A DNA stretch of 60,687 bases, taken from positions 1 to 60,687 of the forward strand of contig CAMJAP010000006.1 in NCBI GenBank assembly GCA_946403625.1, read 5' to 3'. The notes below the pieces were generated by a model. That model did not search any database, was not told the origin of the DNA, and saw nothing but the letters and a program-made list of their open reading frames with translations. Made by a program: the position numbers and the translations under genes. This document shows, piece by piece, positions 1-60,687 of the stretch (within the stretch, counting starts at the first letter, position 1; every line of letters begins with the position of its first letter). This stretch comes from an uncultured Lachnospiraceae bacterium (GTDB lineage Bacteria; Bacillota; Clostridia; Lachnospirales; Lachnospiraceae).

Positions 1-35
1 AATACTTTTTAGGAATTAGCTATCTAAATGCCATT

Positions 36-1633
<1,598 letters not shown>

Positions 1634-1639
1634 ATGTTC

Positions 1640-1671
1640 AAAAGGCTCCGCCAAAAAGCGGAGCCTTTTCC
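1640..1671 (+). terminator. Intrinsic terminator of glpK
   Basis: AAAAGGCTCCGC and GCGGAGCCTTTT form a perfect 12-bp stem around a CAAAAA loop, six bases after the glpK stop codon. The T-run is part of the stem. Confidence 0.9.
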
Positions 1672-1698
1672 AATGGTCGTTCACCCCAAAGAAACTCC

Positions 1699-1727
1699 TT
1701 GTGGCAGGCCTGCATGCGTGATAAAAT
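1699..1727 (+). promoter_or_regulatory. Predicted promoter of the esterase/GH1 gene
   Basis: TTGTGG (-35) and TAAAAT (-10) are separated by 17 nt, about 40 nt upstream of the start codon at 1769. The -10 is followed by more AT-rich sequence (TATAATAATG). It lies right after the glpK terminator, so the gene needs its own promoter. Confidence 0.45.
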
Positions 1728-1768
1728 ATAATAATGTGGGGTATTTTCAGTGTATTGGAGGAAGTGAG

Positions 1769-4700
1769 ATGGATTATCATATAGATCCGGCAAAAGCGAT
1801 CGTAAATTACGGGGATCCCGGCCGCATCCGTGCAGTGATGCAACGGGCGCAGGAGGGAAAACCGGTGTGTCTGGCCTTTCTGGGCGGATCGATCACGCAG
1901 GGCTATCATTCCAGTGTGCATGACAAATGTTATGCAAAGCGTATTCACAGCTGGTGGCAGGAGCGGTTTCCGCAGTCACAGGCCACCTATGTCAATGCCG
2001 GGATCGGCGGTACCACATCACAGTATGGTGTGGCCAGAGTGGATGCGGATGTGATGGCATACCGTCCGGATGTGGTTTTTGTGGAGTTTTCCGTTAATGA
2101 TGAGGGAAACGAATTTTTCCGCGAGACCTATGAAAGTCTGATCCGGCATATCTTAAACTATGAATTATCGGATGAGGAACGCAGCTGGAAACCGGCGGTT
2201 CTGATCATCCATACGATCAAATATGACGATGGCATCTGTGCGGAAGACTGGCACCTGCCCGTCGGAAAGCATTACACCCTGCCCTGTGTGAGCATGCGCG
2301 CGAGCCTGTATGCGGCCATGAAGGAAGGGCATTTTAACAGCCGTGATATCACACAGGATGATCTGCATCCGAATGATGAAGGTCACGGATTAATGGCGGA
2401 TATGGTCACCCATTGTCTGGAAAAGATCGCGCAGGAGCCTTATAAGGCTTCTCCGGTGACAGACACGTTACCGGCGCCGCTGACGGCAGACCGGTATGAA
2501 CAGACCTGTCGGCTGCAGCATAAAAATTTCGCAGCGGTATTAAACGGATTTGAAAAAGACCTGAAGGAAAAACAGTACGATACCGACTGCTTCCGCGGCG
2601 GTTGGACCGGATACAAAGCCGGCGATGAGATGGCATTTACCTTTACCGGTACGGAGCTGGCGATCCAGTATCGCAGGACGGTACGACGCCCGGCGCTGAT
2701 CGCCGAAGTGATCGTGGATGACAACGAAGCACAGGCGGTTCTTTTGGACAGCAATTTTGATCAGGACTGGGGCGACTGCCTGGCAATCACCACGATCATG
2801 CGGCATGGCCGTATCGTGACCGGACAAAACGAAAAGGGTGAAAGCCCGGCAACCTATCAGGCATCCGGAGCCGCCCTTGCAAAGCTGCAGGACGAAGCGG
2901 CAGATGCAAAAGTGCATCAGGTACGAATCAGGATTTTGGGTACCCCGCAGGAGTTGGGGTGGAAGATCAACGAAACACAAAAAAATATCCCGGCGTGGAT
3001 GGTTACAGAAGAAAAGGGGGAATACAAAATGAGTTTTGATCTGGTATCGGTGATCACGGCAGGAGAGAACGAGAAGAAGACCGGTTTTCCGAAGGGCTTT
3101 GCCTGGGGCGCAGCTTCCAGTGCATATCAGGTGGAAGGTACGGATCCGGAGGACGGCCGCGGCAAATGTGTATGGGATACCTACACGGAAGAAAAGCGTA
3201 CCGCAGACGGCTGCGATGCGCAGAGATCCTGTGATCACATGCATCACTACAAAGAAGATTTCCGCCTGATGGCGCAGCTGGGCATCAAGCATTACCGCTT
3301 CTCCGTAAGCTGGTCGCGCATTATGCCGGAGGGCCGCGGACGCGTCAATCAGAAAGCGATCGATATGTATCGCGATATGATCAAGTGCATGAAGGAAAAC
3401 GGCATCACTCCGTATCTGACCATGTTTCATTGGGAAACCCCGCAGGAACTGGAGTATAAGGGCGGATGGCTCAATCCCGAGATCGTGGATGATTTTGCGG
3501 AATATGCCAAAGTGATCGCCGAAAACTTTACCGACATCTGCGATTACTTCATCACCTTAAACGAGCCGGAATGCTTTACCGGTCTGGGATACAGCAGCGG
3601 TGTGCATGCACCGGCCAAGAAACTGGCGCTCAAGGATACCTTCCGTATCGTGCATAATGCATTGAAAGCCCATGGCCGCGCCGTGATCACGTTGCGTAAA
3701 TTTGCAAAGAAAGAAATCAAGATCGGTTATGCACCGACCTGTACGGTAGCGATCCCGTATACCGAAAGTCCTGCGGATATTGAAGCGGCGCGCAAAGTGT
3801 ATTTCGGTCTGAACGATCCGAACCCGGGCTGGACCTGGAATGTGGCATGGTTTTCCGATCCCGTATTTTTGGGACACTATCCGGAAGAGGGCCTGAAAAA
3901 ATACAAAGACTATCTGCCGGAGATCACGGAAGAAGATATGCAGCTGATCCATCAGCCTCTGGATTATATGGGACACAATATCTACAACGGCTACTTCATC
4001 CGCGAAGGCAAGGACGGCAAGCCGGAGTATATGCCGACACAGGACGGTTTCCCGATCACGGCATCCAAATGGCCCATCTGTCCGGACTGCCTGTACTGGG
4101 GCGCAAGATTCCTTTGCGAGCGCTATCATCTGCCGCTGTACATCACCGAGAATGGTGCGTCCTGCGCGGACAATATGGCAAGGGACGGCGGCGTACACGA
4201 TACCGAGCGTATTGAATTTTTGGATGCATATCTGGGTGCGGTACAGCGTGCAGTACAGGAAGGCATCGATCTGCGGGGCTATTTCCTGTGGACCTTCCTG
4301 GATAATTTCGAGTGGGAAAAAGGCTATCAGGAGCGCTTCGGTATTGTATGGGTGGATTTCAAAACCCAGAAGCGTGTGGCGAAAGACAGTGCGCTGTGGT
4401 ATCGCGATGTGATCGAAAGCAACGGCGCGATCCTCTCCGCAAACAATCCGCCCAGAGGCATTCTGTTCTTAAACGGCGATACCGTGGACGGCGGTTATTT
4501 CGGCGGCAAGAGTGTGGAGACGCTGTGCAAAGAAGCGCCGCAGCTCTTCGGCAATCCGATGGCAGCAGATGCGGACAAGCTGTTACATGCCGTAAAGGCA
4601 TTCCCGGCGGAGGCTGCGGAGATAAAAGTAAGCGGCACCGCAAAACTTCCGAAAGTGACATCTTCGTATGTTCTGCTGGAAGTGGCGGAAGGGGACGGTA

Positions 4701-4807
4701 TGATCAACGGATATGCCGTAAAAACAGGTATGCGCATGCTGCTTCCCTGCGGTTTTGAAGAAAGCCGTGTGAGCGGTGAGATGAAGCTGAGAGTTGCAGA
4801 AATGTAA
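1769..4807 (+). CDS. SGNH esterase - GH1 beta-glucosidase fusion protein
   Basis: 1012 aa with two catalytic modules. Residues about 20-220 are an SGNH/GDSL-type hydrolase: GGSITQG with Ser41, GIGGT, a VNDE block, and D198-x-H200 in DDLHPNDEGH. After a beta-rich linker (220-410), residues about 440-880 form a complete GH1 glycosidase: FPKGFAWGAASSAYQVEG, TLNEPE with acid/base Glu599, YITENG with nucleophile Glu794, and EWEKGYQERFG. About 120 C-terminal residues are unassigned. No signal peptide is visible, so it should act in the cytoplasm. One polypeptide may deacylate and then hydrolyse acylated beta-glucosides. The start at 1769 follows TTGGAGGAAGTGAG. An in-frame ATG at 3029 has its own Shine-Dalgarno, so a GH1-only product is possible. 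The fusion itself is unusual. Confidence 0.88.
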   Translation: MDYHIDPAKAIVNYGDPGRIRAVMQRAQEGKPVCLAFLGGSITQGYHSSVHDKCYAKRIHSWWQERFPQSQATYVNAGIGGTTSQYGVARVDADVMAYRPDVVFVEFSVNDEGNEFFRETYESLIRHILNYELSDEERSWKPAVLIIHTIKYDDGICAEDWHLPVGKHYTLPCVSMRASLYAAMKEGHFNSRDITQDDLHPNDEGHGLMADMVTHCLEKIAQEPYKASPVTDTLPAPLTADRYEQTCRLQHKNFAAVLNGFEKDLKEKQYDTDCFRGGWTGYKAGDEMAFTFTGTELAIQYRRTVRRPALIAEVIVDDNEAQAVLLDSNFDQDWGDCLAITTIMRHGRIVTGQNEKGESPATYQASGAALAKLQDEAADAKVHQVRIRILGTPQELGWKINETQKNIPAWMVTEEKGEYKMSFDLVSVITAGENEKKTGFPKGFAWGAASSAYQVEGTDPEDGRGKCVWDTYTEEKRTADGCDAQRSCDHMHHYKEDFRLMAQLGIKHYRFSVSWSRIMPEGRGRVNQKAIDMYRDMIKCMKENGITPYLTMFHWETPQELEYKGGWLNPEIVDDFAEYAKVIAENFTDICDYFITLNEPECFTGLGYSSGVHAPAKKLALKDTFRIVHNALKAHGRAVITLRKFAKKEIKIGYAPTCTVAIPYTESPADIEAARKVYFGLNDPNPGWTWNVAWFSDPVFLGHYPEEGLKKYKDYLPEITEEDMQLIHQPLDYMGHNIYNGYFIREGKDGKPEYMPTQDGFPITASKWPICPDCLYWGARFLCERYHLPLYITENGASCADNMARDGGVHDTERIEFLDAYLGAVQRAVQEGIDLRGYFLWTFLDNFEWEKGYQERFGIVWVDFKTQKRVAKDSALWYRDVIESNGAILSANNPPRGILFLNGDTVDGGYFGGKSVETLCKEAPQLFGNPMAADADKLLHAVKAFPAEAAEIKVSGTAKLPKVTSSYVLLEVAEGDGMINGYAVKTGMRMLLPCGFEESRVSGEMKLRVAEM
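3012..3031 (+). promoter_or_regulatory. In-frame internal ribosome binding site inside the fusion
   Basis: GAAAAGGGGG ends 8 nt before an in-frame ATG at 3029 (Met421). That methionine lies just ahead of the GH1 module (KTGFPKGFAWG). Translation from it would give a stand-alone beta-glucosidase of 592 aa. It may be a relic of two formerly separate genes or may still work. Confidence 0.4.
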
Positions 4808-4838
4808 GGCTTTTATGTGAGGGAGAGTGGCAGGTCGT

Positions 4839-5276
4839 ATGAAAAATAATAATGTAATCATCTTTCTTTTGGCCGTAGCAATCATCGCAGCTGTGGTATT
4901 TGCGATGAAAGGGAAGGGCGGATCGGAAGCCGGCGGACAGGCAGCAAGCGGTGCGTCAGACTATGAAAAGATTGAAACGGTGCGTCAGGCGGTAGAGCAG
5001 GTGGCAGGAACCGCAGCGGTAAAAACGGTCGGTACGGACCAGGGACAGTGGTATGTTTACGATCTGCGCCTGATTTATCAAAAAGACGGGGAGTTTTTCT
5101 CGAAACTGAAAGATAAATTAGGGGAGGGATTTGATACGCAACTCTCTAACGGAGACTACCTTTTTATAGGAGTCCTTCCGATGAACAACAGTTACAGGAT
5201 TTATGCAGGGGATCCGGCAAATGAAAACAATATGCTTTATCCGGAGTGGAAATATACCCGACTGGAAAAGAAATAA
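4839..5276 (+). CDS. Small membrane-anchored protein of unknown function
   Basis: 145 aa. One N-terminal membrane segment (VIIFLLAVAIIAAVVFAM, about residues 5-22) is followed by a low-complexity Gly/Ala/Ser linker (about 23-40) and an extracytoplasmic domain of about 100 residues with no signature I recognise. ATG 4839 is preferred over a GTG at 4827, because the GGGAGAG ribosome site overlaps that GTG. The gene is bracketed by two copies of a 39-bp sequence: the 3' end of the preceding fusion gene and a scrap at 5302-5340. This suggests it arrived, or was trapped, during a local duplication. It may share the transcript of the fusion gene, since no terminator separates them. Confidence 0.7.
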   Translation: MKNNNVIIFLLAVAIIAAVVFAMKGKGGSEAGGQAASGASDYEKIETVRQAVEQVAGTAAVKTVGTDQGQWYVYDLRLIYQKDGEFFSKLKDKLGEGFDTQLSNGDYLFIGVLPMNNSYRIYAGDPANENNMLYPEWKYTRLEKK

Positions 5277-5301
5277 AATAGCCGGATACCGTATTCTGTC
5301 T

Positions 5302-5343
5302 TGCGGTTTTGAAGGAAGCCGTGTGAACGGTGAAATGAAGTGA
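5302..5343 (+). pseudogene. Remnant of a second copy of the fusion gene's 3' end
   Basis: Bases 5302-5340 match 4748-4786 at 36 of 39 positions. The upstream copy encodes CGFEESRVSGEMK inside the fusion protein; the downstream copy encodes CGFEGSRVNGEMK and then a stop. Two of the three differences change an amino acid and one is silent. No start or upstream coding part remains. Confidence 0.65.
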
Positions 5344-5363
5344 AAAGTATTTGAGGGATAATT

Positions 5364-8300
5364 ATGGATATCGCAAAAGCGTGGTACACATTACAGATGG
5401 AGGCAACAACGGACGAGGCTGCCGTAAAAGCGCAGTATCGTAAGCAGTTGCCGTTGCACAATCCGGAAGACGATCCGGAAGGATTTCGCGCGCTCCGCGA
5501 AGCGTATGAAACTGCGCTTGCCTATATCAAAAACGGCGGTAAGAATGCAGAGGAAGCCGGCAAGGAAGAAAAGCCCAAAGACGAGATTGACCTGTGGGTG
5601 GATCAGTTCCGTGAGATTTACAAGTACATGGATCTGCGTATCGATCCAAACGCCTGGAAAGAAAAACTGGACGATCCCATCTGTGTCGGACTGGATACCG
5701 CATACGATGCCAGAGAGCGTCTGCTGGTCTTTTTGATGGATCATCATTATCTGCCGATGCAGGTGTGGCAGACCCTGGATCAGGCATTGCATATCGCATC
5801 GGAACGGGAAGACCTGGTGGAAAAGTTTGCAGCAAACTTCATCGATTATGTGATCTACCAGACCAAGAACGATACCTTCGGCAGCTATCCGTGGTTCACC
5901 TATCAGGGAGCGGACGAGTCGGAGGCAGAGTATGACCGTTATATTGACGAATATTACGGTTTGAACAGCGGTGTCCGCGAGTTGGACGATCTGGTGGAAA
6001 ACGAGATCTTGAAAGAAGCGGACGGCGAAGACAAAGAGGGCGATACGGTTTTTCAAACCACAAGTGAGATCCTTGCGAAAGACGAAGAACTGGCGAAACG
6101 GGCAGAGGAACTGCAGAAAGGCCTGGATGCCCTGACGGCATACGAGGTATATCATCCCTACGAAGATTTGGAACGCATTCATCTGGCACTCATCCGGGAA
6201 GAGGATCATATCACCAAAAACGGTAAGGAAGAAGGCCTGGAAGATGCAGCGAGACGGCTGTTAAAGAAATATTCCGATCCGTATATCCTGCGGGTGTGCG
6301 GTGAGGCGCTGGCAGCAGTCGGACTGTGGGATGAGGCGCTGACGCTTTGGGAAAAAGCATTGGAAACCATACCGGATCATTCGACCACCTTATACGATAA
6401 AGCGCGTTATTATCGGCAGAAGGGTGATTTTGAAAAAGCGGAAAAAGTCATTCGCGAGAACATCTCCAGTCTGAACGGCAGTGCAAAGATCAAAAATCTG
6501 TTCCTGCAGGTGCAGCAGGATATGCACGATCATTACAAAAAAATGATCGCCGACAATCCGGACGATATGGAATCCTACATGGAATACTGCTGGGCATTGT
6601 TCCACAGTGATCGTACCGTCGAAACCCTGGAGGCGCTGGATAAGCATACCTATACCGAAGGCACTTCGGAATACTACGACTATGTGGATATGAAGGGCCG
6701 CTGCTTCCTGGATATGAAGCAGTACGAAGAGGCGTATACCTACTTAAAGGCCTGGGAAAAAGCATTGAAGGAACTGCCGGATGACGGTTCTGAAAAAAAT
6801 GAAAAGCGCAGAAAAACACTGGGCTATCAGTATTTTACGATCGCGGACTGCCTGTTCCATCTGGCATTGCTGCGTAAGGACGATTCGCTCTATAAAGAAG
6901 CGGAAGACTATGTAAAACGCGGCATCGAGGTGGAAGAAGACAAATCCATGATGTATCCGTACGAGGATCTTCTTGCCCGCATTTATCTGCATTCCGATCA
7001 GGACAAGGCATGTGTGGACCTGGCGGATAAACAGCTGGAAAAGGATGCGCACTTTTTGCCGGCATATCTGCGCAGGCAGGAAGCGTATTATCATCTGCGT
7101 AACGGACAGGGTGTGATCGACGATTATTATCATATCCTGGATCTGTATCGCGATTATTATCGGCCGTATGTCCTGGCGATCCGTGTGTTTTTGATCTATA
7201 ACCAGTTGGAAGATGCCAAGAAAGTTTTCCAGGAGGCCGAGAATAACAAAGTCGATCATCCGGCACTCTGTGTGGAAAAACTGCGTTACCTGCGCAGACT
7301 GCCGCACAGCGATATCAACCTGCAACAGATCGACAAGGAAGTCAAAGAACTTCTGGAAAAGATCAAGGATCAAAAGATCGAGATCGAAACGCCGCCGGAC
7401 GATGTGGTGACGGAAGACCATGTATGGTTTGAGAAGGCGGCAGCGTATACCGAGTACGAAAAGGACGAAGAAGCGCTGCGACTGGTGAACGAACGGATCC
7501 AAAAGGGCGCAACCTTAAGAGGCTTGTTTATGCTGCAGGCCAATTTGCATCGTATGCTCAAGCATTATGATGAAGCGCTGCAATGCTATGACAAACTGGC
7601 AGAGAATGATCCGAAGAATCCGAATATCGCGTATTACCGGGCGTTGTGCCATCACTATAAGGAAAACCAGGAACTCGCGATCAAGTACTATAAAGAGGCG
7701 GTGGAATTGGATCCGGAAGAGGACCGCGCCGTTTATGAGCTGGCGCGCATCTACCGCAAACGGTATAAGGATTACCAGGGCGTAGCGGATTATGAGAAGT
7801 CGCTGAAATACTTTAACCGCCTGCTGGAACTCAATCCGTCTCCGTTTGTATATTCCGAGCGCGCGCTGCTGTTGCATTTGCGCGGTGATCTGAAAGCAAC
7901 GATCGCGGATTTGGAAACCGCATTGGAAAAGGATCCTACCGGAGAAAAGTCGAACGAGTATCTGCGCTATCGTCTGGGCGATATGTATTTTTTGGATCGA
8001 CAGCCGGAAAAAGCGGAGGAGCAGTTTAAAAAAGCCATCGAGCAGTTTGGCGACAAACAGAGTGCACCGATCTTTCAGATTGCGGATCTGTACGGAACCA
8101 GAGGCGATTGGGAAGGCGGAGCAAGATTCCTGCAAAAGTATTCGGAAAAATACGCAAAGAACAGGGATATGCAGACCAAACTTGCAGAGTTCCTGATCGC
8201 GTCCGGACATACGGATGAAGCGGAAAAGATCTATACCTTCCTGCGGGATGAAAAGATCATTAACGAAAAAGAGTTTTATTTCAAATTGCTGAAGATGCAT

Positions 8301-9119
8301 GCATTGGCGCATCCGGCGGATCTTCCGAAACATGTGAAGGCGTTTGAAGAGCCGCTGCGAAAGGTGATGAATCTCGGAAACCGGACAACGATGTGGCTGA
8401 CGACTCACGAAGCATCTGTCTACAAGACCGGTACAAAAGAAGGAAGGGAAATGCTCGAATCCTATGCGGAGTATTTTGCATTCCTGGGTGAACTGCTGCT
8501 TTATGCAAGGCAGTTAAAACAGGCCAGAAAGTATCTGGAAAATGCAAGGAGATTTTATTCCAGGCTGGGACGGAAGAATATGATCAATTATCGCCTGCTG
8601 GCATTGTGCTACAAACTGCTGGGCAAAGGAAAAGTATCCGTTATGGAACTGCCGCTTGGTTCGGAGGCAGATTCACCGCTGCGGGCAAGGGATTATGATA
8701 AAGTGGCGGCGGAATATGCGCGTACACGGATCCGATTGTTGCTTACGCAGATCAAACGCCCGGTTGATGTGATCGAAGAAAACGGCGGCAATCTGGAAAC
8801 GGAAGAGTATTATCTGCACTCCTATGAATGCGACAATCCGCTGCGGTACAAATGGCTGGCGGAGATGCGTTTTTGTATGGGAGATACCGAGGCCGGAAAT
8901 AAACTGCTGGATGAGATCAACCATTGCACGCTTTGTCTTTCCTGTCGTTATCAGGAATGCTACGATATGCTTTTAACAAAGGGATATGCGGCAGAATTTG
9001 AAGGCAATCTGCAGCTGGCAAAAGAGTATTTTGAAAAAGCATTAAAAATCTGTCCGACGGATACGGAATGTACATTGTGTGCGTATTATACGGCGCATCC
9101 GGAAGCGCAGGAGAAATAA
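5364..9119 (+). CDS. J-domain-like TPR protein, probable partner of HscC
   Basis: 1251 aa, cytoplasmic. Residues about 3-55 look like a J domain (AWYTLQMEATTDEAAVKAQYRK, then LHNPEDDPEGFRALREAYETAL if read in two pieces), but the HPD tripeptide that activates Hsp70 is replaced by NPED. The rest is alpha-helical with many degenerate TPR units (for example EALQCYDKLAENDPKNPNIA and ELAIKYYKEAVELDPEED), ending in a Cys-rich stretch (CTLCLSCRYQEC, CPTDTECTLC). It converges on an HscC-type Hsp70 on the other strand across a shared terminator. E. coli hscC likewise has J-domain genes (djlB, djlC) as neighbours, so a co-chaperone or substrate-scaffold role is likely. The start follows GAGGGATAATT. 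Confidence 0.85.
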   Translation: MDIAKAWYTLQMEATTDEAAVKAQYRKQLPLHNPEDDPEGFRALREAYETALAYIKNGGKNAEEAGKEEKPKDEIDLWVDQFREIYKYMDLRIDPNAWKEKLDDPICVGLDTAYDARERLLVFLMDHHYLPMQVWQTLDQALHIASEREDLVEKFAANFIDYVIYQTKNDTFGSYPWFTYQGADESEAEYDRYIDEYYGLNSGVRELDDLVENEILKEADGEDKEGDTVFQTTSEILAKDEELAKRAEELQKGLDALTAYEVYHPYEDLERIHLALIREEDHITKNGKEEGLEDAARRLLKKYSDPYILRVCGEALAAVGLWDEALTLWEKALETIPDHSTTLYDKARYYRQKGDFEKAEKVIRENISSLNGSAKIKNLFLQVQQDMHDHYKKMIADNPDDMESYMEYCWALFHSDRTVETLEALDKHTYTEGTSEYYDYVDMKGRCFLDMKQYEEAYTYLKAWEKALKELPDDGSEKNEKRRKTLGYQYFTIADCLFHLALLRKDDSLYKEAEDYVKRGIEVEEDKSMMYPYEDLLARIYLHSDQDKACVDLADKQLEKDAHFLPAYLRRQEAYYHLRNGQGVIDDYYHILDLYRDYYRPYVLAIRVFLIYNQLEDAKKVFQEAENNKVDHPALCVEKLRYLRRLPHSDINLQQIDKEVKELLEKIKDQKIEIETPPDDVVTEDHVWFEKAAAYTEYEKDEEALRLVNERIQKGATLRGLFMLQANLHRMLKHYDEALQCYDKLAENDPKNPNIAYYRALCHHYKENQELAIKYYKEAVELDPEEDRAVYELARIYRKRYKDYQGVADYEKSLKYFNRLLELNPSPFVYSERALLLHLRGDLKATIADLETALEKDPTGEKSNEYLRYRLGDMYFLDRQPEKAEEQFKKAIEQFGDKQSAPIFQIADLYGTRGDWEGGARFLQKYSEKYAKNRDMQTKLAEFLIASGHTDEAEKIYTFLRDEKIINEKEFYFKLLKMHALAHPADLPKHVKAFEEPLRKVMNLGNRTTMWLTTHEASVYKTGTKEGREMLESYAEYFAFLGELLLYARQLKQARKYLENARRFYSRLGRKNMINYRLLALCYKLLGKGKVSVMELPLGSEADSPLRARDYDKVAAEYARTRIRLLLTQIKRPVDVIEENGGNLETEEYYLHSYECDNPLRYKWLAEMRFCMGDTEAGNKLLDEINHCTLCLSCRYQECYDMLLTKGYAAEFEGNLQLAKEYFEKALKICPTDTECTLCAYYTAHPEAQEK

Positions 9120-9125
9120 AATAAG

Positions 9126-9155
9126 ACAGCCGGCAGGAATTTGCCGGCTGTTTTT
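9126..9155. terminator. Bidirectional terminator between convergent J/TPR and hscC genes
   Basis: ACAGCCGGCA / TGCCGGCTGT is a perfect 10-bp stem with a 6-nt loop, followed by TTTT on the plus strand. It lies in the 38-nt gap between the two stop codons. Confidence 0.85.
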
Positions 9156-9157
9156 GT

Positions 9158-10858
9158 TTATCGTTTGTTTTCCCATTCGTCCAGGAATTCTTTAAAGTCA
9201 CCTCTGGCGGCATCGATCCGGGCAGGATCCTGCGTGTTTAATGCCTGCTCAAACTTGCGGATGTGCTGCTCGATCACCATACGGTCATCGCCGAAGTTTT
9301 CCTCATAGAGGCGTTCGCTGCGCACCAGCAGCAGTTTGTTCTTTTCCTGCTCTCTGGGCGGGATCTTCAAGTAGGCCAGTTCCTCCATACGGGCAGCGAT
9401 CTCTTCGTCGGTCATATCCACATCCTGACCTTTCAGGATCTGTTTGACGATTTCGCCGGTGGAATTGACTTTAACCTGTACCTCCAAAATGGAGTTGATA
9501 TCATAGGTGTAGGTCACATTTACGCTGTTGTCATCTTTTTTGCCTTCCGGCAGCTTGATCTCCATCGTACCCAGCTGCAGATTGTTTTCCGCAAAACGGC
9601 TTTCACCCTGCAGGACATTGACACGGATGGTCTTCTGGTTGTCTCGTAACGGATACAAGGTTTCCGTACGGCTGGCCGGGATCACGGTATTGCGCTCGAT
9701 GATCGGGCATACATGGCCGTTTTCGAAGGTGCCGTTGTCCCGCTCAATGCTCACTTCGGTGCTCAGCGTGAACGGACACACATCGGTCAGGATCACTTCC
9801 CGGATGGTATCCACGCGCTCTTTCATCGCGGCCTGAATGGCTGCACCGCAGGCGATGGCTTCGTCCGGATTCACAGAAGTATCCGGCATGGAACGGAAGA
9901 GCTTTGCAACCAGATGACGCACGATGGGCAGTCTGGTTGCACCGCCGACCAAAACGACTTTATCGATTTCGCTCAGTCGCAGTTTCGCATCCGATAAGCT
10001 CTTGCGCACCGGGATACGAATCCGCTCCAGCAGTTCTTCACATTTATTCTCGTAGGTGCTCAGAGAAAAGCTGCTGGTGATCTCTTCGTCGCCAACCACG
10101 CAGCGCATCTCGGAGGTGTTGCCTTCGCAAAAGCCCAGCTTGCACAGTTCCGCCTGCCTGTGGATGTGCCGCAGGGTCTTTTCGTCCATATTGTCACGGT
10201 CCAGATTGTGCTCTTTGCTATGTTCTGCAAACCACATATCCACCAAAATGTCGGTAAAATCTTCGCCGCCCAGATAGTTGTCGCCGGCTACTGCACGCAC
10301 TTCCAAAATGGTGCCGGACAGCTCCAGGATCGATACATCAAAGGTGCCGCCGCCCAGGTCAAACACCAGGATCTTGGCATCGTCGTGCATTTCATACAGG
10401 CCATAGGCGATCGCTGCCGCCGTCGGCTCGCTGATGATACGCTCCACTTTCAGGCCGGCCAGTTCACCGGCGCGCTTGGTCGCCTTTCTTCTGGCATCGT
10501 TAAAATATGCAGGTACGCTGATCACGGCTTCTGTTACTTCTTCGCCGAGATAGGCTTCTGCATCTTCCTTTAAGGAACGCAGCACAAAGGAAGAGAGTTC
10601 TTCCGAGCGGAAAAACTTGCTTCCCAGACGATACTTTTTATCCGTACCCATCGTACGCTTAAATACCGCAGCACTGTCCTGCGGATAGATCTGCATACGC
10701 TCTTTTGCTACATCTCCCACATAGATCTGATCCCCGTCCACGCTTACTACACTGGGGGTTAAGTGTCCGCCCAGGCGGTTGGGGATGATCTCCGGTTTGC
10801 CGTCTTTATAGCAGGCCACCAGACTGTTGGTGGTCCCCAGATCAATTCCGATGATCAT
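9158..10858 (-). CDS. hscC: HscC-type Hsp70 chaperone
   Basis: 566 aa ATP-driven chaperone. It has the nucleotide-binding motifs GIDLGTTNS (residues 4-12), VISVPAYFND, EPTAAAIAYG and DLGGGTFDV (167-175), then a short substrate-binding domain. Length and specific blocks (ELSSFVLRSLKEDAEAYL; ILTDVCPFTLSTEV; PIIERNTVIPASR) match E. coli HscC (about 556 aa), not DnaK (about 610-640 aa). The usual C-terminal acidic EEVD-like tail is absent. The ATG at 10858 gives MIIGIDLG and follows GGAAAGGACAAG on the minus strand; an upstream in-frame ATG would add 35 residues not seen in the family. No grpE or dnaJ is adjacent and no CIRCE operator is visible, so heat-shock control by HrcA is not indicated. 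The convergent J/TPR gene is the likely partner. Confidence 0.93.
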   Translation of the reverse strand: MIIGIDLGTTNSLVACYKDGKPEIIPNRLGGHLTPSVVSVDGDQIYVGDVAKERMQIYPQDSAAVFKRTMGTDKKYRLGSKFFRSEELSSFVLRSLKEDAEAYLGEEVTEAVISVPAYFNDARRKATKRAGELAGLKVERIISEPTAAAIAYGLYEMHDDAKILVFDLGGGTFDVSILELSGTILEVRAVAGDNYLGGEDFTDILVDMWFAEHSKEHNLDRDNMDEKTLRHIHRQAELCKLGFCEGNTSEMRCVVGDEEITSSFSLSTYENKCEELLERIRIPVRKSLSDAKLRLSEIDKVVLVGGATRLPIVRHLVAKLFRSMPDTSVNPDEAIACGAAIQAAMKERVDTIREVILTDVCPFTLSTEVSIERDNGTFENGHVCPIIERNTVIPASRTETLYPLRDNQKTIRVNVLQGESRFAENNLQLGTMEIKLPEGKKDDNSVNVTYTYDINSILEVQVKVNSTGEIVKQILKGQDVDMTDEEIAARMEELAYLKIPPREQEKNKLLLVRSERLYEENFGDDRMVIEQHIRKFEQALNTQDPARIDAARGDFKEFLDEWENKR

Positions 10859-10970
10859 AATAAATCTTGTCCTTTCCGTATTTCCGCAGACAGTTGTATC
10901 AGCCGACTGCAACTGTATTATTTTATCAGAAATCGGGGCATTTGTAAAATCCCGGAGCATCACGGAATCA

Positions 10971-10999
10971 TTGCCCGCAATCGCAAATCATGGTATGAT
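10971..10999 (+). promoter_or_regulatory. Predicted trmO-psd promoter
   Basis: TTGCCC and TATGAT are separated by 17 nt, about 35 nt upstream of trmO. On the other side of this divergent region, CAGTTG and CAACTG form a 6-bp dyad near 10890-10915, a possible operator for hscC that I could not assign. Confidence 0.5.
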
Positions 11000-11033
11000 A
11001 TAAGGCAATGATCATAGCTTATGGGGGAGCAGG

Positions 11034-11717
11034 ATGGAGATCACACCGATCGCATATATCCATACAGGGTTTACGGAAAAATTCGGCATACCGCGGCAGA
11101 GCGGCCTGGTGCCGGAAGCCCTTGGCGTGATCGAATTTGTACCGGAATACCGCCATCCCGATGCCCTGCGGGGAATCGAAGAATACTCGCATCTGTGGCT
11201 GATCTGGGATTTTTCAAAGAATCATCGGAACGGCTGGTCCGCGACGGTGACACCGCCCCGTCTGGGCGGGAAGGAGCGCCGTGGCGTATTTGCCACCCGT
11301 TCTTCGTTTCGTCCCAATCCTCTGGGACTTTCCTGTGTAAAACTGGAAAAAGTTGAAGTGACCGAAGATTGCGGTACCGTATTGCATGTGTCCGGCGTGG
11401 ACCTGCTGGACGGGACGCCGATCTATGATATCAAACCGTATCTGCCCTATGCGGATGCTGTGGCAAATGCCAGAGGCAGTTTCGGCGAGCAGTATTCGGA
11501 TCGGAAACTGACGGTAGAGTTTCCGGCGGAACTGGAAGAGCAGCTGCCGGAAGAACTGCGCGGTGCGGTGCGGGATATCTTATCCTGCGATCCGAGAACG
11601 GCGTATATTCAAGACCCGGAGCGTATCTGGGGCGTTGCGTATGCCGGCTACAATATCCGTTTTACCGTGCAGGATATGGTATGCAGGGTAGTGGAAGTAC
11701 AGCATACGGATGGTTGA
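11034..11717 (+). CDS. trmO: tRNA (N6-threonylcarbamoyladenosine37-N6)-methyltransferase
   Basis: 227 aa of the TrmO (YaeB/TsaA, UPF0066) family, which methylates the t6A37 base of ACY-decoding tRNA-Thr using S-adenosylmethionine. The beta-barrel SAM fold is recognised by EYSHLWLIWDF, the TPPRLGGKERRGVFATRS block, RPNPLGLSCVKL and VSGVDLLDGTPIYDIKPYLPY, in family order. The C-terminal third (residues 150-227) is the usual variable extension. It starts the operon; the next gene begins within a few bases of its end. The ATG follows GGGGGAGCAGG. Confidence 0.93.
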   Translation: MEITPIAYIHTGFTEKFGIPRQSGLVPEALGVIEFVPEYRHPDALRGIEEYSHLWLIWDFSKNHRNGWSATVTPPRLGGKERRGVFATRSSFRPNPLGLSCVKLEKVEVTEDCGTVLHVSGVDLLDGTPIYDIKPYLPYADAVANARGSFGEQYSDRKLTVEFPAELEEQLPEELRGAVRDILSCDPRTAYIQDPERIWGVAYAGYNIRFTVQDMVCRVVEVQHTDG

Positions 11718-11739
11718 ACCATTACAGAAAGAGTGCATT

Positions 11740-12603
11740 ATGAGCAAGATCTATGACCGGAAAACAGGGAAGTGTACCGAGATCACGCAATACGGCGGGG
11801 GGATGATGCAGGAGGCTTATCACGGAAAGAGCAGCCGTTTTTTGCTGCCCGTGGTAACAAGCCGGATGTATACGCGGCTTTGGGGCTGGTGGCAATGCAC
11901 ACCGTTTAGCTGCAACAAGATCCCCGGTTTTGTAAAGCAGTATCATGTGAATATGGCGGATTACGAAACACAGGTATTTCGCAATTTTGATGAGTTTTTT
12001 GTGCGCAGGATCCGGGAAGATGCCAGACCGATGCCTTTTGATCCCTATCGCCTGATCGCGCCGGCCGACAGCAAACTGCTGGTATATCCGGTGCGGGAAG
12101 ATATGCGATTGAACATAAAGGGACTGGAGTATACGCTGGAGGAACTGACCGGAAGCAGGCGTTTTTCCAAAATGTTTGCCGGCGGGCAGTGCCTGGTATT
12201 TCGTCTGACGATGGATGATTATCATCACTATTGTTTTCCGGATGACGGCTGGCAGAAACTGCGGCGTACCGTTCCCGGGCGTTTGCATACGGTGAGTCCG
12301 TATTCGTCGGAGAAAAAAGTCTATCAGGAAAACTTCCGTGTGGTGAACCTGCTGGAAACGAAACATTTCGGAAAGATCCTGATGATCGAAGTGGGTGCCT
12401 TGTTTGCGGGACGCATCTGCAATCATCCGGTGCAGTGTTTCCGACGGGGCGAAGAGAAAGGGTATTTCCGGCTGGGCGGATCGTCGATCCTGATGCTGTT
12501 GCAGAAGGATGCGGTGCAGCTGGACGAGGATATCCTGGAATATACCGAAAAAGGCATTGAAGTGAAGCTGCGGTATCGTGAGGATATCGGTACTTCTGTA
12601 TAA
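11740..12603 (+). CDS. psd: Phosphatidylserine decarboxylase proenzyme
   Basis: 287 aa. It converts phosphatidylserine to phosphatidylethanolamine at the membrane face. Active-site elements are visible: FRLTMDDYHHYCFPDDG supplies the Asp/His pair, and LGGSS near residue 255 is the self-cleavage site where the Gly-Ser bond breaks to make the pyruvoyl group (GGSS in place of the more common LGST or GGST). Length fits the bacterial group without large extensions. I chose ATG 11740 (MSKIYDRKTG); ATG 11710, overlapping the trmO stop, would add ten residues and cannot be excluded. No pssA is adjacent. It appears cotranscribed with trmO. Confidence 0.9.
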   Translation: MSKIYDRKTGKCTEITQYGGGMMQEAYHGKSSRFLLPVVTSRMYTRLWGWWQCTPFSCNKIPGFVKQYHVNMADYETQVFRNFDEFFVRRIREDARPMPFDPYRLIAPADSKLLVYPVREDMRLNIKGLEYTLEELTGSRRFSKMFAGGQCLVFRLTMDDYHHYCFPDDGWQKLRRTVPGRLHTVSPYSSEKKVYQENFRVVNLLETKHFGKILMIEVGALFAGRICNHPVQCFRRGEEKGYFRLGGSSILMLLQKDAVQLDEDILEYTEKGIEVKLRYREDIGTSV

Positions 12604-12623
12604 GGTTTGGAGGGTGAGCGGTT

Positions 12624-15600
12624 ATGGCGGAACAGCAGATTACGATCAAAGCAGAGGCGATGGGCACCATCAATTTTTCCATGCAACAAAACTATGTGCC
12701 TCTGATCCGGAGCATACGGGTGGAAAATGTTTCCGACGAAGTGTTGCGGGAACTAAAACTGCGGATCCGTTTTGATCCGGCATTTGCGCAGGAATATACG
12801 GCGATCCTGGATGCCGTGGAGCCCGGCAGCAGCGTGGAAGTCAGCCCGGTAAAGATCCTGCTTTCCACGGAGTATCTGTTTTCTCTGACCGAAAAAGTAA
12901 TCGGTCATTATACCATCGAAGTCTATCGGGAAAAACTGATCGCGGCGATCGCATCGGAGAATGAGGAATCGGTCGTTCCGAAGTTTGAAACCGAAGAAGA
13001 GATCCTGGCTGCCGAATCCGGCGAGACCGAGCTGCTCTCCAAAGACCAGTGGAGCGGCCTGGGAATCATGCCGGAGATGGTGAGCGCTTTTGTAACACCC
13101 AATCATCCGCTGGTGGCAGAGACGCTGCGCAGCGCATCCGATTTTCTGCAAAAATGGGGTAAGGATCCGTCTTTTACGGCATATCAGACACAAAATACCA
13201 ATAATGTAAAATTACAGATGGCAGCGATCTATGCGGCAATCCAGGCGCAGCAGATCGACTATGTCGTGCATCCGGCAACCTTTGAAGCAGCCGGACAGCG
13301 CATCCGTCTGGTAGAAACGGTACTCACGCAGAAGCAGGGCAACTGCCTGGATCTGTCCGTATTGTACGCATCCTGTCTGGAGGCGGCCGGGTTAAACGGC
13401 TTGATCGTCTTTACGAAAGGACATGCCTTTGCAGGCTGCTGGCTGGAGGAAGAGAGTTTTGCGGACTGCGCGGTGGATGATGTTTCCGCCTTGGAGAAAC
13501 GAACCGCAGACGGTGCCGAAGAGATCCTTCTGGTGGAGATGACGGACGTGGTACGCGGTAAGACCATCCCGTTTGATACCGCGGTACAGCATACGAAAGC
13601 CCATCTGAGCAGGATGGACGAATTTGATTATGTGATCGATCTGAGCAGATGCCGCAACAGCAATCTGCGTCCGATCCCGACCCGTCTGGAGGATGCACAG
13701 AAGGATGTGTTTGATCTGCAGTCGGCGGAGGGTTATGTGGCAGCACCCAGTGCCCTGAATCAGTCCTTAAAAGGGCGTGTGACCGAGGGCAAGGTAGAGA
13801 TCGGCCGAAAAGAACTGTGGGAGCGCAAACTTTTGGATTTCAGTTTGCGAAACGCATTGCTCAATTTCCGCGTGACCAAAAATGCGGTGCAGCTGCTGGT
13901 TACGGATCCCGGTGTTTTGGAAGACGAGATCGCCGACGGAAAAGATTTTACGCTGTTGGAACTGCCGCCGGAACTTAAACAGGATCTGCGGGATGAGAAG
14001 ATGTATTCCGTGGAAAACGACCGCGCACTGGTGGAAGGGATCGCAGCGAAGGAATTTAAACAAAAACGCATTCGTACACTGCTTTCCGAGACGGAATTGC
14101 AGGGCAGCTTAAAGAGCCTGCAGCGCGCGGCAAAGGTGAGTCTGGAAGAAAACGGAGCCAATACACTCTTTATCGCCACAGGATTTTTGCGCTGGTATGA
14201 GACGGATCTGTCGGAAAAACCGCGCTATGCTCCGCTGGTACTGATCCCGGTGGAACTGGTGCGCAGCATCAAAAACAGCGGTTATATTGTACGCAGCCGC
14301 AATGAGGAAACGCAGATCAATGTGACGCTGCTGGAATATCTGCGGCAGGATCACGGGATCGAGATCGGCGGTCTGGATCCGCTGCCGGAAGATGAACATG
14401 GCATCGATCTGCCGCTGGTGTTCCAGACGATCCGGCAGGCGGTCATGGATAAGAAACGCTGGAATGTTGAAAATTTCTGCTTCCTGGGATTGTTCTCCTT
14501 CGGGCAGTTTGTAATGTGGAACGATCTGCGCAATCGCACCGAAGATCTGAAGACCAGCAAGGTGGTACAGAGCCTGCTGGAAGGACATATGACTTGGGAA
14601 GCCGAAGATCTGGGGATCGATGCGGGCAACATCGATGAAGAGTTTGCACCTTCCGATCTGGCGGTACCGCTGAGTGCGGATTCCTCGCAGATGGTGGCGA
14701 TCGCAACCGCAGCCAAGGGGCAGAGTTTCGTATTGCACGGACCGCCCGGAACCGGCAAATCGCAGACGATCACCAATATGATCGCCAATGCTTTGTATCA
14801 GGGCAAATCCGTTTTGTTTGTGGCCGAGAAGATGGCGGCGCTTTCCGTGGTACAGCGCAGGCTGGCGGCGATCGGTCTGGATCCGTTCTGTCTGGAACTG
14901 CATTCCAACAAGGCGAACAAGACGGCGGTACTCAAACAACTGGAAAAAACGCTGGAGGTCGGACACATCAAAGAACCCGAAGAATACGCGCATGCGGCAG
15001 AGCAGCTGCATTCGCTTCGCTGGGAGTTAAACCATGTGGTTGCGGCGATCCACGAAAAGAAAAACTTCGGCGGTTCGTTATACGATGCCGTCGCGATCTA
15101 TGAGCATTACAAGGCACTGAAAGATAAAGTTGACCTGTCCGAAAGTGAAGATATGCCGTTTACGGTGGAGAGTGTCTCTGCGGAACTGCTGAACGAATGG
15201 CAGGAACTGCTGGGAGAATATGCAACGGCATCTTCGGTGGTGGGCGATCTGAAAGCGCATCCGATGAAAGGGATCTGCTCTACGGAGTATTCCATGGAAC
15301 TGCGGGACCGCGCGCAGAAAGTATGGCGTGATACCGCAGGCGAATGCGAAAAAGCCCTGCAGGATGCGGACAAACTGCGGGAGCTGGTCGGTACGGATAT
15401 GACCGGCAGCCGGGACGGCATCGTGATGCTCCACAATATGGGACTGCTGATGCAGGACAAGACACCGCTTCTGGCGGCACTGGTATCTTCATCCAACTAC
15501 GATACGGCCATGGCACAGGCCAGAGAACTGGTACAGAAGGGCTATCGGTATGTGCCGGAGTCGGTGCGTATCGGACAGAAATTCCGGCCGCAGTTCTTTA

Positions 15601-18578
15601 CGGATTACAATGCCGGGGATGCGCTGGTGCGTTTGCAGGCGGCACAGAACAAGTGGTTTCTGCCCAGACTGACCGGTACCTCCGCGATCGTAAAAGAAGT
15701 GAAAGCCTATGCGCTGCAGCCGGAGACGATCACAAAGGAAAACATCAAAGAGATCCTGGAAGAAAAGTGGGCGGTGGAAACGCTGGTCGCCGAGATCAAG
15801 GATATCCCGCAGACCACCGCGGATCTGCTGGGCGGTCTGTATCGCGGGGAAAAGACAGATTTCCGGGCGCTGGAACTGGCGTTGAACAAAGCGGAAGCCG
15901 GCAGGAAGATGCGTGCAGCTCTGCCGCAAAAGGAATGGGAAGCCTATGCCGCAAAATGTAACGGTCCGGTGGATCCCGTGGAACTGCCGCGCCGCGTGGA
16001 AGCGATCGAGCAATTCCTGGAAAAAGAAGCGGAGGTTCGACAGGCGCATACCATTGATTTTTCGGATATCGAAATGGCGCCGGATTTTCTGCAGCAGGCA
16101 AAACAGCGTTACCAAAGCTATGCGGATCACATCGGACAGTTGCGTGACTGGACCGGCTACCAGCGGGTGAAACAGGCGCTCGACAGTATGGGACTGCGCT
16201 GCGTGACAAAGGCGGTGGAAGACGGCCGGGTATCCGCAGCGGATGCAAAGGGCGCATTCCTCTGCAGCCTGCATTATCGTTTCGCATCGGAACTGATCTC
16301 GTCGGATTCCAGACTGAGTGAATTCCGCGGCGCGCAGTTTGAAGGAATGATCGGGCGGTACAAGGAAAAGATGGAAGAATTCCGCGCACTGACCGTACAG
16401 GAACTGGTAGCGAAACTTTCCGCCAATGTACCGGTGGGCAGCGGCGAAGCAGCGGCATCTTCCGAACTGGGGATCCTGAAGAAAGCGATCAAATCCAACG
16501 GTCGTATGATGTCCATCCGCAAACTGTTTGACCAGATCCCGGCACTGCTGCGCAAGCTGTGTCCGTGTATGCTGATGAGCCCTATTTCCGTGGCGCAGTA
16601 TATCGATCCGAAGTTTCCGAAGTTTGATCTGGTGGTCTTTGACGAGGCCAGCCAGTTGCCCACCAGCGAAGCGGTAGGAACCATTGCCAGAGGTGAAAAT
16701 GTCATCGTTGTGGGCGATCCGAAACAGCTGCCGCCGACCAGTTTCTTCAAGTCCGGTCGTGTGGATGAAGAACACGCGGAGCAGGAAGATCTGGAGAGTC
16801 TTTTGGATGATTGTCTCGCGATCACACTGCCGCAGGAATATCTGAAGTGGCATTATCGTTCCAGACACGAGAGCCTGATCGCATACAGCAATATGCAGTA
16901 TTACGATAACAAACTCTACACCTTCCCGTCGCCCAATGATCTGGTATCGCAGGTAAAACTGGTGCAGCTGGACGGCGTGTACGATATGGGCAAGACCAAG
17001 CAGAACCGTGCCGAAGCGGAAGCCGTAGTGGCGGAGATCGTACGGCGTTTGTCCGATCCGGTACTGCGGAAAGACTCCATCGGTGTGGTTACCTTCAGTG
17101 TGGTACAGCAGCATCTGATCGAAGATCTTTTAACGGAAGCCTTTGTGCAGCATCCGAAACTGGAGGAGTGGGACCGGCAGTCGGCAGAACCGGTATTTAT
17201 CAAGAACCTGGAGAATGTACAGGGGGATGAGCGGGATGTGATCCTGTTCTCCATCTGCTACGGACCGGACAAGAACGGTAAGGTGTCGATGAACTTCGGT
17301 CCTCTGAACCGTGATGGCGGCTGGCGTCGTCTGAATGTAGCGATCTCCCGTGCAAGGAAAGAGATGATCGTTTATTCCGTACTGCGTCCGGAACAGATCG
17401 ATGTGAACCGTACCAGAGCGGAAGGCGTGGCCGGACTGAAAGGCTTTTTGGAATTTGCAAAGCATGGCCAGGGCATGATCGCTGCAAAGAGCGGAACGCA
17501 GACGGTACACGAAGACGCGGTGGTACACGAGATCGCGCAGGCAATATCCGGTCTTGGATACGAAGTAAAGACCAATGTCGGATGCTCGAAATACCGGCTG
17601 GATATGGCTGTCGTGGATCCCAAAGATACGGAAAACTTCCTGTTAGGCATATTGCTGGATGGTGTAAATATGAGCGGTGAGCAGACGGCGGCAGACCGAT
17701 TTGCGGTGCAGCCTTCGGTACTGGCGGGACTGGGCTGGCGTACGATGCGGATCTGGACCATTGAATGGCTGGACGATGCGCAGAGAGTGCTGCAGGAGAT
17801 CGGCCGAAAGATCGAAGAAGCAAAACAGCAGAAGGAAGAAGAAAAACGACTGGCCGAGCAAAGAGCAAAGGAAGCGGAAACGCAGGCGGCAGAGGAGACA
17901 TCCGAAAGTGCGGAAGCGACAGAAGCGGAAACTTCGGAAGAGGAGAACTCTGCGGAAACGATCAAACTGGGCAATTATACCTTTGAGCGGATGGAGCCTG
18001 CGGAAACCAAAGGCCGGCAGCAGGCGTATGTGAGCGCGGCGCAGGAAACGGCAGGTACGGCGGAAGGCTATGCGGATCACAATCAACTGCAAAAGGTACG
18101 CAAAACCGTTGTGCGTTATCTGATCGCCGAAGCACCGATCAGCCGCAAGTTATTAATGAAAAAGACCTTTGCGGACTGGGGCGTGAGCCGGACCACAAGC
18201 CGTACGGAAGACATCTTTGATCAGGCGGTACAGGGGATTTCCTGCGGACGCACCAAGGAGCGGGAAGCCACCTTCTACTGGAGAGCGGATCAGGATCCGG
18301 AAGCTTACGACAGCTATCGCGGAGCGGATCAAAACGGCGTATTCCGCGGCATCGAGGATGTACCTTCGCAGGAGATCCGCGCGGCACTGAAGGATATTTT
18401 GGAGATGCAGGTGAGTTTAAGCCGCGAAGATCTGATGAAGGCGGCGGCCAAGAGTTTCGGCTGTCCGCGTATGGGATCGACCATCGAGAGTGTGGTCGGT
18501 TATGCGCTGGATGACGGCATTGAACGGGGCATCTTTCAAGAAGCCGAAGGCGGAAAGATCGTACCGGGAAACCAATAA
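12624..18578 (+). CDS. Giant DUF4011-type SF1 helicase/nuclease with DUF3320 tail
   Basis: 1984 aa. Modules in order: a beta-sandwich (1-110); a transglutaminase-like segment (about 225-270, GNCLDLSVLYASC and a downstream His in KGHAFAGCW); a DUF4011-like block beginning ERKLLDFSLRNALLNFR (about 395); an SF1 helicase split by a long helical insert, with Walker A GPPGTGKSQTITNM near 706, Walker B FDEASQLP near 1337, GDPKQLPPTSFF, NVQGDERDVI and NVAISRARKEM near 1570; a restriction-endonuclease-like segment (about 1630-1700: YRLDMAVVDP, ILLDG, GLGWRTMRIW); an acidic low-complexity linker (1720-1790); and a DUF3320-like C-terminus. From memory, DUF4011-helicase-endonuclease proteins are proposed single-gene phage-defence factors (Hhe). 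Housekeeping-like flanks do not prove that role here. RBS GGAGGGTGAGCGGTT. Confidence 0.85.
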   Translation: MAEQQITIKAEAMGTINFSMQQNYVPLIRSIRVENVSDEVLRELKLRIRFDPAFAQEYTAILDAVEPGSSVEVSPVKILLSTEYLFSLTEKVIGHYTIEVYREKLIAAIASENEESVVPKFETEEEILAAESGETELLSKDQWSGLGIMPEMVSAFVTPNHPLVAETLRSASDFLQKWGKDPSFTAYQTQNTNNVKLQMAAIYAAIQAQQIDYVVHPATFEAAGQRIRLVETVLTQKQGNCLDLSVLYASCLEAAGLNGLIVFTKGHAFAGCWLEEESFADCAVDDVSALEKRTADGAEEILLVEMTDVVRGKTIPFDTAVQHTKAHLSRMDEFDYVIDLSRCRNSNLRPIPTRLEDAQKDVFDLQSAEGYVAAPSALNQSLKGRVTEGKVEIGRKELWERKLLDFSLRNALLNFRVTKNAVQLLVTDPGVLEDEIADGKDFTLLELPPELKQDLRDEKMYSVENDRALVEGIAAKEFKQKRIRTLLSETELQGSLKSLQRAAKVSLEENGANTLFIATGFLRWYETDLSEKPRYAPLVLIPVELVRSIKNSGYIVRSRNEETQINVTLLEYLRQDHGIEIGGLDPLPEDEHGIDLPLVFQTIRQAVMDKKRWNVENFCFLGLFSFGQFVMWNDLRNRTEDLKTSKVVQSLLEGHMTWEAEDLGIDAGNIDEEFAPSDLAVPLSADSSQMVAIATAAKGQSFVLHGPPGTGKSQTITNMIANALYQGKSVLFVAEKMAALSVVQRRLAAIGLDPFCLELHSNKANKTAVLKQLEKTLEVGHIKEPEEYAHAAEQLHSLRWELNHVVAAIHEKKNFGGSLYDAVAIYEHYKALKDKVDLSESEDMPFTVESVSAELLNEWQELLGEYATASSVVGDLKAHPMKGICSTEYSMELRDRAQKVWRDTAGECEKALQDADKLRELVGTDMTGSRDGIVMLHNMGLLMQDKTPLLAALVSSSNYDTAMAQARELVQKGYRYVPESVRIGQKFRPQFFTDYNAGDALVRLQAAQNKWFLPRLTGTSAIVKEVKAYALQPETITKENIKEILEEKWAVETLVAEIKDIPQTTADLLGGLYRGEKTDFRALELALNKAEAGRKMRAALPQKEWEAYAAKCNGPVDPVELPRRVEAIEQFLEKEAEVRQAHTIDFSDIEMAPDFLQQAKQRYQSYADHIGQLRDWTGYQRVKQALDSMGLRCVTKAVEDGRVSAADAKGAFLCSLHYRFASELISSDSRLSEFRGAQFEGMIGRYKEKMEEFRALTVQELVAKLSANVPVGSGEAAASSELGILKKAIKSNGRMMSIRKLFDQIPALLRKLCPCMLMSPISVAQYIDPKFPKFDLVVFDEASQLPTSEAVGTIARGENVIVVGDPKQLPPTSFFKSGRVDEEHAEQEDLESLLDDCLAITLPQEYLKWHYRSRHESLIAYSNMQYYDNKLYTFPSPNDLVSQVKLVQLDGVYDMGKTKQNRAEAEAVVAEIVRRLSDPVLRKDSIGVVTFSVVQQHLIEDLLTEAFVQHPKLEEWDRQSAEPVFIKNLENVQGDERDVILFSICYGPDKNGKVSMNFGPLNRDGGWRRLNVAISRARKEMIVYSVLRPEQIDVNRTRAEGVAGLKGFLEFAKHGQGMIAAKSGTQTVHEDAVVHEIAQAISGLGYEVKTNVGCSKYRLDMAVVDPKDTENFLLGILLDGVNMSGEQTAADRFAVQPSVLAGLGWRTMRIWTIEWLDDAQRVLQEIGRKIEEAKQQKEEEKRLAEQRAKEAETQAAEETSESAEATEAETSEEENSAETIKLGNYTFERMEPAETKGRQQAYVSAAQETAGTAEGYADHNQLQKVRKTVVRYLIAEAPISRKLLMKKTFADWGVSRTTSRTEDIFDQAVQGISCGRTKEREATFYWRADQDPEAYDSYRGADQNGVFRGIEDVPSQEIRAALKDILEMQVSLSREDLMKAAAKSFGCPRMGSTIESVVGYALDDGIERGIFQEAEGGKIVPGNQ

Positions 18579-18604
18579 CAAATATCAAACAGGAGGGCAG
18601 GAAG

Positions 18605-19102
18605 ATGGAGTACACAATCACTTGGAACAGTTTGCCGAAGAATCTGGATGAGATGAAAGCTTTGCCGGAAGCGGATCTCAAGAGTCCGGAAGGAACGGCG
18701 GCGCTCACGATCGCAGCACTCTGCGTCTATCCGGACAATGCGGAAGAATCTTATCGGATGCTGGATTTTCTGCGCGGACCGCGTCCTTTATCCAATATGG
18801 ATAAGCAGTTTATCCGCGACCGTTTTATGGATGGCAAGACCTATCTGGCGCGTTCGTATTTTGCAGGGGCTACGCCGAAGAACAATTACACACCGGATAC
18901 GCCGTATGTCCTGAACTTTAAAGACAGTGCAGCGCAGATCGCCGAAGAGGGATACAAGATCCTGATGGTTCGAAGCGGCGGTGCGGATTCCGAACGCTCG
19001 ATCACGCTGCGCACCAAGCCTTCTACCGGTGAGTGGTTCCTGTGGGAACAGATGTTGCTGGCGGGCATCCGCATTCCGGAGAGCCAGGATCCCTGGGCTT
19101 GA
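18605..19102 (+). CDS. Small cytoplasmic protein, probably DUF6935 family
   Basis: 165 aa, no signal peptide or membrane segment. The pattern AALTIAALCVYPD, FLRGPRPLS, KQFIRDRFMDGKTYLARSYF and AGATPKNNYTPDTPY matches what I recall as DUF6935, a family of unknown function common in Lachnospiraceae. The conserved C-terminal part ends in LRTKPSTGEWFLWEQMLL. It begins 27 nt after the helicase/nuclease stop with its own AGGAGGGCAGGAAG site, so it is likely in the same transcript. Whether it works with the helicase is unknown. Confidence 0.7.
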   Translation: MEYTITWNSLPKNLDEMKALPEADLKSPEGTAALTIAALCVYPDNAEESYRMLDFLRGPRPLSNMDKQFIRDRFMDGKTYLARSYFAGATPKNNYTPDTPYVLNFKDSAAQIAEEGYKILMVRSGGADSERSITLRTKPSTGEWFLWEQMLLAGIRIPESQDPWA

Positions 19103-19153
19103 AAAAAGTGAATTTCACTATAATATTATTTACAGTTTCGTAACATATATTAC

Positions 19154-19182
19154 TTGACCTTATAACGCATTCATAATAAAAT
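19154..19182 (+). promoter_or_regulatory. Predicted rubrerythrin promoter
   Basis: TTGACC (-35), 17 nt, TAAAAT (-10), giving a leader of about 45 nt before ATG 19233. The strong site and CAGGAGGTG ribosome site fit a highly expressed gene. Confidence 0.6.
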
Positions 19183-19232
19183 GAAAGCGTATTCGAGAGG
19201 GGTACAAAATCATAATCCAGGAGGTGTTTCAA

Positions 19233-19772
19233 ATGAAGTTTGTATGTACAGTATGCGGCTATGTTCACGAAGGCGACAATCCGCCTGCAGAGTGCCCGGT
19301 TTGTCATGCACCGGCAGAAAAATTTAAGGAGCAGGCAGGAGAAAAGGTTTGGGCATCCGAGCATGTAGTAGGTGTGGCAAAGGGTGTTCCGGAAGATATT
19401 CTTGCAGATCTGCGTTCCAACTTTGAAGGTGAGTGCTCTGAGGTTGGTATGTATCTGGCAATGGCTCGCGTGGCTTATCGCGAGGGTTATCCGGAAGTTG
19501 GTATGTACTATGAGAAGGCTGCTTTTGAAGAGGCAGAGCATGCAGCAAAATTTGCAGAACTGCTTGGCGAAGTAGTTACCGATTCCACCAAGAAGAATCT
19601 GGAGATGCGTGTAGATGCAGAGAACGGTGCAACCGCAGGTAAGACCGATCTGGCAAAGCGTGCAAAGGCTCTGAACCTGGATGCGATCCATGATACCGTA
19701 CACGAGATGGCTCGTGATGAGGCAAGACATGGTAAGGCATTTGAAGGTCTGCTGAAGAGATACTTCGGATAA
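19233..19772 (+). CDS. rbr: Reverse rubrerythrin (NADH peroxidase family)
   Basis: 179 aa. The rubredoxin Fe(Cys)4 domain is at the N-terminus (CTVCGY at 5-10; CPVC at 22-25) and the di-iron ferritin-like four-helix domain follows ([44 protein letters not shown]). This order is the reverse of classical rubrerythrin and defines reverse rubrerythrins, which reduce H2O2 and O2 with electrons from NADH and rubredoxin reductases in anaerobes. The ATG at 19233 is correct: a GTG nine bases upstream lies inside the ribosome site. Monocistronic, with its own promoter and a terminator 30 nt downstream. Confidence 0.95.
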
Positions 19773-19802
19773 GAACCGGACGAAATAACACAGAATGAAA
19801 AG

Positions 19803-19832
19803 AAGGCTGTCGCAAATGCGGCAGCCTTTTTA
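19803..19832 (+). terminator. Rubrerythrin terminator
   Basis: AAGGCTGTCGC / GCGGCAGCCTT forms an 11-bp stem with one G-T wobble, AAAT loop and a T-run. It also separates the convergent tetR gene. Confidence 0.85.
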
Positions 19833-19850
19833 AAATCGTTGGGATCTGTA

Positions 19851-20450
19851 TTATGCAGTCGGAAATGTTTTTTCGATAAAGAAGTCGATGTATTTCTCGG
19901 CTTTTTCGATGATCTCGTCACAATATTTCGGTTCGCGGTCACACAACTGGATCCAAAGGGTGACCGGTGCGCAATATTCCATCGCCAGCATTTCCGGATC
20001 ACATTTCGGAATGGTTCCGTTTTCCATCATATTGGAAAAGATGATGATGTACTGGTTCTTGATGTTGTTTAGTGTATAATCCGATGCCTGTGCCCGCATA
20101 AAGTCATTTCGGTACTGCTCGATCGTAAACAGCTTGCGGAATTTTCGTACCCGTTCATCAACAACGGTATACCGGAGCTGGCGCATACTGAAATCTTTCA
20201 GTTCTTCCTTGGTGCGAAGATTCACCAGGATCGCGGTGGTCATACGCATATTGCTCTTGTAACTCTCGGCTGCGGTTTCGTTTAATACATCAAAGATCTC
20301 TTTTTTGCCTTTGAAATATTTATATATATTCGGTGCCTGCATTCCGCAAGCTACGGCGATCTCATCGATGGATGTACCGTCGTATCCTTTTTCCGAAAAC
20401 AGATCTAACGCGGCTTCCATGATTTTGGTTCTTACTGATTCAACACTCAT
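19851..20450 (-). CDS. TetR/AcrR-family transcriptional regulator
   Basis: 199 aa. The N-terminal TetR helix-turn-helix is clear (AALDLFSEKGYDGTSIDEIA then VACGMQAPNIYKYFKGKKEIFD, residues about 13-57). The C-terminal ligand-binding domain (60-199) is family-typical but has no recognisable ligand signature. RBS AGGAGACATT precedes the ATG. It is divergent from the TPP-controlled thi operon but separated by a long leader, so a link to thiamin genes is not indicated. Its promoter overlaps an inverted repeat, which suggests autoregulation. Confidence 0.9.
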   Translation of the reverse strand: MSVESVRTKIMEAALDLFSEKGYDGTSIDEIAVACGMQAPNIYKYFKGKKEIFDVLNETAAESYKSNMRMTTAILVNLRTKEELKDFSMRQLRYTVVDERVRKFRKLFTIEQYRNDFMRAQASDYTLNNIKNQYIIIFSNMMENGTIPKCDPEMLAMEYCAPVTLWIQLCDREPKYCDEIIEKAEKYIDFFIEKTFPTA

Positions 20451-20488
20451 AATGTCTCCTGTCTTTGACGGATGTTATTATCCATTTC

Positions 20489-20527
20489 TAATAGTTATAT
20501 AGTATTATAATGCCTATTATATGTCAA
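20489..20527 (-). promoter_or_regulatory. tetR promoter with candidate self-operator
   Basis: On the minus strand TTGACA (20522-20527) and TACTAT (20499-20504) are 17 nt apart. TAATAG and CTATTA (20489-20494 and 20514-20519) form a dyad over the -10 and spacer, where a TetR-type repressor would act. Confidence 0.45.
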
Positions 20528-20613
20528 GAAAGAAGGGGAGGTTCTTGCATTTCGGACGAAAAAATCTGCTTGCATTTTCTGCGAAAAACAATTACAATAA
20601 GCCGAAAAGAAAA

Positions 20614-20700
20614 AGACGGGAGCTTGTAGTACAGGCTGAGAGGAAGGTGGGACCTTCGACCGATAACCTGATTTGGATAATGCCAACGTAGGGAAGTTTT
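20614..20700 (+). promoter_or_regulatory. TPP riboswitch (THI element)
   Basis: All conserved blocks of the thiamin pyrophosphate aptamer are present in order: GGGAGC, the CTGAGAGG pyrimidine-binding core, CCGATAACCTGATTTGGATAA (one base past 20 if counted, so read as CCGATAACC plus TGATTTGGATAA), TGCCAACGTAGGGAAG. It precedes thiW-thiM-thiE. An intrinsic terminator starts about 20 nt after it, so the likely mode is transcription termination when TPP is bound. Confidence 0.95.
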
Positions 20701-20720
20701 GTATACTTGCTATGCGTATG

Positions 20721-20746
20721 AGGAGGCCAAATCGGTTTCCTTTTTT
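20721..20746 (+). terminator. Riboswitch expression-platform terminator
   Basis: AGGAGGCC / GGTTTCCT pairs over 8 bp (two G-U wobbles), loop AAATC, then TTTTTT. Its position directly after the TPP aptamer marks it as the regulated terminator. Confidence 0.75.
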
Positions 20747-20777
20747 GATATACGGAAGGAGTGTGAAGAGCGAAGGA

Positions 20778-20900
20778 TCCGGGTGAAACCGGACGGATAC
20801 AAGGGGAGCGCCTTGTATACGAAAAGAGCGATGGGAAGCCGTGTTTCGGCGTGAGAGGGGAAAAGAGATTCCCGACCGGCAAAACAGAAGATCTGTTTTG
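20778..20900 (+). other. Highly structured leader: five consecutive stem-loops before thiW
   Basis: After the riboswitch terminator the leader continues for about 185 nt with no reading frame. It contains five back-to-back hairpins: TCCGG/CCGGA (20778-20793), ATACAAGG/CCTTGTAT (20797-20818), GCCG/CGGC (20838-20850), GGGAA/TTCCC (20858-20873) and CAAAACAG/CTGTTTTG (20880-20900). The last ends in TTTTG and is terminator-like. This is far longer than a TPP expression platform needs. Function unknown. Confidence 0.5.
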
Positions 20901-20932
20901 ATAAAGTAAAATTTGAAAAAGAGGAAAAGGAA

Positions 20933-21667
20933 ATGAAGAATTCTCAAAGTTTACTGAAAATGGTCGTACTCTCCATGCTGATCGCACTCGGCGTAGTTAT
21001 CTCACCGATCCTTCGCGTGGAGGGAATGTGCCCGATGGCGCATTTTATCAACATTGTCTGTTCCGTATTGCTGGGGCCCTGGTATTCCCTGCTCTGTGCA
21101 GTCCTGATCGGTATCATCCGTATGACGCTGATGGGGATCCCGCCGCTGGCTCTTACCGGCGCGGTATTCGGCGCCTTTCTGTCCGGTGTGTTCTACCGTT
21201 TGTCCAAAGGAAAACTGGTTGCTGCAGTACTCGGCGAAGTGATCGGAACCGGACTGATCGGTGCGGTGATGTCCTATCCGGTCATGACCTATCTGTGCGG
21301 CCGGGAAGGATTGAGCTGGCTGTTCTATGTACCGTCCTTTACCTGCGGTACCCTGATCGGCGGAAGTATCGCATTTTTCTTTCTGCGCAAACTGGCGGAT
21401 AACGGAATGCTGGCAAGGATGCAGGAAATGCTGCACTCCAAGGTGTACACGGATAAGAGCACCATACTGTCCAATGCACTTTCGATCGCAGCCATCGGAC
21501 CGATCCTGTTTGTATTGCTGCACATTGTTCCGGGGATCTTCGGACTGGAGGGAGCCATCTGGGGCAGTCTCTCCTACGGAGCACTTATTGTTGCAGTGAT
21601 CGCCGCAATTGTTTATTATGTGATCAGGTCCGGAAGGAGTAAGGAGAGTGGAAAACGAACTGCTTGA
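20933..21667 (+). CDS. thiW: ThiW, ECF-transporter S component for thiazole
   Basis: 244 aa integral membrane protein. Residues 1-170 match ThiW, the predicted substrate-binding subunit of an energy-coupling-factor transporter for the thiazole moiety: VEGMCPMAHFINIVCSVLLG, GIIRMTLMG and GAVFGAFLSGVFYRL are the family blocks, with about five membrane helices. Residues 185-244 add two more hydrophobic segments beyond the usual S-component length, which is unusual. The shared EcfA/EcfA'/EcfT module is not nearby and must be encoded elsewhere. First gene of the TPP-riboswitch operon; RBS GAGGAAAAGG. Confidence 0.92.
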   Translation: MKNSQSLLKMVVLSMLIALGVVISPILRVEGMCPMAHFINIVCSVLLGPWYSLLCAVLIGIIRMTLMGIPPLALTGAVFGAFLSGVFYRLSKGKLVAAVLGEVIGTGLIGAVMSYPVMTYLCGREGLSWLFYVPSFTCGTLIGGSIAFFFLRKLADNGMLARMQEMLHSKVYTDKSTILSNALSIAAIGPILFVLLHIVPGIFGLEGAIWGSLSYGALIVAVIAAIVYYVIRSGRSKESGKRTA

Positions 21668-22442
21668 AAAATTAAAGACGAAACGCCCCCTGATCCATTG
21701 CATCACCAATCCGATCTCGATCAACCAGTGTGCCAATGCGATCCTGGCCCTCGGCGGACGACCGATGATGGCGGAACATCCTGTGGAAGCACCGCAGATC
21801 ACGGCAAGTGCAGGCGCTGTTTTGTTCAATCTCGGAAACCTGACGGATGTGCGGATGGAATCGATGCTGCGCTCGGCCGGGGCGGCAAAGGAAAAGAAGG
21901 TTCCGTATGTGCTGGATGTGTGCGGCGCGGCCTGTCTGCCAAACCGCCGGGAATATGCCCTTTCTTTGTTTGAAAAGGCACTGCCGTCGGTGATCAAGGG
22001 AAACTATTCCGAGATCCTGGCGCTTTACGATCCGCAGTACAATGCCAGCGGTGTGGACGCGGCGTGTGGCGTAGCGGAACAGAATGTGATCCCGGTAGCA
22101 AAGGAACTGGCGAAAAAGTACCGATGCGTGGTGCTGGCCAGCGGGAAGACCGATCTGATCACGGACGGAGAGCGGGTGGTCGGTTGTGATAACGGCTCAC
22201 CGCAGCTGGCAACGATCACGGGAACCGGCTGTATGCAGGGAGCCATCTGCGCAGCGTATCTGTCCGTGGCGGAGGATGCGTTTTCGGCAGCCGTGATGGC
22301 AGCGGTAACGCTGGGGATCTGCGGAGAACTGGCAGAGACCCCGCAGGGGAGCGGCAGTTTCGGCGTAAATCTTATGGACCGGCTCTCTACGGTGACGGAT
22401 GAGATGTTGGAAGAACGAAAGAAGATCAAAGATCTGACTTGA
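21648..22442 (+). CDS. thiM: Hydroxyethylthiazole kinase
   Basis: 264 aa ribokinase-fold enzyme that phosphorylates 4-methyl-5-(2-hydroxyethyl)thiazole with ATP in the thiazole salvage branch. Signatures are PLIHCITNPISINQCANAIL, GGRPMMAEHPVEA, VLDVCGAAC, IKGNYSEI and the ATP/anion-hole motif TGTGCMQGA. It starts with GTG at 21648 (VENELLEKLK read as Met) 20 bp inside the thiW end, 9 nt after GGAAGGAG, so translation is probably coupled. It supplies the substrate for ThiE immediately downstream. Confidence 0.96.
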   Translation: MENELLEKLKTKRPLIHCITNPISINQCANAILALGGRPMMAEHPVEAPQITASAGAVLFNLGNLTDVRMESMLRSAGAAKEKKVPYVLDVCGAACLPNRREYALSLFEKALPSVIKGNYSEILALYDPQYNASGVDAACGVAEQNVIPVAKELAKKYRCVVLASGKTDLITDGERVVGCDNGSPQLATITGTGCMQGAICAAYLSVAEDAFSAAVMAAVTLGICGELAETPQGSGSFGVNLMDRLSTVTDEMLEERKKIKDLT

Positions 22443-22455
22443 GGAGATAACGGAT

Positions 22456-23088
22456 ATGACGATGGATACAACACTGTATTTTATAACGGACAGCACCGGA
22501 TATGAGAAGGAAGAGTTTTTAAACCGCGTGGAAGCGGCACTTCGCGGCGGCGTGACATTGGTGCAGCTGCGTGAAAAAGAGCGTACCACAAGGGAATATC
22601 TGGAACTGGCGAGAGAAGTCCATAAACTGACAAAGAAATACAATGTTCCGCTGATCATTGACGATCGTCTGGATGTGGCATTGGCAGCCGGTGTGGAAGG
22701 GGTGCATCTCGGACAGAGCGATCTGCCGGTGGATATCGCCAGAAAGATCCTGGGAAAGGATTGGATCATCGGTGCGACGGCCAAGACGGTGGAACAGGCG
22801 ACGGAGGCGTATCAGCAGGGTGCGGATTACCTGGGTGTCGGTGCGATCTATCCGACCACGACCAAGGTAAAGACGATCCTGACCTCCACGGAAACGCTGG
22901 CGCAGATCTGTAAGGCGGTTCCGATCCCGGTCAATGCCATCGGCGGTCTCAATAAGGAGCGCCTGGATGTGCTGGAAGGCATCCCCATCGCCGGTGTCTG
23001 TGCGGTCTCGGCGATCATGAAAGCACCGGATCCGGAGATTGCCGCCAGGGAACTGATGGATGCGGCAAAGAAGATATTGAAGAAGTAA
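22456..23088 (+). CDS. thiE: Thiamine-phosphate synthase
   Basis: 210 aa TIM barrel joining hydroxymethylpyrimidine-diphosphate and thiazole-phosphate to thiamin monophosphate. Family motifs: LVQLREKE, LIIDDRLDVALA, GVHLGQSDLP, IIGATAKT, YLGVGAIYPTTTK and VNAIGGL. Length is normal. It follows thiM by 13 nt, behind GAGGAGATAACGG, and closes the operon before a strong terminator. The operon therefore encodes thiazole uptake, phosphorylation and coupling. No thiD/thiC is visible here, so the pyrimidine half must come from elsewhere. Confidence 0.96.
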   Translation: MTMDTTLYFITDSTGYEKEEFLNRVEAALRGGVTLVQLREKERTTREYLELAREVHKLTKKYNVPLIIDDRLDVALAAGVEGVHLGQSDLPVDIARKILGKDWIIGATAKTVEQATEAYQQGADYLGVGAIYPTTTKVKTILTSTETLAQICKAVPIPVNAIGGLNKERLDVLEGIPIAGVCAVSAIMKAPDPEIAARELMDAAKKILKK

Positions 23089-23096
23089 TCACAGAG

Positions 23097-23138
23097 CCTC
23101 GCGAAATTGCCGAAAAAATCGCATTCGCGAGGTTTTTT
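23097..23138 (+). terminator. thi operon terminator
   Basis: CCTCGCGAA / TTCGCGAGG is a perfect 9-bp stem followed by TTTTTT. Confidence 0.85.
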
Positions 23139-23141
23139 CTG

Positions 23142-23171
23142 TTGGATTCTGCGACCAAAACATGGTAAGAT
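23142..23171 (+). promoter_or_regulatory. Possible promoter of the GH127 gene
   Basis: TTGGAT and TAAGAT with an 18-nt spacer, about 90 nt upstream of ATG 23264. The fit is modest. Confidence 0.3.
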
Positions 23172-23263
23172 GGAAAGGTATTCATGTAAGAAACTTTTTT
23201 GTGACCGGAATGCGGAAAGTATGACCGGATCAAAAAATAAGAAAATGTTTTTGGAGGGGACGA

Positions 23264-25615
23264 ATGACCACAGCGTACGGATTGGATCAGGTGAGAATGC
23301 TCGATCCTTATTGTGTAAATGCATTTGAGAAAGATGTTGCATATCTGAAGAAACTGGATGAGGAGCGGCTGCTGGCGGGCTTTTATGAGACCGCAGGGCT
23401 GGCATCTCCCAAGATGCGTTACGGCGGATGGGAAAACATGCTGATCGGCGGACATACGCTGGGGCATTATCTGACTGCGGTGGCACAGGCCTATGCCAAT
23501 GTGCAGTGTTCCTCTGCAGACCGGGAGATCCTGTTTGCAAAGATCAAAAAGATCATTGATGCACTGTTGGAGTGCCAGGCACATTCCAAGGGCAAGCCGG
23601 GATTTGTTTTCGGCGCGATCATCAAAGATCCGGAAAATGTGGAACTGCAGTTTGATCTGGTGGAGCAGAACAAGACCAACATCATCACGGAAGCATGGGT
23701 ACCCTGGTACACGATGCACAAGATCCTGGACGGTGTGGTAAATGTATATCGTTTTACCAAATATGAACCGGCGCTGACTCTGGGCAGCGGCATCGGTGAC
23801 TGGACCTATGCGCGCGCATCCGCCTGGTCGGAGGATACGCACCGTACGGTACTCGGCATCGAATACGGCGGAATGAACGATGCGCTTTATGATCTGTATC
23901 AGTTTACGAAAAAGAAGGAACATCTGGAGGCAGCACATCTTTTTGATGAAGAAGCGTTGTTTATCAAGGTGGCTTCCGGTGAAAAGAATGCGTTGAACAA
24001 TCGTCATGCCAATACGACGATCCCGAAGTTTTTGGGCGCATTGAACCGTTATCTGACGGTTGGCGATACGACCTATCTGGAGTATGTAGAAAAATTCTGG
24101 ACGATGGTAACGGAACATCATACCTATGCGACCGGCGGTAACAGCGAGTGGGAGCATTTCGGAGAAGATGATATTCTCGATACCGAGCGTACCAACTGCA
24201 ATAACGAAACCTGCAACACCTACAATATGCTGAAGATGACGCGCAAGCTTTTTATGATCACCGGCGATAAGAAGTATGCAAAGTACTACGAAAATACGCT
24301 GATCAACGCGATCCTGTCTTCGCAGAATCCGGAAACCGGAATGACCATGTACTTCCAGCCCATGGCTTCGGGATACTACAAGGTATACGGAACGGAGTTT
24401 GACAAGTTCTGGTGCTGCACCGGCAGTGGTATGGAAAACTTTACCAAACTGAATGACAGTATTTATTTCAAAGATCGTGACAGCATCACCGTGAATCTGT
24501 TTTTCTCTTCGGAAGTAACCGATGAGGATCTGGGCATTCGTCTGGCGCAGCGCTCGGAAGTTCCGGCAAAGGATGCGGTAGATTTTACCGTCAGTGTTTT
24601 GCAGGGCGATGTAAAGCAGGCTAAGGTGCGGATCCGTATTCCCGAATGGGCAAAGGAGACCGCGATCTCCGGAACAGAGAAAAAAGTAACGGAAGAAAAC
24701 GGCTATTATGTTTTGGACGGCGAATGGAAAGACGGCGAGACTTTTGCTTTGATCTGCAAGAGTAAGGTGATCGCAAAGAGTCTGCCGGATTGTGATACGG
24801 TATTTGCGTTTGCATACGGACCGGTATTGTTGTCTGCGGATCTGGGAACCGAGAATATGATCGACGGTCATACCGGTGTGGATGTAACGATCCCGACCAA
24901 TAAGATCGCCGGCAATGAATTTTTAAATGTCGCTGACGGCAGCGTAGCAGACTTTATCGCAAACATTGATACACATATGGAGCGTCAGGGAGAGGACCTG
25001 CGATTCGTGTTGCGCGGTGTGGATCGGGAACTGACATTCCGTCCGCATTATCGCAAGACCAGAGAACGCTACGGTATCTATTGGTACTTTATGGATCAGA
25101 GCGCAGCGGCAGGAGATGCCGGAGATCTGCAGCAGAAACGGGCGCAGGAAGAGAAGCGTCGTAATGCGATCCTGGATACGGTACAGCCGGGCTACGGACA
25201 GTACGAAAACGATGATTTCCATGCGATGGATGAGAAAGATACCGTGGGTACGACGGATCAGGGAACATCCCGTTTTGCAAGAGCCAATGGTTTCTTTGCA
25301 TATTATATGAAAGCGGAAGAAAATGCAGAACTGCTTTTGGAACTGCATCTGCTTCGTGAAGATAACGGAAAACTGTTGTGCGTATGTCTGGATGATGAAG
25401 AGATCTTCCGCAAGAGACTGCATTACACCGGCAATCAGGAAGAGTATGTGATCGAAGTACCGATCACCGCAGAGCTGGCAAAGAAGCACTTGCAGATGCG
25501 CGCGCAGGAAGACGGAAACAAAGTACCGAGCCTGCATGTCGGTTTCCGCGGCTCATGGGGCGAGCCTTCCGCAAGATTGTTCGGCTTCATCTATTTGTTA
25601 AGAAAGTGGCATTAA
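23264..25615 (+). CDS. GH127-family beta-L-arabinofuranosidase-like enzyme
   Basis: 783 aa intracellular glycoside hydrolase (GH127, formerly DUF1680). The (alpha/alpha)6 barrel starts with MLDPYCVNAFEKDVAYLKKL and YGGWENMLIGGHTLGHYLTA. The Zn-cysteine catalytic site known from HypBA1 is intact: Glu315 and Cys317 in NNETCNTYN, and Cys384-Cys385 in WCCTGSG, the first being the expected nucleophile. C-terminal beta domains follow (about 430-783). The usual role is release of L-arabinofuranose from plant or glycoprotein glycans; exact linkage cannot be told from sequence. No transporter or regulator for arabinosides adjoins it. Start at 23264 follows GGAGGGGACGA. Confidence 0.9.
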   Translation: MTTAYGLDQVRMLDPYCVNAFEKDVAYLKKLDEERLLAGFYETAGLASPKMRYGGWENMLIGGHTLGHYLTAVAQAYANVQCSSADREILFAKIKKIIDALLECQAHSKGKPGFVFGAIIKDPENVELQFDLVEQNKTNIITEAWVPWYTMHKILDGVVNVYRFTKYEPALTLGSGIGDWTYARASAWSEDTHRTVLGIEYGGMNDALYDLYQFTKKKEHLEAAHLFDEEALFIKVASGEKNALNNRHANTTIPKFLGALNRYLTVGDTTYLEYVEKFWTMVTEHHTYATGGNSEWEHFGEDDILDTERTNCNNETCNTYNMLKMTRKLFMITGDKKYAKYYENTLINAILSSQNPETGMTMYFQPMASGYYKVYGTEFDKFWCCTGSGMENFTKLNDSIYFKDRDSITVNLFFSSEVTDEDLGIRLAQRSEVPAKDAVDFTVSVLQGDVKQAKVRIRIPEWAKETAISGTEKKVTEENGYYVLDGEWKDGETFALICKSKVIAKSLPDCDTVFAFAYGPVLLSADLGTENMIDGHTGVDVTIPTNKIAGNEFLNVADGSVADFIANIDTHMERQGEDLRFVLRGVDRELTFRPHYRKTRERYGIYWYFMDQSAAAGDAGDLQQKRAQEEKRRNAILDTVQPGYGQYENDDFHAMDEKDTVGTTDQGTSRFARANGFFAYYMKAEENAELLLELHLLREDNGKLLCVCLDDEEIFRKRLHYTGNQEEYVIEVPITAELAKKHLQMRAQEDGNKVPSLHVGFRGSWGEPSARLFGFIYLLRKWH

Positions 25616-25648
25616 TTTTATATTATTATAAAGAGGAGGGTTACTACG

Positions 25649-26269
25649 ATGGACAAAAAAGCAATGTACAAGTTGAGTTACGGATTGTTTGTACTGACAG
25701 CGCAGAAGGACGGCAAAGACAACGGCTGTATCATCAATACGGCGATCCAGGTGACAAGCGATCCCAATGTGATCAGTATTGCGGTGAACAAGAACAACTA
25801 CACCCACGATATGATCATGGAGACAAAGAAATTTACGGTATCCATTATCAGTGAGGATGCGGATTTTTCCTTGTTCAAAAATTTCGGATTCCAGTCCGGT
25901 CGTGATGTTAACAAATTTGCATCCTTTACGGATTGCAAGCGCGGAGCCAATGACTGCATGATCATCACCAAGGGTACCAATGCGTATATCGCAGCATGGG
26001 TAAAGGAAACCGTGGATATGGGAACCCATACCATTTTCCTGGCGCAGGTAACGGATATGGATGTACTGTCCGATGCCAAGTCGGCTACCTACGAATATTA
26101 TCAGTCCAACATCAAGCCGAAGCCGGAAGCGGTTGGTAAGACAGCGGATGGTCAGACTGTATGGCGCTGCCGCATCTGCGGATATGAATATGTCGGCGAA
26201 GAAGTGCCGGATGATTTTATCTGCCCGATCTGCAAACACGGTAAGCAGGATTTTGAGAAAGTCAGCTGA
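25649..26269 (+). CDS. hrb: High-molecular-weight rubredoxin (flavin reductase - rubredoxin)
   Basis: 206 aa. Residues 1-150 form an FMN-binding flavin-reductase-like split barrel (MYKLSYGLFVLTAQ, NTAIQVTSDPNVISIAVNK). Residues 168-206 are a rubredoxin with both Cys pairs (CRICGY, CPIC). Proteins of this layout pass electrons from NAD(P)H to flavodiiron proteins for NO/O2 reduction in anaerobes. No fprA is adjacent. RBS AGAGGAGGG. Together with reverse rubrerythrin it points to an oxygen/NO stress defence typical of strict anaerobes. Confidence 0.9.
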   Translation: MDKKAMYKLSYGLFVLTAQKDGKDNGCIINTAIQVTSDPNVISIAVNKNNYTHDMIMETKKFTVSIISEDADFSLFKNFGFQSGRDVNKFASFTDCKRGANDCMIITKGTNAYIAAWVKETVDMGTHTIFLAQVTDMDVLSDAKSATYEYYQSNIKPKPEAVGKTADGQTVWRCRICGYEYVGEEVPDDFICPICKHGKQDFEKVS

Positions 26270-26330
26270 TCGCAGGACATCGCAAAAAGGATTGGAAAAT
26301 CCGAAAGTATGTGATAGAATGGCAATATGC

Positions 26331-26359
26331 AAGGGTGCTTGGAAACAGGCACCCTTTTT
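26331..26359 (+). terminator. Terminator after hrb
   Basis: AAGGGTGC / GCACCCTT, 8-bp stem with 10-nt loop, followed by TTT. It lies 60 nt past the hrb stop and just before the FUSC-HAD gene. Confidence 0.75.
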
Positions 26360-26407
26360 GTTTTATGAAAAAGTACTTTTTCGTATCGTATATTTTTGAC
26401 AGGAATC

Positions 26408-27676
26408 ATGAAAACAACAAAGGCATCCGAACAAAAGAATATGAAACTTCCGAAGATCGGAATGCGTATTATCAAATCGGCGATCGGAGTGTTGCTTTGT
26501 TTTGTGATCTATTTTATACGCGGAAAACAGGGGACACCGTTTTATTCTGCGTTGGCCGTACTTTGGTGTATTCAGTCACAGAATAAAGACACGATACAAA
26601 ACGCGTTGCAGCGGACCATTGGTACGGCACTTGGCGCATTGTACGGACTGGTGTTTATTCTTTTTATGATGTATGTGTGCGATCTGGGATATGGTATGCT
26701 GCATTATGTCGTATTATCATTGATCATCATACCGATCATTTATACAACAGTACTTTTGCAAAAGAAAAATGCATCGTATTTTTCATGTGTTGTTTATCTG
26801 AGTATCGTGGTCAATCATCTGGCAGATAAAAATCCGCTGTTCTTTGTGTTTGATCGCAGCCTGGATACGCTGATCGGAATCGCGCTCGGTCTGCTGATCA
26901 ATATCATTCATTTTCATGGAACGATACAAAAAGAAGTATTGTTTATTGCAGAGATGGATGAAGTGCTGCGCAGTAATGGGGAACATCTGACACCGTTTAG
27001 TCGTTTTACACTGAACGCGCTTTTGGAAGAAGGAATGCATCTGACTTTTAAGACCGGCCTGACACCGGCGTCTTATCTGGAAGCGATGGGGGATATCCGG
27101 CCGCGTCTGCCGATCGTTGCAATGGATGGAGCAATCCTGTATGACATGAATGAAAACAGTTATCCCAGAGTGTATGTGATCTCGCCGCATCGTGCAACGG
27201 AACTGGAACGATTTATTCATGAAAAAGATTTTCGTTTGTTTACTACGGTGATCCTGGAAGATGTGTTGTTGATCTATTATGAAGAAGCGAAAAATGAAGC
27301 GGAGAAAAAGATATATGATAAACTGCATCGTTCTCCGTATCGAAATTATTTGAAAAAAGAAAGACCTGCGGAACATGCCGTAGTCTATTATATGCTGATC
27401 GATACGGAAGAAAGAGTGCTTGCATTGCAGAAAGCATTGGAAGATGCCGGTTATGATAAGATCTTTAAAATAAAAAATTATCCTTCCGAGGATTATCCGG
27501 GGTATCGTTACATCAAGATCTATAATAAAAATGCAACGGTAGAAAATATGATAGATTATCTGAAAGTGAAATACGATTTTGTGAAGGTGGTGCATGCGGA
27601 AAGTACCAGAGAGAATGTTGCTTCGGATTCCAATGAGATCGTACATCGCTTGCATCATCTGTATTATTGGGGATAG
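26408..27676 (+). CDS. FUSC/ArAE-type membrane protein fused to a degenerate HAD domain
   Basis: 422 aa. Residues about 18-165 hold several hydrophobic helices like the N-terminal half of FUSC / aromatic-acid-exporter proteins (IIKSAIGVLLCFVIYFI; ALAVLWCIQSQNKDTIQNAL; RTIGTALGALYGL; FFVFDRSLDTLIGIALGLLI). Residues about 180-422 resemble a Cof-type HAD phosphatase (LTPFSRFTLNALLEEGMHLT, then PIVAMDGAILYD), but the nucleophile motif is AEMDEVLRSN in place of DxDGT, and the TGR motif is TGL. The HAD unit is therefore probably non-catalytic and may bind a ligand. Low codon G+C compared with neighbours. Start ATG 26408 follows AGGA at short spacing; a TTG at 26396 is possible. Confidence 0.75.
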   Translation: MKTTKASEQKNMKLPKIGMRIIKSAIGVLLCFVIYFIRGKQGTPFYSALAVLWCIQSQNKDTIQNALQRTIGTALGALYGLVFILFMMYVCDLGYGMLHYVVLSLIIIPIIYTTVLLQKKNASYFSCVVYLSIVVNHLADKNPLFFVFDRSLDTLIGIALGLLINIIHFHGTIQKEVLFIAEMDEVLRSNGEHLTPFSRFTLNALLEEGMHLTFKTGLTPASYLEAMGDIRPRLPIVAMDGAILYDMNENSYPRVYVISPHRATELERFIHEKDFRLFTTVILEDVLLIYYEEAKNEAEKKIYDKLHRSPYRNYLKKERPAEHAVVYYMLIDTEERVLALQKALEDAGYDKIFKIKNYPSEDYPGYRYIKIYNKNATVENMIDYLKVKYDFVKVVHAESTRENVASDSNEIVHRLHHLYYWG

Positions 27677-27736
27677 CCCGGAAAGCTTCGGTAAATTTAT
27701 CTTTCAAATTTAATTGTAGAAGTTCAACAAAAAGCA

Positions 27737-27765
27737 TTGACAGAATATGGAAAAACTGCTAGACT
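27737..27765 (+). promoter_or_regulatory. Predicted promoter of the amino-acid ABC operon
   Basis: Perfect TTGACA, 17-nt spacer, TAGACT. Initiation near 27773 gives a leader of about 170 nt holding two terminator-like hairpins before the ATPase gene. Confidence 0.7.
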
Positions 27766-27783
27766 AGCAACATAAAAGCAAAG

Positions 27784-27818
27784 GGGCTCATACAAAAATG
27801 TATGGGCCCTGTTTTTTT
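27784..27818 (+). terminator. Leader terminator (possible attenuator) of the ABC operon
   Basis: GGGCTCATAC / GTATGGGCCC (10 bp, one wobble), AAAAAT loop, TG then TTTTTTT. Only about 12 nt of transcript precede it, so most transcription from the promoter should stop here unless the hairpin is prevented. Confidence 0.7.
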
Positions 27819-27872
27819 ACCAAGATAGGTAAATATTTTTTACAAAGCAATAAAAGCATTAGTGATGATAAC

Positions 27873-27912
27873 AAGGGCGTTTTATCTCTATTAAGAGGTG
27901 AAGCGCTTTTGC
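27873..27912 (+). terminator. Second terminator-like hairpin in the ABC leader
   Basis: A 16-bp stem with several G-U pairs (AAGGGCGTTTTATCTC with GAGGTGAAGCGCTTTT), 6-nt loop, ending in TTTT. It ends about 25 nt before the ribosome site. Confidence 0.45.
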
Positions 27913-27945
27913 TATATTCTCCCATCTTAGTAGGAAGGAACGATG

Positions 27946-28668
27946 ATGATCAAGTTAGAAAAAGTCAACAAATACTTCGGAGATCTGCATGTGTTAAAGG
28001 ATGTGGATCTTGAAGTCAAAGAAGGCGAAAAACTTGTGATCATCGGGCCTTCCGGGTCGGGGAAATCCACAACGGTTCGCTGCATGAATTTTTTGGAGGA
28101 GCCAACCAGCGGACATGTGTACATTGACGGAAAAGAACTGACATCCAAGAATAAGGTCAAGCTTGTGCGGGAAACAACATCGATGGTTTTTCAATCGTTT
28201 AATCTGTATCCGCATATGACGGTTCTGCAAAACCTGACACTGGCTCCGATAAAGCTGCATCACAAAAGTAAAAAAGAAGCAGAGGAACTGGCGTATCATT
28301 ATCTCGATGTGGTGGGACTGAAAAACAAAGCGGATGTGTATCCGACCACATTGTCCGGAGGACAGCAACAGAGGATCGCAATTGCAAGAGCGTTGTGTGC
28401 GCAAACCAAAGTGATCTTATTTGACGAACCGACATCGGCGTTGGATCCGGAAACGATACAGGAAGTATTGGATGTAATGATCAAACTTGCGAAAGAAAAT
28501 ATCACGATGGTAGTGGTTACGCATGAAATGGGATTTGCCAGACAGGTTGCGGATCGAGTGGTATTTATGGCAGACGGTCAGATCCTGGAAAGCGGGACAC
28601 CGGAACACTTTTTTACAGATCCGAAACATGAACGCGTAAAACAGTTTTTGGGAAAGATCATCAGATAA
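27946..28668 (+). CDS. Polar amino-acid ABC transporter ATPase (GlnQ type)
   Basis: 240 aa cytoplasmic ATPase that powers amino-acid import. Walker [11 protein letters not shown]-loop, signature LSGGQQQR, Walker [14 protein letters not shown] and H-loop VVVTHEMG are all present. Strongest resemblance is to the glutamine/histidine/arginine (PAAT) group. ATG 27946 ([17 protein letters not shown]) is better spaced from GGAAGGA than ATG 27943. It heads the order ATPase, binding lipoprotein, permease, permease, dehydrogenase, ATP-grasp. Confidence 0.95.
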
Positions 28669-28761
28669 ATGTGACCGAAGAAGGATTACTGCAGGGATCC
28701 GGATACGGATGCAGATAAATAAGGTGTATGGAGAGACACCGGATTAAGGAGGATGAAAATT

Positions 28762-29682
28762 ATGAAAAAGAAGATTCTATCAGCGATCACCCTGATGGGT
28801 GTATTAGGACTTGCGGCTTGTGGTGAAGCCGGTGAGGTAACACAGACGGCAGAAGCATCTGCACCGGAGATGGATTTAACAGGAGATGCAGGAGCAACGG
28901 CGGATACGCCGGCAGATACCGCAGAAGCATATCCGGAAGATGTGCAGGCAATTGTTGATCGTGGAGTGTTGCGTGTTGGTGTAAAAAATGCGGTTCTCGG
29001 TTTTGGATACGAGGATCCGCTTACCGGAGAATATTCGGGTATGGAGATTTCTCTTGCACAGAAACTGGCGGAAGAACTTGGTGTGGATGTGGAGTATACT
29101 GCTGTAACAGCAGCAACCAGAACCGAACTTTTGGATTCCGGAGATATTGATTGTGTACTTGCAACCTTTACCATTACGGATGAAAGAAAAGAAAGCTGGG
29201 ATTTTACCACACCGTATTATACGGATTATGTCAGTGTATTGGTGGAGGATGCCAGCGGGATCACGGATCTGGCAGGATTGAAAGATACAACGGTCGGAGT
29301 ATCTTCCGGTTCCACTTCTGCAAAGTCACTGGTGAGTGCAATGATCGATGCAGGTGTGATCGAGGGTGCTGAGTTTGATCCGGAATCCTTTGATCCGGCA
29401 ACCTGGACGGATGGTGTCAAGTTCCAGCAGTACGATGATTATCCGACCATCTCTACGGCATTGAGTGCGGGAGAGGTAGATGCATTCTGTGTAGATAAGT
29501 CCATATTGGCCATCTATCGTACGGAAGGCCGCTCCTATATTGATGCCAAGTTTGCTCCGCAGGAATATGGTATTGCCACTGCCAAGGGATCCGGTCTTTC
29601 CGGCGTTTGCGAGAAGATGATCGAAGCATATCTGGCAGATGGTACAATTGAAGCGCTGATTTCTGAAAATAGTTTGGATTGA
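28762..29682 (+). CDS. Amino-acid ABC transporter substrate-binding lipoprotein
   Basis: 306 aa. It has a type II signal with lipobox LAAC (MKKKILSAITLMGVLGLAAC), so it is anchored on the outer face of the membrane. An acidic Ala/Thr-rich linker (about 24-60) leads to an SBP_bac_3 domain: RGVLRVGVKNAVLGFGYEDP, GEYSGMEISLAQKLAEELG, FTTPYYTDYVSVLVE, and a C-terminal SGLSGVCEKMIEAYLADG. Ligand cannot be read reliably; cationic or neutral polar amino acids are the family range. ATG 28762 is 9 nt from AAGGAGG; ATG 28753 abuts it and is rejected. Confidence 0.92.
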   Translation: MKKKILSAITLMGVLGLAACGEAGEVTQTAEASAPEMDLTGDAGATADTPADTAEAYPEDVQAIVDRGVLRVGVKNAVLGFGYEDPLTGEYSGMEISLAQKLAEELGVDVEYTAVTAATRTELLDSGDIDCVLATFTITDERKESWDFTTPYYTDYVSVLVEDASGITDLAGLKDTTVGVSSGSTSAKSLVSAMIDAGVIEGAEFDPESFDPATWTDGVKFQQYDDYPTISTALSAGEVDAFCVDKSILAIYRTEGRSYIDAKFAPQEYGIATAKGSGLSGVCEKMIEAYLADGTIEALISENSLD

Positions 29683-29711
29683 TCAAACGGTCCGGAAATC
29701 TAACGAATGAG

Positions 29712-29746
29712 ATGCGGCGCAGAAGCTAGTTCTGCGCCGCATTTGT
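29712..29746 (+). terminator. Intra-operon hairpin after the binding-protein gene
   Basis: ATGCGGCGCAGAA / TTCTGCGCCGCAT is a perfect 13-bp stem, followed only by TTG. The weak T-run suggests partial termination or mRNA stabilisation, which would keep binding protein above permease levels. Confidence 0.6.
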
Positions 29747-29764
29747 ATAAATGGGAGGATAACG

Positions 29765-30460
29765 ATGTCGGGATTGTTTTCAAGCAGAGCGTGGGAAAAA
29801 ATATGGATCTACCGCGGAACCTTTTTACTGGGACTTTGCAATACGGTAAAGACGGCCGGTGCGGCGCTGGTACTATCCTTGGTTTTGGGGATCATCTTCG
29901 GTTTGATGGGAAGCAGCGGTAAAAAACTTCCGGTTTTTCTCAGTCGCATTTATGTAGAAGCGATACAGAATACCCCGGTTCTTTTGCAGATGTGCTTTTT
30001 GTATTACGCACTTGCATTTTCGGGACATAGTCAGGGAATCATCTTTACCGGAATACTTGCACTGGGAATATATACAGGCGCATACATGGCAGAAGTGATC
30101 CGGGCGGGCATCGAATCGATTCCCAAGGGACAGTTTGAAGCAGCGCAGGCGCAGGGATTTGGTTATTTCGGAAAGATGGTGTATATCATTCTCCCGCAGA
30201 GTATCAAAGTGATCCTGCCGCCGATGGTCAATACGATCGTAAATATGATCAAGAATACATCCTGCCTGTATATTGTCGGTGGTGCGGATCTGTTGTCCTT
30301 AACCTACAGCTTTGTAACAGGAGAAAACACCGGAGGGTCTTATGCTCCGGCATATATCGTCTGCGGAGCGATGTTCTTTTTACTTTGTTTTCCGCTATCC
30401 ACACTGGCAACGATGTGGGAGAGATCTTTGAAACTGCGGGATCGAAAAGCAGTCGTGTAG
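29765..30460 (+). CDS. Amino-acid ABC transporter permease 1
   Basis: 231 aa with about five membrane helices, of the HisM/GlnP family. The N-terminal GTFLLGLCNTVKTAG and RIYVEAIQNTPVLLQ segments are typical, and the cytoplasmic EAA loop (EAAQAQGFGYFGKMVYIILP) that docks on the ATPase is clear. RBS GGGAGGATAACG. It pairs with the next permease as a heterodimer. Confidence 0.93.
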   Translation: MSGLFSSRAWEKIWIYRGTFLLGLCNTVKTAGAALVLSLVLGIIFGLMGSSGKKLPVFLSRIYVEAIQNTPVLLQMCFLYYALAFSGHSQGIIFTGILALGIYTGAYMAEVIRAGIESIPKGQFEAAQAQGFGYFGKMVYIILPQSIKVILPPMVNTIVNMIKNTSCLYIVGGADLLSLTYSFVTGENTGGSYAPAYIVCGAMFFLLCFPLSTLATMWERSLKLRDRKAVV

Positions 30461-30482
30461 AAAAACCGATCAGGAGGATTTT

Positions 30483-31325
30483 ATGAATACATTTGCAAAT
30501 AGTTTGTCCATGTTGAGAGATCCGGCGATCTTGAAATTTTTACTGACCGGTACCATGTTTTCACTGATCATTTCGGTAGTTGCAGTTTTGGTGAGTATTG
30601 CATACGGATCGGTATTGGCCATGCTCCGAAATTACTGTGTGACGAAAGTGACCGGAGTCTTTCATTGGATCGCAAGTATCTATATCGAATTATTTCGCAA
30701 TACACCGCTGTTGTTTTGGATCTTTATCTGCCTGGTATTTTGCCCGAGTCCGAAGTTTATGGATCGTCAGATGTTCGGACTGTCTTCGGTAAACAATAAA
30801 CTGCTGTTTAAGGCATCCGTTGCACTGATCCTCTATACCTCCGGTGTGATCGCCGAGATCGTACGCGGCGGACTGAATTCCGTAGCACCGGGACAGATCG
30901 AAGCCGGTAAGTCGCAGGGTTTTTCGATGGTACAGATCATGTGGTATATCGTTTTACCGCAGGCATTTCGGGCGATCATTCCGACATTGTTAAGTCAGGT
31001 GATCACAACGATCAAGGACAGTTCCTTTTTGGCAAATGTCGCTGTGATCGAGCTGATGGCGAGAACAAAACAGATCCTGTCGGTTGCAAATCGTTACAAC
31101 GGGACCAATACCATCAATGTATCGGATGTCTTTGTATTGTTTGGCAGTGCGGCATTGATCTACTTTGTGATCAACTTTACCCTGTCTATGACAGTACGCA
31201 TGATCCAAAACCGCAGAAGGAGTACATCAACAGTGTTAAGAGCATACGGGGGGAAATATGAAAAAAATATCGGTCACGCTTCCGCTGGAAGAAGAGGAAA
31301 AAAAGTTATTCTATCAGGCGATTGA
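30483..31325 (+). CDS. Amino-acid ABC transporter permease 2
   Basis: 280 aa, HisM/GlnP family, with FLLTGTMFSLIISV, IYIELFRNTPLLFW and the EAA-type loop EAGKSQGFSMVQIMWYIVLP. The last 25 residues (after about 255) are basic, lack homology to the family and overlap the next gene by 68 bp. A slightly earlier ancestral stop is likely. RBS CAGGAGGATTTT. Confidence 0.92.
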   Translation: MNTFANSLSMLRDPAILKFLLTGTMFSLIISVVAVLVSIAYGSVLAMLRNYCVTKVTGVFHWIASIYIELFRNTPLLFWIFICLVFCPSPKFMDRQMFGLSSVNNKLLFKASVALILYTSGVIAEIVRGGLNSVAPGQIEAGKSQGFSMVQIMWYIVLPQAFRAIIPTLLSQVITTIKDSSFLANVAVIELMARTKQILSVANRYNGTNTINVSDVFVLFGSAALIYFVINFTLSMTVRMIQNRRRSTSTVLRAYGGKYEKNIGHASAGRRGKKVILSGD

Positions 31326-32202
31326 AAATGCGAACGATACCTATGATCTGTGTTTTCAGGATCCGTCGGATGTAAAAGATGCAAGTGTGATCATCGGTAT
31401 GATCGAAACCGACAAACTTGCAAAGAGTAAAGAATTGGAATGGCTGCAGATCGGGTGGGCCGGTGCGGAAAACTATTGCAGAGAAGGCGTGTTGTCTCCG
31501 AATGCAATGCTGACGAATGCTTCCGGAGCATACGGCAATGCGGTTGCCGAGCATATGGTTGCACTGACCATGAGTCTGGCAAGTTCGATCCAGATCTATT
31601 TTTTGCAGCAATTACAGCATCGGTGGGAATTGCAACAAAGGATGCGCGTCGTATCCGGAAGTACCGTACTGGTTTACGGTACCGGTGACATCGGAACCCA
31701 TTATGCGCGTATTATGAAAGCGATGGGATGCAGTGTGATCGGGATCAAACGAACCAAAAAATGTAACAGTAATATTTTTGATGAGCAATATATTACAGAG
31801 GAAGCAGAGCAGGTGATCGGTCGTGCGGATGTGATCGCAATGGCGCTTCCGGGAGGCGAACAGACCAGACATATTGTCGATGAAGCAATGATAGGAAAAA
31901 TGAAAAGAGGAGTGATCCTGATCAATGCAGGGCGTGGCAGCACCATAGATACCAATGCGTTGATCGACGGACTGCAGGAAGGGATCATCGGTGGCGCAGG
32001 ACTGGATGTGTTTGAAGAAGAACCGCTGAAAGATTCTCCGCTTTGGGAGATGTCGAATGTGATCATTACGCCGCATGCCGCAGGAAAACTGGAAGATTCT
32101 TATAATCGAAAGAAAGTCGTGGAATTGTGTTTGGATAATCTGTATCGGTACACCCATGGAATGGAATTGAAACATGTAGTGAACAGGAAACTGGCATATT
32201 AA
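31258..32202 (+). CDS. D-isomer-specific 2-hydroxyacid dehydrogenase
   Basis: 314 aa NAD(P)-dependent oxidoreductase interconverting a 2-keto acid and a D-2-hydroxyacid. Rossmann motif YGTGDIGTHYA (about residues 140-150), catalytic Arg in NAGRGSTIDT, Glu in FEEEPL and His in TPHAAG are all present. The substrate-binding half is short and diverged, so no specific substrate can be named. It starts 68 bp inside permease 2 after GGGGGGAAAT. Its place between an amino-acid importer and an ATP-grasp ligase suggests it makes or removes a D-hydroxy acid building block. Confidence 0.9.
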   Translation: MKKISVTLPLEEEEKKLFYQAIENANDTYDLCFQDPSDVKDASVIIGMIETDKLAKSKELEWLQIGWAGAENYCREGVLSPNAMLTNASGAYGNAVAEHMVALTMSLASSIQIYFLQQLQHRWELQQRMRVVSGSTVLVYGTGDIGTHYARIMKAMGCSVIGIKRTKKCNSNIFDEQYITEEAEQVIGRADVIAMALPGGEQTRHIVDEAMIGKMKRGVILINAGRGSTIDTNALIDGLQEGIIGGAGLDVFEEEPLKDSPLWEMSNVIITPHAAGKLEDSYNRKKVVELCLDNLYRYTHGMELKHVVNRKLAY

Positions 32203-32229
32203 CAGGAATTCGGAAAGAGAGGTAATGCG

Positions 32230-33549
32230 ATGGATACCAGAGGACTTTGTCAGTACTCTGATTCAGTCAATGAACTGCTGGCGAGATACGGAGTAAAATT
32301 CGGCATCTACAAAAATAATCAGTTTCGGGAACAGTTATTTCCGTTTGATACGATCCCGCGCGTGATTGGTGCAGAGGAGTTTTCGTTTCTGGAAAAAGGG
32401 TTAAAGCAGCGTGTTCAGGCGTTAAATCTGTTTATCAAAGATATTTATCATGACAAAAAGATCATTAAAGACGGGATCGTACCGGAGGAGTTTGTTTATT
32501 CGGGAAGCGGTTATCTGACGCAATGTGAAAAGGTGATGCCTTCCAAAGAAATCTACACGCATATTTCCGGGATCGATCTGGTACAGGCGAAAGATAAAAG
32601 CTGGTATATCCTGGAGGACAATCTGCGTGTACCGTCGGGAGCATCCTATCCGATGATCGCAAGAGATTTATGCAGAAAATGCTCGCCGCAGACCTTTCAC
32701 GGGAATCATATCGAGGATAATCGCAACTATGCAAAACTGCTGCGTAAAACTTTTGACTATGTGAATACCGGCGGACATACCGTGATCCTGACACCGGGAC
32801 GATTTAACGCAGCATACTTTGAGCATTCGTTTCTGGCGGAGCAGACCGGGGCGCATCTTGCCAGCGGACACGAACTGACGGTGGAAAATGATCATCTGTA
32901 TTTTATCGATTATTCCGGAAAGAAGGAACAGGTAGGAGCGGTGTATCGCCGTATCTCCGATGAGTATCTGGACCCGATGAATTTTCTGGAAGAATCCGTG
33001 ATCGGTATACCCCATATCTACGATGTGTATCGTAAAGGAAATGTAGCGCTTTTGAATGCGCCGGGAAACGGTGTGGCGGATGATAAAGGGATTTATTATT
33101 TCGTACCGAAGATGATCAAGTATTATCTCGGGGAAGATGCGATCCTTAGCAATGCGCCGACATACCTGCCGTTTTATCCGGAAGATATGGATTATGTACT
33201 GACGCATTTTGATGATCTGGTATTAAAGGATGTGGCAGAGGCCGGCGGGTACGGAGTAGTCTTTGCCAATAAGATGAGCAAACAGGAAAAAGAAGATTTT
33301 ATCGCATTGTTGAAAGCGGAACCGAGACGGTTTATCGCGCAGGAAGTGATCGACTTTTTGGATATCGATATTTTGGAACAGGGCGAATTTGTTCCGAGAA
33401 AAGCCGATCTGCGAGCGTTTGTATTAATGGCAGATGAACCGATGGTATGGAAAAGCGGACTGACGCGTTTTTCCAGAAATCCGGATTCCTTTATCGTCAA
33501 TTCGTCACAGGGAGGAGGTTTTAAAGATACATGGGTATTATCTCAGTAG
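32230..33549 (+). CDS. Circularly permuted ATP-grasp ligase (type 2)
   Basis: 439 aa of the CP-ATP-grasp family (DUF404/DUF407). Recognisable blocks: FPFDTIPRVIGAEEFSFLEK, QRVQALNLFIKDIYHD, SGIDLVQAKDKSWYILEDN, VLKDVAEAGGYGV and FVLMADEPMVWKSGLTRFS. ATP-grasp enzymes join a carboxylate to an amine through an acyl phosphate; this family was predicted by comparative genomics (Iyer, Aravind and co-workers, from memory) to form peptide-like bonds together with alpha-E and transglutaminase partners. Exactly those partners follow, with 19-bp and 4-bp overlaps. Product unknown. Confidence 0.9.
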   Translation: MDTRGLCQYSDSVNELLARYGVKFGIYKNNQFREQLFPFDTIPRVIGAEEFSFLEKGLKQRVQALNLFIKDIYHDKKIIKDGIVPEEFVYSGSGYLTQCEKVMPSKEIYTHISGIDLVQAKDKSWYILEDNLRVPSGASYPMIARDLCRKCSPQTFHGNHIEDNRNYAKLLRKTFDYVNTGGHTVILTPGRFNAAYFEHSFLAEQTGAHLASGHELTVENDHLYFIDYSGKKEQVGAVYRRISDEYLDPMNFLEESVIGIPHIYDVYRKGNVALLNAPGNGVADDKGIYYFVPKMIKYYLGEDAILSNAPTYLPFYPEDMDYVLTHFDDLVLKDVAEAGGYGVVFANKMSKQEKEDFIALLKAEPRRFIAQEVIDFLDIDILEQGEFVPRKADLRAFVLMADEPMVWKSGLTRFSRNPDSFIVNSSQGGGFKDTWVLSQ

Positions 33550-34196
33550 AACATTCTGACCGGCTGTACTGGCTGGGAAGATACAGTGAACGGGTTTATA
33601 CAACATTAAAGATCTTTGCGGATCGTTACGATTCGATGATCGATCTGGAAGAAGATGAATATGCGGATTTTTGCGAACGACAGGAGATCCCGAATATTTA
33701 TCTGTCTGCCGCGGATTTTGCAAGGCGTTATTGTTTTGACGAAGAAGATCCCAACTCCATTATTTCGAATCTGACCAGAGCGTATGATAATGCGATCGTA
33801 CTGCGGGAAGAGATCGGCAGCGTTACGCTCTCCTACATTCAGATGGCGGTATATGCGATGAACAAAGCAAAGCAGTCGGACGCACCGCTTTTGGAGTTAC
33901 AGCGGGTGAGAGACAATATCGTTGCATTCTGGGGGATTGTAGATGATTCCGTGGATGATGAACATGTACGGAGCATTATCAAGCTCGGAAAACGGATCGA
34001 GCGAATTGATATTTATGCCCGTATGCATCTGGATAAAAAGGAGATGAAGAGAGAGATCGTCAAACTCAATCGAAGGATCGACAGGACCGGATTACATTTC
34101 AGCAGCAAGCGACTGGCGCATATCAATTATCTGATCGAAGAAGATGTGCTGGATCATGAAGAACTGGTACAGGAGATCGAAGCGTTACTGGAATGA
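33531..34196 (+). CDS. Alpha-E domain protein (DUF403)
   Basis: 221 aa, nearly all helical, opening SVEHSDRLYWLGRYSERVYTT, the signature of alpha-E proteins. Shorter than the usual 300 or so residues. It contains a central insert (EEDEYADFCERQEIPNIY) and ends in RLAHINYLIEED. No catalytic residues are known for the family; it is a constant companion of CP-ATP-grasp and transglutaminase genes. The start lies 19 bp inside the preceding gene, behind GGGAGGAGG. Confidence 0.88.
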   Translation: MGIISVEHSDRLYWLGRYSERVYTTLKIFADRYDSMIDLEEDEYADFCERQEIPNIYLSAADFARRYCFDEEDPNSIISNLTRAYDNAIVLREEIGSVTLSYIQMAVYAMNKAKQSDAPLLELQRVRDNIVAFWGIVDDSVDDEHVRSIIKLGKRIERIDIYARMHLDKKEMKREIVKLNRRIDRTGLHFSSKRLAHINYLIEEDVLDHEELVQEIEALLE

Positions 34197-35005
34197 AACG
34201 GCTGCGTTTTCATTATCGGATGAAGATCGATTTTGATGTGCCGGTCAAAGACCATCGCTTTACGCTGAAATGCCTGCCGAAGGATAACAGCAGACAAAAG
34301 ATCCACAATATTGCTTATGAAGTATTTCCGAATCGCTTTATCAGCCGGTCCTATGATGCTTTCGGAAATGAATGTATATATGGTTTGTGCGCGGAACAGC
34401 ATAATGCATTCCTAATCGATGTAACGGGAGAAGCAGAATGCGGGCGGGCAGAGTATGAATCGGAAGATACGGAAACCGATGCCGCAATCTTTCGATATCA
34501 GACGGATCATACAAGGCCCGGTGCCGGAATACGGGAATACCATAAAAAAATGCGAAAACTTTTTGCGGATGTAAAAAGTTCAAAGGATCGCCTGGCTGCG
34601 GCGATGTATTTTATGCAGCGGTTACATAAAGATTATGAATACCAAAGCGGCTCGACGCAGATCGCGACTACCGCAGAGGAAGCCTTTGTTCAGGGATGCG
34701 GTGTATGTCAGGACTATGCGCATATCCTGCTTTCGTTGTTGCGTATGGAGCATATTCCATGTCGGTACGTTACGGGAATGATGCTGGGGGAAGGTTTATC
34801 CCACGCATGGGTAGAACTCTTTGACGGTGCAAAGTGGATCGCATTGGATCCGACCAATGAAGTCGTGATCGGTGAAGATCATATCCGCATTGCAGTCGGA
34901 AGAGATTATCGGGACTGCCTGATCAATCAGGGAATGTTTACCGGATGTAACGGGAAGGCAAAGCAGAACCAGAATATTTGTGTACAGGTTGAGGAGATAA
35001 GGTAG
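34193..35005 (+). CDS. Transglutaminase-like protein
   Basis: 270 aa cytoplasmic papain-fold protein. The Cys-His-Asp triad is visible: GCGVCQDYAHILLSLLR, LSHAWVELFDG and ALDPTNE. The N-terminal region (1-100) is the beta-rich Bact_transglu_N-type part. Such proteins cleave or form amide bonds, here presumably in the product of the ATP-grasp ligase. ATGA overlap with the alpha-E gene implies tight coupling. Confidence 0.9.
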   Translation: MKRLRFHYRMKIDFDVPVKDHRFTLKCLPKDNSRQKIHNIAYEVFPNRFISRSYDAFGNECIYGLCAEQHNAFLIDVTGEAECGRAEYESEDTETDAAIFRYQTDHTRPGAGIREYHKKMRKLFADVKSSKDRLAAAMYFMQRLHKDYEYQSGSTQIATTAEEAFVQGCGVCQDYAHILLSLLRMEHIPCRYVTGMMLGEGLSHAWVELFDGAKWIALDPTNEVVIGEDHIRIAVGRDYRDCLINQGMFTGCNGKAKQNQNICVQVEEIR

Positions 35006-35008
35006 GAA

Positions 35009-36013
35009 ATGATGGAAAATATACAAACAGAGAGCATCCAGACGGAAGCGGTTATTGATCAGGTGATTCGGATTGCGGAAGCGGAGATGCCGGTGGATGA
35101 GCATCTGTTTATTCAAAAACATCGTCTGGCTCCAAAAGAGTGTCCGAAGGATGCACCGCGGATCTGCGTGGTTACGGGGATTCATGGGGATGAGCTGGAA
35201 GGGCAGTATGTTTGTTATGAACTGGCGAGACGTATTTTGGAAGAACCGGAACGATTGAAAGGTATCGTGGATATTTATCCGGCGATGAATCCGATCGGTA
35301 TTGATTCCATCAGCCGCGGCATTCCGGCATTTGATCTGGATATGAATCGTATCTTTCCGGGAAACCGTGACGGAGATATGAATGAATATATGGCATCGAA
35401 GATCTTGAAAGACTGTGCGGGAGCATCGCTGTGCCTGGATATTCATGCCAGCAATATTTTTTTGACGGAAGTTCCGCAGATCCGCATCAATGAAATGCAT
35501 AAGGATCTGCTGGTTCCGCTTGCGCAGGATTCCAATATGGATCTGGTGTGGGTGCACGGAAACAGTACGGTTCTGGAATCTACTTTTGCATACAGTCTGA
35601 ATTCGATCCATGTTCCTACACTGGTGATCGAGATGGGCGTGGGAATGCGTATCACGCGGGAATACGGTCTGCAGATGACGGACGGTATTTTTTCGTTAAT
35701 GAAAAAGCTGGGAATCTGGAGCGGAATCGTGAAGAAGGTAGGCAAGTCGGTGATCGCGTATGATCAGAAAGGCGATGATGTTTATTATCTGAATGCTCCG
35801 ATCTCCGGGGTGTATGTAAAAGAGTGTGAGCATGGAACGATGGTGGAAAAAGGTCAGAGGATCGGAAGTATCATCGATCCGTTGGGCGGTAAAGTGCTGG
35901 CGCATATCGAAGCGCCGGGCGACGGCTGGCTGTTTACGACCAGAGAGTACCCGATCGTGGAAGAAGGTTCTTTGATGGGAAGGATATTGAAAAAGGAAGT
36001 GTACGCAGGATGA
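35009..36013 (+). CDS. AstE/aspartoacylase-family zinc deacylase (intact)
   Basis: 334 aa of the succinylglutamate desuccinylase/aspartoacylase family (M14-like). Zinc ligands are in place: His59 and Glu62 in GIHGDELEG, and His146 in LDIHASN, plus NPIGIDSISR and DLDMNRIFPG substrate segments. These enzymes hydrolyse N-acyl amino acids. It is three bases after the transglutaminase gene and overlaps its paralogue by ATGA. The substrate may be the amide made by the ATP-grasp enzyme, or a precursor. Confidence 0.9.
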   Translation: MMENIQTESIQTEAVIDQVIRIAEAEMPVDEHLFIQKHRLAPKECPKDAPRICVVTGIHGDELEGQYVCYELARRILEEPERLKGIVDIYPAMNPIGIDSISRGIPAFDLDMNRIFPGNRDGDMNEYMASKILKDCAGASLCLDIHASNIFLTEVPQIRINEMHKDLLVPLAQDSNMDLVWVHGNSTVLESTFAYSLNSIHVPTLVIEMGVGMRITREYGLQMTDGIFSLMKKLGIWSGIVKKVGKSVIAYDQKGDDVYYLNAPISGVYVKECEHGTMVEKGQRIGSIIDPLGGKVLAHIEAPGDGWLFTTREYPIVEEGSLMGRILKKEVYAG

Positions 36014-36942
36014 GAGAAGAGGTTTTGTTTCGGATCAATGCATTGTACCGGGATGACTTTCGGGTGAACGGATTCATTTTCGGAGAAGGGGAAGAAAGTA
36101 TATGTATCATCGGAAGTATGCGCGGCAATGAGTACCAGCAGATCTATACATGTTCCCGGCTGATCCGACAGCTGATGCGAATGGAAGAACAGGGAAGGAT
36201 CAAGAAGGGAAAGCAGATCCTGGTGATCCCTTGTGCCAATCCGTATTCCGTCAATACCAAGAAACGATTCTGGACGATCGATAATACGGATATCAATCGT
36301 ATGTTTCCGGGGTATAATGAAGGAGAAACGACGCAGCGGATCGCGGACGGAATCTTTCAAAAGATCAAAGGATATCGCTATGGTGTGCAGATGGCATCGT
36401 TCTATATGCCGGGAAATTTTGTGCCGCAGGTGCGTATGATGAAGACCGGCCGGGAAGATGTGGAACTGGCAAAGAGCTTTGGTTTGCCGTATGTAGTGTT
36501 GCATAATCCGCGTCCGTTTGATACGGCAACGCTCAATTACAATTGGCAGATCTGGGATACGGATGCATTTTCATTATACACGACCAGTACCGGATCGATT
36601 GACAAAGACAGTGCGGCGCAGGCTTGCGCGGCTATTCTGAACTTTATGTCCAAGCAGGATATTCTGGAGCACCGCGGTTATGAAGGCTATATCTCCCGTG
36701 TAGTGGAAAGTTCCTCGTTTATCAGTCTGCGGGCAGAGCATTCCGGTTTCTTTGAAAGCCATGTACGGGCCGGAGCTCATGTCTGCGCCGGGGATGAACT
36801 GGCAGTGATCACAGATCCTTACACCGCAGAAGTGCGGCAGACACTTACCGCGCCGGTAGACGGCATTATTGCATTTTTACATGACGAAACATTGGCATAT
36901 CAGTACACCGCAATGATCAAGCTGATCGCGGACGAAGAATAA
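36010..36942 (+). CDS. AstE/aspartoacylase-family paralogue lacking zinc ligands
   Basis: 310 aa, same fold as the preceding gene (IPCANPYSVNTKKRFW, DNTDINRMFPGYNEGE; C-terminal barrel with APVDGIIAFL). The first zinc motif is SMRGNEYQ, so His becomes Arg38 while Glu41 remains; the position of the third ligand is Met128 in VQMASFY. It is probably catalytically dead and may form a heteromer with its active neighbour or bind substrate. The AstE-type C-terminal domain is intact, so it is not a decaying gene. Confidence 0.85.
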   Translation: MREEVLFRINALYRDDFRVNGFIFGEGEESICIIGSMRGNEYQQIYTCSRLIRQLMRMEEQGRIKKGKQILVIPCANPYSVNTKKRFWTIDNTDINRMFPGYNEGETTQRIADGIFQKIKGYRYGVQMASFYMPGNFVPQVRMMKTGREDVELAKSFGLPYVVLHNPRPFDTATLNYNWQIWDTDAFSLYTTSTGSIDKDSAAQACAAILNFMSKQDILEHRGYEGYISRVVESSSFISLRAEHSGFFESHVRAGAHVCAGDELAVITDPYTAEVRQTLTAPVDGIIAFLHDETLAYQYTAMIKLIADEE

Positions 36943-37030
36943 AGATTGTTCCCTTGGCCATTTGCAATTGTATTCTCCGGGAAAGTTTTATATAATTGGG
37001 AAAATGCGATTGGAAAATGAGGGGACGAAA

Positions 37031-38134
37031 ATGAAAAAAGTGAATCGATATATTTTTGGGGCGATGCTGACCGGAACACTGTTTTTGACAGGATGCAGCA
37101 ACAAAGCAGAGACGGGCAGTGTGGTTACCGAAGAGCCTCCGGTGGAAGAAAGTGCGGTGGAACCGACAGAACCGGTAAGTACGCCGACTGTAACGGAGGC
37201 GGACGATACCGAATCCAAAGAACTGCCGGAAGGAATGGAACCGCAGATCCGATATTCCTGCGCGACAAAAGAGGAAGGCATCGAACTCCTGCTGTCGAAT
37301 GAAGCGTATTATGAAGGTTTTACACAGAACGATCTGGATTATAAGATGCAGATGCATGATGCGCAGATGGAGGATTATCTGGAGTTTTCCGAAGAGCAGG
37401 TACAGGAATTTTCCGAGGAAGATCTGGAACTGCTGGACCGGGCGATGAAGGATCTGGAATTGGAACTTTGGGAAAACGGATATACCCTTCCGGATCTGGA
37501 ACCCGTGGTATTTGTCAAAACAACGCAGGCAGAAGAGTGCGGATCGGCGGGGTATACCCACGGAACGCAGGTTTATCTGGGGGATTACGGTTTTATGGTG
37601 GCAGAGATGTCACCGCAGGGATATGATATATTCCGGGAACTGTTATGTCACGAATTGTTTCATTGCTTGACCAGGAGCAATCCGGAATTTCGGGCGGAAA
37701 TGTATGAACTGATCCATTTTACCGTGCAGGATGTGGATTATGAGATACCGCCTTCGGTGGAGGAATATTTCATCAGCAATCCGGATGTGGAGCATCACAA
37801 TGCGTACAGCACTTTTTTGATCGATGGAGAAGAAGTGGATTGTTATACCGCATTGGTTACAACGAAGCATTTTGAGAACGAAGGTGACAGTTTCTTTCGC
37901 TATATGACAACGGCGCTGGTTCCGATCGACGGAAGTGATGTGTATTATACGCCGGAGCAGACATCCAACTTTGACGATGTCTTCGGTAAAAACACGGATT
38001 ATGTGATCGATCCGGAAGAGTGTATGGCGGACAACTTTGCAATGGCATTGATGTATGGCCGAAAAGGTCCGCAAGGAAACGGGTACGCGACACCGGAGAT
38101 TATCAACGGCATATTGGATTATCTGGAACAATGA
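37031..38134 (+). CDS. Lipoprotein with HExxH zinc-protease motif
   Basis: 367 aa. Signal peptide with lipobox LTGC (MKKVNRYIFGAMLTGTLFLTGC), then an acidic Pro/Thr/Glu linker to about residue 70. HELFH at 207-211 is a classic gluzincin motif in a helix (FRELLCHELFHCLTR), and Glu329/Glu330 in PEECMADNFAMAL could be the third ligand. Surface-anchored metallopeptidase is the likely role; the family is not one I can name. ATG 37031 follows GAGGGGACGAA. About 90 nt separate it from the AstE pair, and it may be its own unit ending at tandem terminators. Confidence 0.8.
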   Translation: MKKVNRYIFGAMLTGTLFLTGCSNKAETGSVVTEEPPVEESAVEPTEPVSTPTVTEADDTESKELPEGMEPQIRYSCATKEEGIELLLSNEAYYEGFTQNDLDYKMQMHDAQMEDYLEFSEEQVQEFSEEDLELLDRAMKDLELELWENGYTLPDLEPVVFVKTTQAEECGSAGYTHGTQVYLGDYGFMVAEMSPQGYDIFRELLCHELFHCLTRSNPEFRAEMYELIHFTVQDVDYEIPPSVEEYFISNPDVEHHNAYSTFLIDGEEVDCYTALVTTKHFENEGDSFFRYMTTALVPIDGSDVYYTPEQTSNFDDVFGKNTDYVIDPEECMADNFAMALMYGRKGPQGNGYATPEIINGILDYLEQ

Positions 38135-38141
38135 GAAAATT

Positions 38142-38166
38142 GGGTGCTGCGGCGCCCTGTTTTTTT
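38142..38166 (+). terminator. First of two tandem terminators
   Basis: GGGTGC / GCGCCC stem (one wobble), TGCG loop, TGTTTTTTT tail, just after the lipoprotein stop. Confidence 0.8.
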
Positions 38167-38180
38167 GATGAAAATGAATG

Positions 38181-38206
38181 GCCCCTAGCGGGCTTTTTCT
38201 TTTTTT
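38181..38206 (+). terminator. Second tandem terminator
   Basis: GCCC / GGGC stem with CTAGC loop and a long TTTTTCTTTTTTT tail. Confidence 0.6.
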
Positions 38207-38239
38207 GAGAACTATTGAAAACTTTTTGAAAAATATAAC

Positions 38240-38268
38240 TTGACATATTATCGAAATGAATATATGAT
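38240..38268 (+). promoter_or_regulatory. Predicted promoter of the 38.3 kb gene
   Basis: TTGACA, 17 nt, TATGAT: near-consensus SigA promoter with a leader of about 50 nt. Confidence 0.75.
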
Positions 38269-38321
38269 ATAACCACAACGGAGATATAATCAAACAGATA
38301 ATAAGAAAGGGGATGATCTCT

Positions 38322-38891
38322 ATGAGCGAATTATTTAACGGAATGCTTGGAAAGATTGCACCGGGGATGTGCAGATTGTCTATGGATGGTGGTATTGCGA
38401 TCAAGACTTCCAACGGATACCGGACCTATGACAGCAAGACCGGACGCCTGACAAACTGCAGCAGCTTTGTATTTGACATCGGAGAGGAATTCTTCTTCGT
38501 GATGCCGACCAACAAAGTAAAGACCGGCGATATCATTCTTGCGAACAACAAGCCGAAGTGTGTGGTGGAAGTTAAGGAAGACCGGATCGTTGCAGTCAAC
38601 TATGAAGACTCCACTATGGAACAGATCATTCCGGAACGGTACATCTTTATGGGTAACACCTACTTCTACGGAAAGATCGTATCCATGTTCGGCAATGGTA
38701 TGAAGAGCGGAAAGAAGCCCGGAAACATTATGAAGTATATGATGCTCTCCCAGATGATGAAGGGAAAGAACGGCGGCCTGGCCGATGCACTTCCGCTTCT
38801 GATGATGGGACAGGGATTCGGTGACGGACTGTTTGAAGGTCTGTTTGATGAAGATGTTTCCGAAGAAGATGATGCAGATGCAACGAAGTAA
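38322..38891 (+). CDS. Conserved protein of unknown function
   Basis: 189 aa, soluble. A beta-rich N-terminal half (LSMDGGIAIKTSNGYRTYD, FFFVMPTNKVKTGDIIL, KPKCVVEVKEDRIVAVNY) looks like a small barrel. A Met/Gly-rich tail (IMKYMMLSQMMKGKNGG, ALPLLMMGQGFGDGLFEGL) ends in an acidic cluster. I do not recognise a family with certainty; the Met-rich tail suggests oligomer or membrane contact. ATG 38322 is 9 nt from AAAGGGG, whereas ATG 38313 touches it. Followed by a VWA gene that may act with it. Confidence 0.75.
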   Translation: MSELFNGMLGKIAPGMCRLSMDGGIAIKTSNGYRTYDSKTGRLTNCSSFVFDIGEEFFFVMPTNKVKTGDIILANNKPKCVVEVKEDRIVAVNYEDSTMEQIIPERYIFMGNTYFYGKIVSMFGNGMKSGKKPGNIMKYMMLSQMMKGKNGGLADALPLLMMGQGFGDGLFEGLFDEDVSEEDDADATK

Positions 38892-38917
38892 AGACAATGG
38901 GGTAAGTTAAGTGCTTG

Positions 38918-38960
38918 CCTTCCCCTTGAGGGGAAGGTGGCCGAAGGCCGGATGAGGTGT
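38918..38960. repeat. CCTTCCCC palindromic intergenic repeat
   Basis: GCCTTCCCCTTGAGGGGAAGG is a near-perfect palindrome (arms CCTTCCCC and GGGGAAGG) followed by TGGCCGAAGGCCGGATGAGG, which carries a second small dyad (GGCC-GAA-GGCC). I recall close relatives of this sequence between genes of many gut Clostridia. Single copy in this window. Confidence 0.6.
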
Positions 38961-38991
38961 ATGGTACATAGGTACCGGAAAGGAGACAACT

Positions 38992-39858
38992 ATGGGATGT
39001 GGAGCTTGGAGAGATGATACTTTTCGACAGTATTCTCAAAGAAAGGGCAGGACCGTCGGAGCAAACGGCAGTCTGGCCGGCAATATCAGTAATCAGGAAA
39101 TGTTCACCGCCAGAACGATCGATCCGATGCTGGATCCGAAGGATGTGATGCGTGAGTGCTGCGATAATGAGGAGCATCCGGCAACCATCCCCGTGATCCT
39201 GGCGCTGGATGTGACCGGTTCTATGGGACAGGCGGCGGTGGAAGTGGCAAAGCAGCTGAACATCATTATGACCAAACTCTATGAAAAGGTGAATGATGTG
39301 GAGTTTATGGTGATGGGTATCGGCGATTTTGCATACGACAGATGTCCGTTGCAGGTATCCCAGTTTGAATCGGATATCCGTATCGCGGAACAGCTGGACA
39401 AGGTATATTTCGAATTCGGCGGTGGCGGTAACGGATTTGAATCCTACACCGCAGCATGGTATTTCGGATTGGAGCATGTACAGCTGGATGCCTGGAAACG
39501 CGGACGCAAGGGTATCATCATCACAATGGGTGATGAAGGCATCAATCCGTATCTTCCGGGTAAGAGACTGGCGCAGATCACCGGCAGACCGGTGACCGAT
39601 GATGTGGAAACCTCCAAGCTGTATCCGCAGGTGCAGGAGAAGTATGATGTCTATCATCTCTTTGTAAAACACGGCAGCTGCAGAGACGGAAGCTATATCC
39701 GCACCTGGGAAAAGGTGATGGATCAGGAACACTTCAAGGTGACGGACATCGCAAACATTGCGGATCAGATCATCCGCATCGTAACCGCCAGAGCGGAAGA
39801 AGACAAGCGAGCAGGTGCATTTGTTGTAGCCGCAAAGCAGGAAGAGATCAGCTGGTAA
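38992..39858 (+). CDS. VWA-domain protein
   Basis: 288 aa, cytoplasmic. The von Willebrand A fold is read from the metal site LALDVTGSMGQ (DxTGS in place of DxSxS, about residues 70-80), the second strand FMVMGIGDFAYDR, and IIITMGDEGINPYL. Such proteins serve as metal-dependent adaptors, often with MoxR-type ATPases; none adjoins. A Gly-rich patch (FEFGGGGNGFES) supplies part of the metal loop. RBS AAAGGAGACAACT. It lies 100 nt after the Met-rich protein, with a repeat between. Confidence 0.82.
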   Translation: MGCGAWRDDTFRQYSQRKGRTVGANGSLAGNISNQEMFTARTIDPMLDPKDVMRECCDNEEHPATIPVILALDVTGSMGQAAVEVAKQLNIIMTKLYEKVNDVEFMVMGIGDFAYDRCPLQVSQFESDIRIAEQLDKVYFEFGGGGNGFESYTAAWYFGLEHVQLDAWKRGRKGIIITMGDEGINPYLPGKRLAQITGRPVTDDVETSKLYPQVQEKYDVYHLFVKHGSCRDGSYIRTWEKVMDQEHFKVTDIANIADQIIRIVTARAEEDKRAGAFVVAAKQEEISW

Positions 39859-39860
39859 AC

Positions 39861-39924
39861 CAGACAGGGGGACGGTTCTACTGTCTGAAATAGACCAGAC
39901 AAAAGAACCGTCCCTGTGTCTGAG
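39861..39924. repeat. Dispersed inverted-repeat element, copy 2
   Basis: Nested palindrome: CAGACA-GG-GGGACGGTTCT-AC-TGTCTG, an 8-nt centre, then CAGACA-AA-AGAACCGTCCC-TG-TGTCTG. Same core as copy 1 with one change in the left arm. Between the VWA and PurA-like genes. Confidence 0.8.
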
Positions 39925-39956
39925 GTGTTGATCAGATGACGAAAGAAGGTGATCGT

Positions 39957-41132
39957 ATGAAAAAGATCCGTATCGTGATCGGCGCAAATTACGGAGATGA
40001 AGGCAAAGGTCTGATGACCGATTATTTTACAGCCCGATCTTTATCCGCAGAGCGCAAGACGCTGGTGATCCCGGCGAACGGCGGGGCACAGCGCGGACAT
40101 ACCGTCACCTCTCCCGAAGGGATACGGCATGTGTTCCATCATTTCGGATCCGGTACACTGGCCGGTGCGGATACTTGGCTGCCGCGGTTCTTCATCGTCA
40201 ATCCGATGGTCTTTATGTCGGAGTATGATGAATTGCTCGGAAAGGGCGCGAAAGGATTTCAGATCTTTATGGATCCGGAATGCCCGGTCACCACACCTTT
40301 CGATATGATCACCAATCAGATCCTGGAGGAGAGCAGGGGAAATGCAAGACACGGTAGCTGCGGTCTGGGAATCTGGGAGACACTGTTGCGACAGGGATTG
40401 TATATCGGAGAACTGTTGTCGATGTCGGATGACGAGATCCGGGAGTATCTGAATACGGAATGTAAAGAGCAAATGTTGATGCGGCTTGCACAGAACGGGA
40501 TAGCGGAGATACCGGGGCGGTGGCAGGAGATCACAGAGGATCCCGGTCTGATCGAAAATTATATCTGTGACTTGCGCGACATGAGCCGGATCGCAATACT
40601 TCGATGCGGCGAGATCATGCAAGAGTACGATACTCTGATCTTTGAAAACGGACAGGGACTGCTGCTGGATCGTTCGCACAGAGAACGCACACACCATACC
40701 ACGCCGAGCAATACCGGGCTGCGCAATCCTGCTGCTCTGATCCGGGAGAACTTAAAAGGTGTGGAAGCAGAGGTCGAGTGCTGTTATGTAACAAGAACCT
40801 ATCTCACGCGTCATGGGGCCGGTCCTTTTGCGGAGGAATGCCCGAAGGAAGAGATCAATGCCGATATGGTGGATCTGACCAATGTGCCCAATCCGCACCA
40901 GGGAACCATACGCTACGGCAGACTGGAGGAAAAGGCTTTGCTTAAGCGCATTCGCGAAGATTTTGACAGCGAACGGTTACCGGCAAAATGCCATATCCGC
41001 AGAACTCTGGCAGTCACCCACAAAAACGAATATCCAGGCAGTGTGATCGCTGTGGGCGATTATGTATCGGACGGGGAAAGCAGAAAGAGCATATCAATAC
41101 GGTCGACTACATTTTTCGGAACGAACATGTAA
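39957..41132 (+). CDS. Divergent adenylosuccinate synthetase-like protein
   Basis: 391 aa, about 40 shorter than housekeeping PurA. GTP/IMP-site motifs persist in altered form: IVIGANYGDEGKGLMTDYF for the usual GxQWGDEGKGK, GGAQRGHTV for GGNNAGHTV, FENGQGLLLD, and TTPSNTGLRNP near the IMP loop. The catalytic Asp of GDEGKG and the His of GHTV are kept, so GTP-dependent ligation of aspartate to a purine-like substrate is possible. Divergence argues for a different acceptor or a regulatory role; no purB or other pur gene is adjacent. ATG 39957 follows GAAGGTGATCGT. Confidence 0.8.
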   Translation: MKKIRIVIGANYGDEGKGLMTDYFTARSLSAERKTLVIPANGGAQRGHTVTSPEGIRHVFHHFGSGTLAGADTWLPRFFIVNPMVFMSEYDELLGKGAKGFQIFMDPECPVTTPFDMITNQILEESRGNARHGSCGLGIWETLLRQGLYIGELLSMSDDEIREYLNTECKEQMLMRLAQNGIAEIPGRWQEITEDPGLIENYICDLRDMSRIAILRCGEIMQEYDTLIFENGQGLLLDRSHRERTHHTTPSNTGLRNPAALIRENLKGVEAEVECCYVTRTYLTRHGAGPFAEECPKEEINADMVDLTNVPNPHQGTIRYGRLEEKALLKRIREDFDSERLPAKCHIRRTLAVTHKNEYPGSVIAVGDYVSDGESRKSISIRSTTFFGTNM

Positions 41133-41186
41133 TTTGGTAAAAAATGAGGGACTGTCGAGAAGACCAAGAGGGGTTCTGAACTGATA

Positions 41187-41216
41187 AAAACAGCGCATTT
41201 TCAGGCGCTGTTTTTT
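41187..41216 (+). terminator. Terminator of the PurA-like gene
   Basis: AAAACAGCGC / GCGCTGTTTT, 10-bp stem with 8-nt loop and extra Ts. Confidence 0.85.
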
Positions 41217-41268
41217 ACACAGTTTACAGAAATGGTGCGTTGGTGCAGATAATACAGAAAAAACAGAA

Positions 41269-41297
41269 TTGACAGATAACGTATATATTCGTATAAT
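41269..41297 (+). promoter_or_regulatory. Perfect-consensus SigA promoter of the AAA gene
   Basis: TTGACA, exactly 17 nt, TATAAT; leader about 57 nt to ATG 41361. The strongest promoter match in the window. Confidence 0.85.
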
Positions 41298-41360
41298 CTA
41301 CAGAAAAGGAAGAAACTGACAAAGAGATCAGACAGGTAAGTAAACAGGAGGTCATAACCA

Positions 41361-42515
41361 ATGTTCGCAAATCCATTTACTCCTATATTTGGTGGAAAGC
41401 CGGGTGTTTTCTTTGGGCGTGAAAGAATACTTTATCTTTTTGATCATGCAATGATCGATACAGGAAGTGATGACCGTGCAATGTTTATCACCGGAACGCG
41501 TGGAAGCGGGAAAACCGCTTTACTGGAGCAACTTTCTATGAGAGCGGGAGCCAAAAAGAGAATGGTTATTGATCTTGGCCCGGAGAATACGATCGCGCAG
41601 CTGATCCATGCTTTAGCCGGTTTTGATGAAGTGACAAAAACGGTCAGTCCGCAGGCGAATGTAAATGTATTGGGAATCGGTGCCGGAGTCAGCGCAGGAT
41701 CTGTTTCAAAAAAAGAGATCATAGGGAGAGAGAATCTGCAGTCTCTCTTGTTGGAAACATGTTCCAATTCAAAAAACGGGATTCTGGTTACCGTTGATGA
41801 GGTTCAGAAAGTTCCGATGGAAGATGTTTCATCATTATGCAACGCATTTCAAATGGCATCACGGAAAGGTTACGATATTATGCTGGTGGTTGCCGGTTTG
41901 CCTTATGCATATTCTGATATCATTAAACATGAGGGCTGTACCTACTTGAGAAGAGCTTCTCACGAAGAACTTGGGTTGTTCACCTGGGAGGAAGCAGATG
42001 AGGCGTTCAAAAAGATGTTTTCCGGTATCAGGGGATTGAATGTAGACGACGAGATCATTAAAGAATTGAATCAGTCCAGCTATGGACATCCGTATTTAAT
42101 GCAGCTTTTGGGATATCATTTGATCCAGCAGATCAATGATCAGGATCCCGGGAAAAAATACAAAGTCACGGAAAAAGATGCCCGTAAAGCTGTAGAAAAT
42201 GCCGTATTTGCATATGAGCAGCGTGCCTTAAAACCGCTGATGGAAGAACTTCCGAACAGTGAGAAGGCATATTTAACGAAGATGTCCGAATGTTTGGATG
42301 AAGATCGCCTTGCGGAAACGGCCGACATTGCCCGTGGTATGGGTGTGTCTCAAAACAAGTTGAGCAGATCCAGGGCGTATCTTATAAATCAGGGAATCAT
42401 TGCGGCCCCGGAACGCGGCAAGGTTATGTTTTGTATTCCGTACCTTGCGGATTATGTCAAAAAAGAAGAACGCGTGCCCGACGCCATAGAGGTTGCCCGG
42501 CAGCGGAATGTATAA
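41361..42515 (+). CDS. AAA ATPase with C-terminal winged helix
   Basis: 384 aa. Walker A TGTRGSGKT (about residues 44-52), Walker B GILVTVDEVQ (about 138-147), sensor-like VVAGLPYAY, and a lid region (YGHPYLMQLLGYHL) place it in the AAA_16/ORC-like ATPase group. The C-terminal 90 residues (LAETADIARGMGVSQNKLSRSRAYLINQGII) form a winged helix that likely binds DNA. Orphan ATPases like this occur in mobile and defence contexts as well as in regulation. Monocistronic under a consensus promoter; RBS CAGGAGG. Confidence 0.85.
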   Translation: MFANPFTPIFGGKPGVFFGRERILYLFDHAMIDTGSDDRAMFITGTRGSGKTALLEQLSMRAGAKKRMVIDLGPENTIAQLIHALAGFDEVTKTVSPQANVNVLGIGAGVSAGSVSKKEIIGRENLQSLLLETCSNSKNGILVTVDEVQKVPMEDVSSLCNAFQMASRKGYDIMLVVAGLPYAYSDIIKHEGCTYLRRASHEELGLFTWEEADEAFKKMFSGIRGLNVDDEIIKELNQSSYGHPYLMQLLGYHLIQQINDQDPGKKYKVTEKDARKAVENAVFAYEQRALKPLMEELPNSEKAYLTKMSECLDEDRLAETADIARGMGVSQNKLSRSRAYLINQGIIAAPERGKVMFCIPYLADYVKKEERVPDAIEVARQRNV

Positions 42516-42587
42516 AATCTGTTGCATAGTAAATCACGCTATATGATAACTAAGAAATTGGATTCGAAGTTGGCACAAGTGATATAG

Positions 42588-42658
42588 CAACTTCAAAATT
42601 TTGAAGTTGGTCACCTCCATAATATATGTGTAACCGAAAACGCATATATTGTGGAGGT
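42588..42658 (+). repeat. Island leader element, copy 1
   Basis: A 22-bp perfect palindrome (centre CTTCAAAATTTTGAAG, 42591-42606), 10 nt, CCATAAT, then a dyad: 42613-42630 pairs with 42641-42658 over 18 positions (two wobbles) around loop TAACCGAAAA. The right arm holds the Shine-Dalgarno GGAGG, 7-8 nt from ATG 42665, so folding would hide it. Confidence 0.8.
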
Positions 42659-42664
42659 ATTTTT

Positions 42665-43168
42665 ATGAGAAACATTCTTATTTCTAAGCCGGGAACCAAA
42701 TTGATTAATGAGTGCTATCCGCTGCCGTGGCGTTACGATGGCACCTGCTTTAACTTCCGGGGGCCGGATACGCTGGTCTGTGATAATGAATTGGATACGA
42801 TCGGCGATCCGCTGGATGTACAGGAGCTGGTGATCCGCTCGGATCTGAAGGACTATTCGTTCATATCTGAAATGAAAAATCTGAAGCGGCTTTACATTTA
42901 CAAAGGAAAACGGGTAAAGGATCTGTGTTTTCTGGAAGATCTGGTGAGGCTGCGCCAGATTCTGGTTGCATATTCCCAAGTTACATCTGTGGAAAGTATC
43001 AACAGGCTTTTTGAGAATAAAAAGAAAGCATCGGAGCAGGGAAATTTGAACCGGCCTGACAGCGGTATGGAAGGGATCTATATCCATTCGAGTAGGGAGG
43101 GGATTAAAGATGAGAAAATAGACCGGAAGGGGATTTATCTGAGGGAAGTCTTTCTGATCGTATCTTAG
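42665..43168 (+). CDS. Small LRR-like protein of unknown function
   Basis: 167 aa, cytoplasmic. The middle (about residues 55-105) has leucine-rich-repeat-like spacing (VQELVIRSDLKDYSFIS, MKNLKRLYIYKGKRVKDLCF, LVRLRQILVAYSQVTSVESI). The flanks have no motif that I know, and the C-terminus is basic. The start is fixed by the GGAGG site inside leader element copy 1; the in-frame ATG at 42626 lies within the hairpin and is rejected. A protein-binding role fits; partner unknown. Confidence 0.7.
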   Translation: MRNILISKPGTKLINECYPLPWRYDGTCFNFRGPDTLVCDNELDTIGDPLDVQELVIRSDLKDYSFISEMKNLKRLYIYKGKRVKDLCFLEDLVRLRQILVAYSQVTSVESINRLFENKKKASEQGNLNRPDSGMEGIYIHSSREGIKDEKIDRKGIYLREVFLIVS

Positions 43169-43176
43169 GAGCCGGA

Positions 43177-43209
43177 CTTCGAAATTTTGAAGGTGGATAT
43201 TACCATAAT
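43177..43209 (+). repeat. Island leader element, copy 2 (no hairpin)
   Basis: CTTCGAAATTTTGAAG, 10 nt, CCATAAT: palindrome and spacing are kept with one change, but the right arm of the hairpin is absent. Located 42 nt upstream of the next gene. Confidence 0.75.
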
Positions 43210-43250
43210 GTAGAGGAAAATGAGCATTTACACAAAGGAGGGGCGGGAAG

Positions 43251-44069
43251 ATGAGAGTTGATTTTAATGAGAATCCGGAAGCGATGGTCTTGGATATGAT
43301 CCGTTTCTTAAAAGATTGGGGATTGTGGAGAGATGTAAATATCTTTGCCGGTGGGAGGAGATACTCCTATGAAAAGGGCTCTTGTTTTCAAGGGATCACG
43401 GATGTGGCATATGAGGAAAATATCGATCCGGAAGAATGGATGAAGGGGCCGGTTGGAGAAGGGGAGAGACTGAGATGGGAAAGTTTTGCCAATCCGGAGC
43501 ATCTGTTTGATATGACCTATGAAGGACCGTTGCATATGCTGCTTAACTATGATGAATATGCTCCGGATCGGGAAGAGATTTCAGCGCGGTGTTGGAAATA
43601 TATAGAAGAAAACACCGACCTGATCGAAGAGTATATTTTTGAAAATTATGATGTGAGCAGCCGGGAAGAACTGGCATATGAAATGTGGGCAGGTATCTTT
43701 GATAATCCGGAGATCTGTTACTGGGATCCGCTGGAATTTGATACCTGGGAGGAATATCTGGAACTGTTCTATGGAGATGATGAAGAAAGCAACCTGGCAT
43801 TTCTGCAGTTTGATACCTATGAAGCGTATCGTGAGGCGCGGGATGGAGGGATCGACCGGTTTGTCTCCGAACATGCAAAAGAAATTCAGATAGCCTGGGA
43901 GCGTATGACGGAGGAGGCGAGAACGGCGATCAAAAGGGAAGAAAGGGAATTGCCGTATGAGATCAGAGATCATGTGTATGAGGAATTTGCCCGGATTTTT
44001 GAAAGATATGGTCTTTACCACGATTATTGCTTCCGCTGGTCGCTGACAAGTTATCGGATAGGTGATTGA
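43251..44069 (+). CDS. Acidic protein of unknown function
   Basis: 272 aa, strongly acidic and rich in Trp, Tyr and Glu; no signal peptide or membrane segment. Notable strings are LRWESFANPEHLFDMTYEGPL and YCFRWSLTSYRI. I recognise no family. Excellent RBS (AAAGGAGGGGCGGGAAG). Leader element copy 2 lies upstream, so it likely belongs to the same regulon as the LRR-like protein. Confidence 0.7.
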   Translation: MRVDFNENPEAMVLDMIRFLKDWGLWRDVNIFAGGRRYSYEKGSCFQGITDVAYEENIDPEEWMKGPVGEGERLRWESFANPEHLFDMTYEGPLHMLLNYDEYAPDREEISARCWKYIEENTDLIEEYIFENYDVSSREELAYEMWAGIFDNPEICYWDPLEFDTWEEYLELFYGDDEESNLAFLQFDTYEAYREARDGGIDRFVSEHAKEIQIAWERMTEEARTAIKREERELPYEIRDHVYEEFARIFERYGLYHDYCFRWSLTSYRIGD

Positions 44070-44107
44070 AAAGTGATGGGGTAGAGAAAAGCTTTGGAAA
44101 ATTGTGT

Positions 44108-44137
44108 TTGCATAGGAAAGTATAGGTGTTATACAAT
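44108..44137 (+). promoter_or_regulatory. Possible promoter of the nucleotidase/sigma-WYL operon
   Basis: TTGCAT, 18 nt, TACAAT, about 30 nt before ATG 44168. Unlike its neighbours this transcript lacks the palindromic leader element. Confidence 0.4.
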
Positions 44138-44167
44138 AAAAGAATCCGGGAGAAAGGGGTGCGGCGT

Positions 44168-44680
44168 ATGATCTATTTTGATATGGATGGAGTTCTTGCA
44201 GACTTTGACAGAGGGGTGGCTGAACTGTGCGGTATGAGGCAGTTGCAGCCGGGAGAAGTCCGGACGGATGAAGAAGATGCGCGGATGTGGGAAAAGATCC
44301 GTGAGGTAGGAAATTTTTATAACAAGCTGGAACCTATGCCTGGCGCGGTAGAGATGTTCCGGGAAGTATATGATGAATTTGGAGCCGGGTGCGAGATCCT
44401 GACGGGTATCCCAAAACCGGAGCGCGGCATCGTTACCTCTGCGGAGGATAAAGTGGCGTGGACCAGACGGATCCTGTCTGATAAGGTGAAAGTGAATACC
44501 GTAGCCAGGAAGGATAAGAAACTGTTTTGTACCGGACCGGATAGCATCCTGGTGGATGATCTGGAGAAAAATATCACCGAATGGAAGGAAGCAGGCGGTA
44601 CGGGTATCCTTTTCCAAAATGCGGAGCAGGCGTTGGAAGAGATCCGGAAATATACGGATGGGGAGAAAACTCATGGATAA
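44168..44680 (+). CDS. HAD-superfamily 5'(3')-nucleotidase-like protein
   Basis: 170 aa. DMDGVLADFDRGVAEL at the N-terminus carries both Asp of the phosphoaspartate motif in the form seen in 5'(3')-deoxyribonucleotidases, and ILVDDLEKNITEWKEAGG is the matching motif IV. Expected activity is dephosphorylation of a nucleotide or related phosphate. ATG 44168 is preferred (MIYFDMDG; AAGGGG 8 nt upstream) over GTG 44126. Its last 8 bp overlap the start of the sigma-WYL gene, so the two are translationally coupled. Confidence 0.85.
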   Translation: MIYFDMDGVLADFDRGVAELCGMRQLQPGEVRTDEEDARMWEKIREVGNFYNKLEPMPGAVEMFREVYDEFGAGCEILTGIPKPERGIVTSAEDKVAWTRRILSDKVKVNTVARKDKKLFCTGPDSILVDDLEKNITEWKEAGGTGILFQNAEQALEEIRKYTDGEKTHG

Positions 44681-46409
44681 ATCGAAATTAACAAAAAAAG
44701 ATGAAAAAGAATTTCAGCAAAAGGAAGAGATAGTCCGGGAACTGATTCGGAGGATGAGGGCTGAAAGCGATAATGAGGCCATGGAAAAACTTTTCAGTCT
44801 CTATGATTCCTATGTGCGTGGACTGGCGAGAAAAAGGCTGCGTAATTATGTTCTTCCCGAAAACAAGCGAACAGAGATGGAAGATGAATTGTATCAGAGA
44901 GGATGGATCGGCTTCATTCGGGCATTACAAAAATATAATTTGGATGATTCGAGTAAGGCATCATTCTCTACATTTTCATATATATACATCTATTATGAAA
45001 TGCAGGATGAGTTAAAGATCCAATTTAATGCACTGGGGTTGGTAGATTATTCTTATGATGACAGAGTCGTCCGAATGGAAGATGATATATACTCCGATGC
45101 GTTGGCAGGAGAAATAGAAGATCCTCACAGAGATGAAGAAACGGAATTTACAGTTCCGGCAGCAGAAGAAAAGGGAAAGTATGCAAATGAGAGACAGGCG
45201 CTCCAGATCCTGAAGGTGCTTAAGTATTTTTCGGATGAGGAGCATAGTTTTTCTGCCAGGGAACTTGCGAATAAGATGACCTGGTACACCAGTATGGTAT
45301 ATGGAAATTGTACGCCGGTTGTATCTGATGAAAATGCAATGCGTACATTTCAAAAAACATTAGCAGAAGTACTTATGGAGGTCAATTCGTCGCCGGATAA
45401 ATACCATCAGCCGTCCGATTTCCGGGTTAAGTATGATGGATATGAAAACAATGAACTGCAAAAGAAGATCACTATGCAGAATGAGGGAGCCGTAAAAATC
45501 CAGAGTGCCAAAGTGATCAACGGGTTATATTATGATCATGTTTTTTCAAAAGAGGATCTGGACGATATGATTCAGATGATCTGCTTTTCGGATATGATCT
45601 CTGAAGAAAAGAAAAAATTATTGATCAGAAAACTGATCGGAGAAGGGAGCCCGTTTTACAAATCTGTTTTCTGGGATGGGGAAAGCATGCGGTTCAATCC
45701 CAAAGCGATTTACGGCCGTTTCAGTGGAAGAAAAAATACAGACAGAATGAATCTGATCGTAAATCTAAAGAAGATACAGGAAGCACTGAATAGCCTGGGG
45801 CAGATCTCCTTTGTATTTAACCGCTATCGGGAAAATAAAGAATTGACACCAACGGATAGATCGTTACGGAAAAGGCATAAGCTCAGCCCATACCATCTTG
45901 TGGTTTACCACGATAACTACTATTGTATTGGTCTGCTTGAGAACGAAAGAAAGGTTATGCACTATCGTGTGGATCTGATGTCTGATATTGAGATCGTCCG
46001 TGACGAGGAGGGGCGGATCATTCCGATTGAGCTGACAGCATTCGAAGGCTTACCTATTGCAAATGCAGAGTGGAATCCTGAAAAATATATGGCGGAACAT
46101 TTGAATATGGCTTATGATGATCCGAGAGAGATCTTGGTAAAGATTGCGTCTTCCGGAAAGGGGTATACCATCCTGCATGATTGGTTTGGAAATCATTTTG
46201 AGAAAGTACGGGAAATCACTGAAAAGGATGAAGCGGGAAATGAAGAGAAGTACGATATCGTAAAGGTAATTACATCTCCTGCAATGATCGTACACTGGGC
46301 AATGCAATATGGCACTGCGGTGGAGATCATGGATGAAGAGATCCGGGAAAAGATTCGGGAAGAAATTAAGAAAGTGGGGGAGAAATATGGACAGAGAAGC
46401 ATTGGCTAA
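44673..46409 (+). CDS. Sigma-70 region-2 / WYL-domain fusion regulator
   Basis: 578 aa. Residues about 36-114 match sigma-70 region 2 (LFSLYDSYVRGLARKRL; DELYQRGWIGFIRALQKY; FSTFSYIYIYYEMQDEL), the part that binds core polymerase and the -10 element. Residues 165-250 look like a winged helix (FSARELANKM). Residues 285-330 match the linker of Firmicute WYL regulators (FSKEDLDDMIQMICFSDMIS). Residues 363-444 are a WYL domain (LSPYHLVVYHDNYYCIGLL; HYRVDLMSDIEIV) and 484-565 the WCX extension. No sigma region 4 is visible. WYL domains sense ligands, often nucleotides, in defence and stress regulators. It is a natural candidate to control the palindromic element in this island. Confidence 0.82.
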   Translation: MDKSKLTKKDEKEFQQKEEIVRELIRRMRAESDNEAMEKLFSLYDSYVRGLARKRLRNYVLPENKRTEMEDELYQRGWIGFIRALQKYNLDDSSKASFSTFSYIYIYYEMQDELKIQFNALGLVDYSYDDRVVRMEDDIYSDALAGEIEDPHRDEETEFTVPAAEEKGKYANERQALQILKVLKYFSDEEHSFSARELANKMTWYTSMVYGNCTPVVSDENAMRTFQKTLAEVLMEVNSSPDKYHQPSDFRVKYDGYENNELQKKITMQNEGAVKIQSAKVINGLYYDHVFSKEDLDDMIQMICFSDMISEEKKKLLIRKLIGEGSPFYKSVFWDGESMRFNPKAIYGRFSGRKNTDRMNLIVNLKKIQEALNSLGQISFVFNRYRENKELTPTDRSLRKRHKLSPYHLVVYHDNYYCIGLLENERKVMHYRVDLMSDIEIVRDEEGRIIPIELTAFEGLPIANAEWNPEKYMAEHLNMAYDDPREILVKIASSGKGYTILHDWFGNHFEKVREITEKDEAGNEEKYDIVKVITSPAMIVHWAMQYGTAVEIMDEEIREKIREEIKKVGEKYGQRSIG

Positions 46410-47043
46410 AGCGCTTAAGGAAAAGAATGATGATTTATTTGATTTATCGAAATTTGGATATGAAGATATAAAAATAGAAAATTGCGAGATAGTTGAGACA
46501 GATGGCCATGTTATAATCAGACCGCATAGAAATAGAAGAAAGAAAAAGTATATATGGCAATGCCAGATTTGCAATCGGTTTTTCTTGGGAAGGAAAGATG
46601 ATACAAATATTTATGTAGGAAATTGTTTCAAAAAACTTGATGTGGATGAGCGGCAAAGATTATATAGCACGGATTTTAAGTGGGAAAACAAAATAGATGA
46701 AAATAGATTGGTAAGATACCAGGTAGGCGAATTGTTAGAAAATATTGAGAAAAATAACATGAACGGACCGGGAGTATGGGCGTTGTGGCATGGTAAAGAG
46801 CTTGTGCAAGTTGCAAGAAATAAGAATATTTATGGTGAAATATGGGATGATTTTCGCAAGGGAAAAGGAAAAATAAACTACACACAATATGAGGAAGGAG
46901 GGGAAATTGTAATTATTTCAAATAAAAATGATTTTTATGCAGAATTACAATATGCGCAAGAGCATAGAGCTCGGTTTTGGAATCCGAGTTTTGCAGAATG
47001 CAAGCAAATAGGAATAATGAAGAATTTGAGAGATTCGCATTAA
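46387..47043 (+). CDS. AT-rich CxxC protein of unknown function
   Basis: 218 aa, overlapping the sigma-WYL gene by 23 bp. CQICNRFFLGRKDDTNIYVGNCF gives a possible Cys2-Cys metal knuckle (read in pieces: CQIC, then GNCF). The segment GPGVWALWHGKELVQVARN followed by NIYGEIWDDF faintly recalls a GIY-YIG nuclease but lacks its YIG and Arg. Base composition is clearly more AT-rich than neighbours, suggesting recent acquisition. Function unknown. ATG 46387 follows GTGGGGGAGAAAT. Confidence 0.7.
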   Translation: MDREALAKALKEKNDDLFDLSKFGYEDIKIENCEIVETDGHVIIRPHRNRRKKKYIWQCQICNRFFLGRKDDTNIYVGNCFKKLDVDERQRLYSTDFKWENKIDENRLVRYQVGELLENIEKNNMNGPGVWALWHGKELVQVARNKNIYGEIWDDFRKGKGKINYTQYEEGGEIVIISNKNDFYAELQYAQEHRARFWNPSFAECKQIGIMKNLRDSH

Positions 47044-47101
47044 TGATAGTTGTTGATGTGTTGCGATTGAGTAGATTTTGACCAATAAAGTATTTTTGGC
47101 G

Positions 47102-47176
47102 CTTCAATATTTTGAAGTTCTCCATCTCCATAATATATATGTAACCGATTCAACATATATTATGGAGATTTTTTTA
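47102..47176 (+). repeat. Island leader element, copy 3
   Basis: CTTCAATATTTTGAAG, 10 nt, CCATAAT, then a hairpin: 47124-47142 pairs with 47153-47169 (2-nt bulge) around loop AACCGATTCA, followed by a 7-T run. The stem has T-A where copies 1 and 4 have C-G (ATCTCC/GGAGAT versus ACCTCC/GGAGGT), a compensated change. The hairpin plus T-run also looks like a terminator. Confidence 0.8.
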
Positions 47177-47192
47177 GGAAGGAGAATGCGCT

Positions 47193-47915
47193 GTGGCAAC
47201 TTATGTATTATCCGATATTCACGGACAGTATGAACTGTTCCTGGCTATGCTTAAGAAGATTGATCTGAAGGATGAGGATACGCTGTATGTACTGGGAGAT
47301 GTACTCGACAGGGGACCTTATTCTATCCGGACAATCTTAAAACTTATGGAGATGCCAAATGTGATATGCCTTATCGGTAATCATGAACTGATGGCGCTGG
47401 ATTGTCTGAAATTTCTGATGCAGGAGATTACGGAGGAATCCATTAAGAAACTTGATAAAGAAACAATGGAGAATTTTATCACATGGATAAAGCGTAACGG
47501 CGGACAAAGGACCATGGATGAATTCCGCGCACTTAGCAGAGATAAACAGGAGGAGGTTATAGAGTTCCTCGAAGATTTTCTGATATACGAAGAGCTTACC
47601 GTTGCCGGAAAAGATTATCTTCTTGTTCATGCCGGGCTGGGCGGGTACTATCCCGGAAAGGATATAGAGGATTATTCGCTTAAGGAGCTTATCTGGGACA
47701 GGGCGGAATATGACATACAATACTTTCCGGATAAGTATGTGATTACCGGACATACCCCTACCCAGGGGATTGCCGGAAATCCCAGGCCGGGATATATCTA
47801 CAGAGAGAAGAATCATATTGCCATAGACTGCGGTTGCTACCGCCGCGGTGGTCGTATGGCGACAATCTGTCTGGATACCGGCGAAGAGTTTTATGTATCA
47901 AAGGAAGAATTGTGA
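47193..47915 (+). CDS. PPP-family metallophosphoesterase
   Basis: 240 aa calcineurin-like phosphatase with the complete bimetal site: SDIHGQ, GDVLDRGPYS, GNHELMAL, LVHAGLGG and TGHTPTQG. Closest in layout to bacterial PrpA/PrpE and symmetric Ap4A hydrolases, so substrates could be phosphoproteins or dinucleotides. GTG start at 47193, 8 nt after GGAAGGAG; unlike copies 1 and 4 this Shine-Dalgarno lies outside the leader hairpin. Cytoplasmic. Confidence 0.92.
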   Translation: MATYVLSDIHGQYELFLAMLKKIDLKDEDTLYVLGDVLDRGPYSIRTILKLMEMPNVICLIGNHELMALDCLKFLMQEITEESIKKLDKETMENFITWIKRNGGQRTMDEFRALSRDKQEEVIEFLEDFLIYEELTVAGKDYLLVHAGLGGYYPGKDIEDYSLKELIWDRAEYDIQYFPDKYVITGHTPTQGIAGNPRPGYIYREKNHIAIDCGCYRRGGRMATICLDTGEEFYVSKEEL

Positions 47916-47978
47916 ACAGAGAAGGAGAATGATCAGAGAGTATGATCAATGATTCAGCGGATATGGAAACTAACGGAA

Positions 47979-48047
47979 CTTCAAAATATTGAAGTATATC
48001 ACCTCCATAATATATGTGAAACCGAAAACGCATATTTTATGGAGGTG
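47979..48047 (+). repeat. Island leader element, copy 4
   Basis: CTTCAAAATATTGAAG, 10 nt, CCATAAT, then a 19-position stem (48000-48018 with 48029-48047, one mismatch and one wobble) around loop AAACCGAAAA. The right arm contains GGAGG, 7 nt from ATG 48053, as in copy 1. Confidence 0.8.
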
Positions 48048-48052
48048 TTTTT

Positions 48053-48853
48053 ATGGAGAACATGATGAAAGAGTATCTTGGGGAAGCGTACAGCAAGGAT
48101 CATCTGAAGAATTTCTGCCGGTACTGGATGAAGGGAAGGGAGACGAGGCCGAGATGGGAGGATTATACTGACAAGAATCTTTTTTATAAGGATTATGATG
48201 AATGGAGGCGGAAGAATGATCTGGATTGCCTTTATTTCAAAGGAGATCTGAGAGCGGATACGCTGATGAGCGCCTGGACGCCGATCAAGTGGGTGGCGGA
48301 TTGCCTGAACCGGGAATATGGAATGAAATTTTACAAGACGACCAAAGAAGACCCGGATCATTATCTGAGATTACTTGCTGAAGACGGGGATGCATATCTT
48401 CCGCCGAAACATGAACTGGTGCAATTGCTGGATCGATTTCTTGAACTTGCAGAAGAGCGTTGTAATTATATCCTGCTTCCGCACAGGGATATGAATACAG
48501 CCAGGTACAATTGTGTAGTGAATGGTAAAAAGGTGGGAATATTTGATGAAGTACCTGCGATGCTTTATCATGTCTTTGACAAAGAGTGGTTCGGAAAGTA
48601 TTTCGAGCAGGCGGATGAAATGAGTGGTGTGAAAAATACTTTTTCGCTCGATGTGGTAAAATGGATCAAACGCGAAAGGCTGGAAGCGGGATTTACAGAT
48701 GGGATCATCGATCAGGAGCATGTGATACCTCTTATTAAGGATCAACCGGCCGGGGAACCCAAATGGCTGTCGAAGGAAGAAGAGATAAAGGAAGCGCTGG
48801 GATATATGATAAATCTGTTGGAATCCCGGAAGAACGCGATGGAAAAAGGATAA
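48053..48853 (+). CDS. Protein of unknown function in the palindrome-linked island
   Basis: 266 aa, soluble, mixed alpha/beta, rich in aromatic residues. Noticeable strings: HLKNFCRYWMKGRETRP, DCLYFKGDLRADTLMSAW and YLPPKHELVQLLDRFLELAEERC. No motif lets me assign it. Its start is set by the GGAGG in the hairpin of leader element copy 4. The next gene is a second metallophosphoesterase, 57 nt downstream, with its own ribosome site. Confidence 0.72.
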   Translation: MENMMKEYLGEAYSKDHLKNFCRYWMKGRETRPRWEDYTDKNLFYKDYDEWRRKNDLDCLYFKGDLRADTLMSAWTPIKWVADCLNREYGMKFYKTTKEDPDHYLRLLAEDGDAYLPPKHELVQLLDRFLELAEERCNYILLPHRDMNTARYNCVVNGKKVGIFDEVPAMLYHVFDKEWFGKYFEQADEMSGVKNTFSLDVVKWIKRERLEAGFTDGIIDQEHVIPLIKDQPAGEPKWLSKEEEIKEALGYMINLLESRKNAMEKG

Positions 48854-48910
48854 GCGGGCGGGAGAAATTCCGGCCCTCAAAAAAATAGCGGCTTTGAAGG
48901 AGGTTTGGAT

Positions 48911-49597
48911 ATGGCATTTATTATTTCCGGTGATATACATTGCACAATGGATATCGACAAACTTGTGCGTTATTTCGAAGAGCACGAGGGGGAGTTCACA
49001 TCGGAGGATTATCTTATCATCTGTGGTGATGTCGGTGTTTGCGGTTTCTCATCCGCGCAAGAGGAAGAGACCAGAAGGATCCTGCGGGGATTTCCGGTTA
49101 CGACACTCTTTATCGACGGCAACCATGAGCATTTCGGACAATTGAATTCCTATGGAATAGAGAACTGGAAGGGAGGGAAAGTGCATTTCATAGAGGATAA
49201 GATCATTCATTTGATGCGCGGGCAGGTGTTTGATATTGATGGCGCCAGATTCTTTACCTTCGGCGGGGCATACAGTGTTGATAAGGAATACCGGACAGAA
49301 GGGGTGGACTGGTTTCCGGAAGAACTGCCGTCGGAAGAAGAATATGAGGAAGGATGGCAAAATCTGGAAAAGAATGGTTTTGAGGTGGATTACATCCTCA
49401 CACATACCGGTCCGAGTGAAGTGGTTGCGGAAATGGGATATGCGGACCTGACAGAAGATGAAACGGAGTTTCGCCGGTATCTTCAAAGGATTGCGGATCA
49501 AGTGAATTTTAAAGAGTGGTATTTTGGGCATTTTCATGAAGATGCGGAAATTGACGGAAACTTTTTTTGCCTGATGGAAGACATAATAAAGTTGTAG
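48911..49597 (+). CDS. Metallophosphoesterase, second of the island
   Basis: 228 aa calcineurin-like enzyme, not closely similar to the one at 47.2 kb. Metal motifs: SGDIHC, CGDVGVCG, DGNHEHF, ILTHTGP and FGHFHED. The second motif has GDVGV instead of GDxxD, so one metal ligand arrangement differs from PPP phosphatases and it is more like the YfcE/Icc side of the superfamily. ATG 48911 lies 7 nt from AAGGAGG; a TTG at 48905 is less likely. Confidence 0.9.
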   Translation: MAFIISGDIHCTMDIDKLVRYFEEHEGEFTSEDYLIICGDVGVCGFSSAQEEETRRILRGFPVTTLFIDGNHEHFGQLNSYGIENWKGGKVHFIEDKIIHLMRGQVFDIDGARFFTFGGAYSVDKEYRTEGVDWFPEELPSEEEYEEGWQNLEKNGFEVDYILTHTGPSEVVAEMGYADLTEDETEFRRYLQRIADQVNFKEWYFGHFHEDAEIDGNFFCLMEDIIKL

Positions 49598-49618
49598 GGA
49601 ACGTTTCAAAAATGAGAC

Positions 49619-49647
49619 TTGCTATTCTCCTGTATTCGGCATATTAT
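49619..49647 (+). promoter_or_regulatory. Predicted promoter of the Nudix gene
   Basis: TTGCTA, 17 nt, TATTAT, about 43 nt ahead of ATG 49691. Confidence 0.45.
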
Positions 49648-49690
49648 CATATTGGAGTGATAAAATACATGTGAAAATAAGAGGATGAGC

Positions 49691-50599
49691 ATGAAAAATT
49701 ATGAAATGAGTCGCGAGGAGAAGGATTTTCTGAAGGATTATGACATCTCCCGTTATGACCGTCCATCGCTGACGGCAGATATGGCGGTATTTGCGATCCT
49801 GACGGCGGAGGATGCGACGGAATACCGCAAGGATCCGAGAAAACAGCTGGGGGTTCTGATGATACGCAGGGGAACCTTTCCTTATAAAGACTGCTACGCT
49901 CTGCCCGGCGGATTTGCAAGAAAAGACGAGAGCATCGAAGAGACGGCATTCCGCGAACTGAAAGAAGAGACTTCTCTGGACAGTGCGTTTCTGGAGCCCT
50001 TCGGAATGTTCAGCAAACCCGGAAGGGATCCGCGCGGATGGATCATTTCCCAGGGATTTCTGGCATTGGTGGATGCGGAGAAATATCAGATCCGTGCCGG
50101 CTCGGATGCCTGGGAAGCCAAATGGTTCTATATTGATGTGGAACAGGAAGAGATGAAAAAGCATGTCCGAAAAGACAGTGCGGAGATCTGCACCCGGTAT
50201 TGTCTGAAACTGGAGCGGGACGGGGAAGTGCTGTCCGCGCTGGTGGAAGAAAGACGCACTTTTCAGAGCCATCATGAAACCGTGGTGTATGAGGTTCTGG
50301 AGGACGATGGATTTGCCTTTGATCACGCGGAGATCATCATTCGTGCTTATCTTGCATTGAGAGACCGAACGGAGCAGTCCGGACGCATCGTATTTGATCT
50401 GATGCCGGAGTTCTTTACCCTGAATACGCTGCAGGAAGCGCACGAGATCATCCTGGGAGAGAAATTATTAACCCCCAATTTCCGCAGAAAGATGGCACCG
50501 TATGTCATCGAGACGGATGCGATGGTGACCGGAGCGGGACATCGTCCGGCGAAACTCTTCCGCAGAAATCTGGAAGCATTCTATAATATGGGGAATTGA
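49691..50599 (+). CDS. Nudix hydrolase with C-terminal winged helix (NrtR-like)
   Basis: 302 aa. The Nudix box GGFARKDESIEETAFRELKEE (one base-pair-like unit: GGF..E..REL.EE, about residues 75-97) is complete, so hydrolytic activity on ADP-ribose-like substrates is possible. The C-terminal 80 residues (FFTLNTLQEAHEIILGEKL, PNFRRKM) resemble the winged helix of NrtR regulators of NAD metabolism. It could be an enzyme, a regulator or both; no nad genes adjoin. ATG 49691 follows AGAGGATGAGC. Confidence 0.88.
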   Translation: MKNYEMSREEKDFLKDYDISRYDRPSLTADMAVFAILTAEDATEYRKDPRKQLGVLMIRRGTFPYKDCYALPGGFARKDESIEETAFRELKEETSLDSAFLEPFGMFSKPGRDPRGWIISQGFLALVDAEKYQIRAGSDAWEAKWFYIDVEQEEMKKHVRKDSAEICTRYCLKLERDGEVLSALVEERRTFQSHHETVVYEVLEDDGFAFDHAEIIIRAYLALRDRTEQSGRIVFDLMPEFFTLNTLQEAHEIILGEKLLTPNFRRKMAPYVIETDAMVTGAGHRPAKLFRRNLEAFYNMGN

Positions 50600-50611
50600 A
50601 AGGGAAAATAA

Positions 50612-51421
50612 ATGGTATTAAAAGAACTGCATATCAAAAATAAAGACTCTCTGGAGTATGCGCACGCAACCTTTTACGGGCAGGAATATTCGGAGGCGTT
50701 GCTGGTAAAGGAGCGTCCGGTGGTGGTGATCAGCCCGGGCGGCGGCTATGCCTATACTTCCGATCGTGAAAGCGAGATCATGGCCCTGCAGTTTCTGGCA
50801 AAAGGCTATCACGCCGTAGTGGTGCGTTATTCCTGCGACACGGCACGGTATCCGACGGCACTGCTGGAATTTGCCGCAGCGATCAAAGAAGTGCGCGAGC
50901 ACAAGGAAGAATGGCATGTGGATGCCGAGCGGATCTTTGTACTCGGTTTTTCCGCGGGTGCCCATCTGGTGGCAAACTTCTGCGCGTTTTGGGAAAAGCC
51001 TTTTATCTCCGAGGCGCTGCATTGTGATAAGGAAGTGTTGCGTCCCAACGGACAGGTACTGTGCTATCCGGTGATCACATCCGGGCCGCATGCACACGAG
51101 GGTTCCTTCCGCAGTCTGCTTGGGGATGCGTATGAAGAAAAGAAGGCAGAGCTTTCCCTGGAAAATCAGGTGAACGATTCCGTTCCGCGCACCTTTGTAT
51201 GGCACACCTTTGAGGACGGGGCGGTTCCGGTGCAAAATTCCCTTCTTTATGTGAATGCGCTGGTGGAACATGGTATCCACGCGGAGTACCATCTGTTTGA
51301 GCATGGCGGGCATGGATTGGGCCTGGGAGACCGGCGCACTTTATCACAGGCTGCCAAGGAGGATGTGCCGGTGGTTCGGCCATGGATCGATCTGGTGCAT
51401 ACGTGGATGGGGGAGATTTGA
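50612..51421 (+). CDS. Alpha/beta hydrolase, acetyl-esterase type
   Basis: 269 aa cytoplasmic esterase. Oxyanion region PGGGYAYTSDRE, nucleophile elbow GFSAGAH, acid in WHTFEDGAVP and His in HGGHGLGLGD complete the triad. It belongs to the BD-FAE/XynB-like acetyl-xylan-esterase group, which removes acetyl or short acyl groups from sugars. It starts 12 nt after the Nudix gene, so both share a transcript. Confidence 0.9.
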   Translation: MVLKELHIKNKDSLEYAHATFYGQEYSEALLVKERPVVVISPGGGYAYTSDRESEIMALQFLAKGYHAVVVRYSCDTARYPTALLEFAAAIKEVREHKEEWHVDAERIFVLGFSAGAHLVANFCAFWEKPFISEALHCDKEVLRPNGQVLCYPVITSGPHAHEGSFRSLLGDAYEEKKAELSLENQVNDSVPRTFVWHTFEDGAVPVQNSLLYVNALVEHGIHAEYHLFEHGGHGLGLGDRRTLSQAAKEDVPVVRPWIDLVHTWMGEI

Positions 51422-51426
51422 CAAAA

Positions 51427-51442
51427 GTTAGAAAACACTAAC
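51427..51442. promoter_or_regulatory. Dyad upstream of nfnAB
   Basis: GTTAG-AAAACA-CTAAC, a 5-bp inverted repeat about 10 nt upstream of a TTGTAT/TATAGT promoter-like pair (51454-51459 and 51478-51483, 18-nt spacer). It vaguely resembles a redox-sensing Rex operator but does not match TTGTTAA-type consensus well. Confidence 0.3.
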
Positions 51443-51486
51443 GCAAATATTCCTTGTATTTAGCAAAATAGTTATGATATAGTGTA

Positions 51487-51517
51487 TAGCGTAGTCGGGG
51501 AAGGCTACGCTATTTTT
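51487..51517 (+). terminator. Hairpin between the hydrolase gene and nfnAB
   Basis: TAGCGTAG / CTACGCTA, perfect 8-bp stem, 10-nt loop, TTTTT. It probably ends the Nudix-hydrolase transcript, though the predicted nfn start point falls at its 5' edge. Confidence 0.7.
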
Positions 51518-51552
51518 GGCATTAACAACAGTATCTAAGGAAGGAAGAAACC

Positions 51553-52401
51553 ATGTTCAAGATCTTATCAATGAAGCATCTCAATGAAACTATCTTTGAA
51601 ATGGTCGTAGAGGCTCCTATGGTAGCCAGAAGCTGCCAGCCGGGACAGTTCATCATCGTTCGTTCGGATGAAGAGGGCGAGCGTATTCCGCTGACCATCT
51701 GCGATTATGACAGAGAGAAGGGCAGCGTTACCATCGTAGTGCAGGTCATCGGTGCCGGCACCATGAAGATGAGCAAAATGAAGGAAGGGGATTTCCTGGC
51801 AGACTTTGTAGGCCCTCTGGGACATCCTTCGGATCTGGTAACGGACGATATTGAAGAAGTAAAGAAAAAGAAGATCGTGTTCGTAGCCGGCGGTCTGGGT
51901 ACCGCTCCGGTATATCCGCAGGTAAAATGGCTGCACGAGCACGGCATTTCCGCAGATGTTATCATTGGTGCAAAGACCAAAGACATCCTTATTATGGAAG
52001 AACAGTTCAAGGAAGTAGCCGGCAACCTCTACATCACAACGGATGACGGTTCCTACGGCCGCACCGGTATGGTAACCAAGTGCCTGGAGGATCTGGTAAA
52101 CAACGAGGGCAAGGTTTACGATCACTGCGTGACCATCGGACCGATGATCATGATGAAGTTTGTATGCCAGCTGACCGAGAAACTGGGTATCCACACCATT
52201 GTTTCCATGAACCCGATCATGGTAGACGGTACCGGTATGTGCGGTGCCTGCCGCTGCTCCGTAGAAGGCAAGACCAAGTTTGCCTGCGTTGACGGACCGG
52301 AATTTGACGGACACAAGGTGAACTTTGACGAGGCAATGCGTCGTAGCGCAATGTATCGTGACCTGGAAGCAAAAGCAAAAGAAGCGTTGTTGAACGGCTG
52401 A
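51553..52401 (+). CDS. nfnA: NADH-dependent ferredoxin:NADP oxidoreductase, small subunit
   Basis: 282 aa FAD/NAD-binding reductase subunit with a C-terminal [2Fe-2S] cluster. FAD motif RIPLTICDYD, NAD site GGLGTAPVYPQVKWL, and cluster cysteines in GTGMCGACRCSVEGK and FACVDGPEFDGH. With NfnB it performs electron-bifurcating transhydrogenation, linking NADH and reduced ferredoxin to NADPH, central to redox balance in clostridia. Followed 20 nt later by nfnB. RBS AAGGAAGGAAG. Confidence 0.94.
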   Translation: MFKILSMKHLNETIFEMVVEAPMVARSCQPGQFIIVRSDEEGERIPLTICDYDREKGSVTIVVQVIGAGTMKMSKMKEGDFLADFVGPLGHPSDLVTDDIEEVKKKKIVFVAGGLGTAPVYPQVKWLHEHGISADVIIGAKTKDILIMEEQFKEVAGNLYITTDDGSYGRTGMVTKCLEDLVNNEGKVYDHCVTIGPMIMMKFVCQLTEKLGIHTIVSMNPIMVDGTGMCGACRCSVEGKTKFACVDGPEFDGHKVNFDEAMRRSAMYRDLEAKAKEALLNG

Positions 52402-52421
52402 GCAGGGGGAGGATATCAATC

Positions 52422-53816
52422 ATGGCAATCGAAGTAGATGTAATGAAGAAAGTACCCGTAAGGGAGCAGGAGCCTGCAGTTCGCGCAAAGAACTTTGCCG
52501 AGGTCTGCAAGGGATATGATCAGGAAGAGGCTATGGCAGAAGCAACCAGATGCCTTAACTGCAAGAATGCACGCTGCATTCAGGGATGCCCGGTATCCAT
52601 CAACATTCCGGCATTCATTCAGGAAGTAAAGGAAGGCAGGATCGCGGAAGCATACAAGATCATCAGCGAATCTTCCGCATTGCCGGCAGTCTGCGGCCGT
52701 GTGTGCCCGCAGGAGAGCCAGTGCGAAGGCCAGTGCGTACGCGGTATCAAAGGCGAATCCGTATCCATCGGTAAGCTGGAGCGTTTCGTTGCTGACTGGG
52801 CAAGAGAGAACGGCATCAAGCCCGAACCGGCAAAGGAAAAGAACGGCAAGAAAGTCGCGGTCATCGGATCCGGCCCGGCAGGACTGACCTGCGCAGGCGA
52901 CCTGGCAAAGATGGGCTATGATGTAACGATCTTTGAGGCGCTGCACAAAGCCGGCGGTGTATTGGTATACGGTATTCCGGAATTCCGTCTCCCGAAGGAA
53001 GCGGTAGTGGAAAAAGAGATCGAGAATGTGAAGTCTCTGGGTGTAAAGATCGACACCGATGTGATTATCGGCAAGTCCATCACCATTGACGAGTTGTTCG
53101 AAGAAGAAGGATTTAATGCAGTATTCATCGGTTCCGGCGCAGGTCTGCCGAAGTTTATGGGCATCCCGGGCGAGAACGCAAACGGCGTATTCTCTGCAAA
53201 CGAGTACCTGACCAGAAGCAACCTGATGAAGGCATTTGACGAGAATTCCACTACCCCGATCATGAAGAGCAAGAAAGTTGCCGTAGTCGGCGGTGGTAAC
53301 GTAGCAATGGACGCTGCACGTACCGCTCTGCGTCTTGGTGCAGAGGTACATATCGTATATCGTCGTAGTGAAGCAGAGCTTCCTGCCCGTGTGGAAGAAG
53401 TACACCACGCAAAGGAAGAGGGTATCATCTTTGATCTGCTCACCAACCCGATCGAGATCCTGGAGGATGAGAAGGGCTGGGTTTCCGGCATCAAGTGCAT
53501 TCGTATGGAACTGGGGGAGCCGGATGAAAGCGGCAGACGCCGTCCGGTAGAAGTAGCTGGTTCCGAGTTCGTGATCGACGTAGATACCGTGATCATGTCT
53601 CTGGGTACCTCCCCGAACCCGCTGATCTCTTCCACCACAAAGGGACTGGAGATCGACAAGCGCCGCTGCATCGTGGCACAGGAAGAAAACGGCCAGACCT
53701 CCAAGGAAGGCGTTTATGCCGGTGGTGATGCCGTGACCGGTGCTGCAACCGTAATCCTGGCAATGGGGGCCGGCAAGGCAGCAGCTAAGGGTATTCACGA
53801 ATACCTGAGCAAGTAA
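52422..53816 (+). CDS. nfnB: NADH-dependent ferredoxin:NADP oxidoreductase, large subunit
   Basis: 464 aa, GltD-like flavoprotein. N-terminal Cys motifs for two [4Fe-4S] clusters (CLNCKNARCIQGCPV; CGRVCPQESQCEGQC), FAD site VIGSGPAGLTCAGDLAK, NADPH site VVGGGNVAMDAARTALRLG, and C-terminal GVYAGGDAVTGAATVILAM. Annotators often call it glutamate synthase small subunit, but the adjacent nfnA identifies the transhydrogenase. The codon choice suggests high expression. Confidence 0.94.
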   Translation: MAIEVDVMKKVPVREQEPAVRAKNFAEVCKGYDQEEAMAEATRCLNCKNARCIQGCPVSINIPAFIQEVKEGRIAEAYKIISESSALPAVCGRVCPQESQCEGQCVRGIKGESVSIGKLERFVADWARENGIKPEPAKEKNGKKVAVIGSGPAGLTCAGDLAKMGYDVTIFEALHKAGGVLVYGIPEFRLPKEAVVEKEIENVKSLGVKIDTDVIIGKSITIDELFEEEGFNAVFIGSGAGLPKFMGIPGENANGVFSANEYLTRSNLMKAFDENSTTPIMKSKKVAVVGGGNVAMDAARTALRLGAEVHIVYRRSEAELPARVEEVHHAKEEGIIFDLLTNPIEILEDEKGWVSGIKCIRMELGEPDESGRRRPVEVAGSEFVIDVDTVIMSLGTSPNPLISSTTKGLEIDKRRCIVAQEENGQTSKEGVYAGGDAVTGAATVILAMGAGKAAAKGIHEYLSK

Positions 53817-53836
53817 TTTATCATTATAGTTTTCGC

Positions 53837-53868
53837 AAAGGCAGCGGCTTACGGGCAGCTGCCTTTTT
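53837..53868 (+). terminator. nfnAB terminator
   Basis: AAAGGCAGC / GCTGCCTTT, 9-bp stem with 12-nt loop and T-run. Confidence 0.85.
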
Positions 53869-53954
53869 AGATGAGGGTTAAACATTGACAAGCCCGGAAA
53901 GAGTGGTAACATGAAAAGATAGAGATATTATGCGAAGGTATTTGGGGGCGTTGG

Positions 53955-54965
53955 ATGACAGAGCAGTGGGCACAGAAATTTTCATATGCTGTAAATACCG
54001 TGATCCTGCTCATGGTATTTGGTCTGATGTACTTCTTCAGTATCATCGAGGTCGATTTTCTGGTCAGATTCAGCATTCCGACCATTGCCGTATATATCAT
54101 CGGCTATATCCTGATCTGGCGCAAAAAACTGGATTTCTATGTATGGATGGTCTATCTTTGGATCACGATCTATATGGGCATCACCACCCTCTGCCTTGGG
54201 CACGATTTCGGTTTTCATCTGTATTGTATGTCCATGATCCCGGTCATGTTCGTAACGGAATACATTTCCTATAAACTGAACCACAAGAGTTTGAAGGCGA
54301 TGCCGGTCTGTGTCGGTGTCGTAGTCTTTTATCTGATCTGTACAAGCTATGTTTCTTTTCGGGGGCCGCTGTATGATATCGATAAAAACGCAGCCGGCAT
54401 CTTTTGGATGATGAATTCCCTGACGGTATTCGGTTTCCTGATCTTTTACACCAACTGGCTGATCAAAACCATCGTGCAGTCGGAGGATAAACTGCGGCAG
54501 ATGGCGCATATTGATAAGCTCACCGGTCTGTACAACCGTCATTATATGATGGAACTTCTGGAACAGCTTGCGTCCAATGCGGACGGCAGTGTGCTGGCCA
54601 TTGCGGATATCGATCATTTCAAAAAGATCAATGATACCTACGGGCACAATGCCGGAGACTATGTGTTGCAGCGAATGGCGGAACTGTTGAAAGAGGGCGA
54701 TGAGAATACCTATGTCTGCCGTTGGGGCGGCGAGGAGTTTCTGGTCCTGTTGCAGGGACATCTGGTAGATGACGGAGTATTTGAAGCACTTCGCAGGAAA
54801 ATAGAAAAGGCGGATTTTTCTTTCGAAGGAAAGCAGATCCGGGTGACTATGACCATCGGGGTGGCCTATCGGGCAAAGGAAGAAACGATCGACAGGTGGA
54901 TCCAGCGCGCCGATGAAAAACTGTATTACGGAAAGGAACACGGGCGAAATCAGGTGGCAATGTAA
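53955..54965 (+). CDS. Membrane-bound diguanylate cyclase (GGDEF)
   Basis: 336 aa. About five or six membrane helices (residues 10-170) form an unclassified sensor region, followed by a GGDEF domain (about 180-336): DKLTGLYNRHYM, IADIDHFKKINDTYGHNAGD, active-site GGEEF and MTIGVAYR. It makes cyclic di-GMP from two GTP. An upstream RxxD inhibitory site is not evident. It stands alone between terminator and the gdhA promoter. RBS TGGGGGCGTTGG. Confidence 0.93.
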   Translation: MTEQWAQKFSYAVNTVILLMVFGLMYFFSIIEVDFLVRFSIPTIAVYIIGYILIWRKKLDFYVWMVYLWITIYMGITTLCLGHDFGFHLYCMSMIPVMFVTEYISYKLNHKSLKAMPVCVGVVVFYLICTSYVSFRGPLYDIDKNAAGIFWMMNSLTVFGFLIFYTNWLIKTIVQSEDKLRQMAHIDKLTGLYNRHYMMELLEQLASNADGSVLAIADIDHFKKINDTYGHNAGDYVLQRMAELLKEGDENTYVCRWGGEEFLVLLQGHLVDDGVFEALRRKIEKADFSFEGKQIRVTMTIGVAYRAKEETIDRWIQRADEKLYYGKEHGRNQVAM

Positions 54966-54974
54966 AAAAAGTGC

Positions 54975-55003
54975 TTGCATTTTGAGCGTACATCTGTTAG
55001 GAT
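54975..55003 (+). promoter_or_regulatory. Predicted gdhA promoter
   Basis: TTGCAT, 17 nt, TAGGAT, about 170 nt upstream of gdhA. Confidence 0.5.
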
Positions 55004-55072
55004 AACAAATGTGTCAGATAAACTGACCGGTTTAAGTGAAGAATGTGATTACGGATCAAAGATGATACCAAA

Positions 55073-55117
55073 GGCGGTATTTCTGGCATTGCTATTGCCT
55101 GAATATCGTTTTTTTAT
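55073..55117 (+). terminator. Terminator-like hairpin in the gdhA leader
   Basis: An imperfect stem centred on GGCA-TTGCTAT-TGCC, extended by CG...CG pairs, is followed by TTTTTTT. It lies within the leader between promoter and gene and could attenuate gdhA, or end the cyclase transcript. Confidence 0.45.
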
Positions 55118-55148
55118 ATCACAAACACACAAATAAGCACATTTTTAA

Positions 55149-56519
<1,371 letters not shown>

Positions 56520-56536
56520 TCAGAGATTATTGTTCC

Positions 56537-56569
56537 AAAGCCCCGCAGGTTTTCCTGCGGGGCTTTTTT
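56537..56569 (+). terminator. gdhA terminator
   Basis: AAAGCCCCGCAGG / CCTGCGGGGCTTT, perfect 13-bp stem, TTTT loop, T-run. Confidence 0.95.
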
Positions 56570-56576
56570 ACTGTTT

Positions 56577-56604
56577 CAGACACGGGGACGGTTCTTTTGT
56601 CTGA
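56577..56604. repeat. Dispersed inverted-repeat element, copy 3 (single arm)
   Basis: CAGACAC then GGGGACGGTTCTTTTGTCTGA (21 bases, core as in copy 1). Only one arm is present. It borders the SpoU-methylase gene on its left; copy 4 borders it on the right. Confidence 0.75.
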
Positions 56605-56685
56605 ATCAACTTTTGCTTGACGCCGCCGCTTTCGCAGGGTACTCTTGAAAAGAATCTTATGAATCTTGCTATGGGAAGGCACAAT

Positions 56686-57561
56686 ATGCACAGAATTGAA
56701 GTAAATGCTTTGGATACACCGGAACTGCAGATCTATGCCAGCAGCTCCGAGACGCAATTGATGCACTATTATGAGCCGGAGCCGGGGATCTTTATTGCAG
56801 AGAGCCTGCGGGTGATCGGCAGGGCGCTGGATGCCGGATATGAGCCCATGTCTTTGCTGGTGGAGCCGGCTGTGTTGACAGAGACAGAGGGGAACGTTTT
56901 CTCGAGAATCGGAGAGGAGGTGCCGGTCTATATGGCGGAACCGGAAGTTCTGTCCAAACTGGCCGGGTATAAGCTGACCGGCGGAGCCCTGTGTGCGATG
57001 CGGCGGAAGGAATTGCCGGGGATGGAGTCGGTGTGCGCAGGAAAGAGACGGATCGCCGTTCTGGAAGGCGTGACCAATCCGACCAATGTGGGAGCGATCT
57101 TTCGTTCGGCAGCGGCGCTTGGTGTGGAAGCGGTATTGCTTACACAGGATTGCAGTGATCCGCTGTACCGCAGAGCGGCCAGAGTGAGTATGGGAACGGT
57201 ATTTCAGGTTCCCTGGGGCTTCTTTCCGAAGAAAAAGACGGAAAACCTGCAAGAATTGACCGCAGAGGCAAACGGGCGCAAACCGGAAGCGTATTCCGCG
57301 GATGTAGAGGCTTTGAAGCAGTTGGGATATACTACGGTGGCGATGGCTCTGACGGATCGATCGGTCAGTATTGCGGATGAAAATTTGCAAAATGCAGGAA
57401 AACTTGCAATTTTGTTGGGGAATGAAAACTTCGGATTGGCGGAACGGACCATCGCGGACTGCGACTATACCGCCCGCATCCCGATGCAGAATGGTGTGGA
57501 TTCCTTAAATGTTGCTGCCGCCAGCGCGGTGGCATTTTGGGAGTTGTGCGGGAGAATCTAA
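56686..57561 (+). CDS. SpoU/TrmH-family RNA 2'-O-methyltransferase
   Basis: 291 aa SPOUT methylase. The N-terminal RNA-binding part (1-110) is followed by the knotted SAM fold: VLEGVTNPTNVGAIFRSAAA, LLGNENFGL and MQNGVDSLNVAAASAVAFWE, the three TrmH motifs. Target could be rRNA or tRNA ribose; not assignable. ATG 56686 is preferred since AAGG lies 6 nt upstream; earlier in-frame ATGs at 56659 and 56671 have no ribosome site. The gene is flanked by two copies of the dispersed inverted repeat. Confidence 0.9.
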   Translation: MHRIEVNALDTPELQIYASSSETQLMHYYEPEPGIFIAESLRVIGRALDAGYEPMSLLVEPAVLTETEGNVFSRIGEEVPVYMAEPEVLSKLAGYKLTGGALCAMRRKELPGMESVCAGKRRIAVLEGVTNPTNVGAIFRSAAALGVEAVLLTQDCSDPLYRRAARVSMGTVFQVPWGFFPKKKTENLQELTAEANGRKPEAYSADVEALKQLGYTTVAMALTDRSVSIADENLQNAGKLAILLGNENFGLAERTIADCDYTARIPMQNGVDSLNVAAASAVAFWELCGRI

Positions 57562-57578
57562 AAGATATTCCGAATAAA

Positions 57579-57645
57579 GGGGGACGGTTTTTTGCCTGAC
57601 GGAATCAGACAAAAGAACCGTCCCCATGTCTGTGCCCATGTCTGT
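57579..57645. repeat. Dispersed inverted-repeat element, copy 4
   Basis: GGGGGACGGTTTTTTGCCTGA-type left arm with two changes, 5-nt centre, then TCAGACAAAAGAACCGTCCC and duplicated ATGTCTGTG tails. Lies between convergent genes. Confidence 0.75.
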
Positions 57646-57659
57646 GGAACTTAGTAAAT

Positions 57660-58631
57660 TTATGAATTTGTAAAATTGTCTTTTAACTTTACACTGTTCT
57701 GATCTGCGTCAATCTCGAAAGACGAGGTATCAAAACTCTGCAGGAAGGAAGAGAACTTGCTGTAGCCGAATTTCTTGGCGGAAAAGTTGGCATTCCACTG
57801 CTTGAGTTCTTCGTTGATCACGGCCATATTGTTGCAGATGCTGCCGTGGCGGATCAGGATAGCGATGATCTCATTCTCCACATCTTTCTTGTCAATATCC
57901 GCATTTTGGATGCTGATCACCGTCGAGCTGTTCTTGTGCTGCAGGACGAGATTGGGCATCTTGTCTTCTAAAAAAGTGGACAGCTTGGTACAGCCGTAGT
58001 TACGCACATCGAAGTCCGGGTATTTGTTCATCAGGCGGGAACCGATCTCGCCGATGTAAGTATCCTTGCCCTTGTTGGAGTTCTCGTCAATGATCTTGTA
58101 GATGGAACTCTTGATCTCTTTGATCGGGGTCAGGGCATATTCTTTCTTCTTGTTCTTTCCGGTGTTCTTCTGTGAGGGTTCGTCCTCGGAAGAATCGTCA
58201 TTGGAGATGACTTCCAGCAGTTTAAAGGAATTGCAGGCGCTGCGGAAGGCGGAGGGGGTCTTGGCCTCGCCGACACCTACCACGAACTTGCCGGCTTCAC
58301 GCAGTCTGGCAGCCAGGCGGGTAAAATCGCTGTCGCTGGTGCACAGATAAAAACCGTCCACATTGCCGGTGTAGAGGATGTCCATCGCATCGATGATCAT
58401 CGCCGAGTCGGTTGCATTCTTGCCGGTGGTGTAACTGTACTGCTGTACCGGCATAACGGAATGCTCCAGCATCACCTTTTTCCAGCCCTGTCTGGCTAAT
58501 GAAGTCCAGTCGGTATATACTCTTTTATAGGTCGCCACACCGTTATCCGCGACTTCGTCCAAAATGGCTTTTAAGTACTTCGGTGCAACATTATCGCCGT
58601 CGATCAATACGGCAAATTTCATTTCGTTCAT
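57660..58631 (-). CDS. NYN-domain (PIN-like) protein with two OST-HTH domains
   Basis: 323 aa. The NYN nuclease-like domain (1-150) shows FAVLIDGDNVAP, GKNATDSAMIIDAMDILYTG and CTSDSDFTRLAARLREAG, with the acidic residues expected for a metal-dependent RNase. A Lys-rich linker follows, then two OST-HTH/LOTUS units (about 175-245 and 250-320: YGCTKLSTFLEDKMPN; FGYSKFSSFLQSF). LabA/DUF88 family; probable RNA turnover role. ATG 58631 is used because GGGAG lies 6 nt upstream; ATG 58646 is alternative. Confidence 0.9.
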   Translation of the reverse strand: MNEMKFAVLIDGDNVAPKYLKAILDEVADNGVATYKRVYTDWTSLARQGWKKVMLEHSVMPVQQYSYTTGKNATDSAMIIDAMDILYTGNVDGFYLCTSDSDFTRLAARLREAGKFVVGVGEAKTPSAFRSACNSFKLLEVISNDDSSEDEPSQKNTGKNKKKEYALTPIKEIKSSIYKIIDENSNKGKDTYIGEIGSRLMNKYPDFDVRNYGCTKLSTFLEDKMPNLVLQHKNSSTVISIQNADIDKKDVENEIIAILIRHGSICNNMAVINEELKQWNANFSAKKFGYSKFSSFLQSFDTSSFEIDADQNSVKLKDNFTNS

Positions 58632-58664
58632 AGGATGCTCCCTCATATTAATATCATCAGATAC

Positions 58665-58694
58665 AGTATAATATAGAGTTTACATATATGGCAA
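58665..58694 (-). promoter_or_regulatory. Predicted promoter of the NYN gene
   Basis: Minus strand TTGCCA, 18 nt, TATACT, about 35 nt upstream of its start. Confidence 0.5.
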
Positions 58695-58699
58695 GGGAC

Positions 58700-58728
58700 T
58701 TTTCAGAGGGGGATTATTTTGCTACAAT
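58700..58728 (+). promoter_or_regulatory. Possible promoter of the acyltransferase gene
   Basis: TTTTCA, 17 nt, TACAAT; about 80 nt upstream of ATG 58808, divergent from the NYN promoter. Confidence 0.35.
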
Positions 58729-58807
58729 GACAGAGTCGGGGCCTTCCCGCGAGACGGATGTACGGTAAGGATCCGGTAGTGGGAATGGCGGACGGATGAG
58801 AGGGGCT

Positions 58808-59851
58808 ATGAGAGTAAGATCATTTGATTATATGAGAATCTTTGCCTGCATCCTGGTGGTGTTGGTGCATGTTTCCGCGCAGGGGATCAGTGCCTCTGCG
58901 GTGGACGGCAGTGTATTTGCTTTCTGCCAGTGTTGCAATACCCTTGCATTTTCCGGAGTGAGCATCTTCGTGATGATGAGCGGTGCGTTGGCGCTGCGTC
59001 CGGGAAAGGAAATCTCCGTTCGAAACATCGTTGTGAAAAGGTTCCTGTTTTTTATGGGGCTGTATTTTTTGTGGAAGGGAATCTATCTGTTTTTTGACCT
59101 GCTGCGTGCAGGACAGGGGATTTCCGGCGGAGCAGTAAAGCAGCTGGTGTTGGATCTGATCGGCGGCAGAGGGTTCTATCATCTGTGGTATCTGCCGATG
59201 ATCGCATTCTTATCGCTTCTGGTTCCGCTGATCCACGACGGTGTACAGAAAAAAGAAGTTTGTCTGTTATATCTGGTGCCGTTTATTATGCTGGCACTGC
59301 TTTTCCCTACCATGTTTTACTTTGAGTTTCCGTTTAAATATCTGCTGATGGATTTCCTGGGGCAGTTTGAGACGGAGTATTTCCTCGGATACCTGGGATA
59401 TTTTATCTTGGGACATGTTCTGTTTCAATGGCGGGAGCAGTGGACGAAAGAAAAGAAGATACTGTTGTCTGCGGCGGGAGTCGCGGCGTTGGTTTTCGGA
59501 TGTGTTTTCGGTGTATTGCGCAGCCGGGCAGACGGGATATTTTTTAACGGATTTTCATCACCGCTCAGTTTTACCAATTTGCTGACGAGCAGCGCAATCT
59601 ATATTCTGTTTTTGCAGGGAAAAACAAAAGCCCCGGAGGAAGAGAAGGGGGCGGCAGGTACTTTGGCTGCTCTGACACTGGGGATCTACCTGCTTCATCC
59701 GATGGTGATCGAAATATTAAAAGATGCAGGCCTGTTTCTTCTTGGAGATGCTGCATTCCTGACGATACCGCTGTATGTGGTGATGGTGACGGTGGTTTCG
59801 GCACTGATCGTATTTTTCGGCAGAAAACTGTTATCTTTGCTCAAAAAATAA
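58808..59851 (+). CDS. Acyltransferase-3 family membrane protein
   Basis: 347 aa with about ten membrane helices. Family hallmarks: N-terminal RSFDYMRIFACILVVLVHVSA with the conserved His, SGVSIFVMMSGALAL, FYHLWYLPMIAFLSLL, and GIYLLHPMVIEIL. Members transfer acetyl or succinyl groups to cell-surface glycans. Substrate unknown. ATG 58808 follows GAGAGGGGCT; ATG 58796 would add four residues. Confidence 0.9.
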   Translation: MRVRSFDYMRIFACILVVLVHVSAQGISASAVDGSVFAFCQCCNTLAFSGVSIFVMMSGALALRPGKEISVRNIVVKRFLFFMGLYFLWKGIYLFFDLLRAGQGISGGAVKQLVLDLIGGRGFYHLWYLPMIAFLSLLVPLIHDGVQKKEVCLLYLVPFIMLALLFPTMFYFEFPFKYLLMDFLGQFETEYFLGYLGYFILGHVLFQWREQWTKEKKILLSAAGVAALVFGCVFGVLRSRADGIFFNGFSSPLSFTNLLTSSAIYILFLQGKTKAPEEEKGAAGTLAALTLGIYLLHPMVIEILKDAGLFLLGDAAFLTIPLYVVMVTVVSALIVFFGRKLLSLLKK

Positions 59852-60076
59852 AAACTTCATTTGCAATCTGCCGATTTCCCATAAAAAAGAAATGCTTGTT
59901 CCGTATTCTAAAGTATAAGGGATCCGGATTCCCGGCGATATCGCGGAATGAGCAAAAATGTAAAGCAGGATTGCTGGAACGGAAGCGGGCTTTGTGTTAA
60001 GGTGGTAAAAATACAGAAACCGCTGAAACGGGGATGTCGGAAGGTATGTTGTGAAAAGCAGAAGGGAGAAATGTGT

Positions 60077-60592
60077 ATGAATGCTTATGAACAACGAGCT
60101 ACTGCAAGAGTGGCGAACGACCATGAACATGAAGTGATCGAAAAACAGCTGATGGGCGTTGCGAAAGGCTATTTGCTGGCAAAAAGATTAGTTTTGGGGA
60201 TAGCCGTAGTAGCGATCGCTTTAACCTTTATCGAAATGATGAGTAAGGGCGTGGATGGCAAATATATCTTTGGAATCATCATAATGATACTGGCATTTAT
60301 TTTATACTGTTTTCTGTTTAAAGAAGCTTCTGTTCCGTATTATCGGATTCCGAAGAGAGAATATGTGATCCTGGATTGCATTGTTACGGATTTAAGGGTA
60401 CAACACGGTTCGAGGGGGCAGGTCAGTTATTGGGCGATGGTTTCCTATGCGGACGGAACGACGCAGGAAGTAGAGGTTGCCAAACGGGAAATCGCCGAAA
60501 AGATAGAGTTGGGCGGACCCGGCGTAGTTGTTTTTTTTCTGGAAAAAGACGGGAAACCGAAAAAATATGCCTTTAGTTTGTGCATAGTATAA
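60077..60592 (+). CDS. Small two-helix membrane protein of unknown function
   Basis: 171 aa. Charged N-terminus, two adjacent membrane helices (LVLGIAVVAIALTFIEMM; YIFGIIIMILAFILYCFLF, about residues 42-85), then a beta-rich cytoplasmic or external domain (VILDCIVTDLRVQHG, VSYWAMVSYADGTTQEVEVA, GVVVFFLEKDGKPKKYAFSL) similar in outline to DUF3592-type OB-like domains. ATG 60077 is 8 nt from AAGGGAG; the in-frame start at 59948 is unsupported. Confidence 0.75.
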   Translation: MNAYEQRATARVANDHEHEVIEKQLMGVAKGYLLAKRLVLGIAVVAIALTFIEMMSKGVDGKYIFGIIIMILAFILYCFLFKEASVPYYRIPKREYVILDCIVTDLRVQHGSRGQVSYWAMVSYADGTTQEVEVAKREIAEKIELGGPGVVVFFLEKDGKPKKYAFSLCIV

Positions 60593-60607
60593 TAGTTCTC
60601 AAGAATA

Positions 60608-60634
60608 AAAACACCGGTTTCGGCCGGTGTTTTC
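60608..60634 (+). terminator. Terminator at the right edge
   Basis: AAAACACCGG / CCGGTGTTTT, perfect 10-bp stem with 6-nt loop. Nothing further is seen in the last 50 bases. Confidence 0.85.
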
Positions 60635-60687
60635 TAGTATAACCGTCATTTATTAACTGGACTGTAACTGAGGTAATGTTTCAACAA

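Follow-up and report, generated by a model that had tools for sequence, protein, structure and literature searches.

Four copies of a bipartite DNA element, each a palindrome followed after 10 nt by CCATAAT, lie in one gene island of the window (the whole 60,687-nucleotide stretch of DNA that was analysed), and they are probably the promoters of one small regulon read by a protein encoded inside the same island, here called sigma-WYL, with a hairpin as a separable add-on. More tentatively, sigma-WYL could be a ligand-gated sigma factor made of one protein, with a whole dimeric one-component regulator in place of region 4; its sites could form a promoter class with a true palindrome centred near -31.5, and promoters of this kind could double as terminators of read-through transcripts only. 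The element, its conservation, its link to sigma-WYL, the lineage-varying dyad, the domain make-up of the protein and the hairpin geometry are all read from sequence, and the features concerned are collected in Table 1.

Table 1. Elements, hairpins, genes and sigma-WYL domains in the window (aa, amino acid positions).
Feature	Position	Strand	Remarks
Element 1, palindrome CTTCAAAATTTTGAAG	42591..42606	+	proposed dimer site, about -39 to -24
Element 1, hairpin	42613..42658	+	over -10 and Shine-Dalgarno, then ATTTTT
Element 1, CCATAAT	42617..42623	+	proposed -10; predicted start near 42630
Gene behind element 1	42665..43168	+	167 aa; weak leucine-rich-repeat match below cut-off
Element 2, palindrome CTTCGAAATTTTGAAG	43177..43192	+	
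Element 2, CCATAAT	43203..43209	+	proposed -10, without hairpin; predicted start near 43216
Gene behind element 2	43251..44069	+	272 aa, no Pfam family; homologues in L020, L022, L061, L062
NT5C-type 5'-nucleotidase	44168..44680	+	without own element
Sigma-WYL	44673..46409	+	proposed regulator, inside island
Sigma-WYL, sigma-70 region 2	about aa 8-115		
Sigma-WYL, winged-helix-like part	about aa 173-240		from low-confidence model
Sigma-WYL, WYL	aa 365-441		
Sigma-WYL, WCX	aa 499-568		weak, below cut-off
Gene after sigma-WYL	46387..47043	+	218 aa, no assigned function
Element 3, palindrome CTTCAATATTTTGAAG	47102..47117	+	
Element 3, hairpin	47124..47169	+	over -10, then TTTTTT; Shine-Dalgarno outside
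Element 3, CCATAAT	47128..47134	+	proposed -10; predicted start near 47141
Gene behind element 3	47193..47915	+	calcineurin-like phosphoesterase, 240 aa
Element 4, palindrome CTTCAAAATATTGAAG	47979..47994	+	
Element 4, hairpin	48000..48047	+	over -10 and Shine-Dalgarno, then TTTTT
Element 4, CCATAAT	48005..48011	+	proposed -10; predicted start near 48018
Gene behind element 4	48053..48853	+	266 aa, no Pfam family
NrtR-type winged-helix protein	49685-50596		

The elements in the window and in other genomes

The palindromes that the initial annotation had placed at 42591, 43177, 47102 and 47979 were all located there, with 0, 1, 1 and 1 mismatches to CTTCAAAATTTTGAAG in copies 1-4, and a recheck of the coordinates confirmed CCATAAT exactly 10 nt after each. 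Shuffled sequences held 0.5 palindrome matches on average and reached four in 1 of 100 shuffles. The genome-wide search that had been suggested as a check was run on the 3.5-Mb assembly (195 contigs, 99% complete), where the joint palindrome-N10-CCATAAT pattern matched four times on the forward strand, all four in the island, and not at all on the reverse strand; the reversed-pattern control gave 0 matches. In a consensus scan none of the four CCATAAT sequences had a -35 match 16-18 nt away, and a standard sigma-70 promoter was rejected on this ground.

A pattern made from the window's copies matched 23 stretches in 84,980 genomes and 8 in viral contigs. The combination of CTTCAARATNTTGAAG with N10 is kept in 5 of the 23 genome stretches, and in the DNA around the matches homologues of island genes (tblastn of 8 island proteins, E 1e-6) are present with all five and with none of the other 26 of the 31 stretches; 18 of the 23 genome matches, and likewise the 8 viral ones, were set aside as chance after inspection and this homology check. 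One of these 18, in an unrelated Bacteroidetes MAG (L035), is a perfect palindrome with CCATAAT at 11 nt, a point against the preferred reading. L038:5732 and L062:6732 were removed from the element set for their lower scores, L062:6732 also having a spacing of 11, and L068:1556 because it lies inside an ORF on the other strand; seven further rows were the opposite strand of palindromes already counted, and L063:13039 and L064:1472 were added.

In all, 37 elements were assembled. In 31 of them a start codon with a Shine-Dalgarno sequence is no more than 80 nt from the predicted start, compared with 11% of random positions (4000 positions, same strands); 36 have such a start codon at +21 to +245, and in 15 of the 37 a start codon falls at +33 to +40 (1.3% of random positions). 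The objection that the motif might occur randomly inside genes therefore fails, since the elements stand ahead of gene starts far above the random rate. The fear that relatives would not conserve it was also unfounded, as relatives keep the elements, but strong hits are confined to 8 of 397 genomes of the family, its own genome included. A strong hit here is one at E<=1e-5, a cut chosen after a gap in the list was seen; at E<=1 the element model matches 376 of the 397 genomes, and these weak hits were taken as noise, so only the stricter cut was used. Homologues of the gene behind element 4 are the commonest target, behind 11 of the 37 elements including the window's, and the NT5C-type nucleotidase homologues in L020, L022, L061 and L062 each have their own element.

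Position -12 is C in all but one of the 34 aligned elements (33 of 34); sigma-70 prefers T at this position. In a second family the half-sites differ and N10 and CCATAA stay, and the distinct sites CTTCAAAATTTTGAAG, GTTCAACATATTAAAC, CTGCAAAATTTTGCAT and GTATAAAATTTTATAC each lie beside their own regulator. Three observations on the dyad count against the preferred reading: only GTATAAAATTTTATAC among the three altered sites is a perfect palindrome, dyad covariation in the 34-row alignment is modest (its score was reached by 13 of 500 shuffles), and the number of pairs changed on both sides in the same alignment was reached by 277 of 500.

Sigma-WYL and its link to the elements

By its region 2, sigma-WYL is a putative member of the sigma-70 family without detectable region 4, and it is predicted to bind core polymerase and direct initiation. 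A region 2 profile of 9 proteins matched 73 PDB sequences (best 2.8e-9), and all 60 shown were sigma factors. At E<=0.01 every one of the 9 fusion proteins was matched by the sigma70-ECF model, with the window's protein below that model's cut-off. Pfam Sigma70_r2 matched 8 of the 9 at E<=0.1, some of them below its curated cut-off (L061-L063 below, L026 and L064 above); the Pfam score of the window's protein, 22.6 against a cut-off of 24, weighs against our preferred reading. No Sigma70_r4 was present at E<=0.1 among the 9 families listed for the 9 proteins. All nine carry the WYL domain, the PADLOC WYL models also match the regulator, and SigI models matched no more than 4 of the 9 (best 3.6e-4) and did not outperform other sigma models. 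Alignment and low-confidence helices suggest a winged helix before the WYL domain, with no Pfam HTH hit there in the window's protein. The structure models are poor (mean pLDDT 51 for the full-length model and 56), a further point against the preferred reading; Foldseek matches to sigma domain 2 are weak (E 0.18, 0.25 and 2.0) though their rmsd is 2.3-2.6 Å, and the fold matches obtained with the N-terminal model include the SigI structures 8i23 and 8i24. PADLOC also matched AAA models at L063:15149-18004 and candidate family PDC-S10 to the phosphoesterase at 48905.

The protein search covered 397 genomes of the family and 391 of the class (overlapping sets). The full-length fusion was present in 5 of the 397, all five with strong element hits, and its association with such hits (8 of 397 genomes) gave a Fisher p of 7e-10, a value that is partly circular as the model was trained on elements of those five. 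Two of the eight, G252 and G041, have strong hits without the fusion and G330 has them with only a C-terminal fragment, and both facts count against the preferred reading. All six loci found by the protein search alone (L061-L064, L107, L108) have elements, which becomes 10 of 10 fusion loci when the window, L020, L022 and L026, found through their elements, are added. L107 and L108 belong to another family, outside the training set, and hold three elements at 36.0, 25.8 and 20.2 bits; 0 of 200 random sequences reached these scores (maxima 13.4 and 13.7). Four WYL-only loci have no elements, save one weak match in L068 that lies within a 779-codon ORF of the opposite strand, and among the 29 stretches found by the protein search of viral contigs none is a relative. 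The elements in these sequences thus track with one island protein, sigma-WYL.

Might sigma-WYL nevertheless be an ordinary WYL activator of the PafBC/DriD kind, which would bind the palindrome by its winged helices and aid polymerase carrying the housekeeping sigma factor, its region 2-like domain being a relic or a docking part? CATAAT differs from TATAAT by a single base, and the best fold matches of the low-confidence model include the WYL domain of DriD. PafBC, in the available text of PMC11804915, is placed between the promoter and domain 4 of sigma A and recognises a motif at -26. We nonetheless consider this explanation rather unlikely, given the sigma-type region 2 in every fusion protein by the general sigma-70 model and in all but one by Pfam, the nearly invariant C at -12 and the lack of such elements at the WYL-only loci.

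Hairpins that overlap the proposed promoters

Copies 1, 3 and 4 continue into a hairpin of 15-19 positions, as had been described. Their folding relative to shuffles gave z values of -10.3, -3.9 and -7.5 (0, 1 and 0 of 200 shuffles as good), and each of the helices 42613-42658, 47124-47169 and 48000-48047 was reached by 0 of 300 shuffles, whereas copy 2, rightly described as palindrome and CCATAAT alone, gave z 0.0 with 99 of 200 shuffles as good. By reading, copies 1 and 4 carry the Shine-Dalgarno sequence in the right hairpin arm, as claimed; copy 3 has it outside the hairpin and shows the reported compensated change from C-G to T-A. An overlapping hairpin with the -10 in its 5' strand occurs in 9 of the 37 elements and 28 are without it; common to these hairpins is a terminator-like T-rich stretch after the stem, and the Shine-Dalgarno sequence (again by reading) is within the stem in 5 of the 9, where its proposed hiding may apply, and outside in the other four.

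These nine are drawn from 15 elements labelled class A (overlapping); they combine a read-through energy of <=-23 kcal/mol with no fewer than 16 pairs and a left arm that begins before the predicted start; L020:4261, L026:6008, L061:12991, L062:8217, L064:1472 and L102:2096 (energies -7.0 to -12.2) were left out. A T-rich tail was a criterion in this separate classification (A/B labels), and in a fold test without the tail criterion 9 elements had a helix at p<=0.01, of which 8 are followed by a T-rich stretch; the exception, L102:60 (p 0.003), pairs into the coding region, lacks the tail and was not counted. Class B (downstream hairpin) has 13 labelled elements and 9 counted, L020:3672, L022:6212, L061:12403 and L061:11368 being left out with a hairpin at or beyond the start codon.

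AACCGA, put forward in the initial annotation as a conserved hairpin loop, is absent from five hairpins of other genomes; it occurs in 3 of 8 hairpin elements of the alignment, the window's three, and of the 26 elements that lack a hairpin, 6 have ACCGA in the corresponding position. We therefore assign it to the start region and not to the hairpin. That annotation had taken the conserved start region for a loop, and had also missed the likely regulator inside the island.

Since the left arm is the -10 region, RNA started at the element's own promoter would lack this arm and could not fold, while read-through RNA could, so each gene would be insulated from its neighbour. Predicted folding energies for read-through (95 nt) and promoter-started (72 nt) RNA are -34.5 versus -10.8 kcal/mol for copy 1, -24.7 versus -7.6 for copy 3 and -27.3 versus -9.9 for copy 4. 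The hairpin thus probably silences only messages running in from the upstream gene: their RNA would fold, the stem and U-run would terminate transcription, and in copies 1 and 4 the fold would also hide the Shine-Dalgarno sequence. A simple terminator scan of the island called 8 sites with 6.4 expected, and among the elements only copy 1. The nine downstream hairpins could also form in promoter-started RNA and speak against insulation, which leaves them unexplained.

It is improbable that control rests mainly on the hairpin, acting on the Shine-Dalgarno sequence as an RNA thermometer, a riboswitch or a binding site for a protein. The strong folding and the right arms of copies 1 and 4 would suit such a device, but most elements have no hairpin, the Shine-Dalgarno sequence is often outside it, RNA from the proposed start could not form it, and part of the "loop" sequence is kept without it. 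No Rfam family reached its gathering score, and a known RNA family was rejected on this result.

Proposed mechanism and comparison with known systems

Two models had been offered initially. The first, in which the palindrome is a regulator site and CATAAT a -10 with no ordinary -35, finds good support in the comparison (fixed spacing, place ahead of genes, conserved start region, one co-occurring regulator, lineage-varying dyad). The second, an RNA hairpin, was partly right, but as an add-on to a minority of elements, placed so that promoter-started RNA could not form it, the hairpin is no rival to the first. Very improbably, the palindrome is an operator for a repressor such as the NrtR-type protein encoded nearby, with CCATAAT as a housekeeping -10; the four CCATAAT sequences have no -35 match at the usual distance, and the stretches covered of 13 relatives' loci hold no homologue of this protein, although one could lie elsewhere in those genomes; NrtR was rejected as the general regulator. 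A small mobile (MITE-like) repeat landed ahead of genes would account for inverted repeats in several copies in one island, but it is highly improbable in view of the single orientation of the window's four copies, their gene-start placement far above chance at fixed spacing, and the varying similarity outside the core.

In the promoter scheme that we prefer, what we infer are the start sites, DNA binding, dimer formation, gating by a ligand, the use by the protein of its own region 2, and termination. CCATAAT would serve as the -10, with the palindrome, which spans about -39 to -24 and is centred at about -31.5, standing in for a -35 element. Region 2 of sigma-WYL would contact CCATAAT and core RNA polymerase, its winged helices, in a dimer held by the WYL/WCX part, would bind the palindrome where sigma region 4 would otherwise sit, and a WYL ligand would act as the switch. 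Transcription would start about 7 nt after CCATAAT, and promoter-started RNA would begin near the loop.

Control by sigma factors and control by one-component regulators are regarded as distinct layers; if the scheme is true, the fusion of region 2 to a WYL sensor, with a palindromic site at fixed distance from the -10, would unite both in one polypeptide, and the distinct sites beside their own regulators would make its specificity traceable through evolution. A promoter whose -10 doubles as a hairpin arm would be a compact, testable means of insulating neighbouring genes. The regulon holds phosphoesterases, nucleotidases and proteins without assigned function, and these contents may point to a signal connected with nucleotide stress, RNA repair or defence.

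Among the closest known systems is SigI of Bacilli and Clostridia, which, in the available text of PMC10575876, has region 2 for the -10, no region 4, and an unrelated, winged-helix-factor-like C-terminal domain that serves the -35 region. Sigma-WYL is proposed to share region 2, the absence of region 4 and a winged-helix-like part acting upstream; it differs in carrying a sensor-bearing WYL-family regulator, not SigIC, at its C-terminal end, and in that the upstream site is a 16-bp palindrome. Group IV (ECF) factors have region 2 and region 4 domains in the same text, whereas region 4 was not found in sigma-WYL. With PafBC and DriD sigma-WYL shares WYL and perhaps a winged helix (here from a low-confidence model); PafBC changes sigma use through its action at the -35/-10 region (PMC11804915, available text) and DriD binds a 20-bp pseudo-palindrome, but both work with the housekeeping sigma factor, and the available texts mention no fused sigma domain. 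In the phage T4 gene e, soc, 49 and I-TevI leaders a hairpin over the ribosome site forms in longer transcripts, and a promoter inside the 5' strand of the gene e hairpin gives transcripts without it (PMC3014915, available text). The overlapping hairpins here, as read from sequence, likewise hold the -10 in their 5' strand; they differ in belonging to a bacterial regulon and another promoter class, in the T-rich stretch after the stem and in having the Shine-Dalgarno sequence in the stem in only some cases. Finally, the available text of PMC8999054 describes a sensor domain fused to a sigma factor in place of an anti-sigma factor, and sigma-WYL would similarly carry its sensor on the sigma factor itself.

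The element and the genes behind it

Recheck of the window confirmed the four palindromes that the initial annotation had described, each with CCATAAT at exactly 10 nt, and the genome-wide search it proposed found the joint pattern palindrome-N10-CCATAAT four times in the 3.5-Mb assembly, always on the + strand and inside the island (a reversed-pattern control gave 0 matches there). Among 397 genomes of the same family, probably Lachnospiraceae to judge by the named relatives alone, this strict pattern occurs in the window's own genome only; relatives therefore have diverged forms or none. A broad pattern derived from the window only, CTTCNNNATNTTGAAG-N9..11-CCATAAT, matched 23 stretches in genome_contigs and 8 in viral_contigs. 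Five of the 23, from Eubacterium ruminantium (L020), a Lachnospiraceae MAG (L022), a Butyrivibrio MAG (L038), L026 and L040, combine CTTCAARATNTTGAAG with an exact 10-nt spacing, and in the locus DNA examined island-gene homologues are encoded in these five and in none of the other 26. The near miss L035 (a Bacteroidetes MAG) has a perfect palindrome but a spacing of 11, and no island-gene homologue in the locus DNA examined.

Conservation across 34 aligned elements peaks in the half-sites (around TTCA and TGAA), in the -10, where ATA is invariant (34/34), at -12, where C is nearly so (33/34), and in the TG and AA of the predicted start. Sigma-70 prefers T at -12. For 31 of all 37 elements a Shine-Dalgarno sequence and start codon follow no more than 80 nt after the predicted start; the frequency at 4000 positions drawn at random from these strands is 11%. 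The difference speaks against random placement of the elements inside genes. In 36 of the 37 the two lie between +21 and +245, in 15 of these between +33 and +40; the exception, L061:11368, precedes a second nucleotidase copy that appears split into two reading-frame pieces. An upstream gene ends within 400 nt of 26 elements, with the palindrome starting 0–24 nt past its stop codon in 18. Eleven of the 37 elements precede a gene for a 48053-protein homologue. In four relatives the homologous nucleotidase genes have elements of their own; the window's nucleotidase gene, ahead of the sigma-WYL gene, has none. These two genes may be driven together by element 2, which would be positive feedback.

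Coordinates of elements and neighbouring genes (Lnnn, loci in relatives)
Feature	Position
Elements 1–4	window 42591, 43177, 47102, 47979 (+)
Nucleotidase gene	window 44168-44680
Sigma-WYL gene	window 44673-46406
Split nucleotidase copy	L061:11368-11724
Element before 48053-protein homologue	L101:5804
Elements before calcineurin-like phosphoesterases	L101:6628, L104:6168
Element before HAD_SAK_2 protein	L102:2096
Elements before four genes without family assignment	L099, L100, L102:60, L103
Elements with downstream hairpin	L020:6114, L020:5066, L022:4673, L022:5623, L038:7979, L040:2640, L061:15148, L062:6747, L100:2112
Relaxase-like mobilisation proteins	L022:1-707, L038:2246-3991
HAD-domain 'Swiss Army Knife RNA repair' family proteins	L102:2153-2632 (behind element), L103:757-1248 (near element)
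Two-AAA-domain protein	L063:15149-18007, L064:6514-9357, L102:2650-5037
ATP-grasp/Alpha-E/transglutaminase-like cluster	window 32230-35005

The sigma-WYL protein and its association with the element

The 578-aa product comprises sigma-70 region 2, a winged-helix-like part, WYL and then a weak WCX match. Among nine aligned proteins, the window's included, Pfam (E ≤ 0.1) finds WYL in all nine, region 4 in none and Sigma70_r2 in eight, with region 2 scores under the Pfam cut-off in several proteins, including the window's; a general sigma-70 model matches all nine. A profile of the nine N-terminal domains matched 73 PDB sequences (best 2.8e-9), and among the matches listed (60 of 73) all are sigma factors. 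Predicted structures of the whole protein and of its N-terminal part are both of low confidence; in such a model the N-terminal helices superpose on the SigE N-terminal domain (rmsd 2.3, weak Foldseek E of 0.18) and on sigma A domain 2 with -10 DNA (rmsd 2.6, weak E of 2.0), and SigB and DriD are among the best fold matches to the whole-protein model, where no match reaches E ≤ 0.001.

The full-length fusion (E ≤ 1e-30) occurs in 5 of the 397 family genomes, and strong matches (E ≤ 1e-5) to an element model trained on 26 elements in eight, including all five with the fusion, a partly circular agreement as their elements trained the model. One of the eight, G330, has a C-terminal fragment of the sigma-WYL gene beside its elements; the other two, G252 and G041, have no fusion. 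Eight elements come from the model search, outside the training set; they precede one homologue of the 48053 protein, two calcineurin-like phosphoesterases, one HAD_SAK_2 protein and four genes to which no family could be assigned here. Four further family genomes encode WYL proteins without the sigma part, and no element was found at these loci, the sole match being a weak one (L068) inside a 779-codon ORF on the opposite strand.

A class-wide search of 391 genomes found the fusion in two genomes of another family, with nearby elements CTGCAAAATTTTGCAT and TTGCAGAATTCTGTAC (L107) and GTATAAAATTTTATAC (L108). All three keep N10 and CCATAA(T/G), and 0 of 200 random same-composition sequences reach their scores in each trial set. 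Perfect symmetry is confined to the L108 palindrome; in the first L107 site positions 3 and 14 have changed together and the outermost position is unpaired, and the second is a less regular dyad. These half-site changes, few as the examples are, thus fit a dimer site that would follow its own protein.

Relaxase-like proteins (judged by eye) adjoin the module in two relatives, so it may move between genomes. HAD-domain proteins occur by elements in two others, and a large double-AAA-domain protein (by Pfam in L063, by eye in L064 and L102) is encoded repeatedly in the vicinity of sigma-WYL or of genes led by an element. Circularly permuted ATP-grasp, Alpha-E and transglutaminase-like genes cluster upstream of the island.

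Two kinds of hairpin

The hairpins noted at copies 1, 3 and 4 were equalled by 0, 1 and 0 of 200 shuffles, respectively, and copy 2 folds no better than its shuffles. AACCGA, proposed as a conserved loop, is present in these three hairpins and in those of no other element; because 6 of the 26 hairpin-less elements keep ACCGA at the corresponding place, it belongs instead to the start region. Nine of the 34 aligned elements have a -10 region that pairs with sequence further downstream (p ≤ 0.01, 300 shuffles); a T-rich stretch comes after the stem in eight (all at 0/300), and the pairing reaches into coding sequence in the ninth, L102:60. Leaving out the latter and adding L107:12390 gives 9 hairpin elements of 37, in five genomes (G000, the window's own, and G357, three each; G313, G330 and G528, one each).

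The left arm is missing from RNA that begins at the predicted start. Predicted folding energies of the nine are -23.5 to -36.6 kcal/mol for RNA reading through from the upstream gene and -5.5 to -14.7 for promoter-started RNA, although the former was taken as 95 nt and the latter as 72 nt, and hairpin-less elements differ too, mostly less. By reading, the right arm contains the Shine-Dalgarno sequence in copies 1 and 4, as first annotated, and in L063:13467, L101:5804 and L107:12390. Since this is only five of nine, the property common to the hairpins is a predicted terminator-like stem seen by read-through RNA only. A simple scan of the island for terminators gave no more than chance would, and copy 1 was the only element it named. 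Phage T4 gene e has the same hairpin/promoter geometry (PMC3014915).

In nine other elements a self-contained, T-tailed hairpin lies no more than ~40 nt past the predicted start, its tail being T-rich (for example GGATTGC...GCAGTCC-TTTTTT; L100 has unrelated sequence in an equal layout). Promoter-started RNA would, from sequence, form this hairpin too, which suggests attenuation of that RNA; these nine elements may thus be subject to attenuation or antitermination.

Relation to known regulators

No description of a sigma region 2–WYL fusion was found in the mainly open-access literature searched, or in the 'sigma' passages of the 2014 CARF/WYL survey (PMC4012209). Sigma I factors can have region 4 replaced by an unrelated winged-helix-like domain (PMC10575876), the -35/-10 region is where the WYL proteins PafBC work (PMC11804915), and extended ECF factors have sensors fused to sigma (PMC8999054).
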